From Singulisphaera sp. GP187 (GTDB taxonomy: Bacteria > Planctomycetota > Planctomycetia > Isosphaerales > Isosphaeraceae): a stretch of 64,000 nt of DNA. The notes below the pieces were generated by a model that saw only the letters and a list, made by a program, of their open reading frames with translations, was not told the origin of the DNA and searched no databases. The stretch covers positions 586,727-650,726 of the forward strand of contig NZ_FSRB01000002.1 in assembly GCF_900129635.1 (NCBI RefSeq), in the 5' to 3' direction. Every line of letters begins with the position of its first letter. Position 1 is the stretch's first letter. Both the position numbers and the translations under genes were made by a program. Of the stretch, positions 1-64,000 are shown piece by piece.

Positions 1-1116
1 GCCGGTCATCTGGCCGCCGCTGAGCCGGACGGTTGCCAGGCGAGCCCCGAGCCCCGGTCCTTCGGGGCGGGTGCGAGCCGGTTTGGCGGCGGGGACCACC
101 ACGGCGGCGGTCGAGACCGGGGTGCCGTTGCCGTTGCCATTACCGACGCCCGCCAGGTCGGTGTCGGGGATCGTGGCCGTCGTCGCCTGCAGCGAGTCGC
201 GCACTTTTGCCAGGTCGCGGAGCATCTCGGCGGCGGACTGGTAGCGATCCTTCGGCTTCTTCTCCATCAGCTTCATGACCAGCCGCTCGAGCTCAGGCGG
301 GATCTCGGGCCGGTGGACGATCGGGCGGACCGCGGTGTCCTTGACGTGCTTCAAGGCCACCGCGAGCGCGGTCTCAGCGCGGAACGGCGGGGTCCCGGTG
401 AGCATATGATAGGCCGTCACCCCGAGCGAGTAGAGGTCGCTGCGATGGTCGAGGGCATGCCCCTGCGCCTGCTCGGGGCTCATGTACTGGGGGGTCCCCA
501 TCGTCACGCCGGGCTGGGTCAGGTGGATCTTGTCGGCATCGGAGTCGCGACAAAGGCCAAAGTCGGCCACTTTGACCTGCCCCTTGCGAGTCAGGAGCAA
601 GTTCTCGGGCTTGATGTCGCGATGGATGAGGCCGATCTCGCCGGCCGCGCCGATGGCCACCCCGGTCTGCTTCATAATCGAGAGCGCCAGGGGGAGGTCG
701 AGCGCTCCTTTTTTGATGAGGAACTCGCGGAGGTTCGTCCCCTGGACGTACTCCATGGCGATGAACCGGATGTTGTCCACACAGCCGAGCATATAAACGT
801 GGACGATGTTCGGGTGGTTCAAGCGGGCGACGGCGGTGGCCTCAGCCTCGAACCGGCTGAGGTAGGTCGGGTTGTTGAGCATGTCGGTGCGCAGCACCTT
901 CAGCGCCACCGGGCGGTTCAGGCTGATCTGGCGGGCGAGATAGACCTCGCCCATCCCGCCGCGCCCGAGCAGCCGCTCGACCTCGAAGTCGCCAAGCGTC
1001 TTCCCGGTCAGATCCCGCGTCCCCCCAGCGGCCTCGGTGCCTGCCGAGCCGTCCCAGGCGGCGGTCTCGCCGACCGACTGTTGTTGTGAGTCAGGCTGCT
1101 CCGACGAATCGCTCAT
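1..1116 (-). CDS. Serine/threonine protein kinase (partial, C-terminus outside window)
   Basis: Reading from the ATG at 1116 toward the window edge gives 372 residues without a stop. A Ser/Gln-rich leader of about 43 residues precedes a Hanks-type kinase domain (about 44-310). The glycine loop GRGGMGEVY, the VALKVL lysine, the catalytic loop HRDIKPENLLL, the DFG loop (DFGL) and the SPEQ version of the APE motif are all visible, so the kinase should be active. A low-complexity Gly/Asn/Pro linker follows (about residue 320 on), as in planctomycete and actinobacterial PknB-like kinases whose linker leads to a membrane anchor and sensor region. It phosphorylates Ser/Thr on target proteins; the target is unknown. 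A PP2C phosphatase at 29-30 kb could be an opposing activity, but it is not linked. The long opposite-strand frame at 313-1089 is a shadow. Confidence 0.93.
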   Translation of the reverse strand, partial: MSDSSEQPDSQQQSVGETAAWDGSAGTEAAGGTRDLTGKTLGDFEVERLLGRGGMGEVYLARQISLNRPVALKVLRTDMLNNPTYLSRFEAEATAVARLNHPNIVHVYMLGCVDNIRFIAMEYVQGTNLREFLIKKGALDLPLALSIMKQTGVAIGAAGEIGLIHRDIKPENLLLTRKGQVKVADFGLCRDSDADKIHLTQPGVTMGTPQYMSPEQAQGHALDHRSDLYSLGVTAYHMLTGTPPFRAETALAVALKHVKDTAVRPIVHRPEIPPELERLVMKLMEKKPKDRYQSAAEMLRDLAKVRDSLQATTATIPDTDLAGVGNGNGNGTPVSTAAVVVPAAKPARTRPEGPGLGARLATVRLSGGQMTG

Positions 1117-1313
1117 GGCATACCCGGACCACCAGGACCAAAAGGCGGTGTCCTGTGATCCCCCCTAACGACGATTCCGTTCCCTACCGATCCCACACGC
1201 ACCCCTAGTTTACGACAAGCCCCGCGCCCGCGTGAAGAGCGTTGCCAACGGTCCGCGATTTCGCCGTCAAGAGCTGAGCGGCGAGCGCTTCGCGTGATGC
1301 CTGGATGCTGCAA

Positions 1314-1334
1314 CGCTCGCCTTTCAGGCGAGCG
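1314..1334. repeat. Dispersed palindrome CGCTCGCC...GGCGAGCG
   Basis: Nine-base arms CGCTCGCCT and AGGCGAGCG with a 3-base loop, just past the 3' end of the GH10-like gene. The same palindrome recurs at 10078-10102, 15761-15786, 27833-27858 and about 62116-62137, always between genes. Each copy can form a hairpin and may act as a terminator-like or REP-like element. Confidence 0.7.
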
Positions 1335-1338
1335 AAAC

Positions 1339-2829
1339 TTAGACCAGCAACTCGCGGCGGAACGACTTGAGCCAGCTGACGATTCGCTTGGGGGCCTGGT
1401 CGGGGCCGTAGAGGCCGCCGTGGGGGAAGAGGTGGGGGGCGGCGTCGGTGGGCTGGAGCCAGGTGACGGACCGGACGAACGGCTTGGCGATCGCCAGGGC
1501 CATCCAGCGCGAGGCCCAGGCCGCTTGGGTGTACTCGTCGGGCGCGGTCGGCCATTGGCTGGCCTCGACGCGGACCGACGGGTCGGCCTTGGGATCGGGG
1601 GCGGCGGACGAGGGGAGGACCATGTCGATGTGCAAGGGGAGATTCAAAAGCGCGTAGAGATCGAGAAGCTTCGAGAAGTCGAAGAGGTCGCGGATCGCGC
1701 TGCCGGGGGCCGAATAGCCCGGAGTGATCTCCAGTCCCAGGCCGGCCAGGCCCAGGTCGGCGCGGACGAGGTAGTCGGCCAGGTGGAGCGGGCCGAGCTG
1801 GAACGGGCTCGAGCCCATCCATTCGGCCCAGGGGCGCTCGAGGCTGATCAGGACCTGCGCGGCCGGATCGGCCTGGCGGGCGATCTGTACGGCGCGGGCG
1901 GTGATCCGGATCTGCTCTTCCTCGGAAAGGCCGAGGACGTCGTTGCAGGCGGGACGGTGGACCAGGTTCCAGACCGGGACCTTGCCGCGGTAGCGCGTGA
2001 CCGTCTGGCGGACCATGTCGACGACCAGGCCGAGGATCGTGTCGAAGTCCCCTTCCCAGAGCCAGATCCAGTCGGGCAAGGCCGAAGGACGGAAGTCGAG
2101 GAGCGGGCCTGCCTGGATCGCGATCCGCTGTTTTCGAGCCCAAGCGAGCTGGGCGTCGAACTCGTCGAATCGGAGCTGCCCCTCGGTGGGGGCGAGCGAT
2201 TTCCAGGGGCAGGTGATCCGCGCTGCGTTGAAGAGGCTGTTGTAGTCGGCCGCCCAGGGGGCGTTCTTGGGGTCGCCCTCGAGCGCGCAGCCGAGCAGAC
2301 TGGGAAGCTTGGGGCTGGTCGCCAACCGGGTCTGGAGCACCTGGGCGGTGTAGACGTCGGTGAGCAGGTCTCCCACCTTCCAAATGGCGGCCAGGCTCGC
2401 CTGTGCGGCGTTGAACGACACCTCTTGGTCGTCGCCGGAGGTGGCTGCCTTGATGAACGCGTGGTGGGCTTCGGCGAGGATGCCCTCGAGCTCGGGAGGG
2501 GTCCGCAGGCCCATCTGCCGCCAGTCGGCCAACTGGTTGCGCACGTCGTTCAGCTTGCCGCGCGCCAGTTCGACGGCAAGGTTGTACGGCTGGGACCGTT
2601 CGGCCAGGGTGGCCGTGCCGACGATCGGGGTGCCGTGGCCCTCGACCGGCCAGGGGACGAAGAGCCGGCCGCTCTCGTTGTTCTCGCGATGGCAGATCAT
2701 CAGGCCCTGGCGGAACTCGATGTTCAGCCGGCTTGGCGTCCGGTCCAATCCGGTCAAATACGCCTTGCGCAGTTCGGGAATCCGGGACGCCAGCGTGGGC
2801 GATGTCAGTTGGAACTTGAACAGGCCCAT
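1339..2829 (-). CDS. GH10-like (endo-xylanase fold) protein with substituted catalytic glutamates
   Basis: 496 residues from the ATG at 2829, preceded by GAGGTG at good spacing; a longer reading from 2877 would add 16 unsupported residues. The C-terminal two thirds resemble the GH10 TIM barrel found in many planctomycete proteins annotated as endo-1,4-beta-xylanase (for example the stretch VPVWNLVHRPACND). No signal peptide is evident. In active GH10 enzymes the acid/base Glu lies in WDVVNE and the nucleophile in TELD. Here the corresponding strands read WNLVHRP and LPLHIDM, so neither Glu is present. It may be a non-catalytic carbohydrate-binding relative or use other residues. It stands alone between a kinase and a dehydrogenase gene. 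Confidence 0.6.
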   Translation of the reverse strand: MGLFKFQLTSPTLASRIPELRKAYLTGLDRTPSRLNIEFRQGLMICHRENNESGRLFVPWPVEGHGTPIVGTATLAERSQPYNLAVELARGKLNDVRNQLADWRQMGLRTPPELEGILAEAHHAFIKAATSGDDQEVSFNAAQASLAAIWKVGDLLTDVYTAQVLQTRLATSPKLPSLLGCALEGDPKNAPWAADYNSLFNAARITCPWKSLAPTEGQLRFDEFDAQLAWARKQRIAIQAGPLLDFRPSALPDWIWLWEGDFDTILGLVVDMVRQTVTRYRGKVPVWNLVHRPACNDVLGLSEEEQIRITARAVQIARQADPAAQVLISLERPWAEWMGSSPFQLGPLHLADYLVRADLGLAGLGLEITPGYSAPGSAIRDLFDFSKLLDLYALLNLPLHIDMVLPSSAAPDPKADPSVRVEASQWPTAPDEYTQAAWASRWMALAIAKPFVRSVTWLQPTDAAPHLFPHGGLYGPDQAPKRIVSWLKSFRRELLV

Positions 2830-2938
2830 GCCACCTCGCCCTGGATCAGACCCAGAAGGATTTGCCTCATGACACAATCGGTTCGCGGAAGCGAGATTCT
2901 CAAGTGCGTTCCGCCCTCACGGCCCCATTGCCTCTCGC

Positions 2939-3910
2939 TCAGGACCAAACTTCGGGATTGACGAGGTTGGGAGGGCGTCGGCCCGCCAGCGCCGCGACCA
3001 GGTTCTCCCCAGCGATCCGCGACATCGCGGCTCGGGTCGCGTGGGTGGCGCTGCCCAGATGCGGGAGCAGTAAAGCATTCTGACAGTCGGCTAACCCCAC
3101 GGCCATTCTTGGCTCATCTTCGTAGACGTCAAGGCCCGCCCCCGCAATCCGGCCCGACTTGAGCGCGGAGACCAGGGCCGCCTCGTCCACGACCGGGCCG
3201 CGGGCGGTGTTGATCAGGTAGGCCGTCGGCTTCATCTGCCCCAGCGCCTTGGCGTCGATCAGGTGGCGGGTCTCCGCCGAGAGCGGCACGTGGAGACTCA
3301 CAAAGTCGCTTTCGGCCAACAACGCGTCGAGCGCGACATGACGAGCGCCCAGGGCGTCGAGCTCGGGGCTGGGCCGGCGGCCGTGGTAGAGCAACGGCAT
3401 CGCGAACCCGAGTGCCCGGCGGGCGACCGCCACGGCGATCCGGCCCGGCCCGATCAGGCCAAGCGTCTTGCCGGTGACGTCACCGCCGAGCATGTACAAC
3501 GGCCCCCAGCCTGGGAACCGTCCCGCACGCATCTCGGCGTCCCCCTCGACCACCCGACGCGCCACCCCCAGGATCAGGGCCCAGGTCAGGTCGGCGGTCG
3601 CTTCGGTCAGGACCCCCGGGGTATTGGTCACCAAGATCCCCAGGCGGCTGGCCGCCGCCACGTCGACATTATTGTAGCCGACCGCCATGTTGGCGAAGAT
3701 CCGGCACCCCTTCGCCGCTTCGAGCACCGAGGCGTCGACCTTGTCGGTGAGCAGGCAGAGCACCGCGTCACATCCGGCGACCGCCGCGCTCAGCTCCGCG
3801 CTCGAGAGCACCCGATCCTCGGAATTGCTTCGGAGGTCGTCGACCGCCTGACGCACCAACGTGGGACCGGGCTCGGGAATCGGCTGGGTGATGAACGCGC
3901 GTCCGGGCAC
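2939..3910 (-). CDS. D-isomer-specific 2-hydroxyacid dehydrogenase (glyoxylate/hydroxypyruvate reductase type)
   Basis: 323 residues from a GTG at 3910 giving VPGRAFITQPIPEPG, which matches how family members begin; GGAG lies 11 bases upstream. A TTG at 3955 in the same frame would add residues that do not look homologous. A Rossmann motif GLIGPGRIA is near residue 150. The catalytic Arg is in INTARGPVVDE, the Glu in DVYEDEP and the His in LPHLGSAT, completing the usual R-E-H set. It reduces 2-keto acids such as glyoxylate or hydroxypyruvate with NAD(P)H in the cytosol; the exact substrate cannot be told. The last Gly of the usual GxGxxG is Ala here. Confidence 0.9.
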   Translation of the reverse strand: MPGRAFITQPIPEPGPTLVRQAVDDLRSNSEDRVLSSAELSAAVAGCDAVLCLLTDKVDASVLEAAKGCRIFANMAVGYNNVDVAAASRLGILVTNTPGVLTEATADLTWALILGVARRVVEGDAEMRAGRFPGWGPLYMLGGDVTGKTLGLIGPGRIAVAVARRALGFAMPLLYHGRRPSPELDALGARHVALDALLAESDFVSLHVPLSAETRHLIDAKALGQMKPTAYLINTARGPVVDEAALVSALKSGRIAGAGLDVYEDEPRMAVGLADCQNALLLPHLGSATHATRAAMSRIAGENLVAALAGRRPPNLVNPEVWS

Positions 3911-4321
3911 GGCTCGACGTCTCCATTGCCATGAAAATCGGGGATCTCGCGGCAAACATCGTTGCCTGCAATTTGAGCATATCCTCGACTCAACTCGTTG
4001 CCTAGGGGCCGCCTCCGCTCATTCGGGGACTCGTTCATGACGGCGAAGCATGAATTCGCCGTCGTGTGCTCGCCGGGGCAATTCGCGGCTCGAACGCCGT
4101 CGATTTAACGGATCAGGCCAGCTATGTTAAGGGGCACGCACGCCGCGTAAACGCCTTGTTTTGCTGGCAACGGTTCAAATGAGCGGGATAGTTTTTTGCT
4201 ATTCGTTGTCAGGTGGGGGCACGGTTTTTGTGACCTACACTTGCACGATCGCCTGGTTTCACTCAAGGATTAGAATGGTGAGACGGTTTGGGCGATTCAA
4301 AATCGGGAGCTAATAAAAATT
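3911..4321. other. Intergenic region, no gene seen
   Basis: About 410 bases between the divergently transcribed dehydrogenase and receiver-GGDEF genes. Both promoters must lie here. The stretch from about 4180 is AT-richer than the surroundings. I see no convincing ORF and no clear -35/-10 pair. Confidence 0.5.
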
Positions 4322-5317
4322 ATGCGACCTAATGATTCGATCGCTAAGCCGGCCCGAAAAGTCCTCTTGATCGAGAATGTCCAGGCCGACCGCTACTTGT
4401 TGCGGAATTGGCTGCAAGCCGAGAAAATGGAAGTCTATGAAGCGGACGATATTCACACCGGAATCGCCGCGTGCCTGACGTTTCAGCCGGACTTAATCTT
4501 ACTCGAGTTACGGTTACCGACCTGGTCGGGCTACGAAGTCATCCGCCGGCTCAAGAATGACCCGAAGACGCTGTCGATCCCGGTCATCTTCATCGCCGAC
4601 TCGGCCCTGACGGGCGAGAAGGCCAAGGGGATTGACATGGGCGCGGTCGACTTCATCTCGAAGCCGTTCGACCCGGTGGAGCTCGTCGCGCGGGTCGGCT
4701 CGGCGTTGCGGACCAAGGCGCTGCTCGACCTCTTGGAGCAGCGGGCGCACCTCGATGGTCTGACCGAGCTGGGCAACCGGTTCGCGTTGCGTGATCGGTT
4801 CCCGTACGAGTGGGAGAGTTGCCGGCGGGAGGAGAACCCGATGTCGGTGTTCATCGCCGACCTCGATCACTTCAAGAAGATCAACGATCAGTTCGGCCAC
4901 GCCGCCGGCGACGAAGTGCTCCGGCAGTCCGCGCTGACCTTGCGTCGCTCGGTCCGGGAGGGGGACTTCGTCGCGCGTTACGGCGGCGAGGAGTTTGTGG
5001 TCGTCGCCCCCAACTGCGACCTGGATGGGGCGGTTCAACTGGCGGAACGGTTCCGCGGCGAGATTGCCGACTTGAAAGTCTGCTTCCGGAGCCAACCGAT
5101 CCAGGTCACCTGTAGCGTCGGTGTGGCCTTGGTCTCGGACCGCGCCGGGTCTGATGCGCTCGACGTCTTGGACCAGGCCGACCGGGCTCTCTTCCATTGC
5201 AAGGACGCTGGCCGCAACGCGGTCTGGGTCTGGGATCCCGTCCGAGGCGGGGCGATTCCCAGTAACCGGCCGGCATCCGAAGCCCTGGCCCGAGCGGTCG
5301 CGACGGTGGACGTCTGA
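4322..5317 (+). CDS. Receiver-GGDEF protein (diguanylate cyclase) with atypical receiver
   Basis: 331 residues. A receiver domain (about 12-130) is joined by a short helix to a GGDEF domain (about 150-310). The cyclase signature is RYGGEEF, and an RxxD inhibitory site (REGD) sits five residues before it, so the protein should make cyclic di-GMP from GTP and be product-inhibited. In the receiver, the position normally holding the phosphorylated Asp is Glu62 (LILLELRLP), and the acidic pair is Glu18-Asn19 (LIEN) instead of Asp-Asp; the late Lys (SKPFDP) is kept. The receiver is therefore probably not phosphorylated in the normal way and may be locked in an active-like state. It is transcribed alone. 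Confidence 0.93.
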   Translation: MRPNDSIAKPARKVLLIENVQADRYLLRNWLQAEKMEVYEADDIHTGIAACLTFQPDLILLELRLPTWSGYEVIRRLKNDPKTLSIPVIFIADSALTGEKAKGIDMGAVDFISKPFDPVELVARVGSALRTKALLDLLEQRAHLDGLTELGNRFALRDRFPYEWESCRREENPMSVFIADLDHFKKINDQFGHAAGDEVLRQSALTLRRSVREGDFVARYGGEEFVVVAPNCDLDGAVQLAERFRGEIADLKVCFRSQPIQVTCSVGVALVSDRAGSDALDVLDQADRALFHCKDAGRNAVWVWDPVRGGAIPSNRPASEALARAVATVDV

Positions 5318-5375
5318 GGGGGCCCAGGCCCTGCCGCCGGATCGGCTCGGCTCGGACCAGGCCACAACAGTGCGG

Positions 5376-6161
5376 TCAGGAGTAGAGAACCCCGATTCGC
5401 CGGCGATAGTCGTCGTAGGTGGCCTCGAAGAGCGCGCGGGCACGTTCGGGCCCCACGTGGCAGGCGGCCGTGAGAACCTGGGGAGGTGCGCCGGCCTCGG
5501 TGAGCCGGCGCGCGACCTCGGCCTTGATCAGGTTGATGATCGTGCAGCCCGAGACGCTCGACACCGGCGCGACGGGGGTCGCGAGCCCGTCGATCCAGAC
5601 CGCCGAGTCTCCCGCGGGGGCCTGCTGGTCGAGCACCAGGTCGGCCACGTCGGACAGCTTGCGGCCCGACTCATGCTTCGAGGTCGAGACCGCGGCGTGC
5701 GGAAGCGACGTCAACGCAACCACGAACATGCCGAGCGCCTTGGCCTGAACCGCCACGTCGATCGTCACGGCGTTGCAACCGCTGGTCGAGATCGCCAGCA
5801 ACGAGTCGCCCGGCGCGGTGGCGAAGTTCCGCCAAAGGACCGGGCCGAACCCTTGCACGTTCTCGAGGAACATGGCCTGCCGCTGCCCGTTGGCCCCGAC
5901 CACCTGGTTGTGGTAGGTCATCGACAGTTCGACGATTGGGTGGAACCCGGGGAACGAGCCGTACCGGGGGAACATCTCCTCGACGGCCATCCGCGAGTGG
6001 CCGGTGCCGAAGACATGGACCAGGCGGCCCGCCAGGATGGTCTCGGCGAACCGATCGGCCGCCTGGCGGATCGCGGGAAGCTGGGTGGCCTCGATCGCGT
6101 CGATCGCCGCGCGGACGGCGCTGAGGTATTGGTGGCAGACGTCGGGCGTGTCGGGGTTCAT
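5376..6161 (-). CDS. SIS-domain sugar-phosphate-binding protein (UPF0309-like)
   Basis: 261 residues from the ATG at 6161. Its ATG overlaps the TGA of the upstream SDR gene (ATGA at 6158-6161), so the two are translationally coupled. The SIS fold is shown by VHVFGTGHSRMAVEEM and LLAISTSGCNAVTIDVAVQA, which bind phosphosugars. The family comprises cytosolic isomerases and uncharacterised relatives, often in sugar catabolic operons, acting on substrates such as amino-sugar phosphates. A longer in-frame reading upstream is only the SDR gene in another frame. The precise reaction is unknown. Confidence 0.88.
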   Translation of the reverse strand: MNPDTPDVCHQYLSAVRAAIDAIEATQLPAIRQAADRFAETILAGRLVHVFGTGHSRMAVEEMFPRYGSFPGFHPIVELSMTYHNQVVGANGQRQAMFLENVQGFGPVLWRNFATAPGDSLLAISTSGCNAVTIDVAVQAKALGMFVVALTSLPHAAVSTSKHESGRKLSDVADLVLDQQAPAGDSAVWIDGLATPVAPVSSVSGCTIINLIKAEVARRLTEAGAPPQVLTAACHVGPERARALFEATYDDYRRRIGVLYS

Positions 6162-7000
6162 GGGGTCGTTTCGCTCCGATGGCGTCCCTCGGAGACGCAC
6201 CAGCCGCCGTCGACCGTCAGCACGGTGCCGGTGACGAATCGGGAGGCGGGTTCGCAGAGGTAGAGAGCCGCCTCCGCGCAGTCGTCGGGCGTCCCCGGAC
6301 CCCCGGCGATCGGCTGCTTGGCGGCGAGGTAGTCGCGGATCACCGGGTCGCCGACGGCCCGCGTTGCCATCGGGGTGTCGATCAGGCCGGGGGCGAGCAA
6401 GTTGAATCGGACCCGGTCGCGGGCATAGCGGGCGGCGGCCGCCAAGGTCATGGCGCGGATCGCCCCCTTGCTCGCGGCGTAGGCGTACGTCCCGAACAGG
6501 TCGGGCGAAGGGGACCAGCCGAGCACCGACCCCATATTGAGCACCGTTCCTCTCAGGCCGGCGTCGTCGATCGCTTGCGCCCGCATCTGCCGGACGGCCG
6601 CCTGGTTGGTCAGAAAGAGCCCCTTGGCGTTGGCGTCCATCACGGTGTCCCAGCCCTCGGCGGTACACTCATGGAGCGGCCCGTCGCCGAACCGCCGGCC
6701 GCTGATTCCGGCGACGTGGAACAGCACGTCCAGCCGTCCGCCGAGCCGGTCCATCGCCTCGAGGAAGAGGGCCTCAACGGAAACGGCGACGGTCACGTCG
6801 GCCGTGACGCCGTGGACCGGGCCGAGCGCAGTCAGTGGCCCGCTCAAGGCGAAGGCTTCACGGATCGACTCGTCCGAGTGGCCCGAGACGACGACGCGCG
6901 CCCCCTCCTGCAAGAACCGGCGGGCCGAGGCCAGGCCGATCCCACCCGTTCCGCCGACGATCAAGCAGCTCCGCCCCTCGAGCCGTCCTCCGCGCAACAA
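6158..7000 (-). CDS. Short-chain dehydrogenase/reductase (SDR)
   Basis: About 280 residues. Classical SDR features are the cofactor motif GGTGGIG near the N-terminus, HVAGISG in the NAG position, Ser in LNMGSVLG and the catalytic YAYAASK. The C-terminus has the usual LTVDGGWCVSEG. No in-frame ATG exists; two tandem TTG codons at 7000-6995 are the best starts, with AGAGGA about ten bases upstream. It is the first gene of a two-gene unit with the SIS protein, which suggests oxidation or reduction of a sugar-type substrate. A perfect inverted repeat (7016-7087) lies directly upstream. Confidence 0.88.
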   Translation of the reverse strand: MLRGGRLEGRSCLIVGGTGGIGLASARRFLQEGARVVVSGHSDESIREAFALSGPLTALGPVHGVTADVTVAVSVEALFLEAMDRLGGRLDVLFHVAGISGRRFGDGPLHECTAEGWDTVMDANAKGLFLTNQAAVRQMRAQAIDDAGLRGTVLNMGSVLGWSPSPDLFGTYAYAASKGAIRAMTLAAAARYARDRVRFNLLAPGLIDTPMATRAVGDPVIRDYLAAKQPIAGGPGTPDDCAEAALYLCEPASRFVTGTVLTVDGGWCVSEGRHRSETTP

Positions 7001-7015
7001 CGGGATTCATCCTCT

Positions 7016-7087
7016 CTTGTCGGGTGGGCACGGCCCACCAATTCTGGGTCTCGGGCAGAAGCCGGTGGGCCGTGCCCACCCGACAAG
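7016..7087. repeat. Inverted repeat, 24-bp perfect arms (GGTGGGCACGGCCCACC family)
   Basis: Arms at 7016-7039 and 7064-7087 are perfect reverse complements around a 24-base loop. The core GGTGGGCACGGCCCACC also occurs as a pair at 11265-11337 (one mismatch), as a single arm at 60855-60875, and in decayed form near 47920 and 49925. It sits between the SDR and RidA genes and fits a REP- or MITE-like dispersed element. Confidence 0.85.
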
Positions 7088-7104
7088 AAGGAATCATCAA
7101 GCGA

Positions 7105-7566
7105 TCAATCTTTGATTTGGAAGATCGCCTCGATTTCGACGGCGATTCCGCCGGGGAGCGACCCCATGCCCACTGCGCTTCGGGCTCCCTTGCCCGCTTC
7201 GCCGAAGACCTCGACCATCAGGTCGGAGAAGCCGTTGATCACCTTCGGCTGTTCGGCGAATTCGGCCGTGCAGTTGACCATGCCCAGCACCTTGATGAGC
7301 CGGACGACCTTATCGAGCGAGCCGAGCTGGGTGCGGATGGTCGCCAGGATCGCCAGGCCGGTTTGCCGGGCGGCGGCATGGCCTCCCGTCACGTCCATAT
7401 CGTCGCCGACCCTGCCGATGATCATCGAACCGTCGGATCGGAGCGGGCCGTGGCCGGAGACGTAGAGCAAGTCGCCGTACCGAGTGGCCGTCACATAGGT
7501 CGCCACGGGCTTCGGCGCGGGGGGCAGCTCCAGCTTCAGTTCAGCCAGGCGGGCATCAGCTCCCAT
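7105..7566 (-). CDS. RidA/YjgF-family protein
   Basis: 153 residues from the ATG at 7566, with AGGAAG eight bases upstream; an upstream in-frame start would add 19 residues with no support. The sequence matches the RidA subfamily that begins with a helix and then YGDLLYVSGHGP, and ends GGIAVEIEAIFQI. Members hydrolyse reactive enamine/imine intermediates or serve other small-molecule roles. The Arg typical of the active deaminase group (as in R105 of RidA) is not evident, so its activity is uncertain. It is transcribed in the same direction as the SDR/SIS pair but separated from it by an inverted repeat. Confidence 0.85.
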   Translation of the reverse strand: MGADARLAELKLELPPAPKPVATYVTATRYGDLLYVSGHGPLRSDGSMIIGRVGDDMDVTGGHAAARQTGLAILATIRTQLGSLDKVVRLIKVLGMVNCTAEFAEQPKVINGFSDLMVEVFGEAGKGARSAVGMGSLPGGIAVEIEAIFQIKD

Positions 7567-7815
7567 GTTGTTCTTCCTATCAAGGTTGCGGCGGATCGTC
7601 GGATTTTGACGGAACGGCCCCAAAACTAACCGCTGACCTTCGCCAAATCAACAGACAGGCCCATTCGCCAGGAGCCCCTGCAAGGAGTCGCCCGGGTCGA
7701 CACGACTCGTCGACTCGGTTCGGTTCGGTTTGACCTCTCGCGGTCGCTTGACGGGTTCGCTAGGATGAGAGATGTTTTCTACCAGAAATGGAGACTGTCG
7801 CAAGGATACCGGGAT

Positions 7816-7934
7816 CTCGTTCCCACGCTCTGCGTGGGAATGCCGTCCGCGACGCTCTGCGTCGTCTTTCTTCCCCGGCGGGTGGGGCCGCAGAGCGGCC
7901 AAAACGGCATTCCCACGCAGAGCGTGGGAACGAG
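7816..7934. repeat. Cruciform-type inverted repeat, 31-bp arms
   Basis: Arms 7816-7846 and 7904-7934 are exact reverse complements. Each arm itself contains a small palindrome (CCCACGCTCTGCGTGGG). It lies in the 480-base gap before the aguBA operon. This motif type (GTTCCCACGC..GCGTGGGAAC) is a recurrent intergenic repeat in several bacterial lineages. No gene is apparent in 7567-8048. Confidence 0.88.
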
Positions 7935-8048
7935 TTTCTCCCGCGAATTTCGGCCTCCGGGGCAGACTGACGGCCCGGTTTCCTTGCGACAGACTCCGGA
8001 AATACGTTCGTTCTTCGTGCCCCCCCTAAAGGCGGAACAGACTTCGCG

Positions 8049-8945
8049 ATGAGCCGACCCTCGCAACCATTCACCGTGGCTTTGGTACAAATGCGGTGCT
8101 CAACCGACCCCGACGACAACGTACGTCGGGCCTGTGAGCGGCTGCGCGAGGCCGCGGAACGCGGTGCCCAGGTCGCTTGCCTGCCCGAGTTGTTCCGCAC
8201 GCAGTACTTCTGCCAGGTCGAAGACTCCTCGCGGTTCGACCTGGCCGAGCCGGTCCCCGGGCCGACGTCCGAGGCCCTGGCGCAGGTTGCGCGCGAGACC
8301 GGCATGGTCGTCGTCGGCTCGCTCTTCGAGCGCCGGACGGCCGGGATCTACCACAATACGGCGGTCGTGTTCGACGCCGATGGGTCGATCCGAGGCCGTT
8401 ACCGCAAGATGCACATCCCCGACGACCCGCTCTATTACGAGAAGTACTACTTCACGCCCGGCGACCTCGGCTTCCAAACGTTCGAGACCAAGGCCGCACG
8501 GGTCGGAACCCTGGTCTGTTGGGACCAGTGGTATCCCGAGGCCGCGCGGTTGACCGCCCTCAAAGGGGCCGAGATCCTTTTCTACCCCACGGCGATCGGC
8601 TGGCACCCGGCCGAGAAGGCCGAGTACGGCGAGGCCCAGGCCAATGCCTGGGAAACCGTCCAGCGGGCGCATGCGATCAGCAACGGTCTGTACGTCGCGG
8701 CCGTCAACCGCGTCGGTCACGAAGGGCCGGCTGACGGCGGACTCGAGTTCTGGGGGGGATCGTTCCTGGCCGACCCATTCGGCCGGGTCTTGGCACGCGC
8801 GGGGCGCGACACCGAGGAAGTCCTGATTGTCGCTTGCGACCCCGGCCTCATGGAGGAAACGCGCCGCAACTGGCCATTCCTTCGCGACCGCCGGATCGAC
8901 GCTTACGGTTCCCTCACCCAACGTTTTCTCGACGAACTCCCATGA
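8049..8945 (+). CDS. aguB: N-carbamoylputrescine amidohydrolase
   Basis: 298 residues, nitrilase superfamily. The Glu-Lys-Cys triad is visible: Glu in CLPELF, Lys in RYRKMHIPDD and Cys in LVCWDQWYPE. The stretch LYYEKYYFTPGD is characteristic of N-carbamoylputrescine amidases. It converts N-carbamoylputrescine to putrescine, CO2 and ammonia in the cytosol. Its stop overlaps the start of the next gene, agmatine deiminase (ATGA at 8942-8945), so the two successive steps of the agmatine pathway are coupled. Length is typical. Confidence 0.95.
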   Translation: MSRPSQPFTVALVQMRCSTDPDDNVRRACERLREAAERGAQVACLPELFRTQYFCQVEDSSRFDLAEPVPGPTSEALAQVARETGMVVVGSLFERRTAGIYHNTAVVFDADGSIRGRYRKMHIPDDPLYYEKYYFTPGDLGFQTFETKAARVGTLVCWDQWYPEAARLTALKGAEILFYPTAIGWHPAEKAEYGEAQANAWETVQRAHAISNGLYVAAVNRVGHEGPADGGLEFWGGSFLADPFGRVLARAGRDTEEVLIVACDPGLMEETRRNWPFLRDRRIDAYGSLTQRFLDELP

Positions 8946-10063
8946 GCACACCGGAAACGCCTCCACCCACACCCGACCCCACACCCACTCCCGCCCAGCT
9001 TGGCTACCGGATGCCCGCGGAGTGGGAGCCGCACGAGGCGACCTGGATTGCCTGGCCACACCACCGCGAGGACTGGCCGGGCAAGTTTGCGCCGGTCCCC
9101 TGGGTCTACGTCGAAATCGTCCGCCACCTGAGCCGGGTCGAGCGGGTGAACATCGTCGTCGAAGGGCGCCGGATGCGCGACGACGTCAGCGAAAAGCTCC
9201 TGGCGCACAACGTCGACCTCAACCAGGTCACGTTCGTCAAGGCACGCACCGACCGCGTCTGGCTCCGCGACTCGGGCCCGACCTTCGTCGTCAACGACCA
9301 GGGAGAGGGCGACCAGCGGGTCGGCCTGATCGACTGGCGGTTCAACGCCTGGGCGAAGTATGACGACCACCGGCGCGACAATCGAATCCCACGCCGGGTG
9401 GCGCGCAAGCTCGGCCTGAAACGCTGGACCCCTCGGGTCGATTGCGAAGGGGAGAGCCGCCGCGTCGTCCTGGAAGGGGGCGCGATCGACGTCAACGGCC
9501 GCGGGAGCCTGCTGACCACGGAAGAATGCCTCTTGAGCGAGGTGCAGGCCCGCAACCCGGGGGTCGATCGCCAAACTCTCGAGGGCATCTTCGCCGACCA
9601 GCTCGGCGTTCGGAACGTCATCTGGCTCAACCAAGGGATCGTGGGCGACGATACCCACGGCCATGTGGATGACTTGGCTCGGTTCGTCGACCCCACGACG
9701 GTCGTCGTGGTTGTCGAGAACAAGGCCTCCGACCCGAACTACGAACCCCTGCAAGAGAACTTGCGGCGGCTTCAAGAAGCGCGCGACCAGGACGGTCAAC
9801 CCCTTCGGGTCGTCCCCTTGCCGATGCCCGAGCCGGTCCTCTTCGACGACGACCGGCTTCCGGCCAGCTACGCGAACTTCTACATCGCCAACCGCCTCGT
9901 GCTCGTGCCGACGTTCAACGACCCCGCCGACCGTGAGGCCCTCAACACCTTGGCCTCCCTCTTCCCCGATCGCGAAGTGGTCGGCATCCACGCCGTCGAC
10001 CTCGTCCTGGGCCTGGGCACATTGCACTGCCTTACGCAACAGCAACCGGCCGCTCCGGCCTGA
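8942..10063 (+). CDS. aguA: Agmatine deiminase
   Basis: 373 residues from the ATG that overlaps the aguB stop. A Pro/Thr-rich leader of about 20 residues precedes the conserved start of the fold, MPAEWEPHEATWIAWPH. Further family motifs are VWLRDSGPTFVV, LEGGAIDVNG, DDTHGHVDDLARF and the catalytic Cys in GLGTLHCLTQQ. The enzyme turns agmatine into N-carbamoylputrescine, the substrate of the neighbouring AguB. With arginine decarboxylase elsewhere, this makes putrescine from arginine. No dedicated regulator is adjacent. Confidence 0.96.
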   Translation: MSTPETPPPTPDPTPTPAQLGYRMPAEWEPHEATWIAWPHHREDWPGKFAPVPWVYVEIVRHLSRVERVNIVVEGRRMRDDVSEKLLAHNVDLNQVTFVKARTDRVWLRDSGPTFVVNDQGEGDQRVGLIDWRFNAWAKYDDHRRDNRIPRRVARKLGLKRWTPRVDCEGESRRVVLEGGAIDVNGRGSLLTTEECLLSEVQARNPGVDRQTLEGIFADQLGVRNVIWLNQGIVGDDTHGHVDDLARFVDPTTVVVVVENKASDPNYEPLQENLRRLQEARDQDGQPLRVVPLPMPEPVLFDDDRLPASYANFYIANRLVLVPTFNDPADREALNTLASLFPDREVVGIHAVDLVLGLGTLHCLTQQQPAAPA

Positions 10064-10501
10064 CCTGCCCCTCTCTTCGCTCGCCTTTCCCAAAGGCGAG
10101 CGGGGAGCGTCAGCTCCCTGTCTTCGTGGTTTCGCGTTGGCGTGGGTCGGCAGACAGCGACGCGCCCCTCTCTTCGCTCGCCTTTCAGGCTCGCTTTTGC
10201 ACGTCGATTGATCATTTACAAATCGCCAACGTTGCGGCGCACCGCGTTCTTCGCGCATCTTTCAGACTCGCTGATTGCCACCAGACTCTTGACAAATCGA
10301 TCCGCAGACGTCACTCTGTGACTCTAGTTGAGACTGAATCTCAGTTTCATTGGAGTTGCCTGGCTGACTCGGCGTTGGTCCCGCCGATCATCGGTTTCAC
10401 GTCCGCGTTCAGGGACGGAACGACGTCGAAGTGTGTGGGCGGGGCGAGCGAACGTTTGAACGGCTGACGGGGGATCGTCAGTCACTCGAGCATCGAGGAT
10501 C
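10064..10501. repeat. Intergenic region with palindromic repeats
   Basis: Holds a copy of the CGCTCGCCTTT / AAAGGCGAGCG palindrome (10078-10102, 11-bp arms) directly followed by GGGAGCGTCAGCTCCC, which can form a second hairpin. A partial copy (CTCTCTTCGCTCGCCTTTCAGG) lies near 10170. The palindrome-plus-second-hairpin arrangement recurs at about 62116-62157. The remainder to 10501 shows no gene. Confidence 0.7.
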
Positions 10502-11248
10502 ATGTCTATGAATTTGCATCGAGATATGGCGGATCGTTGCTTCGAGCTCGTCGGGCTCGGGCGGATTGACGAAGCGACCGAGATGGCGGAGCGCGCGGTC
10601 GAGGGCGACCCCGAGGATGGCCGCTTCTGGCAGTTCCTCGGACTGCTCCGTCATCGGCAGGGAGATTATCCCGGCGCCTGTGCCGCGTTGGAGACGGCGA
10701 GCTTGCTGGTGCCGCTCGAACCGGCCTCGCGGTGTGCGCTGGCGGAATGTCATGCCAGGGCGGGGCGCAAGGGGCTGGCGTGCGACCTCTACCGCCAACT
10801 CGGTCGGGACGAGCGGTGCCCGACCACGCTGCTCTCCGCCGTCGCCGCCGGCCTGGGGAGTCTCGGGGAGAATGAGGCGGCCCTGGCGGCTTGCCGGAAA
10901 ATCGTCCGCCGTGACCCGGAACATCATCATGCGCACTTTGGCGTGGCCTTCTATCTGAGGCGGCTCGGGAGGCCCCTTCCGTCGGTCATCGCGGCCATCT
11001 CCCGGGCCCATGAACTGGCCCCCCAGGTCTCGCTCTATCGGGTCAGCCTGGCCGTGTTGCTCGACCACTCCGGTCAGCGCGAGGAGGCCTGCGACCTGCT
11101 CCGCGACGTCGACCCGACCGCCATGCAGTGCAGCTCCTGCCTCCAGAGGGCGATGGCGATCTTTCAGGAAGCCGGCGATTGGGAACGGTTCGAGGCGTTC
11201 CGGGTCCAGACCGAGGCGGTCCAGAAACCACGGCGGCATGACGTCTGA
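10502..11248 (+). CDS. Tetratricopeptide-repeat protein
   Basis: 248 residues built of helical pairs with TPR spacing, for example GRIDEATEMAERAVEGDPED followed by FWQFLGLLRHRQGDYPGAC. Roughly six repeats fill the protein. There is no signal peptide or membrane segment, so it should be a cytosolic scaffold or adaptor. A second ATG at 10508 has better spacing to the upstream GAGG and may be the true start. It is followed by an inverted repeat and a convergent Mrp gene, so it is monocistronic. The partner is unknown. Confidence 0.78.
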   Translation: MSMNLHRDMADRCFELVGLGRIDEATEMAERAVEGDPEDGRFWQFLGLLRHRQGDYPGACAALETASLLVPLEPASRCALAECHARAGRKGLACDLYRQLGRDERCPTTLLSAVAAGLGSLGENEAALAACRKIVRRDPEHHHAHFGVAFYLRRLGRPLPSVIAAISRAHELAPQVSLYRVSLAVLLDHSGQREEACDLLRDVDPTAMQCSSCLQRAMAIFQEAGDWERFEAFRVQTEAVQKPRRHDV

Positions 11249-11264
11249 CGATTAACCCGCTCCC

Positions 11265-11337
11265 GTAGGGTGGGTACGGCCCACCATCTTGTGTGCATGT
11301 CACAAGTTGATACCATGGTGGGCCGTGCCCACCCTAC
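11265..11337. repeat. Inverted repeat of the GTAGGGTGGGCACGGCCCACC family
   Basis: Arms 11265-11287 and 11315-11337 (23 bases, one mismatch) around a loop that contains a smaller CTTGTG..CACAAG palindrome. It sits exactly between the convergent TPR and Mrp genes, where it could end transcription from both sides. Confidence 0.85.
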
Positions 11338-11362
11338 CGGGGAGCGAGTCAGGTTCTGAGAA

Positions 11363-12529
11363 TCAGTTCAAGATCTCAAGTTTGGGCATCTTGGGGGTCT
11401 TGATGTTCTGGATGCTGATTTGCGCGGCGAGCTGTTCGACGACGCCGAGCAAGTAGGGGCGAGCCAGGGACCCGGGGGCGAGTGCCTCCTTGATTTTGCC
11501 CTCGTCGCCGCGCTCACGGACGTTGATGTTCAAGGGGACTTCGCCCAGGAACGGGACGCCGAGCTGTTCGGCCTTCTTTCGGGCTCCGCCCCGGCCGAAC
11601 AGGTAGGCGCGTTCGTCCCCGGGTGCCTCGAACAGGCCGCCGGCTTCGACCAGCTTCCGGGCCTTGGGGCCGCCGCGCTCCAGGAGATAGGACTGGACGT
11701 CGAAGAAGCTCATGTTTTCAATCATCCCGAGCATCGGGACCTTGAGCTGGCGGAACATCGCGACCGCCCGGGTCGCGTCCAGCAGCGCCACTTCTTGCGG
11801 CGTGCAGACGACCACGGCGCCCGTCAACGGGAGCGCCTGCGAGAGGGTCAACGGGACGTCGCCGGTGCCTGGCGGCAGGTCGATGACGAGGTAGTCGAGG
11901 TCGCCCCAGTCAACTTGGTGGAGGAACTGCTGCATGATCCCGTGGAGCATCGGTCCGCGCATGATCACGGCACGCTCGGGTTCGAGCAAGAAGCCCATCG
12001 ACATCAGCCGCAGGCCGTTCGCCTCGATCGGCTGGATTCGCTCCCCTTTGGCCATCGGCCGCCCGGTGGCTCCGACCAGGTGGGGGATCGACGGCCCGTA
12101 GACGTCGGCGTCCATCAGGCCGACCGTCGAGCCATAGGCTTGGAGCCCGTACGCGATCGCCGCGGCCATCGTCGACTTGCCCACGCCCCCTTTGCCCGAG
12201 CCGACCGCGATCACGTTCTTGACGCCGGGGATGTCCCCTTTCTCGGCGATCCCCTTGCCCCGGACCTCGGCCCCCATGGTAATCGTGACCGCCCAGTCGC
12301 TGCCGAGTCGGTTGGCGAGCGCTCCGCGGACGTCCGCCTCGATCTTGGCCTTCATCGGACAGGCGGGAGTCGTCAGGTTCACGGTCAGGGCGACCGTCCC
12401 TTCGCCGATCTGGATGTTTTTGATCATGCCGAGATCGACGAGGTCGCGGTGAAGGTCGGGGTCCTGCACCCCTTTGAGGGCGCTGAGCACGTCTTGCTCG
12501 GTCAGGCTGGAGCTTTTCTTGCCGAACAT
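11363..12529 (-). CDS. Mrp/ApbC-type P-loop ATPase (iron-sulfur cluster carrier family), CxxC missing
   Basis: 388 residues from the ATG at 12529. An N-terminal MIP18/DUF59 domain (about 1-90; LTTPACPMKAKIE) is joined to a MinD-like ATPase with the deviant Walker A GSGKGGVGKSTMAAA, DADVYGPSIPHL and VIDLPPGTGDVPLT. Family members carry and transfer Fe-S clusters to apoproteins. After ENMSF the family normally has a CxxC that ligates the bridging cluster. Here that place reads FFDVQSYLLERGG, followed by an Arg/Lys/Gly-rich insertion, and no cysteine is present. The fold continues normally (YLFGRGGARKKAEQLGVPF). Either clusters are bound differently or the role has changed. Confidence 0.9.
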   Translation of the reverse strand: MFGKKSSSLTEQDVLSALKGVQDPDLHRDLVDLGMIKNIQIGEGTVALTVNLTTPACPMKAKIEADVRGALANRLGSDWAVTITMGAEVRGKGIAEKGDIPGVKNVIAVGSGKGGVGKSTMAAAIAYGLQAYGSTVGLMDADVYGPSIPHLVGATGRPMAKGERIQPIEANGLRLMSMGFLLEPERAVIMRGPMLHGIMQQFLHQVDWGDLDYLVIDLPPGTGDVPLTLSQALPLTGAVVVCTPQEVALLDATRAVAMFRQLKVPMLGMIENMSFFDVQSYLLERGGPKARKLVEAGGLFEAPGDERAYLFGRGGARKKAEQLGVPFLGEVPLNINVRERGDEGKIKEALAPGSLARPYLLGVVEQLAAQISIQNIKTPKMPKLEILN

Positions 12530-12584
12530 CGAAAGAGTTCCTCGGTCAGCGGAGCGTGGGTGTTCCGGGGGGCGTTGAATCAAA

Positions 12585-13169
12585 TCAAAGAGGGCGCGAG
12601 GCCGGAGGCCAGGTGGGGCCGGACCGCGGGGAGAGCAGCAGGTAAGGGGCCAGCCAGTTCCAAGGTTCGGATTCGGGCTCCGGCTTGCGGGCGTTCGACC
12701 AGCCCTCGGCTTCGGTTCGCCGCTGGGCCAGCATGATCCAGCGCTCGAGTAACCGGGCCACCGTGGGGGGCGTGACGACCCCGGAATAAACGTGGGTGGC
12801 CCCCAGTTCGCGAGCCAAGACGGCCACGCCGTCATGCGCACCGGGGTCGAGCACCAGGACCAGGGCCGAAGGGACCGCTCGGGTCGCCCGCTCCAGGTCG
12901 TCGAGGCCGGCCCGAGGCCGCCGGTCCAGATCGATCACCAAAATCGGGCTGGTCGTCCCGGCCAGCGCCCCTTCCAGGTCGGCGAGCGACCGCGACTCGG
13001 TCAGCCGGATCGGCCAGGCGGCCAACCTTGGCCGCAACTGCCGAACCCAGTTGCCCAACCGCTCGTGGATGATCAGCGGCAGATTTGCCAAGAGCGCAAC
13101 CACTCCCCAACAAAGAAGTTTCGAGACGACCCCCAGCCCTGTCGTTTCCTCCGAATGGGGAACCCCCAA
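12585..13169 (-). CDS. Hypothetical protein with hydrophobic N-terminus and receiver-like fold
   Basis: Up to 194 residues. The start is uncertain: the farthest codon is TTG at 13169, and GTG at 13103 is an alternative. A hydrophobic stretch (LLCWGVVALLANLPLII) could be a membrane anchor. The region about 65-150 alternates strands and helices like a CheY domain (SPILVIDLD, SALVLVLDPGAH, ARELGATHVYSG), but no convincing phosphorylation site is present, so it would be a pseudo-receiver. It lies 55 bases upstream of the Mrp gene on the same strand, and co-transcription is likely. I do not recognise the family. Confidence 0.55.
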   Translation of the reverse strand: MGVPHSEETTGLGVVSKLLCWGVVALLANLPLIIHERLGNWVRQLRPRLAAWPIRLTESRSLADLEGALAGTTSPILVIDLDRRPRAGLDDLERATRAVPSALVLVLDPGAHDGVAVLARELGATHVYSGVVTPPTVARLLERWIMLAQRRTEAEGWSNARKPEPESEPWNWLAPYLLLSPRSGPTWPPASRPL

Positions 13170-13325
13170 ACGAGAAAAGTTCTGCGTTGCAAAAAAAAGA
13201 ATGAAATGAGGAGGGGCGATCGGTCGGTCACCAATTCCGACGACGGCCCATCCCCATCGAGTGATTTTATCAGCTTGGCCGCTCCGCGGCGAGGGTTGAA
13301 CCGCTGCGTTTGGAGCCGGTTTCGC

Positions 13326-13353
13326 TTGAACGGTTCGGGGACGAAGGTAGAAT
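13326..13353 (+). promoter_or_regulatory. Candidate sigma-70 promoter of the DnaJ-rnpA-yidD operon
   Basis: TTGAAC at 13326-13331 and TAGAAT at 13348-13353 are separated by 16 bases and lie about 70 bases before the DnaJ start. I see no CIRCE (TTAGCACTC) or HAIR-type inverted repeat nearby. Confidence 0.4.
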
Positions 13354-13423
13354 TGGAATGGAAATCGCAGGAAGAAAATTCGCGCGCTGAGTGTTTGAAC
13401 CGCGAGAGAGGTCAGTCCCGACC

Positions 13424-14416
13424 ATGCCCGACCGCGATTATTATGAAGTCCTTGGGGTGGCGCGCGACGCTACGGCCGACGCGATCAAGAAAGCCTATCG
13501 CACGCAGGCACGGAAGTATCACCCGGACGTCAATCCCGGTGACAAAAAGGCCGAGTCTCGCTTCAAAGAGGTGCAGCAGGCTTACGACATCTTGTCTGAC
13601 CCGGAGAAGCGCGCGCTCTATAATAATTACGGCAACGCGGCGTTCGAGGGAGCCACGGCGGGACCGCGGGCGGGAGCCCACGAATGGACGGCGCGCCAGG
13701 CGGGCCCGGGCTCCGGGTACGACCAGTCGTTCGATTTCAACGACTTTTTTGGACCGGGAGGCGCGGCGGGGGCCGCCGAGGCCGATCCGTCGGGGGGCGG
13801 TATCTTCGAGGAGTTGCTGGGCCGGATGCGCGGCGGTAAGGGGCGGCAGCAACGGCCGACGGGACCTCGGCCCGGCCGAAACGTCGAGGCCCACCTGACG
13901 ATCCCGTTCATCACCGCGATCCGCGGCGGCGAGACCAAATTCGACATCGAACGCGAGGATGGCAAGCACGAGACCCTCGCCGTCAAGGTTCCGCCCGGTG
14001 TCGAGACCGGGGCCAAGCTGCGGCTCCGCGGCCAGGGGGAGCCGGGTGAGCAGGGCGGCGCCCGAGGCGACTTGACGATCCATGTCACCGTCGAGCCCCA
14101 CCCCTACTTTACCCGAGACGGACGCAACCTTTCGGTCGAAGTGCCGATCACGGTCCCCGAGGCGGCCCTGGGCGCCAAGATCGTGGTGCCCACGCTTGAC
14201 GGGACCAAGTCGTTGCCGATTCCGCCGGGCACTTCGAGCGGCCAGAAGCTGCGGCTCCGCGGCCAGGGCGTTCCCGAATCCGGGGGCAAGCCGGCGGGGG
14301 ATCTGTTCCTCATCCCCAAGATTGTCGTGCCGAAGAAGGTCGACGAGACCAGCCAGCGCCTTATCCAGGAGTTCGCCGAACGGAACCCGCTCAACCCGCG
14401 TGAAGGTATCTGGTGA
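13424..14416 (+). CDS. cbpA: DnaJ-family co-chaperone of the CbpA type (no zinc finger)
   Basis: 330 residues from the ATG at 13424. An N-terminal J domain ([12 protein letters not shown]...) carries the HPD motif ([10 protein letters not shown]) that stimulates DnaK ATPase. A Gly/Phe-rich linker (FNDFFGPGG) follows, then two beta-rich substrate-binding domains ([17 protein letters not shown] and the parallel [17 protein letters not shown]). The CxxCxGxG zinc modules of true DnaJ are absent, which places it with CbpA. The next gene is a MerR-like regulator, the usual cbpA-cbpM or dnaJ-hspR arrangement. It is the first gene of a five-gene run ending in yidD. Confidence 0.93.
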
Positions 14417-14468
14417 GCTCACCGGGGAGAACCGAGCCAGTCCAACGGATCGGGGCCTTCGACCAACC

Positions 14469-14819
14469 ATGAGACCGACGACAATCACCATCATCCCCCG
14501 TGACGTGGTGGCCGAGAAGCTCGCGATCGCTCCGGCGGTTCTCATGCGGTACGAGGCTCGCGGACTCGTCCGGCCGGTCCGCGAGGGGGCCGTCGAGGGG
14601 TACAGCCCGGCCGAAGTCCGCCGAATCTGGACCATCCTCACCTTTCAACGCGACCTTGGGATTAACCTGGCGGGGGTTGAGACGATCCTCAAGCTCCGCG
14701 ATCAGATGGCCCAGATTCATCGTCGGCTCGACGCCTTTGCTCGGGAACTCAGTGACCTGATCGAGCGCGATTCCGGCTCCGGCTCTGGTTCCGACTCGAA
14801 CGTTGAGACTGATGCCTGA
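14469..14819 (+). CDS. MerR-like HspR/CbpM-type chaperone regulator
   Basis: 116 residues. A MerR-like winged helix-turn-helix covers the first 70 residues (VVAEKLAIAPAVLMRYEARG, then GYSPAEVRRIWTILTFQRDLG), followed by a short helix and an acidic/Ser/Gly tail. In HspR it represses the dnaK operon with DnaK as co-repressor; in CbpM the same fold binds the J domain of CbpA and blocks it. Position directly after cbpA fits either role. Its 3' end overlaps the start of the small membrane protein gene (14812). Confidence 0.8.
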   Translation: MRPTTITIIPRDVVAEKLAIAPAVLMRYEARGLVRPVREGAVEGYSPAEVRRIWTILTFQRDLGINLAGVETILKLRDQMAQIHRRLDAFARELSDLIERDSGSGSGSDSNVETDA

Positions 14820-15075
14820 ACCTCCTCCCAGTCGCCTGAGTCGTCTTTTGAAAGAGCATCCGCGCGAGCGGCCTCGGTTCGCCCGGGCGGTTGCCAGCTT
14901 GCTGGGCGCGGGGCTCGTCGCGTTGGGCGCGTTTGGTTTTCTGGTCGTCTGGCACTTGATCCGCCGTGGCCGTTTGATTCGCGAGAACCTGTCTCCACCA
15001 CGCAAGGTTCAGCTTCCCCCCATCGAGCCGACCCGGCCCAATGCCGTTGAGGAACGAGGATCAGGACCGTCATGA
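14812..15075 (+). CDS. Small single-span membrane protein
   Basis: 87 residues from the ATG at 14812, which overlaps the end of the MerR-like gene; its TGA overlaps the rnpA start (ATGA at 15072-15075). A basic N-terminus (RLSRLLKEHPRERPRFAR) precedes one hydrophobic segment (SLLGAGLVALGAFGFLVVW) and a basic/Pro-rich tail. The overlaps on both sides support it as a real gene of the operon. I do not recognise the family. Its place between a chaperone regulator and RNase P/YidD genes hints at a role in membrane protein biogenesis, but that is inference. Confidence 0.7.
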   Translation: MPEPPPSRLSRLLKEHPRERPRFARAVASLLGAGLVALGAFGFLVVWHLIRRGRLIRENLSPPRKVQLPPIEPTRPNAVEERGSGPS

Positions 15076-15491
15076 CCCCGCCGTTGTCCCCAGTACCCCC
15101 TGTGACCTCGACCCCTTCGGCGACGTTTCGACCGTACGAACGCTTGAACGACCCGGCGGATTTCCGACGCGCCTTCGAACGCAAACGTTCGGCCTCCGAC
15201 CCCCGAATGGTCGTGCACGGCGTCGAGAACGGCCGCGATTATCCCCGCTTGGGGATCTCCGTCGGCCGCAAGCGGATCCGCTCGGCCGCCGCGCGGAACG
15301 TTGTCAAACGCGCCATTCGCGAAGCGTTCCGCCTGAGCAAGGCCGAGCTCCCGCCCGGGCTCGACCTGGTGGTCGTTCCCCGCGGCCCCGGCTTGACCGC
15401 CGCCGAGGCCAGGCGAACTCTCCCCGGGTTGGCTCAGGCCATTGCGCGACGTATCGGTCTGAAGGCGGCGAAAGCTCCGACACCGCCATGA
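15072..15491 (+). CDS. rnpA: Ribonuclease P protein component
   Basis: 139 residues. The family motif is seen as RNVVKRAIREAFR, preceded by PRLGISVGRKRIRSAAA and a proximal Phe/Arg patch (DFRRAFERKR). It binds the catalytic RNase P RNA and helps process the 5' ends of tRNA precursors. The N-terminus is about 20 residues longer than usual and Pro/Thr-rich. rpmH (L34), the normal upstream neighbour, is absent; a DnaJ/MerR-like pair takes its place. The stop overlaps the yidD start (ATGA at 15488-15491), keeping the common rnpA-yidD pair. Confidence 0.93.
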   Translation: MTPPLSPVPPVTSTPSATFRPYERLNDPADFRRAFERKRSASDPRMVVHGVENGRDYPRLGISVGRKRIRSAAARNVVKRAIREAFRLSKAELPPGLDLVVVPRGPGLTAAEARRTLPGLAQAIARRIGLKAAKAPTPP

Positions 15492-15760
15492 AGCTTGCTC
15501 CCGCTCTCGCCTCGCTGCCGCTCTGGCGCTGGCCCGCCCAGGCCGTCGCCAGTCTCCTGATCCTGGCGATTCTGATCTATCAGAAAACGCTGAGCCCCCT
15601 GCTCTCCCTGTTCGGCCCGGTCTGTCGCTTCGAACCGAGTTGCAGCCGTTACATGATCGGGGCGTTGCGTAAGTATGGCTTGATCACCGGCCTCCGCAAG
15701 GGGATCGGTCGGGTCTTGCGCTGCCACCCTTGGGATCCGGGCGGCTACGACCCCCCGTGA
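15488..15760 (+). CDS. yidD: Membrane protein insertion efficiency factor YidD
   Basis: 90 residues. It shows the conserved [18 protein letters not shown], the [13 protein letters not shown] segment and the C-terminal [13 protein letters not shown]. An N-terminal amphipathic/hydrophobic stretch lets it sit at the inner membrane, where it assists YidC-dependent insertion. It overlaps rnpA by four bases. yidC itself does not follow; the gene ends at the edge of the accessory island. A second, 5'-truncated copy lies at 27673-27832. Confidence 0.93.
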   Translation: MKLAPALASLPLWRWPAQAVASLLILAILIYQKTLSPLLSLFGPVCRFEPSCSRYMIGALRKYGLITGLRKGIGRVLRCHPWDPGGYDPP

Positions 15761-15786
15761 TTCGTTCGCCTTTTCAGGCGAGCGAA
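15761..15786. terminator. Palindrome between convergent yidD and lyase tail (terminator-like)
   Basis: Arms TTCGTTCGCCT and AGGCGAGCGAA with a 4-base loop, directly after the yidD stop. Also present in the right repeat copy at 27833-27858 between the yidD fragment and the intact lyase gene. It can form a hairpin on either strand and may terminate both convergent genes; there is no long T-run. Confidence 0.5.
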
Positions 15787-15796
15787 ACGAGGAAGC

Positions 15797-15884
15797 TCAC
15801 CGGGCCTGGAGTGCTTGGTGGAGGTCTTCCCAGAGGTCGTCGGGGTCTTCCAGGCCGATGGAGAGGCGGATGAGGCCGGGGGTG
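15797..15884 (-). pseudogene. Remnant: C-terminal end of a cystathionine gamma-synthase-like gene
   Basis: The minus strand encodes TPGLIRLSIGLEDPDDLWED.. and the final HQALQAR, identical or nearly identical to the C-terminus of the intact lyase at 27869-29050. Upstream of 15884 the homology stops and unrelated sequence begins; an open frame fortuitously continues to about 16078. This is the truncated duplicate left by island insertion. Confidence 0.88.
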
Positions 15885-16043
15885 TCGCCAGAATGAATGC
15901 AAATGGCGGCGGTCGGCGAATCGGGTCTCTTCGGATCCGCCTGTGGCGACGACGGGAAGCAGGAGACGAGCCAGGGCGGCACAGCTTTGAGTGCGAGCGT
16001 GCCGTTCTCGCGTAAAGCGTTCGAGGATAGGGTCGGCGGCGGG

Positions 16044-16390
16044 CTACTTGCTCTTACTCCCTGCCAGGTAGCCCGCAAGCGCGGCTGCGATCCCGGCGAC
16101 CATGGTCATCGCCTTATCTGGCAATCCGGTCTTCGACTCCATGAGCGTCGCGATACAGATCCCGGCTATGAAAGCGATGCCAACAATCGCCATCACGAAG
16201 ACGTGGACAATCAACGAAAGCCGACGCTTGTGGGCCTCCTCGTCCGCCTGGCATTTAAGTTTATGGTATGGGTGGCGTCTTCTTCCACCCGCCGCAACCG
16301 CGACTGGCGGACGTCCGGCGGCTCCGCGCTCCCGAGGGTGAAATCAACCTTCTTGTCGAGCAGCTTCGGTTCGTCGGGGTCCTTGGCCAT
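16044..16390 (-). pseudogene. Frameshifted small membrane protein gene
   Basis: From the ATG at 16390 the frame starts MAKDPDEPKLLDKK and runs through a charged region (DVRQSRLRRVEEDATH). It is then thrown off by a 5-base tandem duplication, CCATACCATA (about 16258-16267 on the plus strand as TATGGTATGG). In the shifted frame it continues KLKCQADEEAHKRRLSLIVH with two hydrophobic segments (FVMAIVGIAFIAGICIA and MVAGIAAALAGYLAG) to a stop at 16044. Removing five bases restores 113 residues. It starts four bases after the RHH-like gene, so the pair is an operon. The family was not recognised. Confidence 0.65.
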
Positions 16391-16394
16391 GCCT

Positions 16395-16661
16395 TTAGAA
16401 CCCCACCAGTTCGATGTCCAACGCGTCCGATGACGAGGCGACGCCGAAGTGCTTCCCCTCCTCCTTGGCCTCGACGGCGGTTTTGAACATCCCCAGAGCC
16501 ACTCGAATCACATCCCCCTCGCTGAGACCCGTCCGGCTGGCGAGGCCGGAGAGGACTCTGTCGGCCTCGGGCGTCATGCCGAGGTTTCTCTCGATGCGGG
16601 CGGTTGCCGTTCCGCCCAGTGAAATCCCACCGGATGTGGTTACTTCATGCTGAGTACCCAT
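16395..16661 (-). CDS. Small RHH-like (antitoxin-type) hypothetical protein
   Basis: 88 residues from the ATG at 16661, with a strong GGGAGGT seven bases upstream. The central part, DRVLSGLASRTGLSEGDVIR followed by VALGMFKTAVEA, has the pattern of a ribbon-helix-helix or related regulator, as in antitoxins and plasmid regulators. The rest is Gly/Thr-rich and acidic. The next gene, four bases away, encodes a membrane protein and is frameshifted. If the pair was a toxin-antitoxin-like unit, the partner is now broken. Function is otherwise unknown. Confidence 0.62.
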   Translation of the reverse strand: MGTQHEVTTSGGISLGGTATARIERNLGMTPEADRVLSGLASRTGLSEGDVIRVALGMFKTAVEAKEEGKHFGVASSSDALDIELVGF

Positions 16662-16805
16662 GGCACACCTCCCTGGAATTTTAGCCTTTGAACAACTCCC
16701 CCTATTCTATCCTTAGAACGCCGGGGTGCCGTAAGCGCTCGAGATTCCCAGGGGGGAGGCCGCGATTGGCACTCCCGTCACTCCGCGCATCGGACCGCCC
16801 TTGGA

Positions 16806-18476
16806 TCACTTCCGCTTGCGACGATCCGCTCGTTTTGCGTCGCGACGCCGTGCCCGCTCACGTGATTCCTCCAGGCGATGCGTCAGCACGTGTCCCGGAT
16901 GGTTCCGAGCCCACCGATCGGGCAAGAGGTCCTCGACTCGTTCCGGGGCCACGCTCAGCGTCATCAGCACGTCCTTGACGTAGGCCCACGGCTCCAGACG
17001 ATGACGCTTCGCCCCTGCCACTATCGTGCTCAACACCGCCGCTCGCGGTCCCGCATCCACATTCCCCAGGAACAACCAATTCTTCCGGCCGATGGCTTGG
17101 TCGCGGAGGCGACGCTCCGCCACGTTGTTGTCGATCGTCAGCCGGCCGTCCTCGGTGTAGCGGCACAACGCCTTCCACTGATTCCGCGCATAGGTCAGAG
17201 CCTGGCCCAACGCCGATTTCGGCAGCGACTGGTCCGCAAGCCGATCGAGGTCCCCTCGAAGCCGTTCCAGGATCGGCACCGCTTCTTGCGCACGCAGGGC
17301 CTGTCTCGCCTCAACGGACAACCCTCGGGCGCGATCCTCCACGTCGTATAACCGGCGGATCGCTTCCAGGATCAAACCCGCGTTCCCCGGCGACGACGAC
17401 CGCGCATCGTAGAACTTGCGGCGGGCGTGCGCCCAGCAAGCGACTTCAAGGATCGCCGAAGGCGACCCGAGATAGAGTCCGTCATATCCGGCATATGCGT
17501 CAGCCTGAAGATAACCCGCGAAGCCGGCGAGGAACGTCGCCGGCCCGTCGCGTTTGCGACTCGCCGTATGGTCGTACACGTCGTAGGAATGATCCTCGTC
17601 CCCATGATAGAGCCAGAACCGTGTCGTCAGGCTCCCGGGAGCCTCGCCGCCCAGCGCCTTGACGGGGGTGTCATCGGTCCAGATCACCGGAGATTGGAGC
17701 ACGAGCTGCTTCTGGAGGTCGTAGAGCGGCCCCATCAACTCGGCGGCCTTGCGGACCCAATCGCACAGCGTCGCACGCGGCAGGTGCAAACCGTAGCGAA
17801 CCGAGATGTCCTCGAAGCGGTACAGGGTCAAGTGATCGATAAACTTGGAAATCAGCAATTGCGAAAGCAGACCCGCTCCCGCGATGCACCCCGGGAGCGG
17901 CCGCTCCGGTCCGTCGGGGCTTTTCACACCGTCGTGGCAGTGCGAGCACGCGTACTTGGGAAGGACGTGGACCCGGACCTCCAGGCGAGCCGGGATGAAT
18001 TCGAGCTCACGCCGCTCATCCTCGCCGATGCGTGCCTTGGACCGGCCGCAGCATGAGCAAGTCTTGTCCGCCTCGGGCACGTCATGTTCGATGCGGACCT
18101 GGGGCAGGCGGCTGAAATCCAGCGTCCGCGATGGCCGGGACTTCCTCGGAGCGGCCGGCGTCGGGGCCTCCGGTTCGGCCTCGGGAGTCACCTCGAGGTC
18201 CTCGCCGAACGCGAAGAGATGACCTTGTCCGGGATCGTCGCATCGTTCGCTACGTCGCCCGTAGACATAGCGGCGGTACCGCTCCAACTCCTGGCGCAGG
18301 CGGTCGTTCTCTTGCGCCAACTCCTCATTGGCCCTGGTGGCTTGATCGAGTGCGGCGAGCAGGTCCTGGATCCGTTGCTGCATCGCATCGACGGGAGGGG
18401 CCGCGTCGCCAGAGACTGGCGGCGACGCGGGCGATTCGGGGCCGGATTGGGCATTTCGACCGAGAGGAATAGTCAT
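16806..18476 (-). CDS. tnpC: IS66 transposase TnpC
   Basis: 556 residues from the ATG at 18476. An N-terminal coiled coil (DLLAALDQATRANEELAQEN) is followed by a zinc-binding region (CSCCGRSKAR and YACSHCHDG). The DDE catalytic core comes next: Asp in VIWTDDTPVK, Asp in LQADAYAGYD and Glu in IDNNVAERRLR. The basic C-terminal tail is usual. It cuts and joins the element ends. Intact and of normal length. Confidence 0.96.
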   Translation of the reverse strand: MTIPLGRNAQSGPESPASPPVSGDAAPPVDAMQQRIQDLLAALDQATRANEELAQENDRLRQELERYRRYVYGRRSERCDDPGQGHLFAFGEDLEVTPEAEPEAPTPAAPRKSRPSRTLDFSRLPQVRIEHDVPEADKTCSCCGRSKARIGEDERRELEFIPARLEVRVHVLPKYACSHCHDGVKSPDGPERPLPGCIAGAGLLSQLLISKFIDHLTLYRFEDISVRYGLHLPRATLCDWVRKAAELMGPLYDLQKQLVLQSPVIWTDDTPVKALGGEAPGSLTTRFWLYHGDEDHSYDVYDHTASRKRDGPATFLAGFAGYLQADAYAGYDGLYLGSPSAILEVACWAHARRKFYDARSSSPGNAGLILEAIRRLYDVEDRARGLSVEARQALRAQEAVPILERLRGDLDRLADQSLPKSALGQALTYARNQWKALCRYTEDGRLTIDNNVAERRLRDQAIGRKNWLFLGNVDAGPRAAVLSTIVAGAKRHRLEPWAYVKDVLMTLSVAPERVEDLLPDRWARNHPGHVLTHRLEESRERARRRDAKRADRRKRK

Positions 18477-18507
18477 CACTTGAATTATCGCATGCTCACC
18501 TCTGATT

Positions 18508-18894
18508 TCAAGTGGTTTTCCCGGGATTCTCCCTGTTTTTCTCAGGCCTCCGGTATCGTTTTCGTTGCTGGGCGTTCCCCAGGTCGATGCCGCCCAGGAG
18601 CATGGCGAGTTGGGCGGACCGGAGTTCGATCGGGGCGTCGGAGGAGGGCCGGAGGGGGACCTGGAACGAGCCGGCTTCGAGGCGATAGTACCAGATCGCC
18701 AGGCCATCGACATTCCAGTAGAGGATCTTGATGCGATCACGTCGGCGATTCAGGAAGAGGAAGAGATGGCCGGAGAGGAGCTCCTCCTGAGGGAAGGCTT
18801 GGCTGACGATTCCCGAGAGCCCGTCAAAGCTTTTTCTGAGGTCGACGGAGTCGGCGTGAAGGAGGATCCGCACGGTGTGTGGGACGCTCAACAT
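18508..18894 (-). CDS. tnpB: IS66 accessory protein TnpB (Orf2)
   Basis: 128 residues. The family core is plain: TVRILLHADSVDLRKSFDGL, GHLFLFLNRRRDRIKILYW and GLAIWYYRLEAGSFQVP. It is required for IS66 transposition, but its biochemical role is not settled. Its start overlaps the tnpA stop by seven bases. The C-terminus is extended by a basic, polar tail. Confidence 0.93.
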   Translation of the reverse strand: MLSVPHTVRILLHADSVDLRKSFDGLSGIVSQAFPQEELLSGHLFLFLNRRRDRIKILYWNVDGLAIWYYRLEAGSFQVPLRPSSDAPIELRSAQLAMLLGGIDLGNAQQRKRYRRPEKNRENPGKTT

Positions 18895-19265
18895 GAGGTG
18901 TCCTCCATCCTCGCCGCGACGCGGGCGACGGTCTCGACGACCCGGCAGACGAGTTCGTCGCCCGCGGCGATGGGCAGGAGGATTCGTCCGCCGTCGGGGA
19001 GTCGGATGGTGAGGAATTCAGCGGAATCGCCGGATCGCGACTCGGGGGCGGCGGCGAGGATGACCGGCACGAATGCCGGTTCGCGAGCCGGAGAGGGGAC
19101 AGGGCCAGGCGAATCCGAGGCGAGGCGTCGCTTCCAAGCGTGGAAAGACGCGGTCGAGATCCCTTGGCCGTGGCAGAACTGGCCGATGGTGAGACCGCTG
19201 TCGGACTGCTGTTGCAGTCGCCGACGCCAGAGGACTGGGAGGGCAGGATTGGCGGCACGTGGCAT
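18888..19265 (-). CDS. tnpA: IS66 accessory protein TnpA (helix-turn-helix)
   Basis: 125 residues from the ATG at 19265. The N-terminal helix-turn-helix is typical of IS66 Orf1: WRRRLQQQSDSGLTIGQFC then GISTASFHAWKRRL. The C-terminal part (LTIRLPDGGRILLP) is the usual beta-rich tail. Probably binds the element ends. First gene of the element, reading inward from the right end. Confidence 0.9.
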   Translation of the reverse strand: MPRAANPALPVLWRRRLQQQSDSGLTIGQFCHGQGISTASFHAWKRRLASDSPGPVPSPAREPAFVPVILAAAPESRSGDSAEFLTIRLPDGGRILLPIAAGDELVCRVVETVARVAARMEDTSC

Positions 19266-19413
19266 CTTCTGACTCCGGAGGACGAACAAAATGGTCCGTC
19301 TTCCAGGCTATCAGGCGGCACAAGACTGGCTATTTCGAGCGCTTACGGGGTGCCACGAGTTGTATTTAGCCCGTGAGCCAAAAACCCAGGCTATCACTCA
19401 CGGGCTAAATACA

Positions 19414-20936
19414 CAATAGTGTCCGGGATTCCTGATGGCGAGGAGGCTTTTCGTCAGGACATCCCAGAATAATTCGATTTGAACAGCCTTGCAGCCGCCT
19501 CCTTCGGTTTGGAGGGCGATCCCGGCGCATGCCGCGGCATGACCTCGTCCGCAGCGCGTGGACGGGCCCTGATCGCTTATTTGGGTTTTTCGGCACGCTT
19601 CCGCGCAACGCGGTCACGCTGTAATTGGCACTGACGCTCCCGCTCGCGAAGGATCGGCATGATCTCGTCCATCGTCGCCGTGCCGTTGGCCACCATTCCC
19701 AGCAGGCTAAACATATACTTGCTGGGGCGATTTCCTGTATGGATGTACATGAGCGTGACGCCGATCACGGCGACGTAGAAGCTCAACAGCACACCCTCGC
19801 GGCTGTGACTGATCAGATGATCGAACCGCGCGTAGCTTTTCAGCCAGCGGAAAAACAGTTCAACTTGCCATCTATGACGATATAATACTCCGATAATTGA
19901 TGCGTCGGGCTCGAGCAGGGTCGTCAAGAGGTAGACCGGATTCTCGGGGTCATCCTTGGGGACGATGACCACTTCGCGAAGGACGATGCCCAGCGGTTTG
20001 CGATGCGTCGAGCCGGGAAAACGGACCAGTCGATCGGAGATGACGTCCGCGTCGCGGGCCTCTTGGGTGAGTTCCCTCGTCTCGGTCGTCTCGAGGTTGG
20101 GGGTGCGTTCTCCGGGTTTCCGGAACCGCATCACGAAATCCGCCGCCGGTTCTACGTGGGCCTTGATCAGCTTGAAGCTGAAGATCCCCCGGTCGTAGAG
20201 ATGGATCGCCCCGGGGGTGATGGAGTACGCGGCGGTGGTCGCCTCGCTCTGGCCGGCCTCGGGGACGACGATCAGCTCGGGGAGCCAGGTTTGGGCATCG
20301 ACATGGAAGTCGAGGCGAGCGCCGGTCTTGCCGCCGCGGCGGCGGACGCTCCAGGCCACTGAGGCGGCGGCATGAAGGAAGGTGCCATCGACGGCGAGGA
20401 CCTGGCGGTGAAGCGAGCTCAGGGGATCGGCGGCCTGGTTCGGGTTGGGACTGGGCTTGAGAACGTTGCGTCGGAGCTGATCGAGGATCGGCTGCAAGCG
20501 AGTGTGGTCGGCCAACTTATTGAAGTCGGAGAGGGTGCTTTTGCAGAGTTTCTGGATCGAGAGGAATTTTTGGGCTTGTCGGGTTTGGCTGAAATCCTCG
20601 ATCGTCCTGAGGGTCCGCAGAGTGGGGTTGAAGAAGGCCAGGAGCATGGCAACGAAGACGTCGTCGAGGAAGAGGTCGCGGTTGCCATGGGGGTCCTGGT
20701 CGCGAAGTTGTGCGATGAGCCGTTCGATCGAATGGATGTGCTTGGCCCCGACCACTTGATCGGGCCAGATGGGCAAATCACGAGAGAGCCACCCCGGTGC
20801 CCCGACCCGTTCAGGTCGCTGGGAAGGGGGAGTGTCAACCAGGGGTGGTTTCTTGGCCGCCATGACGAATACTGTGGCCGACCGTAACCAAAAGCGCAAG
20901 CGAAGATTTGATGAAGGTCAATCCCGGACACTATTG
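19414..20936 (-). mobile_element. Complete IS4-family element
   Basis: 1523 bp with perfect 17-bp terminal inverted repeats, CAATAGTGTCCGGGATT and its complement. Direct repeats TAAATACA at 19406-19413 and 20937-20944 mark an 8-bp target duplication inside one arm of the palindrome. It carries one transposase gene. Confidence 0.93.
19577..20863 (-). CDS. IS4-family transposase
   Basis: 428 residues from the ATG at 20863; a TTG at 20899 in frame is less likely. DDE motifs are VLAVDGTFLHAA (first Asp), IHLYDRGIFSF (second Asp) and the IS4 signature Y-(2)-R-(3)-E-(6)-K as YRHRWQVELFFRWLKS. The C-terminal basic tail is RVARKRAEK. It appears intact and fills the element between its 17-bp ends. 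Confidence 0.94.
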   Translation of the reverse strand: MAAKKPPLVDTPPSQRPERVGAPGWLSRDLPIWPDQVVGAKHIHSIERLIAQLRDQDPHGNRDLFLDDVFVAMLLAFFNPTLRTLRTIEDFSQTRQAQKFLSIQKLCKSTLSDFNKLADHTRLQPILDQLRRNVLKPSPNPNQAADPLSSLHRQVLAVDGTFLHAAASVAWSVRRRGGKTGARLDFHVDAQTWLPELIVVPEAGQSEATTAAYSITPGAIHLYDRGIFSFKLIKAHVEPAADFVMRFRKPGERTPNLETTETRELTQEARDADVISDRLVRFPGSTHRKPLGIVLREVVIVPKDDPENPVYLLTTLLEPDASIIGVLYRHRWQVELFFRWLKSYARFDHLISHSREGVLLSFYVAVIGVTLMYIHTGNRPSKYMFSLLGMVANGTATMDEIMPILRERERQCQLQRDRVARKRAEKPK

Positions 20937-20948
20937 TAAATACAACCC

Positions 20949-21113
20949 GTGGCACCCAACGGCTATTACATCACTGCGGTTACCGATCAGAAAATCAAAG
21001 AAAACCGAGACCAACGGCTGAGGGAGGGGATCGAAAGCATCCATCTACATCGGCCTTTGACGGATATAAAAGTTTTTACGGGTGATTATAGCCAATGGAA
21101 TTGCGGTCTTTGA
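20949..21113 (+). pseudogene. Possible 3' fragment of an unknown gene
   Basis: A 54-codon frame from a GTG directly beside the palindrome has protein-like composition (NGYYITAVTDQKIKENRDQR, ending TDIKVFTGDYSQWNCGL) and lower GC than its surroundings. There is a stop just upstream and no ribosome site. It could be the tail of a gene cut off during island assembly. The rest of 20945-21337 shows nothing firm. Confidence 0.3.
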
Positions 21114-21337
21114 TTGATTGATTCTCGACTTACGTCGCCGGCAAAGTGATCCAGGTGAAGTCGAGGCGGCGCGGGCGCCCACGCTTCAGGCCGAGTCGAG
21201 TCTCGCGGACGAGACCCCAACCACCCTGCCCCCTGGCCGAGCCTTTTCGACTGCGCACGATTGCGTGGTTAAACGCGACGGCCTGGCGACGGTTAGGAGC
21301 ATGGGGTATCACTGGCTGAGGCGGATGAGGATCCATC

Positions 21338-22987
21338 ATGATCCGACCCATCGCGACGCTTGTCCTCGGGATCGCATTCCTTCTACCGATCGGGGCCCGA
21401 TCGGCCGACGGGGCCGAACCGGCCTCGTACTGGCTGCGGCGGGCGCGGGAGCAGGCCGAGGCCGTCGAGGAGCCCGCGGCGCGGGCGAAGTTGTTCGGGA
21501 GGATCGCGGTCGCCTCCGCGCGGCTCGGCGACGAGCCGGCGTATCGTCGCGACATCGCGCGGGCGAAGGAGGCGATGGCGGCCGCGCCCGAGCCGCCGGA
21601 GTCTTCGCCCGTCGACTCGGCGGTGGGCGAGGCGATCCCCGCACTGATCGTGGCGCGGGCGAAGGCCGGCGATCTCCCGGGGGCGAAGGCCCTGGCGGAG
21701 GAGCACCTCAAGGGGCGTGACTCGTACCGCCACGCCTGGATGGCCGTGATCGCGGTCGCCGAGGCGGAGGCTGGCGACCTCGATGGGGCCCTGGCCACCA
21801 TCAATGCGCTGGGGAAGTACGACCGGCCCGACGCCTTGGCGCAGGTGGCCGCGGCCCTGGCCCGCCGGGGTGACCCCCGGGCCGAGCAGGTCGTAAAGAT
21901 GCTCGGAGACGACGGCCTGCTTGAGCGGTCTTTCGCCCTGGGCGCGATCGCCGTGGCCCAGGCCAAAGCCGGTCGATATGTCGAGGCCATCGCCACGCTT
22001 GAGAAGGTGGGCGATGAGCGCGTCCGGGTCGATTTCCACGTCGAGATCGCCGAGATCCAGGTCAGGGCCGGCGACGCCGAGGCCGCCCGCGCGACCGCCG
22101 CCACCCTCCCCGTGGAGCCTCAGCGCGACCTCGCCTACACCCGGGTCGCGCTCGCCGAGTTGGATCGGGGCGAGACCGCCGGGGCCAGGCTCACGGCTGC
22201 GAAGGTCTCCGAGGCGACGCCCCGGGCGCAACTGCTCCGCGCGATCGTCGAGGCCGATGCGCGTGCGGGCCGGCTCGACGCCGCCCGGCGGACGGCCGAT
22301 TCGATCCCCGCGGGCGAGCGGGAGCGACGCGAAGCCTTCCACATCCTCGCCCATGCCCTCGCCGTTGCGGGCGACATCGATGGGGCCGTTCGGGTCGCCG
22401 AAGATCAGTCGGAGGTCGGGTGGCTGGCCGACATCGCCTTCATCACCCTCGACCGCAACCGCGACGCCGAGGCGCGGCGGGTCGTCGACCGGCTCCGGCG
22501 AGTCTCCCGCGCCCACCCGGAGGACGCAGGGCCGCTCGGCCCCCGCCTGGCCGTCCTCGAGGCCCGGCTCGGCGACCCGAAGGCGCTCGACCGGCTGACC
22601 GGGGTGCTGGATGCCCTGCTCCGCGCAGGGGACGACACCGACCGTCGCCGACGGATCGAGCCCATGCTCTTCGGTCTCTACATCGGCGCCGGGCGGATGG
22701 ACGACGCCCGGCGGCTCGTCCGCGGGAAGCCGGCGCGGGATGTCGACAGCCTCATCACCTGGGCGGTCGCCGTAGCGGTCGAGTCGGGCCAACTCAAGCG
22801 TGCGGAGGAGCTGACGTTCCTCCTCCCGACCCCCGGTTCCCGTGAGCACTACGTCGCCCTCCTGGCCGTCGCCCACCGCAAAGCGGCCGCCGCCGCCGGC
22901 GCCGCGGTCTGGGTCGACCGCCTCCCCACCCCCCACGACCGCGCCGCCGCTTATCTCGGCCTGGCCGATCCGATCCTCTCGCGATGA
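21338..22987 (+). CDS. Exported alpha-solenoid (TPR-like) protein
   Basis: 549 residues. A signal peptide (MIRPIATLVLGIAFLLPIGA, cleavage likely after ARSADGA) is followed by about a dozen degenerate helical repeats of 30-40 residues. Each has the form A.A..KAGD..GA....., for example IVARAKAGDLPGAKALAEEH and AVAQAKAGRYVEAIATLEKV. Such solenoids are frequent in planctomycetes as periplasmic scaffolds; no enzyme motif is present. It sits between two insertion elements and has no operon partner. Base composition is like the host, so it may be a resident-type gene carried in the island. Confidence 0.8.
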   Translation: MIRPIATLVLGIAFLLPIGARSADGAEPASYWLRRAREQAEAVEEPAARAKLFGRIAVASARLGDEPAYRRDIARAKEAMAAAPEPPESSPVDSAVGEAIPALIVARAKAGDLPGAKALAEEHLKGRDSYRHAWMAVIAVAEAEAGDLDGALATINALGKYDRPDALAQVAAALARRGDPRAEQVVKMLGDDGLLERSFALGAIAVAQAKAGRYVEAIATLEKVGDERVRVDFHVEIAEIQVRAGDAEAARATAATLPVEPQRDLAYTRVALAELDRGETAGARLTAAKVSEATPRAQLLRAIVEADARAGRLDAARRTADSIPAGERERREAFHILAHALAVAGDIDGAVRVAEDQSEVGWLADIAFITLDRNRDAEARRVVDRLRRVSRAHPEDAGPLGPRLAVLEARLGDPKALDRLTGVLDALLRAGDDTDRRRRIEPMLFGLYIGAGRMDDARRLVRGKPARDVDSLITWAVAVAVESGQLKRAEELTFLLPTPGSREHYVALLAVAHRKAAAAAGAAVWVDRLPTPHDRAAAYLGLADPILSR

Positions 22988-23358
22988 GCTGCGGTTGGGA
23001 GCTGCGATAGACCTTGAGAAGCCGCGATCGAGTCGCCAGCCACTTCAATTGGGATATCTGGGAATTTCCGTGAAAATGGTGCCTGCCTTGTCGGACTATC
23101 CAGGTTTGCCGCTTTGCCGTCTTTAGGTGCCTGGTTACCATTCCGGTCCGCCTGGCGCAACGACGCCCTTGCGACGCGGAGGTGAAGAATTGTATGCCAG
23201 GAGTCAGCTTATCCAGATTGCGCAGATTGCTTCAAGATATAGGAATGTCCCCTGGTATGTAGCAAATCAGAGAGAATAACTCTTAACTCTCTGGCTCATA
23301 AAGACTTCCATAGTAGGAGTGGGATTTCTTCCCGGTCCTTTCTTGGAGGTCCATTCGC
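22988..23358. other. Non-coding stretch upstream of the IS110 transposase
   Basis: No gene seen. In IS110-group elements the left end, upstream of the transposase, encodes the bridge RNA that pairs with donor and target DNA. The last ~200 bases before 23359 are the place to look here. The outer end of the element could not be fixed by eye. Confidence 0.4.
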
Positions 23359-24924
23359 ATGGCAACTCGCACTGCTTCCAGGCGGCATCGTCGCTCCCAC
23401 GAGATTCAGAAGCCTACGGGAACCTTGCATCCCCGAGTGCAAGCCGTGGGCCCAGAACGGTTTGGGATCGTCAGCATCGATTGCGCCAAGGCACGATCCA
23501 AGTTCCTGCTGGCCGATTTCTATGGGACGGTCCTGCTCCCTCCCACGGTCATCAACCACGATCGCGGGGGGTTCGAGGCAGCGATTCATGCGGTCCACGC
23601 GGCGGCTCAGCGGCTTCGGCTCGGGGTGGTGATCGTCGTGGTCGAACGCACGGGGCGGTTTCACCTGCCGGTCCAGGCCGCGTTCCAGGCGGCTGGCTTT
23701 GAGGTCCGGATCGTCCATCCCTTCGCCACCAAGCAATTTCGCCAGCCCGCCGATCCCGGCAATAAAACCGATGACACCGACCTCTCCGCCATCCATCGCG
23801 CGGCGGTCAACGGTTTCGGACTCCTCGAGCACGAACCCGACCCCCTCTACGCTGACCTCCAACTCCTGGCTCGTCATCGCCGCGATCTTGTCACCAAGAA
23901 CGTCACACTTCGAAACCAAATTCACGACCATTTTCAATTGATCATGCCAGGGTTTAGTGCGGTCATTGATCCGTTTGACAGCCCACTGCCGCTCTGGATC
24001 GTCAAGAACTTGCAATCGGCCGACGCGATTCTCGAGGTCGGTGTCCTCGGGCTCCTCAGGCGGCTTCGTGAGGCGGGATTCCATCCGCATCTGAAGACCG
24101 TCGAGAAGATCGTCGCCTGGTCCAAGGCGGCTCCCGCACAACATTCGCAATCGCCAAGTCATCTGCGGTTGCTCATGTCACTTGATGGAGATCGGATGAC
24201 CAAGCTTGAGGCCATCCGGACCGTCGAAGGGGATCTCGCCGGGTTCCTGGCTCGCACCCCCTACGTGCTGTTGCTGGGAATTCCGGGGATCAACGTGGCG
24301 ACCGCCGCCGAGTTCGCTGGCGAGATGGGGCCGATCGGCCGTTATCCCAAAGCCCGTTCGATCACCGGCCGCGCCGGGCTGTTTCCCTCGCGGTATCAAA
24401 GCGACACCGTCGACCGGAGCAACGGGGCGTTGGTGCGCCGCGGCAATCACTCGCTCCGCGAAGTGATCCTCCGGATCGCCGACAATTTGATCACATGTAA
24501 TGATTATTTCAGGATCCAAGCCGCCAAGTGGCGATTGAGTGGCAAGGATCCGCGCGACATCCATGTCAAGGTCGGCGGCCGATTCTGCCGGATCGCCTAC
24601 CAGATGGTGGCGGGGCAATCGGTCTACCGCCACCCGAGCTGTCAGCATCGGCATTATGTTCTTGAAAAACTGATCAAATTTTTGAACGAACACAATGTTG
24701 ATTGTGCACGTACTATGTTGATCTTGGATTCGGCGGTGTGCCAGCTTCCCCGATCGGAGCATCGGTCGGAGGCGGTCCCGCTGACCGAGGAACTGTCGCG
24801 GCCCCGGTCGAAGCGGGGAACCGGTCCGCAACTTTTGGGCGAAATTCTCCCCGCGGTCTTGGCGAAGCTGGGGGTGAATTTGCTACCATCGAGCGTGTCA
24901 GGGGAGCCTGATCCCACAGAGTGA
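23359..24924 (+). CDS. IS110-family transposase (DEDD recombinase)
   Basis: 521 residues from an ATG preceded by TTGGAGG. The N-terminal RuvC-like DEDD domain has SIDCAKARSKFLLADFYG (Asp), VVVERTGRFHLPV (Glu) and KTDDTDLSAIHRAA (Asp-Asp). The C-terminal Tnp_20 domain has LLGIPGINVATAAEFAGEMG and TGRAGLFPSRYQSD with the conserved Ser. The C-terminus is about 100 residues longer than in many members. It catalyses RNA-guided recombination of the element. Ends of the element are not marked by inverted repeats, as usual for IS110. Confidence 0.93.
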   Translation: MATRTASRRHRRSHEIQKPTGTLHPRVQAVGPERFGIVSIDCAKARSKFLLADFYGTVLLPPTVINHDRGGFEAAIHAVHAAAQRLRLGVVIVVVERTGRFHLPVQAAFQAAGFEVRIVHPFATKQFRQPADPGNKTDDTDLSAIHRAAVNGFGLLEHEPDPLYADLQLLARHRRDLVTKNVTLRNQIHDHFQLIMPGFSAVIDPFDSPLPLWIVKNLQSADAILEVGVLGLLRRLREAGFHPHLKTVEKIVAWSKAAPAQHSQSPSHLRLLMSLDGDRMTKLEAIRTVEGDLAGFLARTPYVLLLGIPGINVATAAEFAGEMGPIGRYPKARSITGRAGLFPSRYQSDTVDRSNGALVRRGNHSLREVILRIADNLITCNDYFRIQAAKWRLSGKDPRDIHVKVGGRFCRIAYQMVAGQSVYRHPSCQHRHYVLEKLIKFLNEHNVDCARTMLILDSAVCQLPRSEHRSEAVPLTEELSRPRSKRGTGPQLLGEILPAVLAKLGVNLLPSSVSGEPDPTE

Positions 24925-25379
24925 CGACCCGGCCGAGGGACCGAATAACGTCGAATGTCCCCGTGGCGCAAAGCCGTGGTTAAAGCGTGGCGCTCTGTCC
25001 GATCACCAACGTCGGATCCGGCTGTGTGGGGTCACTCCCCTGATATGACCAGTGTGGCGAGCGTGATCTGCAGCGACAGAGATGGTCCATCGGCCCGCGG
25101 TTCGTCCCCGGAATCTGAACAAACCGCCAGTATTCCTGGCCGGGACGGGGCCACTTCGTCCCCAGGCTGCCCGCCCTCGTTTTGACCGATTCCTACATGG
25201 CTGTCTTTGGATTTCCGGCCCCGACACCGTTCGAGTGGGGCGGGAAGCGAGCCGCTCGTCGGCAGCGAGAGCGTCACCACCGGGTCGGCGGCTCGGGGGC
25301 ATGCACGCGTGTCTCCCCCCCCCCCCCCTTCGCCGGGCCGGGAGACTCACTTATGGCTACAAGCAAGCCAAATGACCCA
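24925..25379. other. Non-coding stretch with a 14-base C tract
   Basis: About 455 bases between the IS110 gene and the TIR module. No gene is supported. A run of 14 C lies at 25315-25328, prone to slippage and to sequencing error. The 3' end of the IS110 element is presumably somewhere here. Confidence 0.5.
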
Positions 25380-26279
25380 CTAGGAATGACCCCTTTGCAT
25401 TCCACGTTCGATGATTTCATAAATCCGGCCTGTTCGGGTCAGCCACTCGAATAGCTTGTCCGTAGGCACACTTTTATCCAGGGCACATAACCTTGACACC
25501 AGTTCTACGACCCATGGATCCTGGGTGCCGGAGCAATCGCATTCGGCCGCCGCCTGGCGGTATTCATTTGCCTGATCCTCTATGAGAGACCCGTTCGCGA
25601 CGCCCTCGGAGACCATTCGATCAAGCCAGGGGGCGATGTCGCCACGAAAGGGGGTAGTGGCCAGAGCGGCACGAATGTCGCGTCGATAGTCATCAACGAG
25701 GGGACCGACGTGCGACTCAGCTCGCGAGAGAAGTTCCAGCATCTCCCTCACATTAGCGACTAGATCGCTATGATCCCATATCTCATTAAGTGATTTGCCA
25801 ATAGCCAGTTGCCTTTTAAAGAGATATACAGGCAATGCTAACGAATTGCTGCCATTGTTAAGATCATGAAAATAGTTGGCATGATGCATCCATGGCCCTT
25901 TCTTGCTGGTGCTGAAGAAGGAACAAGACAGCTGGACGTGCGGATCATTCGTCAGTGAAAACAAAATATCGAAAATTAGTGGGTTTCCGATCCCGCCGTA
26001 TCGCAATATGCCATTGATGGATGCTATTTCTCTCAGGCATTTGGCCAAGAGTTCCGCTTCTCCTGCAAATCTGTTGTATTCAGCCGCTGACAGTGCTCGG
26101 TCGACTGCCGGGGGGTTACCATTCCAGGATTCCAAAATACGAGCAATGTTCTGCAGCTGTAACCTCAATGAGGCAACGCTGCATCGATAATCCAAGTGTG
26201 CAAGAAGACAGGCCAGGAACAGACCAAGTTCCTTCCGTTCCTCAGCGGTGAACAGGCCAAGCTTAGGATAATCGCCCAT
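25380..26279 (-). CDS. Unknown protein coupled to the TIR-receiver gene
   Basis: 299 residues from the ATG at 26279, which lies 17 bases inside the end of the TIR-receiver gene, so translation is coupled. Mostly helical by appearance ([59 protein letters not shown]). There is no signal peptide, no membrane segment and no motif I recognise. A middle section ([20 protein letters not shown]) is strand-like. Base composition is AT-richer than the surrounding genes, suggesting transfer. As the fixed partner of a TIR-like domain it could be the sensor or a regulator of the effector; that is inference. Confidence 0.75.
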
Positions 26280-27162
26280 TAATCCACACCCCGATGGAAT
26301 TCCAGAAGGACGGATTCTGCTCCACGGTCACCGGCTTCGAGAACACGCACGATTCCGGGATGCCGACGCGGCGTAGCTCGGCGAGTGCCAGTCCGAGATC
26401 CTTTCGTCGGTGGCCGGTGACGATTATGACGGGAACCTTATTCCGGTTCGCGGTGGCGGCGATCTGGACACCGGCGAGTGGTGAGTAAGCTCGGAACACC
26501 ATGTCTGCAACGCATCCGATCACCGGGGCACCCGAATTCAGCAGCTCGCACGCTTCCGTCGGGTCGCTGACGAGCAACAGTTCGCAGCGGCCGCCGATGA
26601 TCTGCTTGATCTCGTTGAAGGCGAGGTCGCCGGCCTTCATATCATCGTCGGCGACTAGCAACGTCGGCCCTGAGATCGTCCGCACCTTGCTGGGGGCACG
26701 GGGTACGAGCCCCACCACTTTGATCCGATCGCGGATGGCGTTGCAGGCGGGGCCGAGCGCCGCCAGGAGGTTCCCATCGATACGATCGGGAATGAATGTG
26801 GCCGGGAGCAGGCCGAGCAGGTCGGTGGGCAGGTGGAAGTCGGTCTGCCCTCGGGGAGACACTAGGAACGTGCGATCCCGCCCCAACCGCCCGATGAACA
26901 GGCCGAGTTCGAAAATGACGTTGTCGCGCACTGCGGACGATTCTTTGCCGCGAATCTTCACGACATCGTCGGGGGCCAAGACGAAGACGCTGAAATCGAC
27001 CGTGTAGAGGCAGCTCAAGAGGTCCGGTAGTGTGAAGCTCGATAGCTCGAAGACTCCCTGATTCCAGACCGTGACCTCGGCGTCGTAATCGAGGTTTTGT
27101 TGGATGGCGTAAGCTATCCGCAGGCCTTCGGCCGAGGAGCCGACAAAGACGCTTGGTTTCAT
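26263..27162 (-). CDS. TIR-like nucleotide-binding (PF10137/Cap12-type) domain fused to a receiver domain
   Basis: 299 residues. Residues 1-140 match the TIR-like 'predicted nucleotide-binding' domain also found in Cap12 (TIR-STING): KPSVFVGSSAEGLRIAYAIQ, FVLAPDDV, and NVIFELGLFIGRLG with Glu85 at the place of the NADase catalytic Glu. Residues 165-280 form a receiver domain with a complete site: Asp172-174 (LLVADDD), candidate phospho-Asp220 (GCVADMVF), Thr249 (IIVTG) and Lys276 (VFSKP). TIR domains of this type destroy NAD when triggered. A receiver would allow phosphorylation control, but no histidine kinase is nearby. It is the first gene of a two-gene unit in the island. Confidence 0.85.
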   Translation of the reverse strand: MKPSVFVGSSAEGLRIAYAIQQNLDYDAEVTVWNQGVFELSSFTLPDLLSCLYTVDFSVFVLAPDDVVKIRGKESSAVRDNVIFELGLFIGRLGRDRTFLVSPRGQTDFHLPTDLLGLLPATFIPDRIDGNLLAALGPACNAIRDRIKVVGLVPRAPSKVRTISGPTLLVADDDMKAGDLAFNEIKQIIGGRCELLLVSDPTEACELLNSGAPVIGCVADMVFRAYSPLAGVQIAATANRNKVPVIIVTGHRRKDLGLALAELRRVGIPESCVFSKPVTVEQNPSFWNSIGVWINGRLS

Positions 27163-27672
27163 GATCGACTGCCCTGAGGAACCGTAAAAAGAATGATCGG
27201 TGCCAGATTGTAATATACCGGATATTTGCCTCAGCGATTTGTGAAAGCGAACAACATCAATTTCGGATGGACGTACCGCCGGAGGATGCCATCGACTTGA
27301 CTTTGCGAGGCCGACCGCGGCGTCTGGCCGGCTTCAGTGGAGCCAGGCCGGGCCTCGACTTGGCCCAACCGGACGTGCCGAGCGGCTGATCCTTCAGGAC
27401 CGAGCGGCGGATCGCCGGCAACTCCGATTCCACTTGCGGGGCACATACCTTTTCACGCGGACATTAAAGGGGACATTCCAATAGTGTTCGGCACGAAATT
27501 TGCGACATCTCCACCCTGGCCAATCTTGCCCTCAAGGGCCGAAGTCGGTGGCCAGGCACCCAAAGTGAGAGTATTAATAAACGTGGGTGATATGTTAAGT
27601 CTAGCGATGAGAGCTCGTCTTCGCTGAGCCTCCCAGATATCCTAATTGAGGTGCCCGGCCACCGCCGCCCTG
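27163..27672. other. Intergenic remnant region at the island's right end
   Basis: About 510 bases with no convincing gene. GGTGGCCAGGCACC near 27550 and GGTGCCCGGCCACC near 27652 form a near-perfect 14-base inverted repeat about 100 bases apart, like a small mobile remnant. The promoter of the TIR module must lie in the left part. Confidence 0.45.
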
Positions 27673-27832
27673 CCTGCTCTCGCTGTTCGGCCCGGTCTGT
27701 CGCTTCGAACCGAGTTGCAGCCGCTATATGATCGGGGCGTTGCGCAAGTATGGCTTGATCACGGGCGTCGGTAAGGGGATCGGCTGGGTTTTGCGCTGCC
27801 ACCCTTGGGATCCGGGGGATGACCCCCCATGA
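27673..27832 (+). pseudogene. yidD: 5'-truncated yidD duplicate
   Basis: Encodes [20 protein letters not shown] and continues in frame to [12 protein letters not shown] and a stop at 27832. It lacks the N-terminal ~37 residues, start codon and ribosome site. Differences from the intact copy at 15488-15760 are largely third-position changes plus one lost codon near the end, so this copy came from a diverged source or has drifted. Confidence 0.9.
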
Positions 27833-27956
27833 TTCGCTCGCCTTTTCAGGCGAGCGAAACGAGGAAGCTCACCGGGCCTGGAGCGCTTGGTGGAGGTCTT
27901 CCCAGAGGTCGTCGGGATCTTCCAGGCCGATGGAGAGGCGGATGAGGCCGGGGGTG
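27673..27956. repeat. Right copy of the ~285-bp direct repeat bounding the island
   Basis: Matches 15598-15884 in the same orientation. It contains the yidD fragment, the palindrome at 27833-27858 and the first ~88 bases (gene 3' end) of the intact lyase. Homology ends at 27673 on one side; on the other it continues only as the intact lyase gene. Confidence 0.9.
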
Positions 27957-29050
27957 ATCCCTTGCCGGGCCCATTGGTCGGCGGATTGGCCGCGGTGGCT
28001 GGTGGTGGCCGGATGGCTGAGGGTCGTTGCCACGTCGCCGAGGCTGGGGGCGAACGGGATGTGGCGCAAGCCGCGGATGAAGGCGTCGGCTCGGCCGCGT
28101 TCGGTCAGGTCGATGGTCAGGATGGTGCCGAAGCCGCCTTTGAGGAGGCGGGCCGAGCGCGCGTGGTCGGGGTGGTCGGGCAGCCCCGGATAGTGGACGG
28201 CCGCCACTTCGCGGACGCCGGCCAAGCGCTCCGCCAGGTCGAGGGCCGTCGCGCAGGCGCGGGTCGACCGCAAGGCCAGGGTCGCGACCCCGCGGAGGGC
28301 GAGCCAGCTTTCGAATGGGTTGCCGGTCAGGCCGAAGGTCGAGGCCACGGTGGAGACCCGGCCGATCAGGTCGCCTCGGCCGGCGAGCAAGCCGAGGGTC
28401 AGGTCGCTATGGCCGCCGATCAGCTTGGTTGCCGAGTGCGCCACGACCTCCGCGCCCAGCTCCAGAGGGCGGCAGAGCAGTGGAGCGAACGTATGGTCGA
28501 TCACGAGCGGTGCCTTGACCTCGCGCGCGACTTCGGCCAGGCCTTCGATGTCGGCCAGGCGGACCAGGGGGTTCGAAAGCGTCTCGGCGAAGACCACGCG
28601 CGTTTTCGGGCCGATGACCGCGCGGAGCGTGCTGGGGCGGGTGGCGTCGAAGGTCCGGTGCCCGATGTCGAAGCGGGCGAGCTCACGGGCGACCAGGGCG
28701 ACCGTCCGGCCGTACAGACCCTCGGAGAGGGCCACCTCATCGCCCGGCCCGAGCAAGGTCAAAAGCAGGGCCGCTTCGGCCCCCATGCCCGAGGCGCAGA
28801 CCAAGGCTGCCTCGGCCCCTTCGAGCGTGGCCACTTTCGAGGCCAGCCGCACGGCGTTGGGATGCCCGTCCCGCGCGTAGATGAAGCCGGGTTCGCGCCC
28901 TTCATAGAGCGCATCGATCTGGTCCAGCCCCTCGATCCGATAGACCGCGCTCAGTTCGATCGGCGGCACCAAGGGGGCCGTTCGCGACGGCGGTTCCTCC
29001 GCCGGTCGGGCGCAAGTCGTTGAGTCATCGGGGGGCTGAGGCGAGGCCAT
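27869..29050 (-). CDS. PLP-dependent cystathionine gamma-synthase / methionine gamma-lyase family enzyme
   Basis: 393 residues. The Cys/Met-metabolism PLP fold is shown by FIYARDGHPNAVRLASKVA, GAEAALVCASGMGAEAALLL, the Asp of LVIDHTFAPLL, the lysine that binds PLP in VAHSATKLIGGHSD, and the C-terminal GLIRLSIGLEDPDDLWEDL. It acts on substrates such as O-acyl-homoserine, cystathionine or methionine; which one cannot be told. It is convergent to the yidD fragment and is the intact partner of the tail at 15797-15884. No obvious operon. Confidence 0.92.
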   Translation of the reverse strand: MASPQPPDDSTTCARPAEEPPSRTAPLVPPIELSAVYRIEGLDQIDALYEGREPGFIYARDGHPNAVRLASKVATLEGAEAALVCASGMGAEAALLLTLLGPGDEVALSEGLYGRTVALVARELARFDIGHRTFDATRPSTLRAVIGPKTRVVFAETLSNPLVRLADIEGLAEVAREVKAPLVIDHTFAPLLCRPLELGAEVVAHSATKLIGGHSDLTLGLLAGRGDLIGRVSTVASTFGLTGNPFESWLALRGVATLALRSTRACATALDLAERLAGVREVAAVHYPGLPDHPDHARSARLLKGGFGTILTIDLTERGRADAFIRGLRHIPFAPSLGDVATTLSHPATTSHRGQSADQWARQGITPGLIRLSIGLEDPDDLWEDLHQALQAR

Positions 29051-29093
29051 CGGTTTCGGTCCTGGGGCTACTCTTCTCGGGGCCTTGCCCTGA

Positions 29094-30263
29094 TTAGCTG
29101 GCGCTGCTGGTCGCGGAGCCGCCTTTGCGGTGGAATCGCGCGGCCACGCCGAGCAGGGCGATCATTTCGCCCAGGCTGCGGAGGGCGCCTCGCAAATTAC
29201 CGGCGGCGCGTGCTTCCCCCTCCTGGCGGCGGTGCTGGGCGAACTGGGTCCAGTCGAGCGACCAGGCCTGCTCGATGGCGTGCGCCTGGATCTTGCGGGT
29301 CAACTCGGAGAATCGATCGATCACTTCGAGAGTGATCGGGCAATCGGCGGAGCGGTAGGGGTGATCGGCGACAAGTTCGACGGTCGGCGCCCGTCCTTTG
29401 AACATCTTTGCCAGGGTGCTCTTCCAGTTCCCGCGTTTCTTGCCGTTCGCCGGTTCCTTGGAGGCGGGGGTGGTGGAGAGGTCGTCGGCGGTATCGGGCT
29501 CAACCCAGGGGCCGACGCGGAGGACGAGCACCGTGACGTTGTCGTGGCCCCCGCGCAAGTTGGCGAGGCTGACCAGATAGCGGCAGGCGTCCTTGGGGTG
29601 GAAGTTGGCCGCGAAGACGCCGAGCTCAGGGTCGGTGACGGGGCCGGAGAGACCGTCGGAGCAGAGCAGATAGACATCGTTGGGCTCGACGGCCAGGGGG
29701 CCTTCGATGTCCACCTCGACGTTGGGGTCGGGGCCCAGGCTCCGTGTGATCACGTTTTTCGGGACGGCGACGTTCGCGTGCTCGGACGAAAGATGATTGC
29801 GCCTGACCAGCTCCCAGACCAGGCTATGGTCGAAGGAGAGTTGGTCGATCCGGCCGTTGCGGATCCGATAGACCCGGGAGTCGCCCACGTGCGCGATCAG
29901 GGCCCCTTGGGGCAAGAGCAGGAGCGTCGAGCAGGTGGTTCCCATCCCCTGGAAGTCGCGATTGGCGGTGGCCCGGCTGTGGATCAGCGTGCCGACCTCG
30001 CGATAGGCCTTGGTGATCGCTTCGGATGGGGTGTTGGTCTTGGTCTTGGTGTAGTTGTGGGGGATGTTGTCGCAGGCCATCTTGCTGGCCAGCTCACCGA
30101 CCGCGTGCGCCCCCATACCGTCGGCCACCATGTACAGGTGCCCACGCTGACGCCAGACCTCGGCGGTCGAGGCGCGGACCACCGAGTGGCTGTCTTGGTT
30201 ATTCGAGCGACGCATCCCAGTATCGGTTGCGGCGGCGTCGGTGATGATGTCGTCCCAGTTCAC
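29094..30263 (-). CDS. PP2C-family protein serine/threonine phosphatase
   Basis: 389 residues from a GTG at 30263 with AAGG eight bases upstream. The catalytic domain (about 1-255) has the metal-binding set TGMRRSNNQD, YMVADGMGAHAVGE, LIAHVGDSRVYR, LLCSDGLSG and GGHDNVTVLVLRVG. After a Ser/Thr/Pro linker, the C-terminal ~120 residues are helical and Arg/Gln-rich with no known fold. It removes phosphate from Ser/Thr residues and could reverse kinases like the one at the window's left edge. Transcribed alone. Confidence 0.94.
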   Translation of the reverse strand: MNWDDIITDAAATDTGMRRSNNQDSHSVVRASTAEVWRQRGHLYMVADGMGAHAVGELASKMACDNIPHNYTKTKTNTPSEAITKAYREVGTLIHSRATANRDFQGMGTTCSTLLLLPQGALIAHVGDSRVYRIRNGRIDQLSFDHSLVWELVRRNHLSSEHANVAVPKNVITRSLGPDPNVEVDIEGPLAVEPNDVYLLCSDGLSGPVTDPELGVFAANFHPKDACRYLVSLANLRGGHDNVTVLVLRVGPWVEPDTADDLSTTPASKEPANGKKRGNWKSTLAKMFKGRAPTVELVADHPYRSADCPITLEVIDRFSELTRKIQAHAIEQAWSLDWTQFAQHRRQEGEARAAGNLRGALRSLGEMIALLGVAARFHRKGGSATSSAS

Positions 30264-30955
30264 GACCCGGCCTTGTGTCTATATACGCCTGCGACCTTGG
30301 AGACCACACCCGACCTAACCTTAGGTCACAGTGAGGAAGCAGGGTTCACATCTTGAGAACGCCCTAAGCTAAGCCTATTGACCGTCGCCCTGAGCCAAAA
30401 TCGGGCGATCCCGACGGATCGACCCACCGGCGAGCGGCCTCCGAATCCGTTTTTCGTTCGTTGGTTCGTGACGTCATCTCCGGTCGGATGGGGCATTGTA
30501 ACGCCCTCACGAATGTCGCAAAGAGAAAAACTCTCAGACACGCCAATCCAGACCATCTTACCTGACGGTGTCAATGACTGCGAGGGGGGTTGCCACCAAT
30601 GGTGGATTCTTTGGAACGTGATCGCCCATCCACGATGGAGGGTCAATGAGGCCGACTGCGCGCGGTTTCCACCGGATAGGCATGAGTCATTACTTCGGGT
30701 ATCGTGGGTTTGTGACCGGCGAAATCGGAATCATTTTCTTAAAAGGAGCGATTTCGGCAACCGGCACGGCTTGTGAGGCAGGCCAGTTTGGCAGGCGCGG
30801 CGGGAATCTCGCCCGCGTGCCGCCGGTTTTGCCTCTTCGAGGGCGCCTCGCGTCCGCCTCGAATCGATTGTGTCGAAACTCCCTCGGCGTGACGGGTTAT
30901 GCAGACCGGGCACGTCCGACCTGACGGAACTTTCTCTCGGGACGCGGCCCACCTC
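30264..30955. other. Intergenic region between divergent PP2C and M16 genes
   Basis: About 690 bases. Several short frames exist but none has a ribosome site or protein-like composition; the best (30679-30924) ends in Arg/Pro-rich sequence and is not called. The two divergent promoters must lie here. Confidence 0.5.
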
Positions 30956-33616
30956 ATGACCTCCACCCTTCGTCTTCCGGAACTCGGGTTCACCAAGTTC
31001 ACGCTGGCCAATGGCCTCGATGTGATTGTCCGCCGTCAAGGGCCCCTGCCCCTGGTGGCGGCCAACCTCTGGTATCACGTCGGCTCCAAGAACGAGGAAC
31101 GGCGTCAGCGCGGTTTTGCGCACCTGTTCGAACACCTGATGTTCGAGGGGTCGGAGCACTACCCCGGTGACTTCTTCAAACCGCTCCAGCGCCTGGGAGC
31201 AAGCATCAACGGCTCGACCTCGACCGACCGGACCAACTACTTCGTCGACCTCCCGGCCGCTCACCTCGAGCTTGCCCTGGCGATGGAGTCGGACCGGATG
31301 GGCTGCTTGATCCCCGCCTTGACCGACGAGAAGCTGCGGGTTCAGAAGGACGTCGTCAAGAACGAGTACCGGCAAAATTACGCCAACCGCCCCTACGGAA
31401 TGGTCTGGCGGATCCTGGCCGAGGCTCTTTACCCCCCCGGGCATCCTTATAGCTGGATGACCATCGGCGTGATGGAAGAAGTGGAGGCCGCCACCCGCGA
31501 GGACGTCGAGGCCTTCTTCCACCGGTTCTACGTCCCGAGCAACGCCAGCCTCTGCCTCGTGGGCGACCTCGATGAAGACCGGGCCCTGGCTCTGGCCGAC
31601 CGTTACTTCGGCTCACTCCCCGGCGGGACGAAGGCGCTGCGGCCCTGGACGCCCCCCGTGGAGCTGGCGCGGAGTGAGGAGATCCTGCTCTACGAACGCG
31701 TCGAGCTCGACCGGTATTACGAAGTCTGGCCGACCGTCGCCCATTTCGAGGGCGATGACGCCCCGCTCGTTCTCCTGGCGGATATCCTGTCGCGCGGCAA
31801 GTCGAGTCGTTTGTATCGCAAGCTGGTGGTGGAGACCGGTTTAGCCCAGGACGTGACCGCCTATCAGTCGAGCCGCGAGCTCGCCGGATCGTTTGGCGCC
31901 GTGGTTACGCTCCGCCCCGGCGAGTCGTGGGAGAAAGCGCGTGCCTTGTTCCACGCCGAGCTCGCCCACCTCGCCGAATATGGCCTCGAAGAGGGGGAGC
32001 TCGAGCGGGTCAAGAACGGGCGGCTGGCCGGCTACGTTTACGCGATGGACAATATCGGCGGCTTCGGCGGTGTGGCCGACCGGCTCAACGCCTACAACAT
32101 CTACCGGAGCGACCCCGGGTGGATGGCCGCCGACCTGGAACGCTTCCAGGCCACCACGGCCGAGGCGATTGTGAGCGTCGCGCGGCGGCACCTGGTCGAC
32201 CGCCCCACGGTCCGGCTCACGGTCCTCGGCAAGAAGGAGCCGACCACCGCCCCTCCCTTGGACCGTTCCGTCAAGCCGGTCAGCGCGGCGGCGGTCCCGT
32301 TCCGGGCTCCGTCCCCGGAAATGACGGTGCTCCGTTGCGGCCTGCCACTCTGGGTGATCCCCCGTCGCGACCTGCCGATCGTCGCCGCGACCATCGCCCT
32401 GGGGGGAGGCGCGGGGATGCACCCGCCCGACTCCGCCGGCCTGGCCGAGCTCACGACCGCGATGATGGACGAGGGGACCACCTCACGCTCCTCGATCGAC
32501 CTGGCCCGCGCGGCCGAGGAGATGGGGACGAGCCTTTCGACCAGTTGCGGCTGGGACGGCGCCTATGTCGGGTTTCAGAGCCTGACCCCCCACTGGCTCA
32601 CCAGCCTCGACCTGGCGGTGGACGTCTTGCGGAACCCGACCTTCCCCGAGTCGGAATGGACGCGCATTCACGGCCAGACCCTGGCCGGCCTCAAGGCCGA
32701 GCGCGACAGCGCCGAGGCCCGCGCCCACCGGGGCTTGCTCCGAGCGCTCTACCCACTCGACCACGCCTACCGGATGCCGATCGACGGTGACGAAGCCATC
32801 GTCGCCCGCCTGACCCGCGAGGATGTCCGCCGGTTCCACGAACAATTCCACGGCCCGAGCCGCGCTGCCTGCATCGTGGCCGGCGACGTCGATCCCGCCG
32901 AGGTCGCCCGGGCCCTGGACGAACGCCTGTCCGGCTGGTCGGGCCCCGAGGCTCCCCCCCCTGCCCTCGCATCCCCCGCGCGGGGCCAGCGGCCGCGGAT
33001 CCTCCTGCTCGATAAGCCGGGGGCACCTCAGGCGGTCGTCCGGGTCGGCCACGTGGGCTTGCCCCGTCTCGATCCCGACTTCACCGACGTGCTCGTCCTG
33101 AACCAGATTCTCGGGGGCCAGTTCACGTCGCGGCTGAACGCTAAGCTCCGCGAGGAGAAGGGATTCACCTACGGCGTCCGCAGCCACTTCGACTGCCGAC
33201 GCGGCGCGGGTCCCTTCTTCGTCGGCGCGAGCCTCCAGTCCGATCGGCTCGCCGAGGCGCTGACCGACCTCCGCGGCGAGATCGAGGCCCTGGTCGGCGA
33301 TCGCCCGCCGACCGCATCGGAACTCGATGACGCCCGCCGCGCCTTGATCGAGGGCCAGGCCCGTCAGTTCGAGACCCCCGCGGCCCTGGTCTCGCGCTAC
33401 GCGGGCCTGTTCATCCACGGGCTCCCCGCCGACCACCATGCCCACTTCGCCGAGCGTCTGGAAGCGGTGACCGTCGACTCCTTGGCCGCCACCGCCCGCC
33501 GCCAGATCCAACCGTCCGCGTTGGCGGCCGTCGTGGTCGCCGACGCCTCGGTCGTGCTCGGACCGCTTCGTGACCTCGGGTGGTGCGAGGTTGAGGTCGA
33601 CGTCGATATAAGCTGA
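30956..33616 (+). CDS. M16-family zinc metallopeptidase with tandem domains
   Basis: 886 residues from the ATG at 30956 (MTSTLRLPELG). An ATG at 30899 in frame would add 19 residues and is less likely. The first M16 unit carries the inverted zinc motif HLFEH (GFAHLFEHLMFEGSEHY) and the distal Glu in QKDVVKNEYRQN. The second unit (about 450-880) lacks the HxxEH (GLAELTTAMMDEG) but keeps the R/Y-type motif region (LREEKGFTYGVRS), as in pitrilysin-like proteins with one active and one inactive half. No clear signal peptide. It digests peptides within a closed chamber. It is followed by a strong terminator. Confidence 0.94.
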   Translation: MTSTLRLPELGFTKFTLANGLDVIVRRQGPLPLVAANLWYHVGSKNEERRQRGFAHLFEHLMFEGSEHYPGDFFKPLQRLGASINGSTSTDRTNYFVDLPAAHLELALAMESDRMGCLIPALTDEKLRVQKDVVKNEYRQNYANRPYGMVWRILAEALYPPGHPYSWMTIGVMEEVEAATREDVEAFFHRFYVPSNASLCLVGDLDEDRALALADRYFGSLPGGTKALRPWTPPVELARSEEILLYERVELDRYYEVWPTVAHFEGDDAPLVLLADILSRGKSSRLYRKLVVETGLAQDVTAYQSSRELAGSFGAVVTLRPGESWEKARALFHAELAHLAEYGLEEGELERVKNGRLAGYVYAMDNIGGFGGVADRLNAYNIYRSDPGWMAADLERFQATTAEAIVSVARRHLVDRPTVRLTVLGKKEPTTAPPLDRSVKPVSAAAVPFRAPSPEMTVLRCGLPLWVIPRRDLPIVAATIALGGGAGMHPPDSAGLAELTTAMMDEGTTSRSSIDLARAAEEMGTSLSTSCGWDGAYVGFQSLTPHWLTSLDLAVDVLRNPTFPESEWTRIHGQTLAGLKAERDSAEARAHRGLLRALYPLDHAYRMPIDGDEAIVARLTREDVRRFHEQFHGPSRAACIVAGDVDPAEVARALDERLSGWSGPEAPPPALASPARGQRPRILLLDKPGAPQAVVRVGHVGLPRLDPDFTDVLVLNQILGGQFTSRLNAKLREEKGFTYGVRSHFDCRRGAGPFFVGASLQSDRLAEALTDLRGEIEALVGDRPPTASELDDARRALIEGQARQFETPAALVSRYAGLFIHGLPADHHAHFAERLEAVTVDSLAATARRQIQPSALAAVVVADASVVLGPLRDLGWCEVEVDVDIS

Positions 33617-33685
33617 TCCAGGGTTGGCATCGGAATTCCGCCTTCCGGTGAGTTCACCCTTGGCGTGAGCACTTGCAATGTTATG

Positions 33686-33725
33686 ATCGTCCTTGGGATC
33701 CATGGATTCCAAGGACGATTTTTTT
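33686..33725 (+). terminator. Rho-independent terminator after the M16 gene
   Basis: Arms ATCGTCCTTGG (33686-33696) and CCAAGGACGAT (33709-33719) with GATCCATGGATT in the loop, followed by seven T. Lies 70 bases after the peptidase stop. Confidence 0.88.
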
Positions 33726-33877
33726 ATGCGTTCATGCCTGGTTCTGTGGGCCTTTTCGCATTGTCCCGATTGGGCACGCCGTTGTGTGCCTTGCCTGGTC
33801 GAACCGGTTTGTCGACGTCAGCCGCTTCTCGATCAAGATCCCTCCTGGGCGACTGAGGGAATGGAGGACCTACCCTG

Positions 33878-34258
33878 ATGGTCGAGTTCACGCCGTGGCG
33901 AGTCCGGGCCCACATGATTGTCCTTGTTTTTGTGGTGAGCATGCTCTGGGGGTTGCACTACGCGTTGACCTGGGAATCGGCGGGAATTCCGTATGCGCTG
34001 ACGTTCCTCTCCGCGTTTGTCGTGACTCAGTGCTGCATTGCCGATTCCAAGGTGGTCCGCAAGCCGATCCTCCTCTCCTTTCAGTGGTTGATGCTTCTCT
34101 TTTGGACGGTTTCGGCCCCGGCCTATCTCGTCTGGACCAGGCGGCTGCGCGGAGTCGGTCTCGCGATCGGCTTCTTCGTGCTTTATGAAGTCTTCCTGAA
34201 TTTGACTTTTTTTGTGGTGCGCTACCTGGTGGATGGTCCGGCCTTCTTCAGACGATGA
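33878..34258 (+). CDS. Four-span membrane protein, unknown
   Basis: 126 residues with ATGGAGGA upstream of the start. Four hydrophobic segments are visible: MIVLVFVVSMLWGLHYAL, YALTFLSAFVVTQCCIA, LLSFQWLMLLFWTVSAPAYL and GLAIGFFVLYEVFLNLTFFV. There are no catalytic motifs; a CC pair lies at the end of segment 2. Its 3' end overlaps the convergent redoxin gene by 37 bases. The family was not recognised. Confidence 0.72.
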   Translation: MVEFTPWRVRAHMIVLVFVVSMLWGLHYALTWESAGIPYALTFLSAFVVTQCCIADSKVVRKPILLSFQWLMLLFWTVSAPAYLVWTRRLRGVGLAIGFFVLYEVFLNLTFFVVRYLVDGPAFFRR

Positions 34259-34959
34259 TCGGGCAAGCCTGATTCTCCATTCCGATCGTCAAGGCTTTCG
34301 AACTCGAAGGGACACCCGGAGTACAGAATCTCAGGGGCGTCCGCGACGTCAAGCGGAAGTTCGGCCGTTCCGACGAGTGTGGCGAGGTCCCTTCCCAATT
34401 CCTGCAGCATCGCCGATGAGTAGCCCGGCCAATGTTTCCGAATCCGTCCCTCCGGGGCGATGAGCACGACGTATGCGGAATTTTCGATGTTGTAGTCGCG
34501 GATGATTCGGTGGTCGGGATCGAGCAGGAGCGGATAACGGACACGGTGTTTGTCCGCCCACCGTCGTGCCGTTTTCGCATCGGAGTTAATCACGCCGAGG
34601 AACGTGGCACCGGGATAGGCGGCATGCACTTGGTTGAAAAGAGGTTGGGCCGCATCGCTGCACGGACACCCCTCCTTGACGAAAATGAGAACGACCGGTC
34701 CCTTCCGATCGAGGTTGCCGAGGATGTAGCGGCGACCGTCGAAATCGGTCGATTCGAAGGCGGGAGCCTGGCGCTCGACCATCGTACGGCTGACCTCCGT
34801 CATTATCGGTGTGACGGCGTGCTTTGTCGGTCCTTCGATAATGACCATGCGAGGGGCCTCGGCCGCTTCTGAGTCAGCGCGGATCCGGGTCCAGGCATAG
34901 AAGAGGACAAGTGAGGTGAGCATCAACGCTAATAGACCAGCGGTGAGACATTTAAGCAT
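34222..34959 (-). CDS. Membrane-anchored redoxin (AhpC/TSA, thioredoxin-fold) protein
   Basis: 245 residues from the ATG at 34959 with AAGGA at good spacing. An N-terminal anchor (LTAGLLALMLTSLVLFYAW) is followed by a thioredoxin-fold redoxin domain. VVLIFVKEGCPCSDAAQPLF holds a CPC site in the peroxidatic region, and FLGVINSDAK and YPLLLDPDHRIIRDYNI are typical. It faces the periplasm or outer compartment and likely handles thiols or peroxides. Three exported Cys-rich proteins are encoded 2-4 kb away. The C-terminal ~40 residues are not conserved-looking. Confidence 0.82.
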   Translation of the reverse strand: MLKCLTAGLLALMLTSLVLFYAWTRIRADSEAAEAPRMVIIEGPTKHAVTPIMTEVSRTMVERQAPAFESTDFDGRRYILGNLDRKGPVVLIFVKEGCPCSDAAQPLFNQVHAAYPGATFLGVINSDAKTARRWADKHRVRYPLLLDPDHRIIRDYNIENSAYVVLIAPEGRIRKHWPGYSSAMLQELGRDLATLVGTAELPLDVADAPEILYSGCPFEFESLDDRNGESGLPDHRLKKAGPSTR

Positions 34960-35276
34960 GACATCCTTGCTTTGTTCATGCCTCGGCCAGAAAATCTGAA
35001 GCACCGGCCGAGGCCCTGTTTGTGAGCGAGAGGCCATTCGAGCGGCGATGGAGGACGACCCAATCCGCGCACAGAAGCCTCGGTGAAGGGAACAAAGCCC
35101 TGAATGGGGGGATGCCAGGGCCGGACGTATGGAGATCGTCCGCCCTGGCTGGCGGGGTTAAAAACCGACATTCGGCCGCCCGACCCGGCACTGGCCGCCT
35201 GATCCGATAGGGTCGGGTTCGTCCCGCTGCTGGGAACGTTTCGTGGCTTGCGACGAAGATTCGTCCGTCATCAGGA

Positions 35277-36329
35277 TCAAAAGGCGTCGGCCGAGACGAC
35301 CTCGCCGCCGCTGCGGGTGCTTAAGCCTCGCCACGTGGCGAGGTTGATTGAGTCCTTGGCAAATTGCACGTGGCCGTCGCAGTAAAGGGCGTTCACGCCA
35401 CCGGAATGGTTGCTGCGTGCTCCCTTCCAGGCGGGATTGTGGGGTGGGCTGGTCTGCCAGCAGTCGTAGAGCTTGGAATTCGGTGCGAGGTAGTGGTTGT
35501 AGAGGGTGGTGCGATAGTCGCCGTCGTACCAGCCGAATCCCTTGTCGAGCCTCCAGCCCGTTGGGTTGGCACAGGCTGAGTCGGAGAGGGGCGTCGAGCC
35601 AATGGCCGCGGCTCTGCGGACGTCGGGCGGCCTTGGTGTTGCCCCGCTCTGGGTCGAAGCGCCTCCGGCTGCCGAGCCGATGAGCTGTTCGGAGGCGGCG
35701 ACGGTGCCACTTGAACCGTCGGTGATCGTGGCGATCGATTGCGCCGGGCCGAGGACGAACGCGCCGTTGGCGGGTACCGTCACGCCGGCATCGCCCGGGT
35801 TGGCGCTCAACGGTGAGCCGTCCCCGGTGCAGAACTGGTAGTTGCTCGGCCCCGAAGTCATTCCTCCGGCCATGGTGGTCGGTGGCAGTGCGGCGTCGCT
35901 GGGGCAGAGAAAGAAGGTGACCTTCGTCGTCATCACCGTCGTGTTCTCGTTGAACGGAGTCCAGGCGCCAACCCCGTAGATCCCCGTCGGGCCGGCCGCA
36001 AGTGGAAAATTCATGTTCAAGGCATTGTAGATGTTCGTTTGCTCGAGGTAAGGCGACAACTGGGCCAGGACCGACCAGCGATAGTGCAGGGCTGGGGCGG
36101 GCAGCCCCGCCGTATTCTGGGGATAAAGGAACCCGACGGGGAAACTGTTGTTGGAAGAATGATAATTGTGTATGGCGATGCCCAGCTGCTTCAAGTTGTT
36201 GGTGCACTGGGCACGCCTCGCAGCCTCGCGAGCGGCTTGGACGGCGGGCAGGAGCAGTGCGATCAGCACGGCGATGATGGCGATCACCACCAACAGCTCG
36301 ATCAGAGTGAATCCATGACGACGACGCAT
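35277..36329 (-). CDS. DUF1559 prepilin-like surface protein
   Basis: 350 residues from the ATG at 36329. The N-terminus [19 protein letters not shown] is a type IV pilin-like signal cut after Gly, followed by the DUF1559/SBP_bac_10 features: [41 protein letters not shown] and the C-terminal [19 protein letters not shown]. This family is greatly expanded in planctomycetes, with tens of copies per genome. Members are exported through the type II/IV pilus machinery; their role is unsettled, perhaps surface fibres. It is strong evidence for the lineage of the window. Confidence 0.95.
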
Positions 36330-36514
36330 AATCGAATCAACTCCCGGTGGGGGCGCTCGGTACGTGGACCGGCGTGAAGCCAACGACCATGAAAGCCGCG
36401 GAACACGAGAATCAGGATATGGACACGCAAAGACGTTGCCTTGGCTCCGGGCGCACCGGACGTGCGCGCACGGAGCTCTCGGGATCCATCGCCAGCGATG
36501 ACCCGGTCTAAGGA

Positions 36515-37012
36515 TCAGGCGATCGCAAGCGGTCTCGGCGGCTTATCGAGGCGGGAGGCCCGCCGGGCCGGGAGGAGGCACCGCGAGGAGGGAGCCGTCA
36601 GCGAGTTGATCGCTGCGGGCAAGGGTTGCCCGAACTCCGTGAGCGTGGCGGACTTGCAGAAGCGTGTGGAGACGCCGGAAGGAACGTTGGGCAGGCCCGA
36701 ATCACCGCAGGGAGCGGCGTTGAGACAGGGACTCGCATTAGCCAGGGGCCCTGCGACCGTTGGCTCGGCAACGGGTGTGGTCGGGAGAGTGGCTTGGGGT
36801 TTTCGCGGTTTGCAGCAGCACGAGTGACCACGGCAGCGATCGCCGCATTTGCAACTGTGAGCGTCAGCTTCCGCCGCAACACGCTCCGTTGCCTTGAGCG
36901 AGGACGCCGTTGCCTCCTTGCCTCCCCACCCGAGACCGAATGCGAGCAAGGTCGCGGCCAGCAGCCACCGCGTCCTCTCGCCGGTCAGGGGGTCTCGGGG
37001 GCAGTGTCGCAT
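36515..37012 (-). CDS. Exported cysteine-rich protein
   Basis: 165 residues from the ATG at 37012. A basic leader and hydrophobic segment ([16 protein letters not shown], then ATASS) look like a signal peptide. The mature N-terminus has a tight cysteine cluster, [18 protein letters not shown] Pro/Ala/Thr-rich region with scattered Cys follows. The layout (signal, Cys cluster, Pro-rich tail) resembles the protein at 37962-38435, though the sequences are not clearly homologous. It could bind metal. No known family. Confidence 0.55.
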
Positions 37013-37230
37013 GCAAACGGCCTTCCATGCGCAAAATGGGAGTGGCTGCGAAATCAAGGCCCTATCTTTGATTCCAAAACATGCGTTGTCAAGCTGTTGA
37101 ATTCAACCTTCGCCATAAGTCGGGTGAGCTGGGCCGACCCGACGAAACAGGCTCCTCAGCAAAATCTGTGGGTGTGGTTCGGCTCAGGGCATAGTGTCCG
37201 GGCCCGGATGTTTCTGTTGCCGAAGAGAAT

Positions 37231-37700
37231 GGGATGAACCACGGAGACACGGAGGCACAGAGGAGAGGGAAGAGTTATGAATGTTCAAGATTTGGCGGGT
37301 TGGGTGATCGGGTCGGCAATCGAGGTTCATCGAGTGCTCGGGCCGGGATTGCTGGAGTCGGCGTACGAGAATATTTGTGTTATAAATTGCGGCAAAACAA
37401 CATCTTGTTTCAGAGGTAGCAGAAGCTCCCTGTCCATGGCAAGGACGTTCATCTTGATTGTTGTTGCAACATGGATATCGTCATCCCGGAACGCCTCGTC
37501 ATCGAGCTGAAAACCGTCGAAAGACTGGTCACGATCGATCCACGAGGCTCAACTCTTGACGTACCTGAAATTCAGCGAGATCCGCTTCAGCCTCCTCCTG
37601 AACTTCAACGTCCCCGTCTCGAAGGAAGGAATCAAACGAAAGATCCTCTAACTCAACTCTTTCCCCTCTCTCTTCTTCCCTGTGTCTCCGTGTCTCATCC
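37231..37700. repeat. Inverted repeat enclosing the GxxExxY remnant
   Basis: The left arm around 37231-37273 (CACGGAGACACGGAGG...) and the right arm around 37660-37700 are imperfect reverse complements. Repeats of the ACACGGAG/CACAGAG type are often found beside GxxExxY genes in other genomes, suggesting that gene and repeats move as a unit. Confidence 0.65.
37277..37651 (+). pseudogene. Decayed GxxExxY-family gene
   Basis: Starts MNVQDLAGWVIGSAIEVHRV then GPGLLESAYE, the hallmark of GxxExxY proteins. The conserved body then appears in two other frames: [29 protein letters not shown] and finally [20 protein letters not shown] with KEGIKRKIL and a stop at 37651. Lesions seen are a two-base loss near 37368, an in-frame TAG at 37417-37419 where Gln is expected, and a four-base GATC duplication at 37533-37540. 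The intact protein would have about 125 residues. The family's function is unknown. Confidence 0.88.
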
Positions 37701-37961
37701 TCCCATGCCCTCCACCCACTGATTCCGCGGAAGAGCCAAAAGAGGAGGCCCAATCCTCTGTGCGAACTTTTCTAACGCGGCGAACGTAGCAAGCAACAGA
37801 TGCAGCCAGTGAAATGCCGATGAACAGGTAACGACGGGTGAAAGGCTCTTGCTGGATTATGCCTCAATTCACCTTGCCTTGAGTCGTCGGCCTGCATAAA
37901 CTGCAAGAGTACCGGATGACCTCTGTCGGTTCGTAGCCGACACCCAGTGGAAACGATTCGC

Positions 37962-38435
37962 ATGTCCACGACGCTCCGCCATCTTCGTCACTCGCTGATT
38001 GTCCTCGCGACAATCGTGGGAGCGTCGCTGGCTGCGAGCGAGACCTCGGCCTGCACGACGATGGCGCGAGGTGATCGGGCCTGTGTCACGGTTTGTGGGT
38101 GCTGCACAACCAAGACGAACGACGTCCCAGCGAATGGGGTGAACGTTGCGGTTGAGTTGGTAAGCCCAACGGTGGTGATTCCGCAGGTTCCGGCGGGGTG
38201 TGCGACCTCATCACCCGGCGGGGCTTGCTCCTGCCGGTCGCAGGAGCCGGTGGCTCCCACGCCTAAACCCTCGCGAACGACCGCGGAGGGGCGCACCGAG
38301 TTGAGCCCAGGCTCGGCTTGCGTGCCTTTTGGCGACGATTCGGCCACACGAATCCAGCTCGCCTTGCAGGTCCCGGCGGTTCAAAACCCGCCGAAGACCC
38401 CACTCTATCTCCGCAACGAACGCCTCCTGTTTTAA
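37962..38435 (+). CDS. Exported cysteine-containing protein
   Basis: 157 residues from the ATG at 37962. Signal peptide RHSLIVLATIVGASLAASET. The mature part opens with CTTMARGDRACVTVCGCCTT, then a Val/Pro-rich stretch, a second Cys group (GCATSSPGGACSCRS) and a Pro/Thr-rich tail. No enzyme motif. It is one of three exported Cys-rich proteins within 3 kb; their clustering suggests a shared role such as metal binding or oxidative protection outside the cytosol, but this is inference. Confidence 0.6.
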   Translation: MSTTLRHLRHSLIVLATIVGASLAASETSACTTMARGDRACVTVCGCCTTKTNDVPANGVNVAVELVSPTVVIPQVPAGCATSSPGGACSCRSQEPVAPTPKPSRTTAEGRTELSPGSACVPFGDDSATRIQLALQVPAVQNPPKTPLYLRNERLLF

Positions 38436-38694
38436 CGCCTCCCCTGTGACGTAGCCCTTTTGGCTTCGCTGGCGAGAGAGCGTTTGCGCCGCCCCCTGTC
38501 CGTCCTGGACAAGCCGGGTCCGCGATGCTCTGCCGTCACCGAACCTTGAGCTTCGACACCGGGGATGAGGACGACGGCCTGCCCATTGGGTTGGTTGCGG
38601 TGGGACGTCCTCCCCCTCCCTGGAAACGGGGTGCGGGAGCGGTCCGCGCTGTGCGGACCGCGATTCAAAGGCGAAGAAACCGAGGAGACGAGAT

Positions 38695-39159
38695 ATGAAT
38701 CGGCGTGGAATGATCGGGATGGCGACGGCTCTGGTCCTGGCACTGTTCACCGGAGCATCGGCCAGTTTCGCGGAGACCAAGGCCAAGTCGGCCTGTGTTT
38801 GCTGTGGAAATGCTTGCGCCTGTGAGCTCTGCACTTGTGATATCGATGCCAAAGCGGGCCAGGCGTGTGACTGCTGCGAAGGTGCCGCTTGCTGCTCGGC
38901 CGAGTCCGCGACAGCGGCCAAGGCGAACGAGTCGGCCAAGGTCAAGTCGGCCTGTGCTGATTGCTGTGGCGCTGCTTGCGTCTGCGATGCCTGCACCTGT
39001 GATGCCAAGGCCAAGGCGGGCCAGGCGTGCGACTGCTGCGAGGGTGCCGCTTGCTGCGTGGCAACGCATGAGGCGACGGCCAAGGTGAAGGTCGAGAAGG
39101 CCGGCAAGGCCTGCTGCTCGATCAAGGGCAAGAACGTGCCGACTGCGACCACCCGCTAA
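38695..39159 (+). CDS. Exported metallothionein-like cysteine-repeat protein
   Basis: 154 residues with GAGGAGACGAG before the ATG. Signal peptide (MIGMATALVLALFTGASASF-AE). The mature part has two homologous repeats. Each combines a group like CVCCGNACACELCTC with ACDCCEGAACC, 12 Cys per repeat; a final CC brings the total to 26 Cys in about 130 residues. Spacers are rich in Lys, Ala and Thr. Cys-X-Cys, Cys-Cys and Cys-X-X-Cys groups without aromatic residues are the marks of metallothioneins, but those are normally cytosolic. Likely to bind Cu, Zn or Cd in an exported location. Confidence 0.8.
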   Translation: MNRRGMIGMATALVLALFTGASASFAETKAKSACVCCGNACACELCTCDIDAKAGQACDCCEGAACCSAESATAAKANESAKVKSACADCCGAACVCDACTCDAKAKAGQACDCCEGAACCVATHEATAKVKVEKAGKACCSIKGKNVPTATTR

Positions 39160-39484
39160 CCTCCGGCGCGGCCGCCCCCCGGTACCAGCGGAAGGCGGCC
39201 GCGGTCTTGCCCGAAGGAAAGACTGCACTCGAGAGCGGCCTCGCACCTTGGCGAGGCCGCTCCCTGATCACATTCTACCGCGTTGAGGCGTGTTACCGTC
39301 ATGAACCGTCGAGAAAAAAAGTCTCATGTGAACGTCGGTCGAAAAACGTAGCGCACGCCGGTCTCCGGTGTTCGGTCGAAAAACGTAGCGCTCATGGATT
39401 CACTCGTGGCGTCTGGTACACCAAAGCGAACCTGGTTTCGCCTCGATACCCCACGCGTCGCGAGGTCTATGGGTGTTCACGCAC

Positions 39485-40975
39485 ATGCACAACTGGGCCG
39501 AGATCCGCCGCCGCGTCCTCGTGGACGGGCAGAGCAAACGTTCCATCTGCCGCGAGTTCGACATCCACTGGGATACGCTCCAAAAGATCCTCCTCCATAA
39601 CGAGCCTCCGGGCTATCGCCAGGCCCGGCCCCGCGCCCGGCCCAAGCTCGAGCCGTTCTTGCCGATCATCCACCAAATCCTCCAGGACGACCGTAAGGCC
39701 CCGAGGAAGCAGCGGCACACCGCTCGTCGCATCTTCCAACGCCTTCGCGATGAACATGGCTACCGGGGCGGCTTGACCATGGTTCAAGGCGTCGTCCAAA
39801 CCTGGCGGGAGGGGCAAGCTGAAGCCTTCCTCCCGCTCGTGCACCGGCCCGGCGACGCTCAAGCGGACTTCGGACGCGCCGTCATCAACATCGCCGGCCA
39901 ATCCTGGACCGCCGCGCTGTTCGTCATGACGCTCACTCATTCCGATGCGATCTTCTGCGCCGTCTTCCCGCGAGAATGTACGCTCACCTTCCAGGAGGGA
40001 CATCGCCTTGCCTTCGCCTGCTTTGGCGGCGTACCCCGACGGATCACCTACGACAATACCCGGATTGCCGTGGCTCGGATCATCGGCCAGCGAGGGGAGG
40101 GCGGGACAGCCGAGTTTCTCAGAATGAAGAGTCATTACTTGTTTGAATCACACTTCTGTCGCGTCCGCTCCCCCAACGAGAAAGGACATGTTGAGTCGCT
40201 TCTCGGTTACGCACGTCGTAACTTCCTCGTGCCGGTCCCCGATGCCGTTTCCTTCGACGCCCTCAATGCACGCCTGGAGCAGGGCTGCCGGAGCGACCTG
40301 GGCCGCACGACGCGGGGCCAGACCCTAACCAACGCCCAGCTCCTGGAGCGGGAGCGGGCCGAGCTGCTGGCCCTACCCGAGGAGCCGTTGAGCATCCGCC
40401 AGGTGGAGACGGTGCGGGCCAATTCGTTGTCGCTGGTGCGATTCGATCGGAACGACTACTCGGTCCCGACTCGATACGCACATCGACGCCTGACCGTCGT
40501 GGCGGACGTGGAACGGGTACGGGTGGAGACGACCGAAACGATCGTCGCCGACCATCCTCGATCCTGGGATCGCTGTCGGACGATCTTCGATCCGGTGCAT
40601 TACCTCGGCCTGCTGGAGCGGAAGCCCGGGGCGTTGGACTTCGCCCTGCCCCTGGCGGGCTGGGAGTTGCCGAGGTGCTTCGCCACACTCCGTGGACGCC
40701 TGGCCGAGGACCAGGGGTCGCGAGGCCAGGTCGAGTATATCCGCGTCCTGCGACTCCTGGAACGAGCCACGCTCGAGGAGTTGACCGCGGCGGTTGAGCA
40801 GGCCTTGAGCCTGGAGGTGTCGGCGGTCGACGGGGTGCGGTTGATCCTCGAGCACCGGCGGGATCGGCCGACGGCGAGGTTGGATCTGGAGAGCCGCCCC
40901 CACTTGCAACGCGTGAGCGTCCCGGCGCCGGACCTGAGCGGCTACCGTTCGTTGTGCGGGGAGGTGCCGTCATGA
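39485..40975 (+). CDS. istA: IS21 transposase IstA
   Basis: 496 residues from the ATG at 39485; a GTG at 39473 is also in frame. An N-terminal helix-turn-helix (RRRVLVDGQSKRSICREFDI) precedes an integrase core with the DDE residues in DAQADFGRA (Asp), RITYDNTRIAV (Asp) and NEKGHVESLL (Glu). The C-terminal beta domain (SLVRFDRNDYSVPTRYAHR) binds DNA. The stop overlaps the istB start (ATGA at 40972-40975). Intact. Confidence 0.96.
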   Translation: MHNWAEIRRRVLVDGQSKRSICREFDIHWDTLQKILLHNEPPGYRQARPRARPKLEPFLPIIHQILQDDRKAPRKQRHTARRIFQRLRDEHGYRGGLTMVQGVVQTWREGQAEAFLPLVHRPGDAQADFGRAVINIAGQSWTAALFVMTLTHSDAIFCAVFPRECTLTFQEGHRLAFACFGGVPRRITYDNTRIAVARIIGQRGEGGTAEFLRMKSHYLFESHFCRVRSPNEKGHVESLLGYARRNFLVPVPDAVSFDALNARLEQGCRSDLGRTTRGQTLTNAQLLERERAELLALPEEPLSIRQVETVRANSLSLVRFDRNDYSVPTRYAHRRLTVVADVERVRVETTETIVADHPRSWDRCRTIFDPVHYLGLLERKPGALDFALPLAGWELPRCFATLRGRLAEDQGSRGQVEYIRVLRLLERATLEELTAAVEQALSLEVSAVDGVRLILEHRRDRPTARLDLESRPHLQRVSVPAPDLSGYRSLCGEVPS

Positions 40976-41847
40976 GCAAGCCAAACTCGGTTCCGGGGGA
41001 CTTGGTACGTTTGAAGCCGATGCTGAGGTCATTGAAACTGCCGACGATCTGGGCGGAGTGCGAGAAGGTCGCCCGGCAGTGCGCGAGTGAACGAGTGGAC
41101 CATCTGGGTTACCTGTCGCGGGTGTGCGAACTGGAGATGATCGAGCGGGAGCGGAAGGCGGCGGCGCGGCGACTGAAGGGCGCACGGTTCCCCGCGGTGA
41201 AGACGCTGGGTGAATTCGCGTTCGCGGCGCAGGCGGTGATCCCCGAGATTCTGTTGCACGATCTTTCGAGATGCCATTACATTGACAAGCGAGAGAATGT
41301 ATTGTTTGTCGGCGCGTCGGGTACGGGGAAGACGCACCTCGCGACCTCGCTGGCGGTGGAGGCATGCCAGCGAGGTAAGCGGGTGCGTTTTGTGCGGGTG
41401 ACCGAACTGATCACGAGCCTGCTGGAGGCCCGGGATCAACACCAACTGGCGAGGCTGAAAGGCCAGTTGAGCAAGCTGGACCTGCTCGTGCTCGACGAGT
41501 TGGGTTACGTGCCCGCGAGCAAGGTGGGAGCGGAGTTGCTCTTTGATGTAATCAGCACATCATATGAGAGAACCAGTCTGATCGTGACGACGAACCTGCC
41601 GTTCGAGCGTTGGACGGAGGTTCTCTTGGACGCGAGCTTGACGGCGGCTGCGTTGGATCGCCTGACGCACCGCTGCCACATCGTGGAGACGGGTAGTGAG
41701 AGTTATCGCCTCAAGGAAGCGAAGCGTCGTCACGCGGCTCCGGATGGTTTGAATCGCGCCAGGAGGGCATCGAGCACGGACCTTGTGAACGAAAGTCGAG
41801 TGGCTGAGCGATCGTCCCCTGTGGACGACCCGAGCTCAAACAGGTAA
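40972..41847 (+). CDS. istB: IS21 ATPase helper IstB
   Basis: 291 residues. DnaA/DnaC-like AAA+ ATPase with Walker A GASGTGKTHLATSLA, Walker B DLLVLDELGYVP, sensor 1 LIVTTNLPFERW and the arginine region DRLTHRCHIVE. It assembles on DNA and directs IstA to the target. Coupled to istA by a four-base overlap. The C-terminal tail is somewhat longer than usual and polar. Confidence 0.96.
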   Translation: MSKPNSVPGDLVRLKPMLRSLKLPTIWAECEKVARQCASERVDHLGYLSRVCELEMIERERKAAARRLKGARFPAVKTLGEFAFAAQAVIPEILLHDLSRCHYIDKRENVLFVGASGTGKTHLATSLAVEACQRGKRVRFVRVTELITSLLEARDQHQLARLKGQLSKLDLLVLDELGYVPASKVGAELLFDVISTSYERTSLIVTTNLPFERWTEVLLDASLTAAALDRLTHRCHIVETGSESYRLKEAKRRHAAPDGLNRARRASSTDLVNESRVAERSSPVDDPSSNR

Positions 41848-41966
41848 CGTCTGTTTACCGGGCGCTACGTTTTTCAACCGGCGTGCGCTACGTTTTTCGA
41901 CCGACGTTCACAGTCTCACGACCCTTGGAGCGACGGCCACCGGACTCGCTGCTTCTGAGCCTGTTC

Positions 41967-42224
41967 CTAACCTGATGACTTCATGTAACGATCGCCAGAT
42001 TGCTTGGTCCTGGCTTGGCGCTTCGGGCCGGAGAGATATCTTCGCACGACGTGTCCCTTCCACATCCAGAATCCGGACAGGATCACAATCGGGACGAAAA
42101 CATATCGTGTCGCCAATGCCGCACTGGGGATCTCCGCCACCGGACCGTAGATCAACCCGAGGATGGGGATACTCAGAATCAGGTGGAGCCAGCGAAAGAT
42201 CTGCCGTTCGGTTTTTGCGGTCAT
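41967..42224 (-). CDS. Small two-span membrane protein
   Basis: 85 residues from the ATG at 42224 (MTAKTERQIFRWLHLILSI). Two hydrophobic segments: LHLILSIPILGLIYGPV and YVFVPIVILSGFWMWKG; a basic tail follows (RRYLSGPKRQAR). It resembles small 'cytochrome b561-like' or DUF membrane fragments but no ligands are visible. It lies beside the IS21 insertion on the same strand as the next membrane protein gene. Confidence 0.55.
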   Translation of the reverse strand: MTAKTERQIFRWLHLILSIPILGLIYGPVAEIPSAALATRYVFVPIVILSGFWMWKGHVVRRYLSGPKRQARTKQSGDRYMKSSG

Positions 42225-42378
42225 CCGAGGGATCTCCCGCTCCGCATCTCCCGTGGCCTGACCCCTCGCCACATGCCAACTTTGCCTCGTCTCATCTCTG
42301 AAGCCCTCTTCGCGCGAATGAGTCTCGACAGGTCCATATTGTAACCCTCGATCGGATTGGAAGGGGCCGTTGCGACGG

Positions 42379-43089
42379 TCAGGCACGTCCGCTTTCGCCT
42401 GGCCGTGACCGCGGGAGCTTAAAGCCCGCGGCGATGAGCCAGAAGAAGCCAGGGAAACGAGTCAGCGGGATGAGAAACAACGCCTGGGGGATGATGAGGC
42501 TCAAGCTGCTCAATTCACCGATGACGCCCACGATTAGGCCGAGCATGACCAGCCATCGCGGCAGGAGACGCAGGAACGCCGCGGGGATGCTGATACCCGC
42601 GATCAGCAGGCCGAGCGGCACGCTGTAACCCACCCCTCCTGTCGCCACCAGCAGGAAGTAGAGCGCGCGAGCCAGAGAGGCGCTATCCGCAATGCCCGGC
42701 TGTCCGATGGTCCATTGAACCAGGGCCGAAAGCGCGACGAAGAACGACGCAGACAGCCCGCCGAAGAGAGCGATCGTGGCCCCCGCGGCCTCGTCACCGT
42801 GATATCGGAGGCGGCTCACCATCGTGGCCGTGAAAATACCGAGGGGAATGGACGAGCCGAACTGGAGGAACGCACAGAGACGTACTTTGGCGGATTCGCT
42901 TTGAAAATAGGTCACAATCTCGCCAGCCGGCTGGAGCGGCGACGGGAAATGAGGCTCGCTGACGAGCCCGGTGACCGGAATGAGGCTGGCCAAGAATAGG
43001 GCTGTGAAGACGAGAGCCACCGCACCCGGGTTGGGACCCCGATGTCGTTCATTGGCTTCGGTCCGGTGGAGAGGGGATTCTCTTGTCAT
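42379..43089 (-). CDS. Multi-span membrane protein (DUF4386-like)
   Basis: 236 residues from the ATG at 43089; seven hydrophobic segments, beginning AVALVFTALFLASLIPVTG and ending ALFLIPLTRFPGFFWLIAAG. The layout, with an early extracytoplasmic loop and KVRLCAFLQFGSSIPLGIF, is like DUF4386-type proteins, which have no defined function. It is divergent from a MarR regulator, with a palindromic operator in the gap, so it is probably that regulator's target. Confidence 0.72.
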   Translation of the reverse strand: MTRESPLHRTEANERHRGPNPGAVALVFTALFLASLIPVTGLVSEPHFPSPLQPAGEIVTYFQSESAKVRLCAFLQFGSSIPLGIFTATMVSRLRYHGDEAAGATIALFGGLSASFFVALSALVQWTIGQPGIADSASLARALYFLLVATGGVGYSVPLGLLIAGISIPAAFLRLLPRWLVMLGLIVGVIGELSSLSLIIPQALFLIPLTRFPGFFWLIAAGFKLPRSRPGESGRA

Positions 43090-43200
43090 GGCGTTGTCCG
43101 ATACTCTTGAGGCCGAGAAACCGCCCGTCACAACCGGGTCGGGAACGGTTCCGATCGCGACCGCTGTCGCGCCGGAACCGGGGTAATGTTATTGTAGTGA

Positions 43201-43221
43201 ATCGTTACAGTCAATAACGAT
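43201..43221. promoter_or_regulatory. Candidate MarR operator
   Basis: ATCGTTA and TAACGAT, perfect 7-base arms around a 7-base spacer, in the 147-base gap between the divergent membrane protein and MarR genes. The AT-rich palindrome and its place 16 bases before the marR start fit autoregulation and control of the neighbour. A second, overlapping TTATTG..CAATAA pair lies just to the left. Confidence 0.72.
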
Positions 43222-43236
43222 CATTCGGAGGAAACC

Positions 43237-43740
43237 ATGAGCCGGTCCCGTGTCACGAAGCCATCCTTGGAGCCGGCAACTGGGCTGGTCTTTCTCCTGA
43301 CTCAGGTGGGCGCCCACGCCGCCGCCCGGTTTGCGGAGCGTCTCGCGCCCCTGAAACTCGCGCCGCCGCACGCTGGCATCCTCTGGGGTATCAAGCAGGC
43401 CGACGGCCTCAGCCAGCAGGCCCTCGGCGAAAAACTCGGGATGTACCCCAGCCGGCTCGTGCTGATCCTCGATGAACTCGAACAGCGCGGGTTCGTCGAA
43501 CGCCGAGACCGGGAGACGGACCGACGGTCCTACGCGCTGCACTTGACCGAGGCGGGGGCCGAAATCCTGGAGCAGATCGGACGCATCACTCGCGAGAATC
43601 AGGAGGGGATCTGCGCGGCTCTCGACGAGGCGGAACGAGTCCAACTTAAGGATTTGCTCTCGCGGATCGCGGCTGAGCAGCAGCTTACGCTCGGCGTCCA
43701 TCCCGGCTATCGCAAGCTCGGCGGCGCGCAGCCTAAGTAG
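43237..43740 (+). CDS. MarR-family transcriptional regulator
   Basis: 167 residues with CGGAGGAAACC before the ATG. Winged-helix MarR pattern: HAGILWGIKQADGLSQQALG, MYPSRLVLILDELEQRGFVE and the wing RRDRETDRRSYALHLTEAG. N- and C-terminal helices form the dimer. It would bind the palindrome directly upstream and repress itself and the divergent membrane protein until a ligand is bound; the ligand is unknown. Confidence 0.92.
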   Translation: MSRSRVTKPSLEPATGLVFLLTQVGAHAAARFAERLAPLKLAPPHAGILWGIKQADGLSQQALGEKLGMYPSRLVLILDELEQRGFVERRDRETDRRSYALHLTEAGAEILEQIGRITRENQEGICAALDEAERVQLKDLLSRIAAEQQLTLGVHPGYRKLGGAQPK

Positions 43741-44064
43741 CGGGCCAAGTCAGCGGCATGAAATTTGTTGGATGGATCGAGAAATGGGTGGGTGCGAGAT
43801 GTGCGAAATGCGTTATTTTGAGTGATCTTGGTGGCATGTCCGGCAAGTCGTGGAGGATCTTGGCCGGGCCGGCCGGGCGACTCTAAACTCCACCTTCGAC
43901 GTTGACGAACTTGTCGGATGCACCGCTTCGCCGCGAATGTCAGAAGTTCTCGCGACTCATTCTGCCCTTGCCAACGACTCCTCCACCGTGAGGACGGACG
44001 GCCCGGCTGTTTGGGAATGCCTCCCGCGGGCCGTCCATTGGGAATTTCCGCGAAAATGGGCGGA
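43741..44064. other. Intergenic, no gene seen
   Basis: About 320 bases between the MarR gene and the convergent Tat-exported protein. No convincing ORF. The string GGAATTTCCGCGAAAATGGG near 44040 is similar to one near 23065 (GGAATTTCCGTGAAAATGG), a short repeat of unknown meaning. Confidence 0.4.
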
Positions 44065-45636
44065 TCAGGTCTTGAGCAGTTCGCACGCTTGGGCGTGACC
44101 GGGAGCGGGGAAGCCGTATTCGCTGGCGGTGACCCGCGCCAGGGCGGCCAGATGTCGCCAGCGGAAGGCGGGGCGGGTGCTGGCGAATTCCTCGGCGACG
44201 GTGCGGTAGTACTTTTCGGCGTGCAGGGCGCCGTCTTCGCTGATCGCGTATTTGATCAGGAGGTCGAAGACAGGGCGGGCGGGTTGGCCGAGCGTGCCCA
44301 GCTGGTGGACCAAGGCGCAGGCCAGGGCCTGGTCATTGGCCTTGATTGCGGCCTCGACCTCGGGGAGCAGGGATTCGGAGTCGGTTCGGGAGCGGACTTT
44401 GGACTCGTGCTCGGCGAGCGGGTATGGCTGTGGATTCAGGCCGTTGGCCTGGCCGGCGGTGTGGTAGGCGCCCACGATCAGGCTGGCGGCCGAGTTGCGG
44501 CGGTTGCTGACGCGGGCGATGTTCCGCCAGGCGTTGGCCGAGTCGGAGGCGTGGACCCCCACCGAAGCGCCATGGACGCTGCCGACCGGCTTTTGCGAGG
44601 AATCCGCCTGGCGGCGACCGGGGTCGCGGAGCACAAGCTGGTTGGCCGCCAGTGAGATGGCCTCGCCGATGGCCTCGGGGGCCATCCCCTCGGCCAGGGC
44701 CGCCGCGACGGCGTCGGCCGCCTGGCTCCTTGAGGACCCGACGATCGTCTGGGCGAGGTGTTCGACCCAAGCGTCGTCCGCCTCCTTCCGTCCCGGTTCC
44801 CGTTCGACCAGGTGGTGCTGGTCGAGCAGTTTGGGCAGCAAGGCGCGGAGCTCGGCATTCCCGCCCCGTTTCTGGATCTCCCGCTCACCGTCCACGCAGA
44901 AGCGAACCGACTGACGGAGCAAGGTATGTGCCTGTTCCTTGCCGGTCAGGTCGAGCAGGGACCAGGCGCGCCAGGCGAGGACCACGCGGTGCACGTTGAA
45001 GTCGTCATGCACGAGATAGAGGAGGTCGTTGTAAGCCTCGTCGAGCGGCCCGCTCGCCAGCGCGGCGAAGGCACGCTCGGCCCCCACCATGTCCTGCTTG
45101 CGCATCAGGTCGCGAAGCGCTTCTCCGTCCGGGCGGCCTCCCGCTCCGATGATGGTTCCGTTCAGGGTGTTGTTGGCTTCCACCGGGTGCAAGGCTTCGT
45201 GGGCCCGGCCACCGCTCTCCTGAATGTGGTGGGTATTGCGGTAGAGCACTTTGAGGATGGGCATCGCCTGCTGCGACTGGGGCAACTCCCTGGACATCTG
45301 ATAGGCCGGCGACAGGGCCATGATTGTGTGGTAGCCCTCGTAGTCTTGTCCACCGAAGGTGCGGGCGTTCGCCAGAGCGGCGGCCGCCACGAGCTGGCGA
45401 AGATCGGTGCCGTTCCGCATCCGCCGGACGACTTCCGGCAGCAAGCGGTCCACCGGGGTCTCCTGCATCAGCGCGACCAGCGGTTCGAGCGCTCCGAACG
45501 ACAGGGTGCCGGCCACTTCATCGGCCATGGCGGCCGAGGCCAGGCCCAGGTCCTCCGCCAGCGCGGGGCCGATGCTGGCGAGCAGCATCCCGCGACCCAC
45601 GTCCGCGAGAAAATCACGGCGACTGTGACGACTCAT
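44065..45636 (-). CDS. Tat-exported protein of unknown function
   Basis: 523 residues from the ATG at 45636, eight bases after GGAGG. The N-terminus SRHSRRDFLADVGRGMLLAS is a twin-arginine signal. The mature part is largely helical with His-containing stretches (YRNTHHIQESGGRAHEALHP, LLYLVHDDFNVHRVVLAWRA). This pattern occurs in planctomycete Tat proteins without known function; it may bind a cofactor, since Tat exports folded proteins. The next gene upstream also has a Tat-like signal and the same orientation. Confidence 0.75.
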   Translation of the reverse strand: MSRHSRRDFLADVGRGMLLASIGPALAEDLGLASAAMADEVAGTLSFGALEPLVALMQETPVDRLLPEVVRRMRNGTDLRQLVAAAALANARTFGGQDYEGYHTIMALSPAYQMSRELPQSQQAMPILKVLYRNTHHIQESGGRAHEALHPVEANNTLNGTIIGAGGRPDGEALRDLMRKQDMVGAERAFAALASGPLDEAYNDLLYLVHDDFNVHRVVLAWRAWSLLDLTGKEQAHTLLRQSVRFCVDGEREIQKRGGNAELRALLPKLLDQHHLVEREPGRKEADDAWVEHLAQTIVGSSRSQAADAVAAALAEGMAPEAIGEAISLAANQLVLRDPGRRQADSSQKPVGSVHGASVGVHASDSANAWRNIARVSNRRNSAASLIVGAYHTAGQANGLNPQPYPLAEHESKVRSRTDSESLLPEVEAAIKANDQALACALVHQLGTLGQPARPVFDLLIKYAISEDGALHAEKYYRTVAEEFASTRPAFRWRHLAALARVTASEYGFPAPGHAQACELLKT

Positions 45637-45753
45637 AATCATGACCTCCAGACTTGGTTTCAGTCGATCTGAGAGGTAGGCGACACGGTCCTGATTCTAG
45701 CCTCGGGGATCTTGGATGTGTTAAACGTTTCTTTTGCATCGTCGCGGTTTCCG

Positions 45754-45796
45754 GTTGCAGCCCCCGAAGTGACGGTCGTCCCGCGGGGGCTGCAAC
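45754..45796. terminator. Strong hairpin between two Tat-protein genes
   Basis: GTTGCAGCCCCCG (45754-45766) and CGGGGGCTGCAAC (45784-45796) form a perfect 13-bp stem with a 17-base loop, 15 bases after the isomerase stop. No T-run follows on either strand, so termination or mRNA-end protection is only likely. Confidence 0.55.
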
Positions 45797-45810
45797 AGTA
45801 ACCGATATTT

Positions 45811-46767
45811 TCAGACGTCGCAGAGTACCACCGCCTGCTCCAGACCGGCCAGCGGGTCGCGCACCGGGATGAACTCCTGGCCGACGTAACCCTGGTAGCC
45901 GACCTCCAGGAGGGCCTCCATGATCGGCTTGAAGGCGATCTCTTGCGCGTCGTCGAGCTCGCCACGACCGGGGTTGCCCGCGGTGTGGATGTGGCCGAGG
46001 TAATCCTTGTGCTCGCGGATCCGGCGGATGACGTCGCCGTCCATGATCTGCACGTGGTAGATGTCGAAAAGAAGCTTCAAGTTCGGTGAATCAACGCGTT
46101 TAATAATGTCGATGCAATAATCGGTATGGTTCCCCTGGTAGCCGGGGTGCCCCTTCATCGGGTGCGAGCGATCACGCGTGTTGAGCATCTCGAGGCAGAG
46201 CGTCACCTGCTTCTTCTCGGCGTAGCCGATGATCTCCTTGAACCCCTCGACGCAGTTGGCGGCCCCAACGTCGTTGGGGAGTCCCTCGGCCATTCCGGTG
46301 AACGTAATGACGTTCTTGAACCCGTGGGCGGCGCAGGCGTCGATCGAATCCTTGGTGGCCTTGAGCACCTGCTCACGGTACTTGGGGTTGTTGAACCCCT
46401 TCACGAACGGCGGCTCGGCCCCCATGTCGATCGAGGCGATGGCGCATTCGAGGCCGTGTTTTTTCAGCAAGGGGAAATGCTCGGGAGCGATCAGTTCGAT
46501 ACTGCCGCAGCCGAGCTGCTTGGCAATCCCGATCATCGCCTCGACGTTCCAATACTTCTCGAAGCACCAATGAACGATCGACTGCTTGATCCGTCCCTTG
46601 GTGATCCGTGCGCCGGCCTGCCCCGCCTTGGTCTCGGCACCGCTCGCACTCGCACTCGCGGCCGTGGCTCCACCGAGACTGGCGAGGCCGAGGAGGGCGG
46701 CCCCTTCCAGCAACTGCCGGCGGCTGGAACGATCGAGGTCGGCCTGGTTTTGATTCTCCGGATTCAT
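45811..46767 (-). CDS. Tat-exported sugar phosphate isomerase/epimerase-like protein (hydroxypyruvate isomerase type)
   Basis: 318 residues. An N-terminal SSRRQLLEGAALLGLASLGG is a twin-arginine-type signal. The AP-endonuclease-2/xylose-isomerase TIM barrel follows: IKQSIVHWCFEKYWNVEAMI, GCGSIELIAPEHFPLL, VTLCLEMLNTRD with the first metal Glu, LLFDIYHVQIMDGD, HIHTAGNPGRGEL and YVGQEFIPVRDP with the last Glu. These are the usual metal ligands of hydroxypyruvate isomerase relatives. Planctomycetes have many exported versions that may act on sugars from polysaccharides. The true substrate is unknown. Confidence 0.88.
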   Translation of the reverse strand: MNPENQNQADLDRSSRRQLLEGAALLGLASLGGATAASASASGAETKAGQAGARITKGRIKQSIVHWCFEKYWNVEAMIGIAKQLGCGSIELIAPEHFPLLKKHGLECAIASIDMGAEPPFVKGFNNPKYREQVLKATKDSIDACAAHGFKNVITFTGMAEGLPNDVGAANCVEGFKEIIGYAEKKQVTLCLEMLNTRDRSHPMKGHPGYQGNHTDYCIDIIKRVDSPNLKLLFDIYHVQIMDGDVIRRIREHKDYLGHIHTAGNPGRGELDDAQEIAFKPIMEALLEVGYQGYVGQEFIPVRDPLAGLEQAVVLCDV

Positions 46768-46819
46768 GGCGATTTGGTTTCCCGATTAGGAAGGATCGAG
46801 GGAGAGTTTGCTGTCGGAA

Positions 46820-47290
46820 TTAGACCAGCGGAGACCAGTTGCGCACGGCCGCGAGGATCTGCTCGACGACGGTCTCGTCATCGAGGTCATTCTCGGCAAG
46901 CGCGACCACGATGACCGCGCGGACCTTCCCCTTGAGGTCGTGAAGCGGGACGGCCACCGAGCGGGTCGCGTCGAAGGCATGGAGCCAGTAGCCCGACCCC
47001 GTATCGTCGGGCCCTTGTTGGTCGACGCGTGAGATGGCCGGTACACCGGTCAAGGCCGCCCGGACAATCCCGAGCTCGAGCTTGGAGGTCGGGATGGACC
47101 GCGTGGCCTCGGCGAAGCGTTGCGCCACTTCCTCGCGGAGCGCGGGGCTGGCGACGAACGAAATTTGCTCCAGCCAATTACCCGCCAGCCACCAGTATCC
47201 GGCCGCCCGCGCTCCCAGGTCGAGCCGGAGAGTGGCGACGTTTTGCCTGACCTCTTCATCGGGGAGGTGAGTCATGTCATCGCGATCCAT
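46820..47290 (-). CDS. Small GAF-like domain protein
   Basis: 156 residues from the ATG at 47290 (MDRDDMTHLPDEEVRQNVAT); ATG 47275 is an alternative. The body has helices (WWLAGNWLEQISFVASPALR) and then a sheet-rich part (GYWLHAFDATRSVAVPLHDL, KVRAVIVVALAEND) reminiscent of a GAF sensor domain. No output domain is present. It lies 50 bases upstream of the isomerase gene on the same strand. Family not certain. Confidence 0.55.
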   Translation of the reverse strand: MDRDDMTHLPDEEVRQNVATLRLDLGARAAGYWWLAGNWLEQISFVASPALREEVAQRFAEATRSIPTSKLELGIVRAALTGVPAISRVDQQGPDDTGSGYWLHAFDATRSVAVPLHDLKGKVRAVIVVALAENDLDDETVVEQILAAVRNWSPLV

Positions 47291-47365
47291 CCCGGATCGA
47301 CCCGGGTCAAAAATCAAATCACGGAATCCGGGCGGTCGACCGGGGCTGAAGTGAAGTAAAGTGGC

Positions 47366-47697
47366 TTAGTTAATTTTGATCATCTCGACGTCGAACTTGA
47401 GCGTGGAGTTGGGGGGAATCACCGCCCCTGCTCCGCTCGAGCCGTACCCTTCCTCGGGGGAATGGTCAACTGTCGCTGGCCGCCCACTTGCATTCCGGCC
47501 ACGCCGACGTCCCAGCCCTTGATAACGCGTCCCTGGCCCAAGGTGAATGAGAAGGGCTGGTTGCGGTCGCGCGAGCTGTCGAACTTGGTGCCGTCGGTCA
47601 GCGTGCCCGTGTAGTGGACGGTGACGGAATCGCCCGCCTTCGCTTCCGGTCCGGTGCCGACTTTCACGTCATTGATCTCTGTCTTGAAGTTGGCCAT
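47366..47697 (-). pseudogene. FKBP-type peptidyl-prolyl isomerase with a one-base frameshift
   Basis: From the ATG at 47697 the frame reads [20 protein letters not shown], then [40 protein letters not shown] and [10 protein letters not shown], the FKBP core. At the C run near 47456-47460 one base appears to be missing. The normal tail, [20 protein letters not shown] then FDVEMIKIN, continues in another frame to a TAA at 47366. Restoring one C gives a standard 110-residue enzyme. As read, translation ends early at 47419. Sequencing error in a homopolymer is as likely as real inactivation. Confidence 0.88.
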
Positions 47698-48189
47698 GGG
47701 GATGCCTTTCCATTGGATTTTGGAGAGAAGCGAATTGCACTGTCGAGCCGAGATTCCTCCGAAATGCCGGCCCGGGCTTATGTTAACCCCCGCGACCGAT
47801 CTCGACAACCCGCCCAACGCCTGCGCCGCCGGATCGCGAGCGACTCCGTTGATTTATCGTAAATCAGAACGTTGTCGGATCTGATGATTCTAGGAAATGC
47901 GGTGTTGTTGATTGTATCGCTGTCTTGTCGGGTGAGCATGGCTCACCCTGGCGATGAGGACTGAGAATGGGGGAGTGACGTGGAGCGGATGCCCCGCCGC
48001 TCGGCTCGGATCTTCAATCCACCCGTCCTGGGAACTCAAAACGGCGTCTCGACTTGGCCGTCGCTTGCGATTGCGGCGGCCCTTGGTCCAAGCTACTCTT
48101 GAGGCTTTGAGAACCGCGCGGCTTCGGCGCTTTGCCTTGGGCGCGAGCGATTCCTGATCTCTTCTTGACCTTCGACCAGAGAGCCAGCC
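47698..48189. other. Intergenic, no gene seen
   Basis: About 490 bases between divergent FKBP and RidA genes. A decayed arm of the GGTGGGCACGG repeat (TTGTCGGGTGAGCATGGCTCACC) is at about 47921. Frames present on both strands are Arg-rich and lack ribosome sites. Confidence 0.45.
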
Positions 48190-48627
48190 ATGACGAAATC
48201 GGTGAAAGTGACCGTGACCGAACGCGACGGCCGCCAGTACGCCTCGACGGGGTCGGCCTGGGAGCCGGTGATCGGTTACTCCCGCGCGGTCCGGGTCGGC
48301 AGCACGATCCACGTCACCGGGACGGTGGGGGTCGAGGCGGACGGGACGTTCGCTCCGACCATGAAGGGGCAGGCGAAGCGAGCGTTTGAGATCATCCTCG
48401 CCGCGATCGAGGCCCTCGGGGGCAGTGTCGGCGACGTGGTCCGGACTCGGATCTACGTCACGGACATCTCCAAGTGGGAAGAGGTTGGTCAGGCGCATGG
48501 CGAGCTCTTCGCCCACATCCGCCCGGCCACAACGATGGTCCAAGTCGCTCGTCTGATCGACGACGCGGCGCTCGTCGAGATCGAAGCCGATGCGCATCTC
48601 AGCCCCGAGGAGTCGCCCCTACTCTAA
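48190..48627 (+). CDS. RidA-family protein
   Basis: 145 residues. Typical RidA features: VIGYSRAVRVGSTIHVTGTV, QAKRAFEIILAAIEALGGSV, VVRTRIYVTDISKWEEVGQA, and the C-terminal MVQVARLIDDAALVEIEADA, in which the position of the catalytic Arg before a hydrophobic pair is kept (VARLID). It hydrolyses reactive imines or has a related housekeeping role in the cytosol. This is a different subfamily from the RidA protein at 7105-7566. Single gene. Confidence 0.92.
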   Translation: MTKSVKVTVTERDGRQYASTGSAWEPVIGYSRAVRVGSTIHVTGTVGVEADGTFAPTMKGQAKRAFEIILAAIEALGGSVGDVVRTRIYVTDISKWEEVGQAHGELFAHIRPATTMVQVARLIDDAALVEIEADAHLSPEESPLL

Positions 48628-48645
48628 CCGGAACGCGAGCGATCG

Positions 48646-49125
48646 TTATTCCGTTCCAGGGGGCCGGAGTTCCACCGGGACCTTCCGGCCCGCCAGGTAA
48701 TAGACGTACGCCGAGACCGCGCGAAGTTCGGGGTCGTCGAGGACTCCGCCCCAGGCGGGCATCGCGGTCCCCTTGGCTCCTTGCGCGATGACTTGCATGA
48801 CCTGGTCGGGGCGATCGCCGTGCTTCCAGGTTGCGTCGGACAGGTCACCGACCGGCGGCCCGACCAGGCTCAACGCGGTCGGGCCGTTGCCGCGCCCCGT
48901 CTCGCCGTGGCAGCCGACGCAGCGAGCCAGGTAGATCGTTCGCCCCTGGACCAAAAGCGGGTCGCCGGCAATGGCTTTCGGGGGTGGACCCGCCGGTTTC
49001 TTGAGCAGGTTGTAGGTCAAGGCCGCGCCCCCGAGCAGGGCGAGCAACGCGAAGAAGATCCGTCGCGAGGCGTCGCGGTCGATCCCCGGGGGGGGCTGGG
49101 GTTCCGTGGTCTCGTCGGTGGACAA
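48646..49125 (-). CDS. Membrane-anchored c-type cytochrome
   Basis: 159 residues from a TTG at 49125 with AAGGG upstream; no ATG is in frame. One N-terminal hydrophobic anchor (IFFALLALLGGAALTYNLL) is followed by a single haem c domain: haem-binding CVGCH in IYLARCVGCHGETGRGNGP and the Met ligand in KGTAMPAWGGVL. The C-terminal helix AVSAYVYYLAGRKV is usual. It transfers electrons on the outer face of the membrane. Convergent to RidA. Confidence 0.9.
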   Translation of the reverse strand: MSTDETTEPQPPPGIDRDASRRIFFALLALLGGAALTYNLLKKPAGPPPKAIAGDPLLVQGRTIYLARCVGCHGETGRGNGPTALSLVGPPVGDLSDATWKHGDRPDQVMQVIAQGAKGTAMPAWGGVLDDPELRAVSAYVYYLAGRKVPVELRPPGTE

Positions 49126-49231
49126 AAGGGAAGCCCTTCAGAGTCGAAAGCCAGGTCTTGAGCGGCTCCGCCGTCAGAGCGGTTCGGACGAGGCGGGATC
49201 CGCGGCTCGAGCCGTTGGGCTTGGCCGCCAC

Positions 49232-49534
49232 TCATTCATACGCGGTTTTTGGCGGTTCGGCCAGGTCGACGTCGGGAAAGAGTCGGCGGAATTCGGCGTC
49301 GGCGGCGGATTCACAGGCCTGCGAGAGGTCGTTGATGTCCTGGCCAGCCTGTTCTTCGACCAGGACGTCGATCCAGATTATGTGGTCGGTTTTCAGTGCG
49401 AGGACGATCTCCGAGCCGGTCCAAAGGTGATCGGGATCGACCCGTCTGAGTGTCGAGCCGCTCGGCCTCCAAAGGCGGGTCATTCCGACCCTATGGTAGG
49501 CGAATCCGAACTGGAAGCGTTCGGGAAAGGCCAT
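49232..49534 (-). CDS. Small hypothetical protein
   Basis: 100 residues from an ATG at 49534 with GGAG upstream. Contains WTGSEIVLALKTDHIIWIDV followed by an acidic helix (EEQAGQDINDLSQACESAAD) and FRRLFPDVDLAEPP. There is no signal peptide, membrane segment or known motif. Composition and codon use look genuine. Not recognised. Confidence 0.5.
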   Translation of the reverse strand: MAFPERFQFGFAYHRVGMTRLWRPSGSTLRRVDPDHLWTGSEIVLALKTDHIIWIDVLVEEQAGQDINDLSQACESAADAEFRRLFPDVDLAEPPKTAYE

Positions 49535-50011
49535 AATCGGCTCCGGATTCGCGGAGTTCGTTTTCAGAGCAAACCGCCGTGGCGCGAGTCCATGCCATTT
49601 AAGACAAAGAGGGCCTCTCCCTCTTTCACTGTCTCCTTGAGTACGATCGCCGTGGGGCTTGTCTCACCGCCTCTCTCCTATGAATACTCGGAGGAAGGCC
49701 ATCGCGCTGCGACATTGTTGCAATGCGATCTTCCGCGAATCCCAGGCCCGGAAAATTGGACCTCATTGTGCCGATTCTCAATATCGAGGGGTGGGAATCG
49801 ACAATATCCTCATCGTCGGTCCATGGGGTGGGGCGTGTCTCCCCGGTAAAAACACTGATTTCGTGGTGGTCCGCGCCCAACCTCCAAGCGAATTCGGATC
49901 CATGGGTTCCCGTCGCGCCGAGCGGACACGGCCCACCATTGTTGTCTCTTTGATTGAGGATACATCTTGATTGTTATGACGGACAAGTTCGCTTTGATGG
50001 AGATCGCGACG
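49535..50011. other. Intergenic, no gene seen
   Basis: About 475 bases between divergent genes, with several short weak frames on both strands. Part of a CGGCCCACC-type repeat lies at about 49925. Base composition is lower in GC than the genes around, so it may hold decayed sequence. Confidence 0.4.
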
Positions 50012-51277
50012 ATGAGGTTGGTTCGCTCAGTCGTGTTACTGACCTTGATGATCACCGCGGTGAGTGCGCGGGAGGTCCGAGCCGAGTTTGCGCTTCGTGA
50101 TGGGGACACCGTCGTTTTCCTGGGTGACAGCATCACCGCGGCACGTACCTATGGCAAGATCGTCGAGCGTTATACCTTGCTCCGATTCCCCGGACGCAAG
50201 GTGCGGTTTCGCAATGCGGGCTGGGGAGGCGACACCGCCGTGGGGGGCCTCGCCCGGCTCGACCGCGACGTCTTTGCCCATCAGGCGACGGTGCTGATCG
50301 TCGCCTATGGTATCAACGACATCGGCTGGGGAGCACGGGCTGATGAAGCGCACAAGACCGCCTACCTCAACGCCGTTCGAGGGATTGTCGAACGCTGCAA
50401 GGCCAAGAATGTCCGCGTTTTCATCGGCTCGGCCGCGGTCACGGCGGCCGACCCCGATCAGAGCGAGACCGACTTCCTCCAACGCATGTGCGACGAAGGC
50501 ATGGCCATCTCCCGTTCCCTCGGCGAGGGCGCCATCGATCTCCAGCGCACGATGCGCTCGATCCAGAAGCAGGTGAAGGTCGCCAACGCTCACGCCAAGG
50601 ACGAAAAAGAGAAGCAGACGCTCCATGCCGCCGACGGCATCCACCTGAACGACCTCGGTCAACTTGCCATGGCCTATGCCATCATCAAAGGGCTGGGAGC
50701 GCCGGCCGACGTCTCCTCCGTGGTCATTGATGCGCGCACACCGGCCCTGGTCCACGCCCACGACTGCAAGGTGTCGAACCTCAAAGGAGACGCCACTCGC
50801 CTGGAGTTCGACCGCCTCGACGAGGGGTTGCCCATCAATTTCGGTGTGTTCGGCGCCTTGCAGTTTCGGTTCATCCCGATCCCCGAGGAGTTGAATCGCT
50901 ACTTGCTGAGCGTGCGTGATCTGCCCACCGGCCGGTACGCGGTCGAAGCCGATGGGCGAGGGATCGGGATCTATACGAATGAACAGTTGGGCCAAGGTGT
51001 GAACATCGCTTCAGCGACGTCCGACGCCTGGGAGCCGGGCGGCCCCTGGGATGCGCAGGCGGCCTTGCTCTTGCAGGTCAATGATGCGCGTGACCAGGTT
51101 GCCCAGGCCCGTCGCCTGACCGGACGCTACCTGGCCGACAGTCCTAACCGGGGGGAAATCGAAGGGCGAGCCGACGCGATCAACGCAGAGCTCGAGGAAC
51201 TGCAACGCCGGATCGCTCGACCCACCGCTTACCACTTCGTCGTGCGCCCCGCCGTCGCGCCCGACCAGGCCAAATGA
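50012..51277 (+). CDS. Exported SGNH/GDSL-type esterase
   Basis: 421 residues from the ATG at 50012, chosen because GGAG precedes it and MRLVRSVVLLTLMITAVSAR is a good signal peptide; upstream TTG/ATG codons (49967, 49976) are in frame. The SGNH blocks are VVFLGDSITAAR (Ser), FRNAGWGGDTA (Gly), VAYGINDIGW (Asn) and the catalytic pair in AADGIHLNDLG (Asp, His). After about residue 240 a separate beta-rich and helical C-terminal part follows. Likely removes acyl groups from a carbohydrate or lipid outside the cytosol. Confidence 0.92.
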   Translation: MRLVRSVVLLTLMITAVSAREVRAEFALRDGDTVVFLGDSITAARTYGKIVERYTLLRFPGRKVRFRNAGWGGDTAVGGLARLDRDVFAHQATVLIVAYGINDIGWGARADEAHKTAYLNAVRGIVERCKAKNVRVFIGSAAVTAADPDQSETDFLQRMCDEGMAISRSLGEGAIDLQRTMRSIQKQVKVANAHAKDEKEKQTLHAADGIHLNDLGQLAMAYAIIKGLGAPADVSSVVIDARTPALVHAHDCKVSNLKGDATRLEFDRLDEGLPINFGVFGALQFRFIPIPEELNRYLLSVRDLPTGRYAVEADGRGIGIYTNEQLGQGVNIASATSDAWEPGGPWDAQAALLLQVNDARDQVAQARRLTGRYLADSPNRGEIEGRADAINAELEELQRRIARPTAYHFVVRPAVAPDQAK

Positions 51278-51366
51278 GGCGTTGAGAAGGACGTGTCGGC
51301 ATCCCTGGATTGCGCATCGACGATTCACCAATCGTAGTACGCCTTGCGACTGGACGGATCTCGTCT

Positions 51367-52455
51367 TTATCGTCCCGGAAGTTCGCGTTCGATCGCCTCC
51401 ATGAACTTAGAGAATTCGGCCTCGGAGTATCCAACGGATTGATAGCGGATGCGTCCGTCGACGCCGATCAGGTAATTGCAGGGAAATGCAGGCACTGCGA
51501 ATCTAACGGCCACCTGATGCTCGGGATCGGCCGCGATCGGGAACGACAGGTGATTCTTTGCCCGGAACTCGTCCAAGTCCGATTCCTTTTCGCCCGTCCC
51601 GATCGCGATTATGGACAGTCCACGATCCTTGTAACTCTTCCAGACCTCCGGCTCCAGCCTTGCAAACTCGCGAACGCAGGGCCCACACCGAATCGCAAAG
51701 AAGTTGACCAGAATCGGCCCGCGACGCGGTGTCGCCGAGTCGAATAGGTCTCCCGCAAGGGTCTTCACCCGGAACGCCGGCGCCGCCTGCCCCGTTCGTG
51801 TCTTGGTTAACTCCGGAACGTGGTGCCCCTTGTCACGCCGCCACATTGTAAGGCTTCCCACACAAGTGGCGATGTAGCCAACCGCGAGAGTAGCCAGGAC
51901 GACCTTCCGCCTTCCACAGGTGACATGGCCGGACCGAGGATCTTTACGCATGAACGGCCCCTTCCTGCGGCGTGAGGCGATCACGGAGAGGACCAGCCCC
52001 ATAAGGAAGCCGAGGAGGGAGCCATAAAAATAACCCATGAGCAAAGCTTGAGGGATCGGTGCGATGCGCCAGCCAAGCGCGAGGCCACCGAGAACCCCCA
52101 TCACGACCCCTACGGAAGTTCCGAGCACGGCATCAATCAGTGACCGCCCCAGGAACCTCGGAGCACTATGCCGTCTCGATCCTGAAATGCCGAGGATGGC
52201 GAATGCGATCGCGCCGATGAGGATGCCGAGTGCAGCCTGCACCCCCGGGAGTCCGGAGGTTGCTGCTGTCATTGTATGCTTTCCCGTGAATGGGAAGAGT
52301 CGCCTATCAACAGTCATGAAGACCGGGAAGACGATCAGGGCCTCCAAGAAACCGGCGAGTGCCAGGGCGATACTCCCGACGAGGCCGAAACCGATGATTC
52401 GGCCGGCACTCCGCCAAACGGACGCGGTCGGTTTACCCAGTGCCGAAGTTGACAC
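51367..52455 (-). CDS. TlpA/thioredoxin-like protein fused to a polytopic membrane domain
   Basis: 362 residues from a GTG at 52455 that has GGGAGG at ideal spacing; an ATG at 52491 is in frame. The N-terminal ~200 residues hold four or five membrane segments (FGLVGSIALALAGFLEALIV, AALGILIGAIAFAILGI, LIDAVLGTSVGVVMGVLGGL, LLMGYFYGSLLGFLMGLVL). The C-terminal 150 residues form a TlpA-like redoxin with the active site CGPC (VNFFAIRCGPCVREFARLEP) and VPAFPCNYLIGVDGRIRY. It should reduce or exchange disulfides outside the cytosol. The fusion to a multi-span domain is unusual. Confidence 0.88.
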   Translation of the reverse strand: MSTSALGKPTASVWRSAGRIIGFGLVGSIALALAGFLEALIVFPVFMTVDRRLFPFTGKHTMTAATSGLPGVQAALGILIGAIAFAILGISGSRRHSAPRFLGRSLIDAVLGTSVGVVMGVLGGLALGWRIAPIPQALLMGYFYGSLLGFLMGLVLSVIASRRRKGPFMRKDPRSGHVTCGRRKVVLATLAVGYIATCVGSLTMWRRDKGHHVPELTKTRTGQAAPAFRVKTLAGDLFDSATPRRGPILVNFFAIRCGPCVREFARLEPEVWKSYKDRGLSIIAIGTGEKESDLDEFRAKNHLSFPIAADPEHQVAVRFAVPAFPCNYLIGVDGRIRYQSVGYSEAEFSKFMEAIERELPGR

Positions 52456-52538
52456 GAGAATCCCTCCCGTATGATGACGGGTTCCGAACATCGGTCCTGC
52501 ATGTCACGCGATTGCGACAGGCTCTTCGGCCGATACCC

Positions 52539-52874
52539 ATGAATATTATCGTGAACGCGCAGTTCTATTGGCAACGGACCGATGAGAAGGCCGTCTCCGT
52601 CGGCTCCCGGAGCGAGGCAATCGGCCGCCTCAGCAGACCCGAGCGCCCCCCCCGGGAGGGGAACCGGCCGGAATTTACGCGTCACCATCTCCTCGTCGTG
52701 GCGGAATGGAGCGAACTGACCAGGGGGCAGATCGCCTGGCAGCCGCTCTCGCCGGCCGTCGTGCCGAAGCTCAAGGGCTACCGCGCGACGCTCGATCGGT
52801 TGACTTGCGACGACACGCGCCCCGCCGAATGGCGCGGCCTCGTTGCCAAAGAGCCACCCGTGACCGATTATTGA
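52539..52874 (+). CDS. Hypothetical protein
   Basis: 111 residues from the ATG at 52539 (MNIIVNAQFYWQRTDEKAVS). Continues with HHLLVVAEWSELTRGQIAWQ and YRATLDRLTCDDTRPAEWRG. Divergent from the TlpA-like gene. No known motif or signal; no strong ribosome site. The reading frame looks protein-like but confidence is modest. Confidence 0.4.
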   Translation: MNIIVNAQFYWQRTDEKAVSVGSRSEAIGRLSRPERPPREGNRPEFTRHHLLVVAEWSELTRGQIAWQPLSPAVVPKLKGYRATLDRLTCDDTRPAEWRGLVAKEPPVTDY

Positions 52875-52935
52875 TGGGTGATTTTTGGTAGGCCAAAATA
52901 AGCCTGGAAGTGTGGGGGTACTGTGTTCTGGGTGC

Positions 52936-52961
52936 CACGGGTTCGGTACTCAGAACCCGTG
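52936..52961. repeat. Palindrome of the GTGCCACGGGTT family
   Basis: CACGGGTTC and GAACCCGTG with an 8-base loop, preceded by GGTGC. It is the same core as the large palindrome split by insertion elements at 19349-20956. The surrounding 52875-53111 has no gene. Confidence 0.75.
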
Positions 52962-53111
52962 CTCTACAGTCCAAGACTTTCCCACTCGGCAGTCGATTGT
53001 CATAAGCATCGAGTGCTTGTTTGATTCGCCGACTTGTTTTGTTCGCCCACTTGAACTAGGGTGGTCTAAGCCCGGGACTCATTGTTTTCCGGCCGTGAAG
53101 AGAACGATCTC

Positions 53112-53675
53112 ATGTCCGGGTTCAGAATTGTGGTCCTCTGTATCGCATCGGCCGTCGCGTACGGCATTGTGCATGACCAGATCACGGCGCGGGTCTGCAT
53201 CGAATATTTCACAATCGGCCACCCACCGGTCTTCTTGACAGCGTCGCCCACTTTGCTCGCGCTGGGCTGGGGAATCATCGCGACCTGGTGGTGCGGCCTG
53301 ATCTTGGGCGTTCCACTCGCCCTGATCGCGCGGCTCGGCTCGCGTCCCAAGCTGACGGCGGCTGATCTCCGGAAACCGATCGCGATCCAACTCGTTTGCA
53401 TGGGCATGGTGGCGGCGATCGCGGGTTGTAGCGGCTACGTCGCGGCTCGCGCTGGTTGGGTTGAGTTGATGGAACCGCTGGCCTCCGAGATCCCTGAGCC
53501 GGCGCGTGTCCCCTTCCTGGCCGACCTCTGGAGTCACCTGGCCTCCTACGGGTCCGGGTTCCTCGGTGGGCTCCTCATCTGGGGCTGGGCGTGGCGTGAG
53601 CGGAGCCGACGTCGCTCTGTAATTACAAGTCAACACGTATTGAAATCTATACGTGATGTGGACCAAATCCAATGA
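53112..53675 (+). CDS. Four-span membrane protein
   Basis: 187 residues from the ATG at 53112. Hydrophobic segments: FRIVVLCIASAVAYGIV, LLALGWGIIATWWCGLILGV, IQLVCMGMVAAIAGCSGYVA and GSGFLGGLLIWGWAWRE. Its stop overlaps the start of the fatty-acid hydroxylase gene (ATGA at 53672-53675), so the two are coupled. No recognised family; likely works with the hydroxylase. Confidence 0.75.
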   Translation: MSGFRIVVLCIASAVAYGIVHDQITARVCIEYFTIGHPPVFLTASPTLLALGWGIIATWWCGLILGVPLALIARLGSRPKLTAADLRKPIAIQLVCMGMVAAIAGCSGYVAARAGWVELMEPLASEIPEPARVPFLADLWSHLASYGSGFLGGLLIWGWAWRERSRRRSVITSQHVLKSIRDVDQIQ

Positions 53676-54478
53676 GCTGGGGTCTCGGGCCGGAGAGCAT
53701 CGGGATGAACGACTTCCTGGACTGGGCGCGTGACCTCTCGCCGGTTGTGGCCGCAGCCTGGCTGTTCGGGGCGAACCTGGTTTCGTTTGCCGTCGCCATG
53801 GCGTTAGGGCACCTGGCCACGCACTCCCTATCCCGCCACCGCGTCTCGCTTCCGCCCGACCCGCTGGAGACGAGGGAGCTCCTCTACACGGCGGTCGGGT
53901 TCGTGGTCAACTGGCTGATCACCATCGCCGCCTGGTTCCTCTGGCGACATGGTTTCGTCGTCATTCGCCGGGACACCGGCTGGCGTGCCTGGCTCGACGT
54001 GCCGATCCTGGTCCTGGTCATGGATCTGGCGATGTACATGCTCCATCGGATCGTCCATCTCCCCTGGCTGTTTCCGATCCACCGGCTGCACCATCACTAT
54101 GACCGCCCTCGCCCGCTGAGCCTTTTCGTGCTCAACCCGCTGGAGACGCTCGGCTTCGGCCTGCTCTGGCTGGTCGTGATCCTGCTCTATCCGAGTTCCT
54201 GGCTTGGCCTCTCGACCTACCTGGGCATCAACCTCGGCGCCGGAATGATGGGCCACCTGGGTGTTGAGCCGTTTCCTGGCTGGTGGTCGCGCGTGCCGGT
54301 CTTGCGCCAGCTCGGGACGAGCACCTTCCACGCCCAGCACCACCAGGACGTCCACCACAACTTCGGGTTCTACACCCTGATCTGGGACCGCCTTTTCGGA
54401 ACCCTCCTCCCGACCTACGACGCCCAATTCGGCCACCCCTTGGCGGTTCCGCCCGCCGACGCTTCTCACTCGGTCTGA
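53672..54478 (+). CDS. Fatty acid hydroxylase / sterol desaturase superfamily protein
   Basis: 268 residues. Membrane protein with the di-iron histidine boxes of the family: HRIVH, HRLHHHYDRP and HAQHHQDVHHNFG, and typical flanks (LGINLGAGMMGHLGVEPFPG, YTLIWDRLFGTLLPTYD). It uses O2 to hydroxylate or desaturate a lipid. Start chosen by the four-base overlap with the preceding membrane gene; ATG 53705 is an alternative. Substrate unknown; planctomycetes have unusual lipids that could be targets. Confidence 0.92.
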   Translation: MSWGLGPESIGMNDFLDWARDLSPVVAAAWLFGANLVSFAVAMALGHLATHSLSRHRVSLPPDPLETRELLYTAVGFVVNWLITIAAWFLWRHGFVVIRRDTGWRAWLDVPILVLVMDLAMYMLHRIVHLPWLFPIHRLHHHYDRPRPLSLFVLNPLETLGFGLLWLVVILLYPSSWLGLSTYLGINLGAGMMGHLGVEPFPGWWSRVPVLRQLGTSTFHAQHHQDVHHNFGFYTLIWDRLFGTLLPTYDAQFGHPLAVPPADASHSV

Positions 54479-54509
54479 TCCGGTCGGGTGGGCCGTGGCG
54501 CGGCGTTCT

Positions 54510-55631
54510 TCACGTTCGATCCATATGAGGGAGATAAGCGCCACACGACTCGCGGACGACCAGGCGAGACGTGAGCGTGAGCCCTCGCGGCGGCAGTGTC
54601 GGATCGGCGATCCGCTCCAGCATCGCACGCAAGGCGACGATGGCGAGCTCGCGGCAGGGTTGGTGCATTGTCGTCAGGGGGACGGAGAGCAACGAGGCGA
54701 ACCGGACGTCATCGAAGCCGACCACCCGCACGTCGCCGGGCACGCGGACCCCTGCCTTGGCGAACGAGCGGATCATGACCGCCGCAACGTCGTCGTTGGC
54801 ACAGAGTAAGGCGTCGACCCGCCCCGTTGCCAGAATGGCCCGGGCGAAATGGGGGTCGTCGGGGTCGCCGACCTGGACGAACCCCGGCGCGATCGGTAAT
54901 CCGCGGTCGAGGATCGCCTCGCGGGCTCCCGCAATTCGGGCGTTCACCGTCGGGGCCGAGTGGGGGCGCAGGGCGAAGGCCAGGTCGCGGCAGCCGAGCT
55001 TCAGCAGGTGGTCGGCCAGCCGGTAGCCGCCGGCGAAGTTGTCGACCCCGACCAGGTCGAACTCGCTCCGCGCGGGGAAGGTACCGAGGTCGCGGTCGAG
55101 CAGTACGACGGCGAGGCCCGCCCGTCGCAGCTTTTCGGCCAGGCTGCGGTTGACCTCCTCACGACGGGCCGTGTGCTCGAACGGCGCGAAGAAGACGCCG
55201 GCCACCTGGCTCCGGATAAACTGTTCGCAAAGCTCCTCCGCATCCGTCTCGCTGACGTCCCCCTGCGGCTTGGGGTGGCCGCCGCCCCAGATCAGGCCAT
55301 AGCCGTGGACCCGCGCCAACCCGGCCAACTCCCCGCAGATCGCCTCGAAGACCTCCGTCGTTCCCAGCCCCGGGATTAACAGGCCGAGCTGTCGTGACGC
55401 CGTTACGGTCGAGGGGACGCTCCTCACAAAGCTCCCTGAGCCCACCCGCCGTTCGATCAAGTCCTGGTCCTGGAGCTCCCGCAAGGCGCGGGCAACCGTC
55501 GGCCGAGAGACCCCGAACCGGGTCACGAGCTGCGTTTCGCTGGGTAGGCGATTGGACGGTTCGTACTTCCCCGCGACGATTTCCGCGAGCAATTCGCGCG
55601 AGATCCGCTGATGCTTCGGTTCGGATGACAT
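54510..55631 (-). CDS. GntR-type DNA-binding regulator with LacI-type sugar-binding domain
   Basis: 373 residues from the ATG at 55631. A GntR winged helix (RLPSETQLVTRFGVSRPTVA, then RALRELQDQDLIERRVGSGS) is joined to a periplasmic-binding-protein-like effector domain (QLGLLIPGLGTTEVFEAICG, VVLLDRDLG, GVDNFAGGYRLADHLLKLGC, LLCANDDVAAVMIRSFAKAG, RVVGFDDVRFASLLSVPLTT). This is the AraR arrangement. It faces a PfkB kinase gene; palindromic sites lie in the gap (55657-55699). It probably represses itself and the kinase until a sugar binds. Confidence 0.93.
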   Translation of the reverse strand: MSSEPKHQRISRELLAEIVAGKYEPSNRLPSETQLVTRFGVSRPTVARALRELQDQDLIERRVGSGSFVRSVPSTVTASRQLGLLIPGLGTTEVFEAICGELAGLARVHGYGLIWGGGHPKPQGDVSETDAEELCEQFIRSQVAGVFFAPFEHTARREEVNRSLAEKLRRAGLAVVLLDRDLGTFPARSEFDLVGVDNFAGGYRLADHLLKLGCRDLAFALRPHSAPTVNARIAGAREAILDRGLPIAPGFVQVGDPDDPHFARAILATGRVDALLCANDDVAAVMIRSFAKAGVRVPGDVRVVGFDDVRFASLLSVPLTTMHQPCRELAIVALRAMLERIADPTLPPRGLTLTSRLVVRESCGAYLPHMDRT

Positions 55632-55656
55632 CGGTTCATCCCTCGCAATTGGCCTG

Positions 55657-55699
55657 ATTGTCATGACAGATATTTGGCAGGTTGCCGTGAAATGACAAT
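55657..55699. promoter_or_regulatory. Candidate operator pair
   Basis: ATTGTCAT (55657-55664) and ATGACAAT (55692-55699) are exact inverted copies 35 bases apart. The left one is part of the perfect palindrome TGTCATGACA (55660-55669). They lie between the divergent regulator and kinase genes, as expected for sites of the GntR/LacI-type regulator. Confidence 0.55.
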
Positions 55700-55794
55700 A
55701 CCAATTCCAGGCGGTCCGTCTATACTTGCGAGTGAACGACGCCATGAAATCGTACCGAACACTCGCAAGTATCAGAGAGAAAGAGAATATCGCG

Positions 55795-56931
55795 ATGAGC
55801 AAGAGTGATATTGGGACCGGACAAGTCGTCCGAGAGCGAAGCCGCAAGCTGGCCCGGTCTCATGGCACGGCCCCATTACGATCCAATAACGCGTGTTTGA
55901 CTTTGGTGGGTGTCACCTACCGCGACCTCGACGCCTCGCTCGACGCGGTGGAGGACGGGAAACGCTCGGGGGATGTGGGGATCGAGTTCGGCGGGTTTGC
56001 GATGAATGCGGCTCGCGCCGCGGTTCAATCGCTGCCCGACGGGTCAGTCCGTCTTGTGACTCTCGTCCCCTGGGCCGAGTACCCTGCCGTCAGCCGAGCC
56101 ATGCCCGCCGGGGCGGTCCTCGACCCGATCCTCCTGGATGACGCGCCCTCGGGCCGGCTGCCGGATAGCCTGGTCCTGAGCGACCCGTCGCGCGACTTGC
56201 GAGCGATCCTCAAGGGGCGTCACGACCTGCATTCGCTCCTGAGTCTGGAACGGATCACGGAAGGAGCGCTTGGCGCCGCGATCATTGCGGTCGGTCGCGT
56301 TCCGGCGGCGTTCGCTCGCGCGTTGCTGGAGCAATGCCAGCGCCGTGATTCGCGGTTCGCCTGGTGTGGCGGTGCAGCGCTGCCGGCCGAACTCGAGTCG
56401 GAATGCCCGATCCTCCTGGTGGATCGCGACGAAGCCATCGAAATGCTTGAATGGGATCATCCTGAGGCTGGGACGAGAGAACTGGCCGTGGCCCTGGCTC
56501 GCCGCGCCCGGGTATCCGGGGCCATCCGCGTGGTCACGGGTGGGGGAACCCGGCCGACGGCCGTGGTCCGCGACGCCGGCGGCTCCTATGAGTGCCTGGA
56601 GGCCGATCCCGTGACGATCGCCGACCCGCGGCATCCCAAGGGTGCGGGGGACAGCTTCGCGGCCCGCTTCCTGGCCGTGGCGTTTGCCGATCGGTCGGGA
56701 TCGAGCCGCCGTCAGCCCGCGTTGGGGGAAGCGCTCCAGCACGCGCGGTTCGCCGCGGCCGAGTTTGTCGCCAGCGGGTTTCATCGCCCTGCCGAGGCGA
56801 TCGAAGCGGCCATCGCCGCCCGCCCGGAATACGGCGAGGAAGGCGTTTACGCCCTCCGCCGTCGGACCGTCTCGAAAAGGCCCTCCCGGTTTTCGAATGC
56901 CATTGCGCGGCACTGGCCGCCGGTGCCTTGA
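55795..56931 (+). CDS. PfkB-family carbohydrate kinase
   Basis: 378 residues from the ATG at 55795, which follows GAGAAAGAG; upstream TTG and ATG codons (55726, 55744) are in frame. PfkB features: early substrate region EFGGFAMNAARAAVQ, the ATP/anion-hole motif HPKGAGDSFAARFLAVA with catalytic Asp, and RVVTGGGTRPTAVVRDAGGS. The family phosphorylates sugars or nucleosides. The N-terminal half is divergent, so the substrate cannot be guessed. Divergent from its likely regulator. Confidence 0.85.
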   Translation: MSKSDIGTGQVVRERSRKLARSHGTAPLRSNNACLTLVGVTYRDLDASLDAVEDGKRSGDVGIEFGGFAMNAARAAVQSLPDGSVRLVTLVPWAEYPAVSRAMPAGAVLDPILLDDAPSGRLPDSLVLSDPSRDLRAILKGRHDLHSLLSLERITEGALGAAIIAVGRVPAAFARALLEQCQRRDSRFAWCGGAALPAELESECPILLVDRDEAIEMLEWDHPEAGTRELAVALARRARVSGAIRVVTGGGTRPTAVVRDAGGSYECLEADPVTIADPRHPKGAGDSFAARFLAVAFADRSGSSRRQPALGEALQHARFAAAEFVASGFHRPAEAIEAAIAARPEYGEEGVYALRRRTVSKRPSRFSNAIARHWPPVP

Positions 56932-56956
56932 CTGAGCCGAGCGAAATGCCGAGCCG

Positions 56957-57304
56957 TCACGAGCGGGAGTCGCCTTTCTCCCGTTCGTACGCGCCCAGGA
57001 TCGACTTCAGGAGCCCTGGGAATCGCCCTTCAACCTCAGCCAGGCGGAGTCGGCTGGAGAGCTCGACCCCTTTGCGCTCGCACTGGATCAGGCCGGCCTC
57101 GCGGAGGATCTGATAGTGCTGCGAACAGGTCGACTTGGCCAGCACCTTGCCCACCCGGCTGATCGTTTCCACACAGCTCTGACCCGACTCGGCCCCCATC
57201 AATTCGCAAACGATGCCGAGGCGCACCGGGTCCGAGAGCGCGTGGAGAATGTCGGCGACGCTCACCTGCCCGATCTCGGGATGGCGGAGTGGTCTGCCTG
57301 CCAT
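56957..57304 (-). CDS. ArsR-family transcriptional regulator
   Basis: 115 residues from the ATG at 57304. Winged-helix ArsR pattern: ADILHALSDPVRLGIVCELM and KSTCSQHYQILREAGLIQCE, then the wing KGVELSSRLR. Four Cys are present, three near or in the helix-turn-helix region (QSCVE, KSTCSQ, IQCERK), which could sense metals or electrophiles. It is divergent from an Old Yellow Enzyme gene, a pairing seen where the regulator controls electrophile-induced ene-reductases. Confidence 0.9.
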   Translation of the reverse strand: MAGRPLRHPEIGQVSVADILHALSDPVRLGIVCELMGAESGQSCVETISRVGKVLAKSTCSQHYQILREAGLIQCERKGVELSSRLRLAEVEGRFPGLLKSILGAYEREKGDSRS

Positions 57305-57486
57305 GTTGACAACCCTCTTGATCTGCTCTGACCTGAGCTGGCCAACGCTCTCGATACACCCGCGCTGGGCCACCGCTGTGCGTTAGTTCCCTTGTTCGGG
57401 ATTTGTGAACTACCTATAGTGGAGTGTACGTGATCGTCGCTGTGGAAACCAGTCACGAACCGGCTTTGATACGCAGGAATTTCCTC

Positions 57487-58557
57487 ATGCCCACGCTTCA
57501 GGATCCGCTTGTAGTCGGCGACTTGCAGCTTCCGAACCGGGTCATCATGGCGCCGTTGACGCGCTGTCGCGCGGTGGCCGGCCGGGTGCCGAATGCGCTC
57601 ATGGCCGAGTATTACGTGCAGCGAGCGTCGGCCGGCCTGATCATCTCCGAGGCGACCTCGGTGACCCCGATGGGCGTGGGCTATCCCGACACGCCCGGCA
57701 TCTGGTCGCCCGATCAGGTTGCGGGATGGAAGCCGATTACCGAGGCGGTTCATGCCGCGGGGGGCCGCATTCTCTTGCAACTCTGGCACGTGGGGCGGGT
57801 CTCCGACCCGATCTATCTCGACGGCGCACTCCCCGTCGCTCCGAGCGCGATCGCGCCTTCGGGCCACGTGAGTTTGGTTCGGCCGCTCAAGCCGTTCGTG
57901 ACCCCGCGGGCCCTCGAGCTGGAAGAGATCCCGTGGATCATTGAGGCCTATCGCAAGGGGGCGGAGAACGCCAAGCTGGCCGGGTTCGACGGGGTGGAGA
58001 TCCATGGTGCGAACGGCTACTTGCTCGACCAGTTTCTCCAGGACAGCACCAACCAGCGAACCGACGCGTACGGCGGGCCGATCGAGAACCGAGCCCGGCT
58101 CATGCTCGAGGTGACCGACGCCGTGATCTCGGTCTGGGGACCACGTCGGGTCGGCATGCACCTCGCCCCGCGCGGCGATGCGCACGCGATGGGGGATTCG
58201 AACCGCTCCGCCACCTTCGGCTATGTGGCGACGGAGCTGGGGCGGCGGGGCATCGCTTTCCTCTGTGCTCGCGAGCACCTCGGCGAGGGGCGGATCGGGC
58301 CCGACCTGAAACGAGCGTTCGGCGGCGTCTACATCGCCAACGAGAAGTTCACCAAAGCCACCGCCGAGCAAGTGCTCAACGCAGGCGAGGCCGACGCCGT
58401 TGCCTTTGGTGTCCAGTTCATCGCCAACCCGGACCTACCCCACCGCTTTGCGGTCGATGCCCCGCTCAACTCTCCGAACCCGGCGACCTTCTACGCGTCC
58501 GGCCCTGACGGCTACACCGACTATCCCCGCCTCGAGGCGGTGACCCAATCTGCTTGA
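57487..58557 (+). CDS. Old Yellow Enzyme family alkene reductase (NemA-like)
   Basis: 356 residues from the ATG at 57487. FMN-dependent ene-reductase motifs: LPNRVIMAPLTRCRA, QLWHVGRVSDP, DGVEIHGANGYLLDQFLQDS and NQRTDAYGGPIENRAR, with the C-terminal DAVAFGVQFIANPDLPHR. It reduces activated double bonds and some nitro compounds with NAD(P)H. It faces the ArsR gene and is followed by an aldo/keto reductase on the same strand (about 85 bases), so both may serve in detoxifying reactive carbonyls. Confidence 0.95.
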   Translation: MPTLQDPLVVGDLQLPNRVIMAPLTRCRAVAGRVPNALMAEYYVQRASAGLIISEATSVTPMGVGYPDTPGIWSPDQVAGWKPITEAVHAAGGRILLQLWHVGRVSDPIYLDGALPVAPSAIAPSGHVSLVRPLKPFVTPRALELEEIPWIIEAYRKGAENAKLAGFDGVEIHGANGYLLDQFLQDSTNQRTDAYGGPIENRARLMLEVTDAVISVWGPRRVGMHLAPRGDAHAMGDSNRSATFGYVATELGRRGIAFLCAREHLGEGRIGPDLKRAFGGVYIANEKFTKATAEQVLNAGEADAVAFGVQFIANPDLPHRFAVDAPLNSPNPATFYASGPDGYTDYPRLEAVTQSA

Positions 58558-58642
58558 GCAAATAATGGACAAATTTTGAGATTTCGTGGGGTTGGCTGTG
58601 TCCACCCGGCGAACGGAAAAGGCTTCACGGGAGCATGATCTG

Positions 58643-59677
<1,035 letters not shown>

Positions 59678-59701
59678 GCGATCGATGGTCTTGGCATCGC
59701 C

Positions 59702-59746
59702 CGCCCGACCAGGTAGGGTCATTCCCACCGGCCGGGCGTTTTTTTT
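59702..59746 (+). terminator. Rho-independent terminator after the aldo/keto reductase
   Basis: CGCCCGACC (59702-59710) pairs with GGCCGGGCG (59730-59738), one mismatch, enclosing an inner GGTAGGG..CCCACC stem, and is followed by eight T. Confidence 0.88.
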
Positions 59747-59786
59747 CAGAATCGCCTGTTCTCTGGTGCGCAACACGAGGAACGCA

Positions 59787-60824
59787 ATGACTCACCGGCG
59801 ACGATCGCTTCGAACTTGCTTTCCCTTACTTCTGTTCTTGCTTTCATTCGTCCCGGGTCCGAGCTTCGCCGCCGAGCCTACGTTCCGCAACCCGCTCAAG
59901 CTCGATGGGGCGGACCCCTGGGTGATCGTGCATGACGGCTGGTACTACCTCTCGACGACCACTTCGAGTGATATCCGGCTCCAGCGTGCCAGGCGACTGG
60001 GGGAACTCAAGGACGCGCCCAGCCAGGTCGTCTGGAAGGACGACAATCCATCGCGATTTCGAGATCTCTGGGCCCCCGAATTCCACCGATTCAATGGCGA
60101 GGACGGCCCGCACTGGTATCTCTACTACACGGCGTCCGACGGCGACGACACGCATCACCGCCTGTACGTGGCGGAGAGCCGCGGGGACGACCCGCTCGGT
60201 CCTTATACGTTCAAAGCGAAATTCAAGACCGATCCCGACGATCGCTATTACGCGATCGACGGCACCATTCTCAAGGTCGACGGGTCGCTCTACTTCCTCT
60301 GGTGCGGCCGCCCGAGCACGACGGGGCAAGGGCTCTATCTGTCACGGATGTCCAACCCGTGGACGCTGACCGGTCCGCGTGTGGCTCTGCCCGCCGCCGG
60401 CTTCGGCTGCGCGGGGGTGCGCGAAGGTCCGGTCACGCTCCAGCGTCACGGCAAAATCTTCCTGATCTACTCGGCGTGCCCCGCGGATACCCCGGACTAC
60501 AAACTCGGGATGCTGATCGCCGACCCCGCCAGCGACTTGCTGGATCCGGCGTCGTGGAACCAGCACCCCACCCCGGTCTTCGAACGCGACGACGAAAAGG
60601 GCGTCTTCGGGCCAGGGCATAACGCCTTCTTCCGCTCTCCCGACGGCCAGGAAGACTGGATCGTCTACCACGCCAAGTCGGGCACCCGCCAGACCTACGC
60701 CGATCGCTCCACGCGGGCCCAACGATTCCACTGGAACCCGGACGGGACGCCGAACTTCGGCCGGCCCCTCCCCCTGACCTCCGAGATCGCTTCCCCGTCG
60801 GGCGAGCCTCCCGAAAAACAGTAA
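59787..60824 (+). CDS. Exported GH43-family glycosidase
   Basis: 345 residues from the ATG at 59787 with GAGGA upstream. Signal peptide RTCFPLLLFLLSFVPGPSFA-AE. The five-bladed beta-propeller of GH43 begins FRNPLKLDGADPWVIVHDGW with the catalytic base Asp. Further residues are AIDGTILKVDG (Asp) and CAGVREGPVTLQRHG with the general acid Glu. FGPGHNAFFRSPDG and YHAKSGTRQTYADRSTRAQR are typical of the C-terminal blades. It should cut arabinose- or xylose-containing glycans. Transcribed alone. Confidence 0.93.
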   Translation: MTHRRRSLRTCFPLLLFLLSFVPGPSFAAEPTFRNPLKLDGADPWVIVHDGWYYLSTTTSSDIRLQRARRLGELKDAPSQVVWKDDNPSRFRDLWAPEFHRFNGEDGPHWYLYYTASDGDDTHHRLYVAESRGDDPLGPYTFKAKFKTDPDDRYYAIDGTILKVDGSLYFLWCGRPSTTGQGLYLSRMSNPWTLTGPRVALPAAGFGCAGVREGPVTLQRHGKIFLIYSACPADTPDYKLGMLIADPASDLLDPASWNQHPTPVFERDDEKGVFGPGHNAFFRSPDGQEDWIVYHAKSGTRQTYADRSTRAQRFHWNPDGTPNFGRPLPLTSEIASPSGEPPEKQ

Positions 60825-60854
60825 AGCCGTGAGTGTTTGCTGGATTCTTGATTC

Positions 60855-60875
60855 GTAGGGTGGGCACGGCCCACC
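60855..60875. repeat. Single arm of the GTAGGGTGGGCACGGCCCACC repeat
   Basis: Located 30 bases after the GH43 stop, between convergent genes. Matches the paired arms at 11265-11337; the core GGTGGGCACGGCCCACC type is also at 7016-7087. The palindromic core (GTGGGC..GCCCAC) can still form a short hairpin. Confidence 0.75.
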
Positions 60876-60958
60876 TTCTTATTGTGTTTCTCTCTCTCCA
60901 GAAAGACAGGGAGCGACCGCCCCCTGTCTCTCTTCCCCTGGTGGGGCCGCGGTCTCAC

Positions 60959-61972
60959 CTATCCGTTGGCTCGCTCCCCCGCGACGACGCTGAGGTCCCC
61001 CTGGGTGGGCACGATCCGGCTGAGTTGAAAGCCCGCTGCTTCATAGAGCTGCCGGAACTCGTCCGCGGTGCGCTCGGCGCCTCCTGGCAGGAGGAGCATG
61101 TTGAGGTCCAGGAGCTTGCCGAACGAGGGTTGGTTCCCTGTCGGTAGGACATGCTCGACGACCAGCAGTGTTGCCCGTTCCGGCATCGAACGGCGGATGT
61201 TCCCCAGAATTCGCGTGGACTTTTCGTCATCCCAGTCGTGGATGATGTGTCTCATGAAATAGGCGTCGGCTTCGACGGGGATGGAGTCGAAGAAGTTGCC
61301 GGCGATCAACTGGCAGCGATCGGCGACACCGGCCTGTTCCAGGTTTTGGCGGGCGCGGTCGATGACGTGAGGGAGGTCGAAAAGGATCCCGTTCATTTGG
61401 GGATAGCGTTGTAAGATGCCGATCAGGTTCCGGCCATTGCCGCCGCCGATATCCGCCAGGACGTTGATGCCGGAGAGGTCATAGGCGTCGAGAAAGGCTT
61501 GGGTTTCGCGTCCGTGGATCGAGGTCATGGCGGCGTCGAATAAGGCAGCCTGTTCGGGGCGTTCCCCCAGGTAGTCGAAGATCGGCTTGCCGTAGATGCG
61601 GTCGAATGCGGTTTCGCCCGTCCGGATGCTCCCCAACAAGTCGCCCCACGCCTGGTAATGCTCTTCGCCCATCATGACGGCCATCGCCCACTGCGAGCTC
61701 GGCTCATCGCTCCGGAGCGTCTCGGCCAGCGGAGTGAGCTGAAACCGACCCGCGCCGTCCTCGGAGAAGATGCCCACGCTCGCCAGGGCTCGGAGCAGGC
61801 GGTAAAGCGAGCGAGCGTGCGTGCCGGTGGTCTGGGCAAGCTCCTCAACGCCCTTGGGGCCGTCCTTGAGCCGGTCGGCGAGACCGAGCTTGGCGGCGAC
61901 GTATACGGCTTGCGAGATCCAGGATCCGGTGATCATCCGGGCCATCTGGTCCTGGGCGGTCGGTTCGGGCAT
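60959..61972 (-). CDS. SAM-dependent O-methyltransferase (acetylserotonin/hydroxyneurosporene type)
   Basis: 337 residues from the ATG at 61972. An N-terminal winged-helix dimerisation domain (MITGSWISQAVYVAAKLGLA, RSLYRLLRALASVGIFSEDG) precedes a class I methyltransferase domain with VLADIGGGNGRNLIGILQRY (SAM site), ILFDLPHVIDRARQNLEQAG and the catalytic-region His in FMRHIIHDWDDEKSTRILGN. Such PF00891 enzymes methylate small hydroxylated molecules. No biosynthetic cluster is nearby, so the substrate is unknown. Confidence 0.92.
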   Translation of the reverse strand: MPEPTAQDQMARMITGSWISQAVYVAAKLGLADRLKDGPKGVEELAQTTGTHARSLYRLLRALASVGIFSEDGAGRFQLTPLAETLRSDEPSSQWAMAVMMGEEHYQAWGDLLGSIRTGETAFDRIYGKPIFDYLGERPEQAALFDAAMTSIHGRETQAFLDAYDLSGINVLADIGGGNGRNLIGILQRYPQMNGILFDLPHVIDRARQNLEQAGVADRCQLIAGNFFDSIPVEADAYFMRHIIHDWDDEKSTRILGNIRRSMPERATLLVVEHVLPTGNQPSFGKLLDLNMLLLPGGAERTADEFRQLYEAAGFQLSRIVPTQGDLSVVAGERANG

Positions 61973-62115
61973 GATCGGCTCCTTCGTCGGTTCAGAACAG
62001 TCTTCCGTGCCCTGGGCTGGGCTCGAAGGAAGATAGCGGTTCCGTGGAGCCGATGACAAGCCGGGAATCGCCACTTGTTGGCGGCGGTCATCCTTGACTT
62101 CGCACGCCCGGAAAG

Positions 62116-62157
62116 TTTCGCTCGCCCTAACGGCGAGCAGGGAGCGTCAGCTCCCTG
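62116..62157. repeat. Palindromic repeat with second hairpin
   Basis: CGCTCGCC..GGCGAGC followed by CAGGGAGC gtca GCTCCCTG. The same two-part arrangement is at 10078-10120. It lies between dnaK and the methyltransferase gene. A further partial copy of the second hairpin (ACAGGGAGCTTACGC) is at about 62190. Confidence 0.75.
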
Positions 62158-62231
62158 TCTTTGTGAGAGAGAAGAGGCAAGCGCGATCAGACAGGGAGCT
62201 TACGCTTTTTGTTTATCATGAAAATTGACGA

Positions 62232-64000
62232 TCAAGTCTTTTGTTCAAAATCAACGTCGATGACTTCTTCTTCCCCCTTGCCCTGTTTTTGCCCCGCGCC
62301 TCCGTTCGACGATGTGGCGGCTCCTGCTCCCGCCTGGCCTCCAGGTGTGGCCGCTGATGCGGCGTAGAGGTGTTCGGACATGGCCTGGCTGGCCCGTTGC
62401 AGGTCCTCGAGCGCCTGGTTGATCGCGGCGGTGTCTTCCCCGGTCTTCACCTGGTTGACCTTGGCGATGGCGCCTCGGACCGCAGCCATATCGGATTCCG
62501 AAAGTTTGCCCTTATTCTCCTCGAGGAGTTTTTCCAGTTGGTAGACGCGCTGTTCGGCACTGTTGCGGGCCTCGGCGAGATCGCGACGGCGCTTGTCCTC
62601 GGCGGCGTGCGCGGCGGCGTCGTGCTGCATGCGCTCGATCTCGTCCTTGGTCAGGCCGCCGGACGATTCGACCTTGACCGACTGCTCCTTGCCGGTGCCC
62701 TTGTCCTTGGCGGAGACCTGGAGGATTCCGTTGGCATCGAGGTTGAACGCCACCTCGATTTGAGGCGTTCCCATGCGGGCGGGCGGGATCCCGTCCAGGT
62801 TGAACTCGCTGAGCAGCCGGTTATCGGCCGCCATCGGCCGCTCGCCTTGATAAACCTTGATCGTGACCGCGGTCTGGTTGTCGTCGGCGGTGGTGAACGT
62901 CTCTTTCTTCTCGGTCGGGATCGTGGTGTTCCGCTCCACGAGCTTGGTGAAGACGCCTCCCTTGGTCTCCAGGCCGAGCGAGAGTGGGGTGACGTCGAGC
63001 AGGAGCAGATCCTTGACCTCGCCGGTCAAGACCGCGCCTTGAATCGCCGCGCCGACGGCGACGACCTCGTCGGGGTTGACCCCCTTGTGGGGCTCCTTGC
63101 CAAACAGTTCCTTGACGATCTGCTGGACCCGTGGCATCCGAGTTGCGCCGCCGACGAGGACGACCTCGTGGATCTCCGCCGGGGTGAGCTTGGCGTCTTC
63201 GAGCGCCTTGCGGACCGGCGGCTTGACGCGCTCGAAGAGTGCGTCGGTCAACTTCTCGAACTGGGCGCGGGTGATCACCGTCGTGAGGTGCTTGGGGCCG
63301 TGCTGGTCGGCGGTGATGAACGGCAGGTTGATGTCGGCCTGGGCCTGGAACGAGAGGTCTTTTTTGGCCTTCTCGGCGGCTTCCTTCAAGCGTTGGAGGG
63401 CCATCTGGTCTTGGCGAAGATCGATCCCCTGCTCTTTCTTGAAGGTGCTGGCGATGTCGTTGATCAGGGCCTCATCCCAGTCGTCGCCCCCCAGGTGGGT
63501 GTCGCCGTGGGTGGAGAGGACTTCAAACACGCCGTCGCCAACGTCGAGGATCGAGATGTCGTAGGTGCCGCCGCCGAGGTCGAAGACGGCGATCTTCTCG
63601 TTCTTCTTCTTGTCGAGTCCATAGGCGAGGGCCGCGGCGGTCGGCTCGTTGATGATTCGGGCGACTTCCAGACCGGCGATCTGGCCGGCGTCCTTGGTGG
63701 CCTGGCGCTGGCTGTCGTTGAAGTAGGCGGGAACCGTGATCACGGCCTTGCGGACCTTGTGTCCGAGGTGGCTCTCGGCGGCCTCCTTCAGCTTGCGGAG
63801 GATGTAGGCCGAGATCTCGGGGGGCGTGTACTCCTTGCCGCTCACCTGGATTTTGACGAAGTCGTCGGGGCCGCCGACGATGGTGTACGGGACCATCTTT
63901 TCCTCGGTGGCGACTTCCTTGTGCCGCCGCCCCATGAACCGTTTGATGGAATAGACCGTCCCCTTGGGGTTGGTGACGGCCTGGCGTCTGGCCGGCTCGC
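62232..64000 (-). CDS. dnaK: Chaperone DnaK (Hsp70), N-terminus beyond the window
   Basis: 588 residues are in the window; the frame continues off the right edge ([20 protein letters not shown]), so about 50 N-terminal residues including the first phosphate loop are missing. Hsp70 motifs: [72 protein letters not shown], then the substrate domain [20 protein letters not shown] and a lid ending in a Gly/Ala-rich tail with [12 protein letters not shown]-driven folding of proteins with DnaJ-type partners, one of which (CbpA-like) is encoded at 13.4 kb. No CIRCE element can be seen because the 5' end is absent. Confidence 0.97.

Follow-up and report, generated by a model that had tools for sequence, protein, structure and literature searches.

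A putative exported metallothionein-like protein encoded behind a conserved structured leader in a cassette of Isosphaeraceae

We analyzed a 64,000-nucleotide stretch of the genome of Singulisphaera sp. GP187 (the window) and found a gene for a cysteine-rich protein with a signal-like N-terminus, preceded by a small partner gene, X, and a structured leader (Table 1). The protein is probably an exported Cu(I)-thiolate buffer in a copper cassette with X, the structured leader, a copper storage-type protein (Csp) and efflux. On present sequence comparisons, it is best read as functionally metallothionein-like and outside the known families tested.

Table 1. Positions of the cassette and neighboring features in the window
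Feature	Position	Strand	Basis or remarks
Gene X, small exported Cys-containing protein, first cassette gene	37962-38435	+	directly upstream in 8/8 genomes
Structured leader, gap between X and the metallothionein-like gene	38555-38667	+	alignment A2, pairing counts, covariance model R1
Leader long stem P1	38559-38623	+	alignment A2
Leader hairpin P3	38639-38661	+	alignment A2
Putative exported metallothionein-like protein	38695-39159	+	ATG to TAA, 154 aa, 26 Cys, two 12-Cys modules
Two downstream hairpins	39165-39263 (39165-39206; 39231-39263)	+	alignment A3
Broken csp, 5' remnant, codons 1-5 MNRRE	39301-39316	+	16/16 match to S. acidiphila csp start
IS21-type element	39327-41912	+	ends TGTGAACGTCGG.../...CCGACGTTCACA; GTCTCA flanks both sides
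IstA	39473-40975	+	within IS21-type element
IstB	40954-41847	+	within IS21-type element
Broken csp, 3' remnant, nt 18-50	41914-41946	+	97% over 33 nt

An earlier note on this DNA had described an exported metallothionein-like protein with duplicated 12-Cys repeats, and its coordinates matched the open reading frame exactly, as did its count of 26 cysteines. The two modules span residues ~34-67 and ~87-121 and hold 12 cysteines each, and a CC pair lies close to the C-terminus. The internal duplication, which the note had called obvious, was clear in the alignment of module 1 with module 2, whose score was 157, whereas 2000 shuffled comparisons averaged 41 and peaked at 87. At the level of motifs the duplication is partly exact: ACDCCEGAACC is repeated without change in the second module, whereas CVCCGNACACELCTC, also given as duplicated, is altered to CADCCGAACVCDACTC in its second copy. 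Cysteine makes up 16.9% of the protein, and the runner-up among the 131 window ORFs of at least 100 aa reaches 6.7%. The Singulisphaera acidiphila orthologue (DSM 18658, NC_019892.1) is 75% identical. Because dN/dS against this same-genus orthologue is ~0.29 and all 26 cysteines are kept, the ORF is, judged by its substitution pattern, a real gene under purifying selection.

The N-terminus, MNRRGMIGMATALVLALFTGASASFAE, resembles a signal peptide, and M1, R3, R4 and G8 (M-x-R-R...G) are invariant in all eight homologues. The invariant Arg-Arg suggests compatibility with Tat export, and Sec export is also possible. The mature parts of the eight homologues are small, rich in lysine and alanine, and 19-28% cysteine, mostly arranged as CC, CxC and CxxC; Phe, Trp and Tyr are absent from every one of them, and His and Met almost absent. 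Such a cysteine-dense, aromatic-free make-up with CC, CxC and CxxC pairs is the classic metallothionein composition. The earlier naming of the protein therefore fits its motif density, aromatic-free mature part, signal-like N-terminus, modular duplication and planctomycete-only homologues. AlphaFold gave a mean pLDDT of 48, with no confident fold and no bundle, a result that is uninformative for metallothioneins.

We then compared the protein with known families. It matched no Pfam family at E <=10, Buf1/DUF2282 included, had only a chance match in NCBIfam (E 1.1) and no match in a PDB sequence search at E <=10; the known prokaryotic metallothionein profile (SmtA type, Pfam/NCBIfam) gave no significant match. 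"Metallothionein" is therefore a functional analogy here, since no known metallothionein family matched, and it refers to the broad traits found: small size, richness in cysteine, CC, CxC and CxxC motifs and a mature part free of aromatics. These traits are shared with SmtA/BmtA, PmtA and MymT, as are presumed thiolate clusters; the window protein differs from them in its Cys pattern, in its signal-like N-terminus and in carrying 12-Cys modules in tandem. With bufferins (Buf1/Buf2, MNIO-modified) it would share the character of an exported Cys protein tied to copper stress, but the cassette has no nearby MNIO or partner gene, and the number and spacing of cysteines differ. Yeast Cup1, a small cytosolic Cu(I)-thiolate protein of eukaryotes with 12 Cys, is like one module in Cys count alone and has no sequence relation to it. 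Bacterial metallothioneins are treated as cytosolic (PMC7558416), and PmtA has been found at the cell surface, yet without a signal peptide (PMC11237414). Csp1-type proteins would resemble it as exported Cys-rich copper stores with a twin-arginine N-terminus, and csp is a neighbor in three relatives; Csp is, however, a rigid four-helix bundle before metal binding (PMC7558416), and the metallothionein-like protein has neither a sequence match to Csp nor a predicted four-helix bundle. The protein and the cassette were undescribed in the literature searched, which covered open-licence papers.

The gene occurs in 8 of 45 Isosphaeraceae genomes, distributed over five genera, as determined by protein search. 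Profile A1, run against 392 genomes drawn evenly across the phylum, matched one at E <=1e-5, the window's own genome, and a GTDB contig scan returned four loci, all planctomycete. Plasmid-borne spread was rejected, with no match among 72,556 plasmid records. Homologues with one to three modules are thus confined to Isosphaeraceae within the sets searched; the homologue search that the earlier note had proposed found planctomycetes only, in all of these sets. Of the eight proteins, five have two modules, those of L018 and L019 have a single one, and the L020 protein consists of one module followed by an irregular Cys tail. A divergent copy in a further genome, G014, has about three modules and 37 Cys.

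Gene X encodes a signal-bearing protein with conserved Cys (ACxTM..CGCC, CxCR) and an equally conserved C-terminal PLYLRNxRLLF; its products are ~30-54% identical between genera, and the AlphaFold model was of low confidence. X is more widely spread than the metallothionein-like gene, being present in 21 of the 45 Isosphaeraceae genomes. Among 30 X loci examined, X was followed by an exported Cys-rich ORF in 9 and by an HMBD-CusB type ORF (HMBD, heavy-metal-binding domain) in 19, and three loci had neither type. The HMBD-CusB type ORFs were recognized by motif, except for one tested with Pfam; at one locus (L062) the HMBD motif lies ~1.1 kb off, farther than at the remaining X loci. The Pfam-tested ORF (L071) belongs to the window's own genome, where a second copy of X (G000:C4:2145608-2146048) lies directly 5' of an HMBD-CusB efflux gene, with matches to the CusB barrel-sandwich (3.9e-74) and HMBD (1.5e-8). 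On the minus strand of the window, positions 36515-37057 encode another protein that looks exported; it has a brief run rich in Cys and no Pfam match, and of all loci searched S. acidiphila alone conserves it.

The gap between X and the metallothionein-like gene keeps a block of ~105-125 nt in which 44 columns do not vary between genera, against the ~30-54% identity left among the X proteins. In the consensus of this leader, pairing holds in 95.8% of cells, with changes on both sides in six pairs; when the partner was slid by one to three bases, pairing fell to 44-57%. As read from the alignment, different genera have kept the leader structure through compensatory changes. Folded on its own, the window leader has ordinary stability (z -1.4), and the structural case therefore rests on the alignment. 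Covariance model R1, built on eight cassettes, recovered all eight training loci, as expected, and found two new places, G036:C1:2750443 (E 1.4e-7) and G014:C127:5088 (E 8.8e-6); in the 45 Isosphaeraceae genomes it matched nothing but these cassettes at E <1e-5. Both new places are independent confirmations, each having an X homologue on one side and an exported Cys-rich ORF on the other. The ORF behind the G014 leader has metallothionein-like modules. The one in G036 (L038, near 2750443) is 241 aa long and carries KAACCDAKAA/ACEKKAAC repeats; its signal-like N-terminus, its leader and its gene X are those of the other cassettes, and the slot holds another kind of Cys array. Weaker R1 matches included one marginal place (E 0.09) and opposite-strand matches to these palindromic stems.

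Two other explanations of the leader were rejected. A genome-wide repeat does not fit, as the upstream DNA is unique in the window's genome and, in relatives, P3 occurs nowhere but beside this gene; nor does a small coding region, as length differences are not multiples of three. The leader may work at the RNA level, through its palindrome in the DNA or by marking a site of processing. Its role may be regulatory, and we regard it as a candidate new cis-regulatory element.

Downstream of the gene, the second of two hairpins resembles leader P3. The P3-like sequence has two copies each in G031 and G028, where it only flanks the metallothionein-like gene (with at most one mismatch). The downstream hairpins are kept even where csp is missing, and they show some compensatory change; support for them is weaker than for the leader. 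Neither the leader nor the hairpins had an Rfam match at the gathering score. The best Rfam match, M23 at 39164-39222 (+), overlies the first downstream hairpin and scored 25.7 bits, short of the required 41.2; it is probably due to chance.

In three relatives (L015, L016 and L021) a gene downstream on the same strand encodes a Cys-rich protein whose N-terminus carries twin arginines. The L015 protein matched solved Csp chains over residues 37-143 (5fig, 1.5e-14; 5fjd, Csp1, 6.4e-9), and its N-terminus, MNRREILTTLGATATGLVAL, was read by eye as a possible Tat-type signal; DUF326 matches were just below the Pfam cut-off. By sequence match over the bundle, this neighbor is a Csp. Proteins of the Csp1 type are known to store Cu(I) in the periplasm after Tat export (PMC7558416, PMC5171941). 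In L016, csp is followed by a gene for a P-type ATPase, which we assigned by eye as a Cu-ATPase on its YHS-like, HMBD and CPC motifs. An intact csp adjoins the cassette in only three of eight genomes. At least one csp-like gene was found somewhere in all nine carrier genomes checked, so linkage is frequent, not universal. The metallothionein-like gene may be transcribed separately from csp. One carrier, G064, has five csp-like matches, one of them with an internal stop, which is an expansion over the one or two of the other carriers.

At the window locus, csp is broken. Its two remnants lie on either side of an IS21-type element, for which Pfam returned IstB_IS21 (1.9e-68) and Mu-transpos_C_2 (5.8e-23), and the remainder of the gene is missing. 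Compared with S. acidiphila, the rest of csp has been deleted or replaced up to ~45800. The sole full csp of the window's genome lies elsewhere (C5:5903027, 53% identity). A completely sequenced isolate, S. acidiphila DSM 18658, has the cassette intact.

In the reading that we favor, the protein would be exported to the periplasm, would remain largely unstructured and would bind several Cu(I) ions in Cys-thiolate clusters, with about one cluster per 12-Cys module. The cassette would run in the order X, structured leader and thiolate buffer, to which several relatives would add a Tat-type exported Csp and a Cu-ATPase. Copper entering from outside or pumped from the cytosol would be caught by the buffer and held for Csp or for CusB-type efflux. 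We infer copper as the metal, reduced thiols and the export route; copper is suggested because csp and the Cu-ATPase lie downstream in relatives and because X otherwise occurs beside CusB-type genes of copper/silver efflux. The main cargo of an exported metallothionein-like protein could instead be Zn, Cd or several soft metals. Zn and Cd are also bound by Cys-only ligand sets, the bacterial metallothionein SmtA binds Zn (PMC7558416), and HMBD and CusB-type proteins can serve other metal efflux systems; the csp-type neighbors, however, are copper-specific stores in characterized cases (PMC5171941), and we consider a non-copper cargo unlikely.

A thiolate buffer must also be weighed against the periplasm itself, which can oxidize thiols, and the 12 Cys of each module allow six disulfides. 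The protein might accordingly be a disulfide-rich exported structural or redox protein, rigid or cross-linked through oxidized cysteines and without a metal role, as the even number of Cys per module, the exit from the reducing cytosol and the small, lysine- and alanine-rich mature parts would allow. We judge this quite unlikely in view of the dense CC and CxC pairs, the lack of aromatics and the copper-linked neighbors. In addition, the G036 cassette slot is filled by a quite different Cys-rich repeat array, which suggests selection on cysteine number and not on one disulfide fold. Very unlikely, in our estimate, is a precursor modified by an MNIO enzyme to carry thiooxazole groups that bind periplasmic copper, although bufferins, as exported proteins containing Cys, do chelate copper in the periplasm (PMC12452194). 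No MNIO gene adjoins the cassettes of the eight carrier genomes, and the protein lacks the Pfam match noted above; this reading is disfavored because MNIO genes (PF05114) occur in only four of the eight carriers, on other contigs or far away, and are missing from the other half.

The leader slot holds several payload variants, with one, two or three modules or an unrelated Cys repeat. A broader and rather improbable reading is that Isosphaeraceae possess an RNA-controlled periplasmic copper-thiolate system, in which a new and possibly metal-sensing leader would govern a swappable and expandable exported payload together with Csp. If the reading of the protein as an exported copper-thiolate buffer is true, some bacteria would buffer copper by metallothionein-type clusters outside the cytosol, and this would raise the question of how exported thiols stay reduced or become loaded before export.
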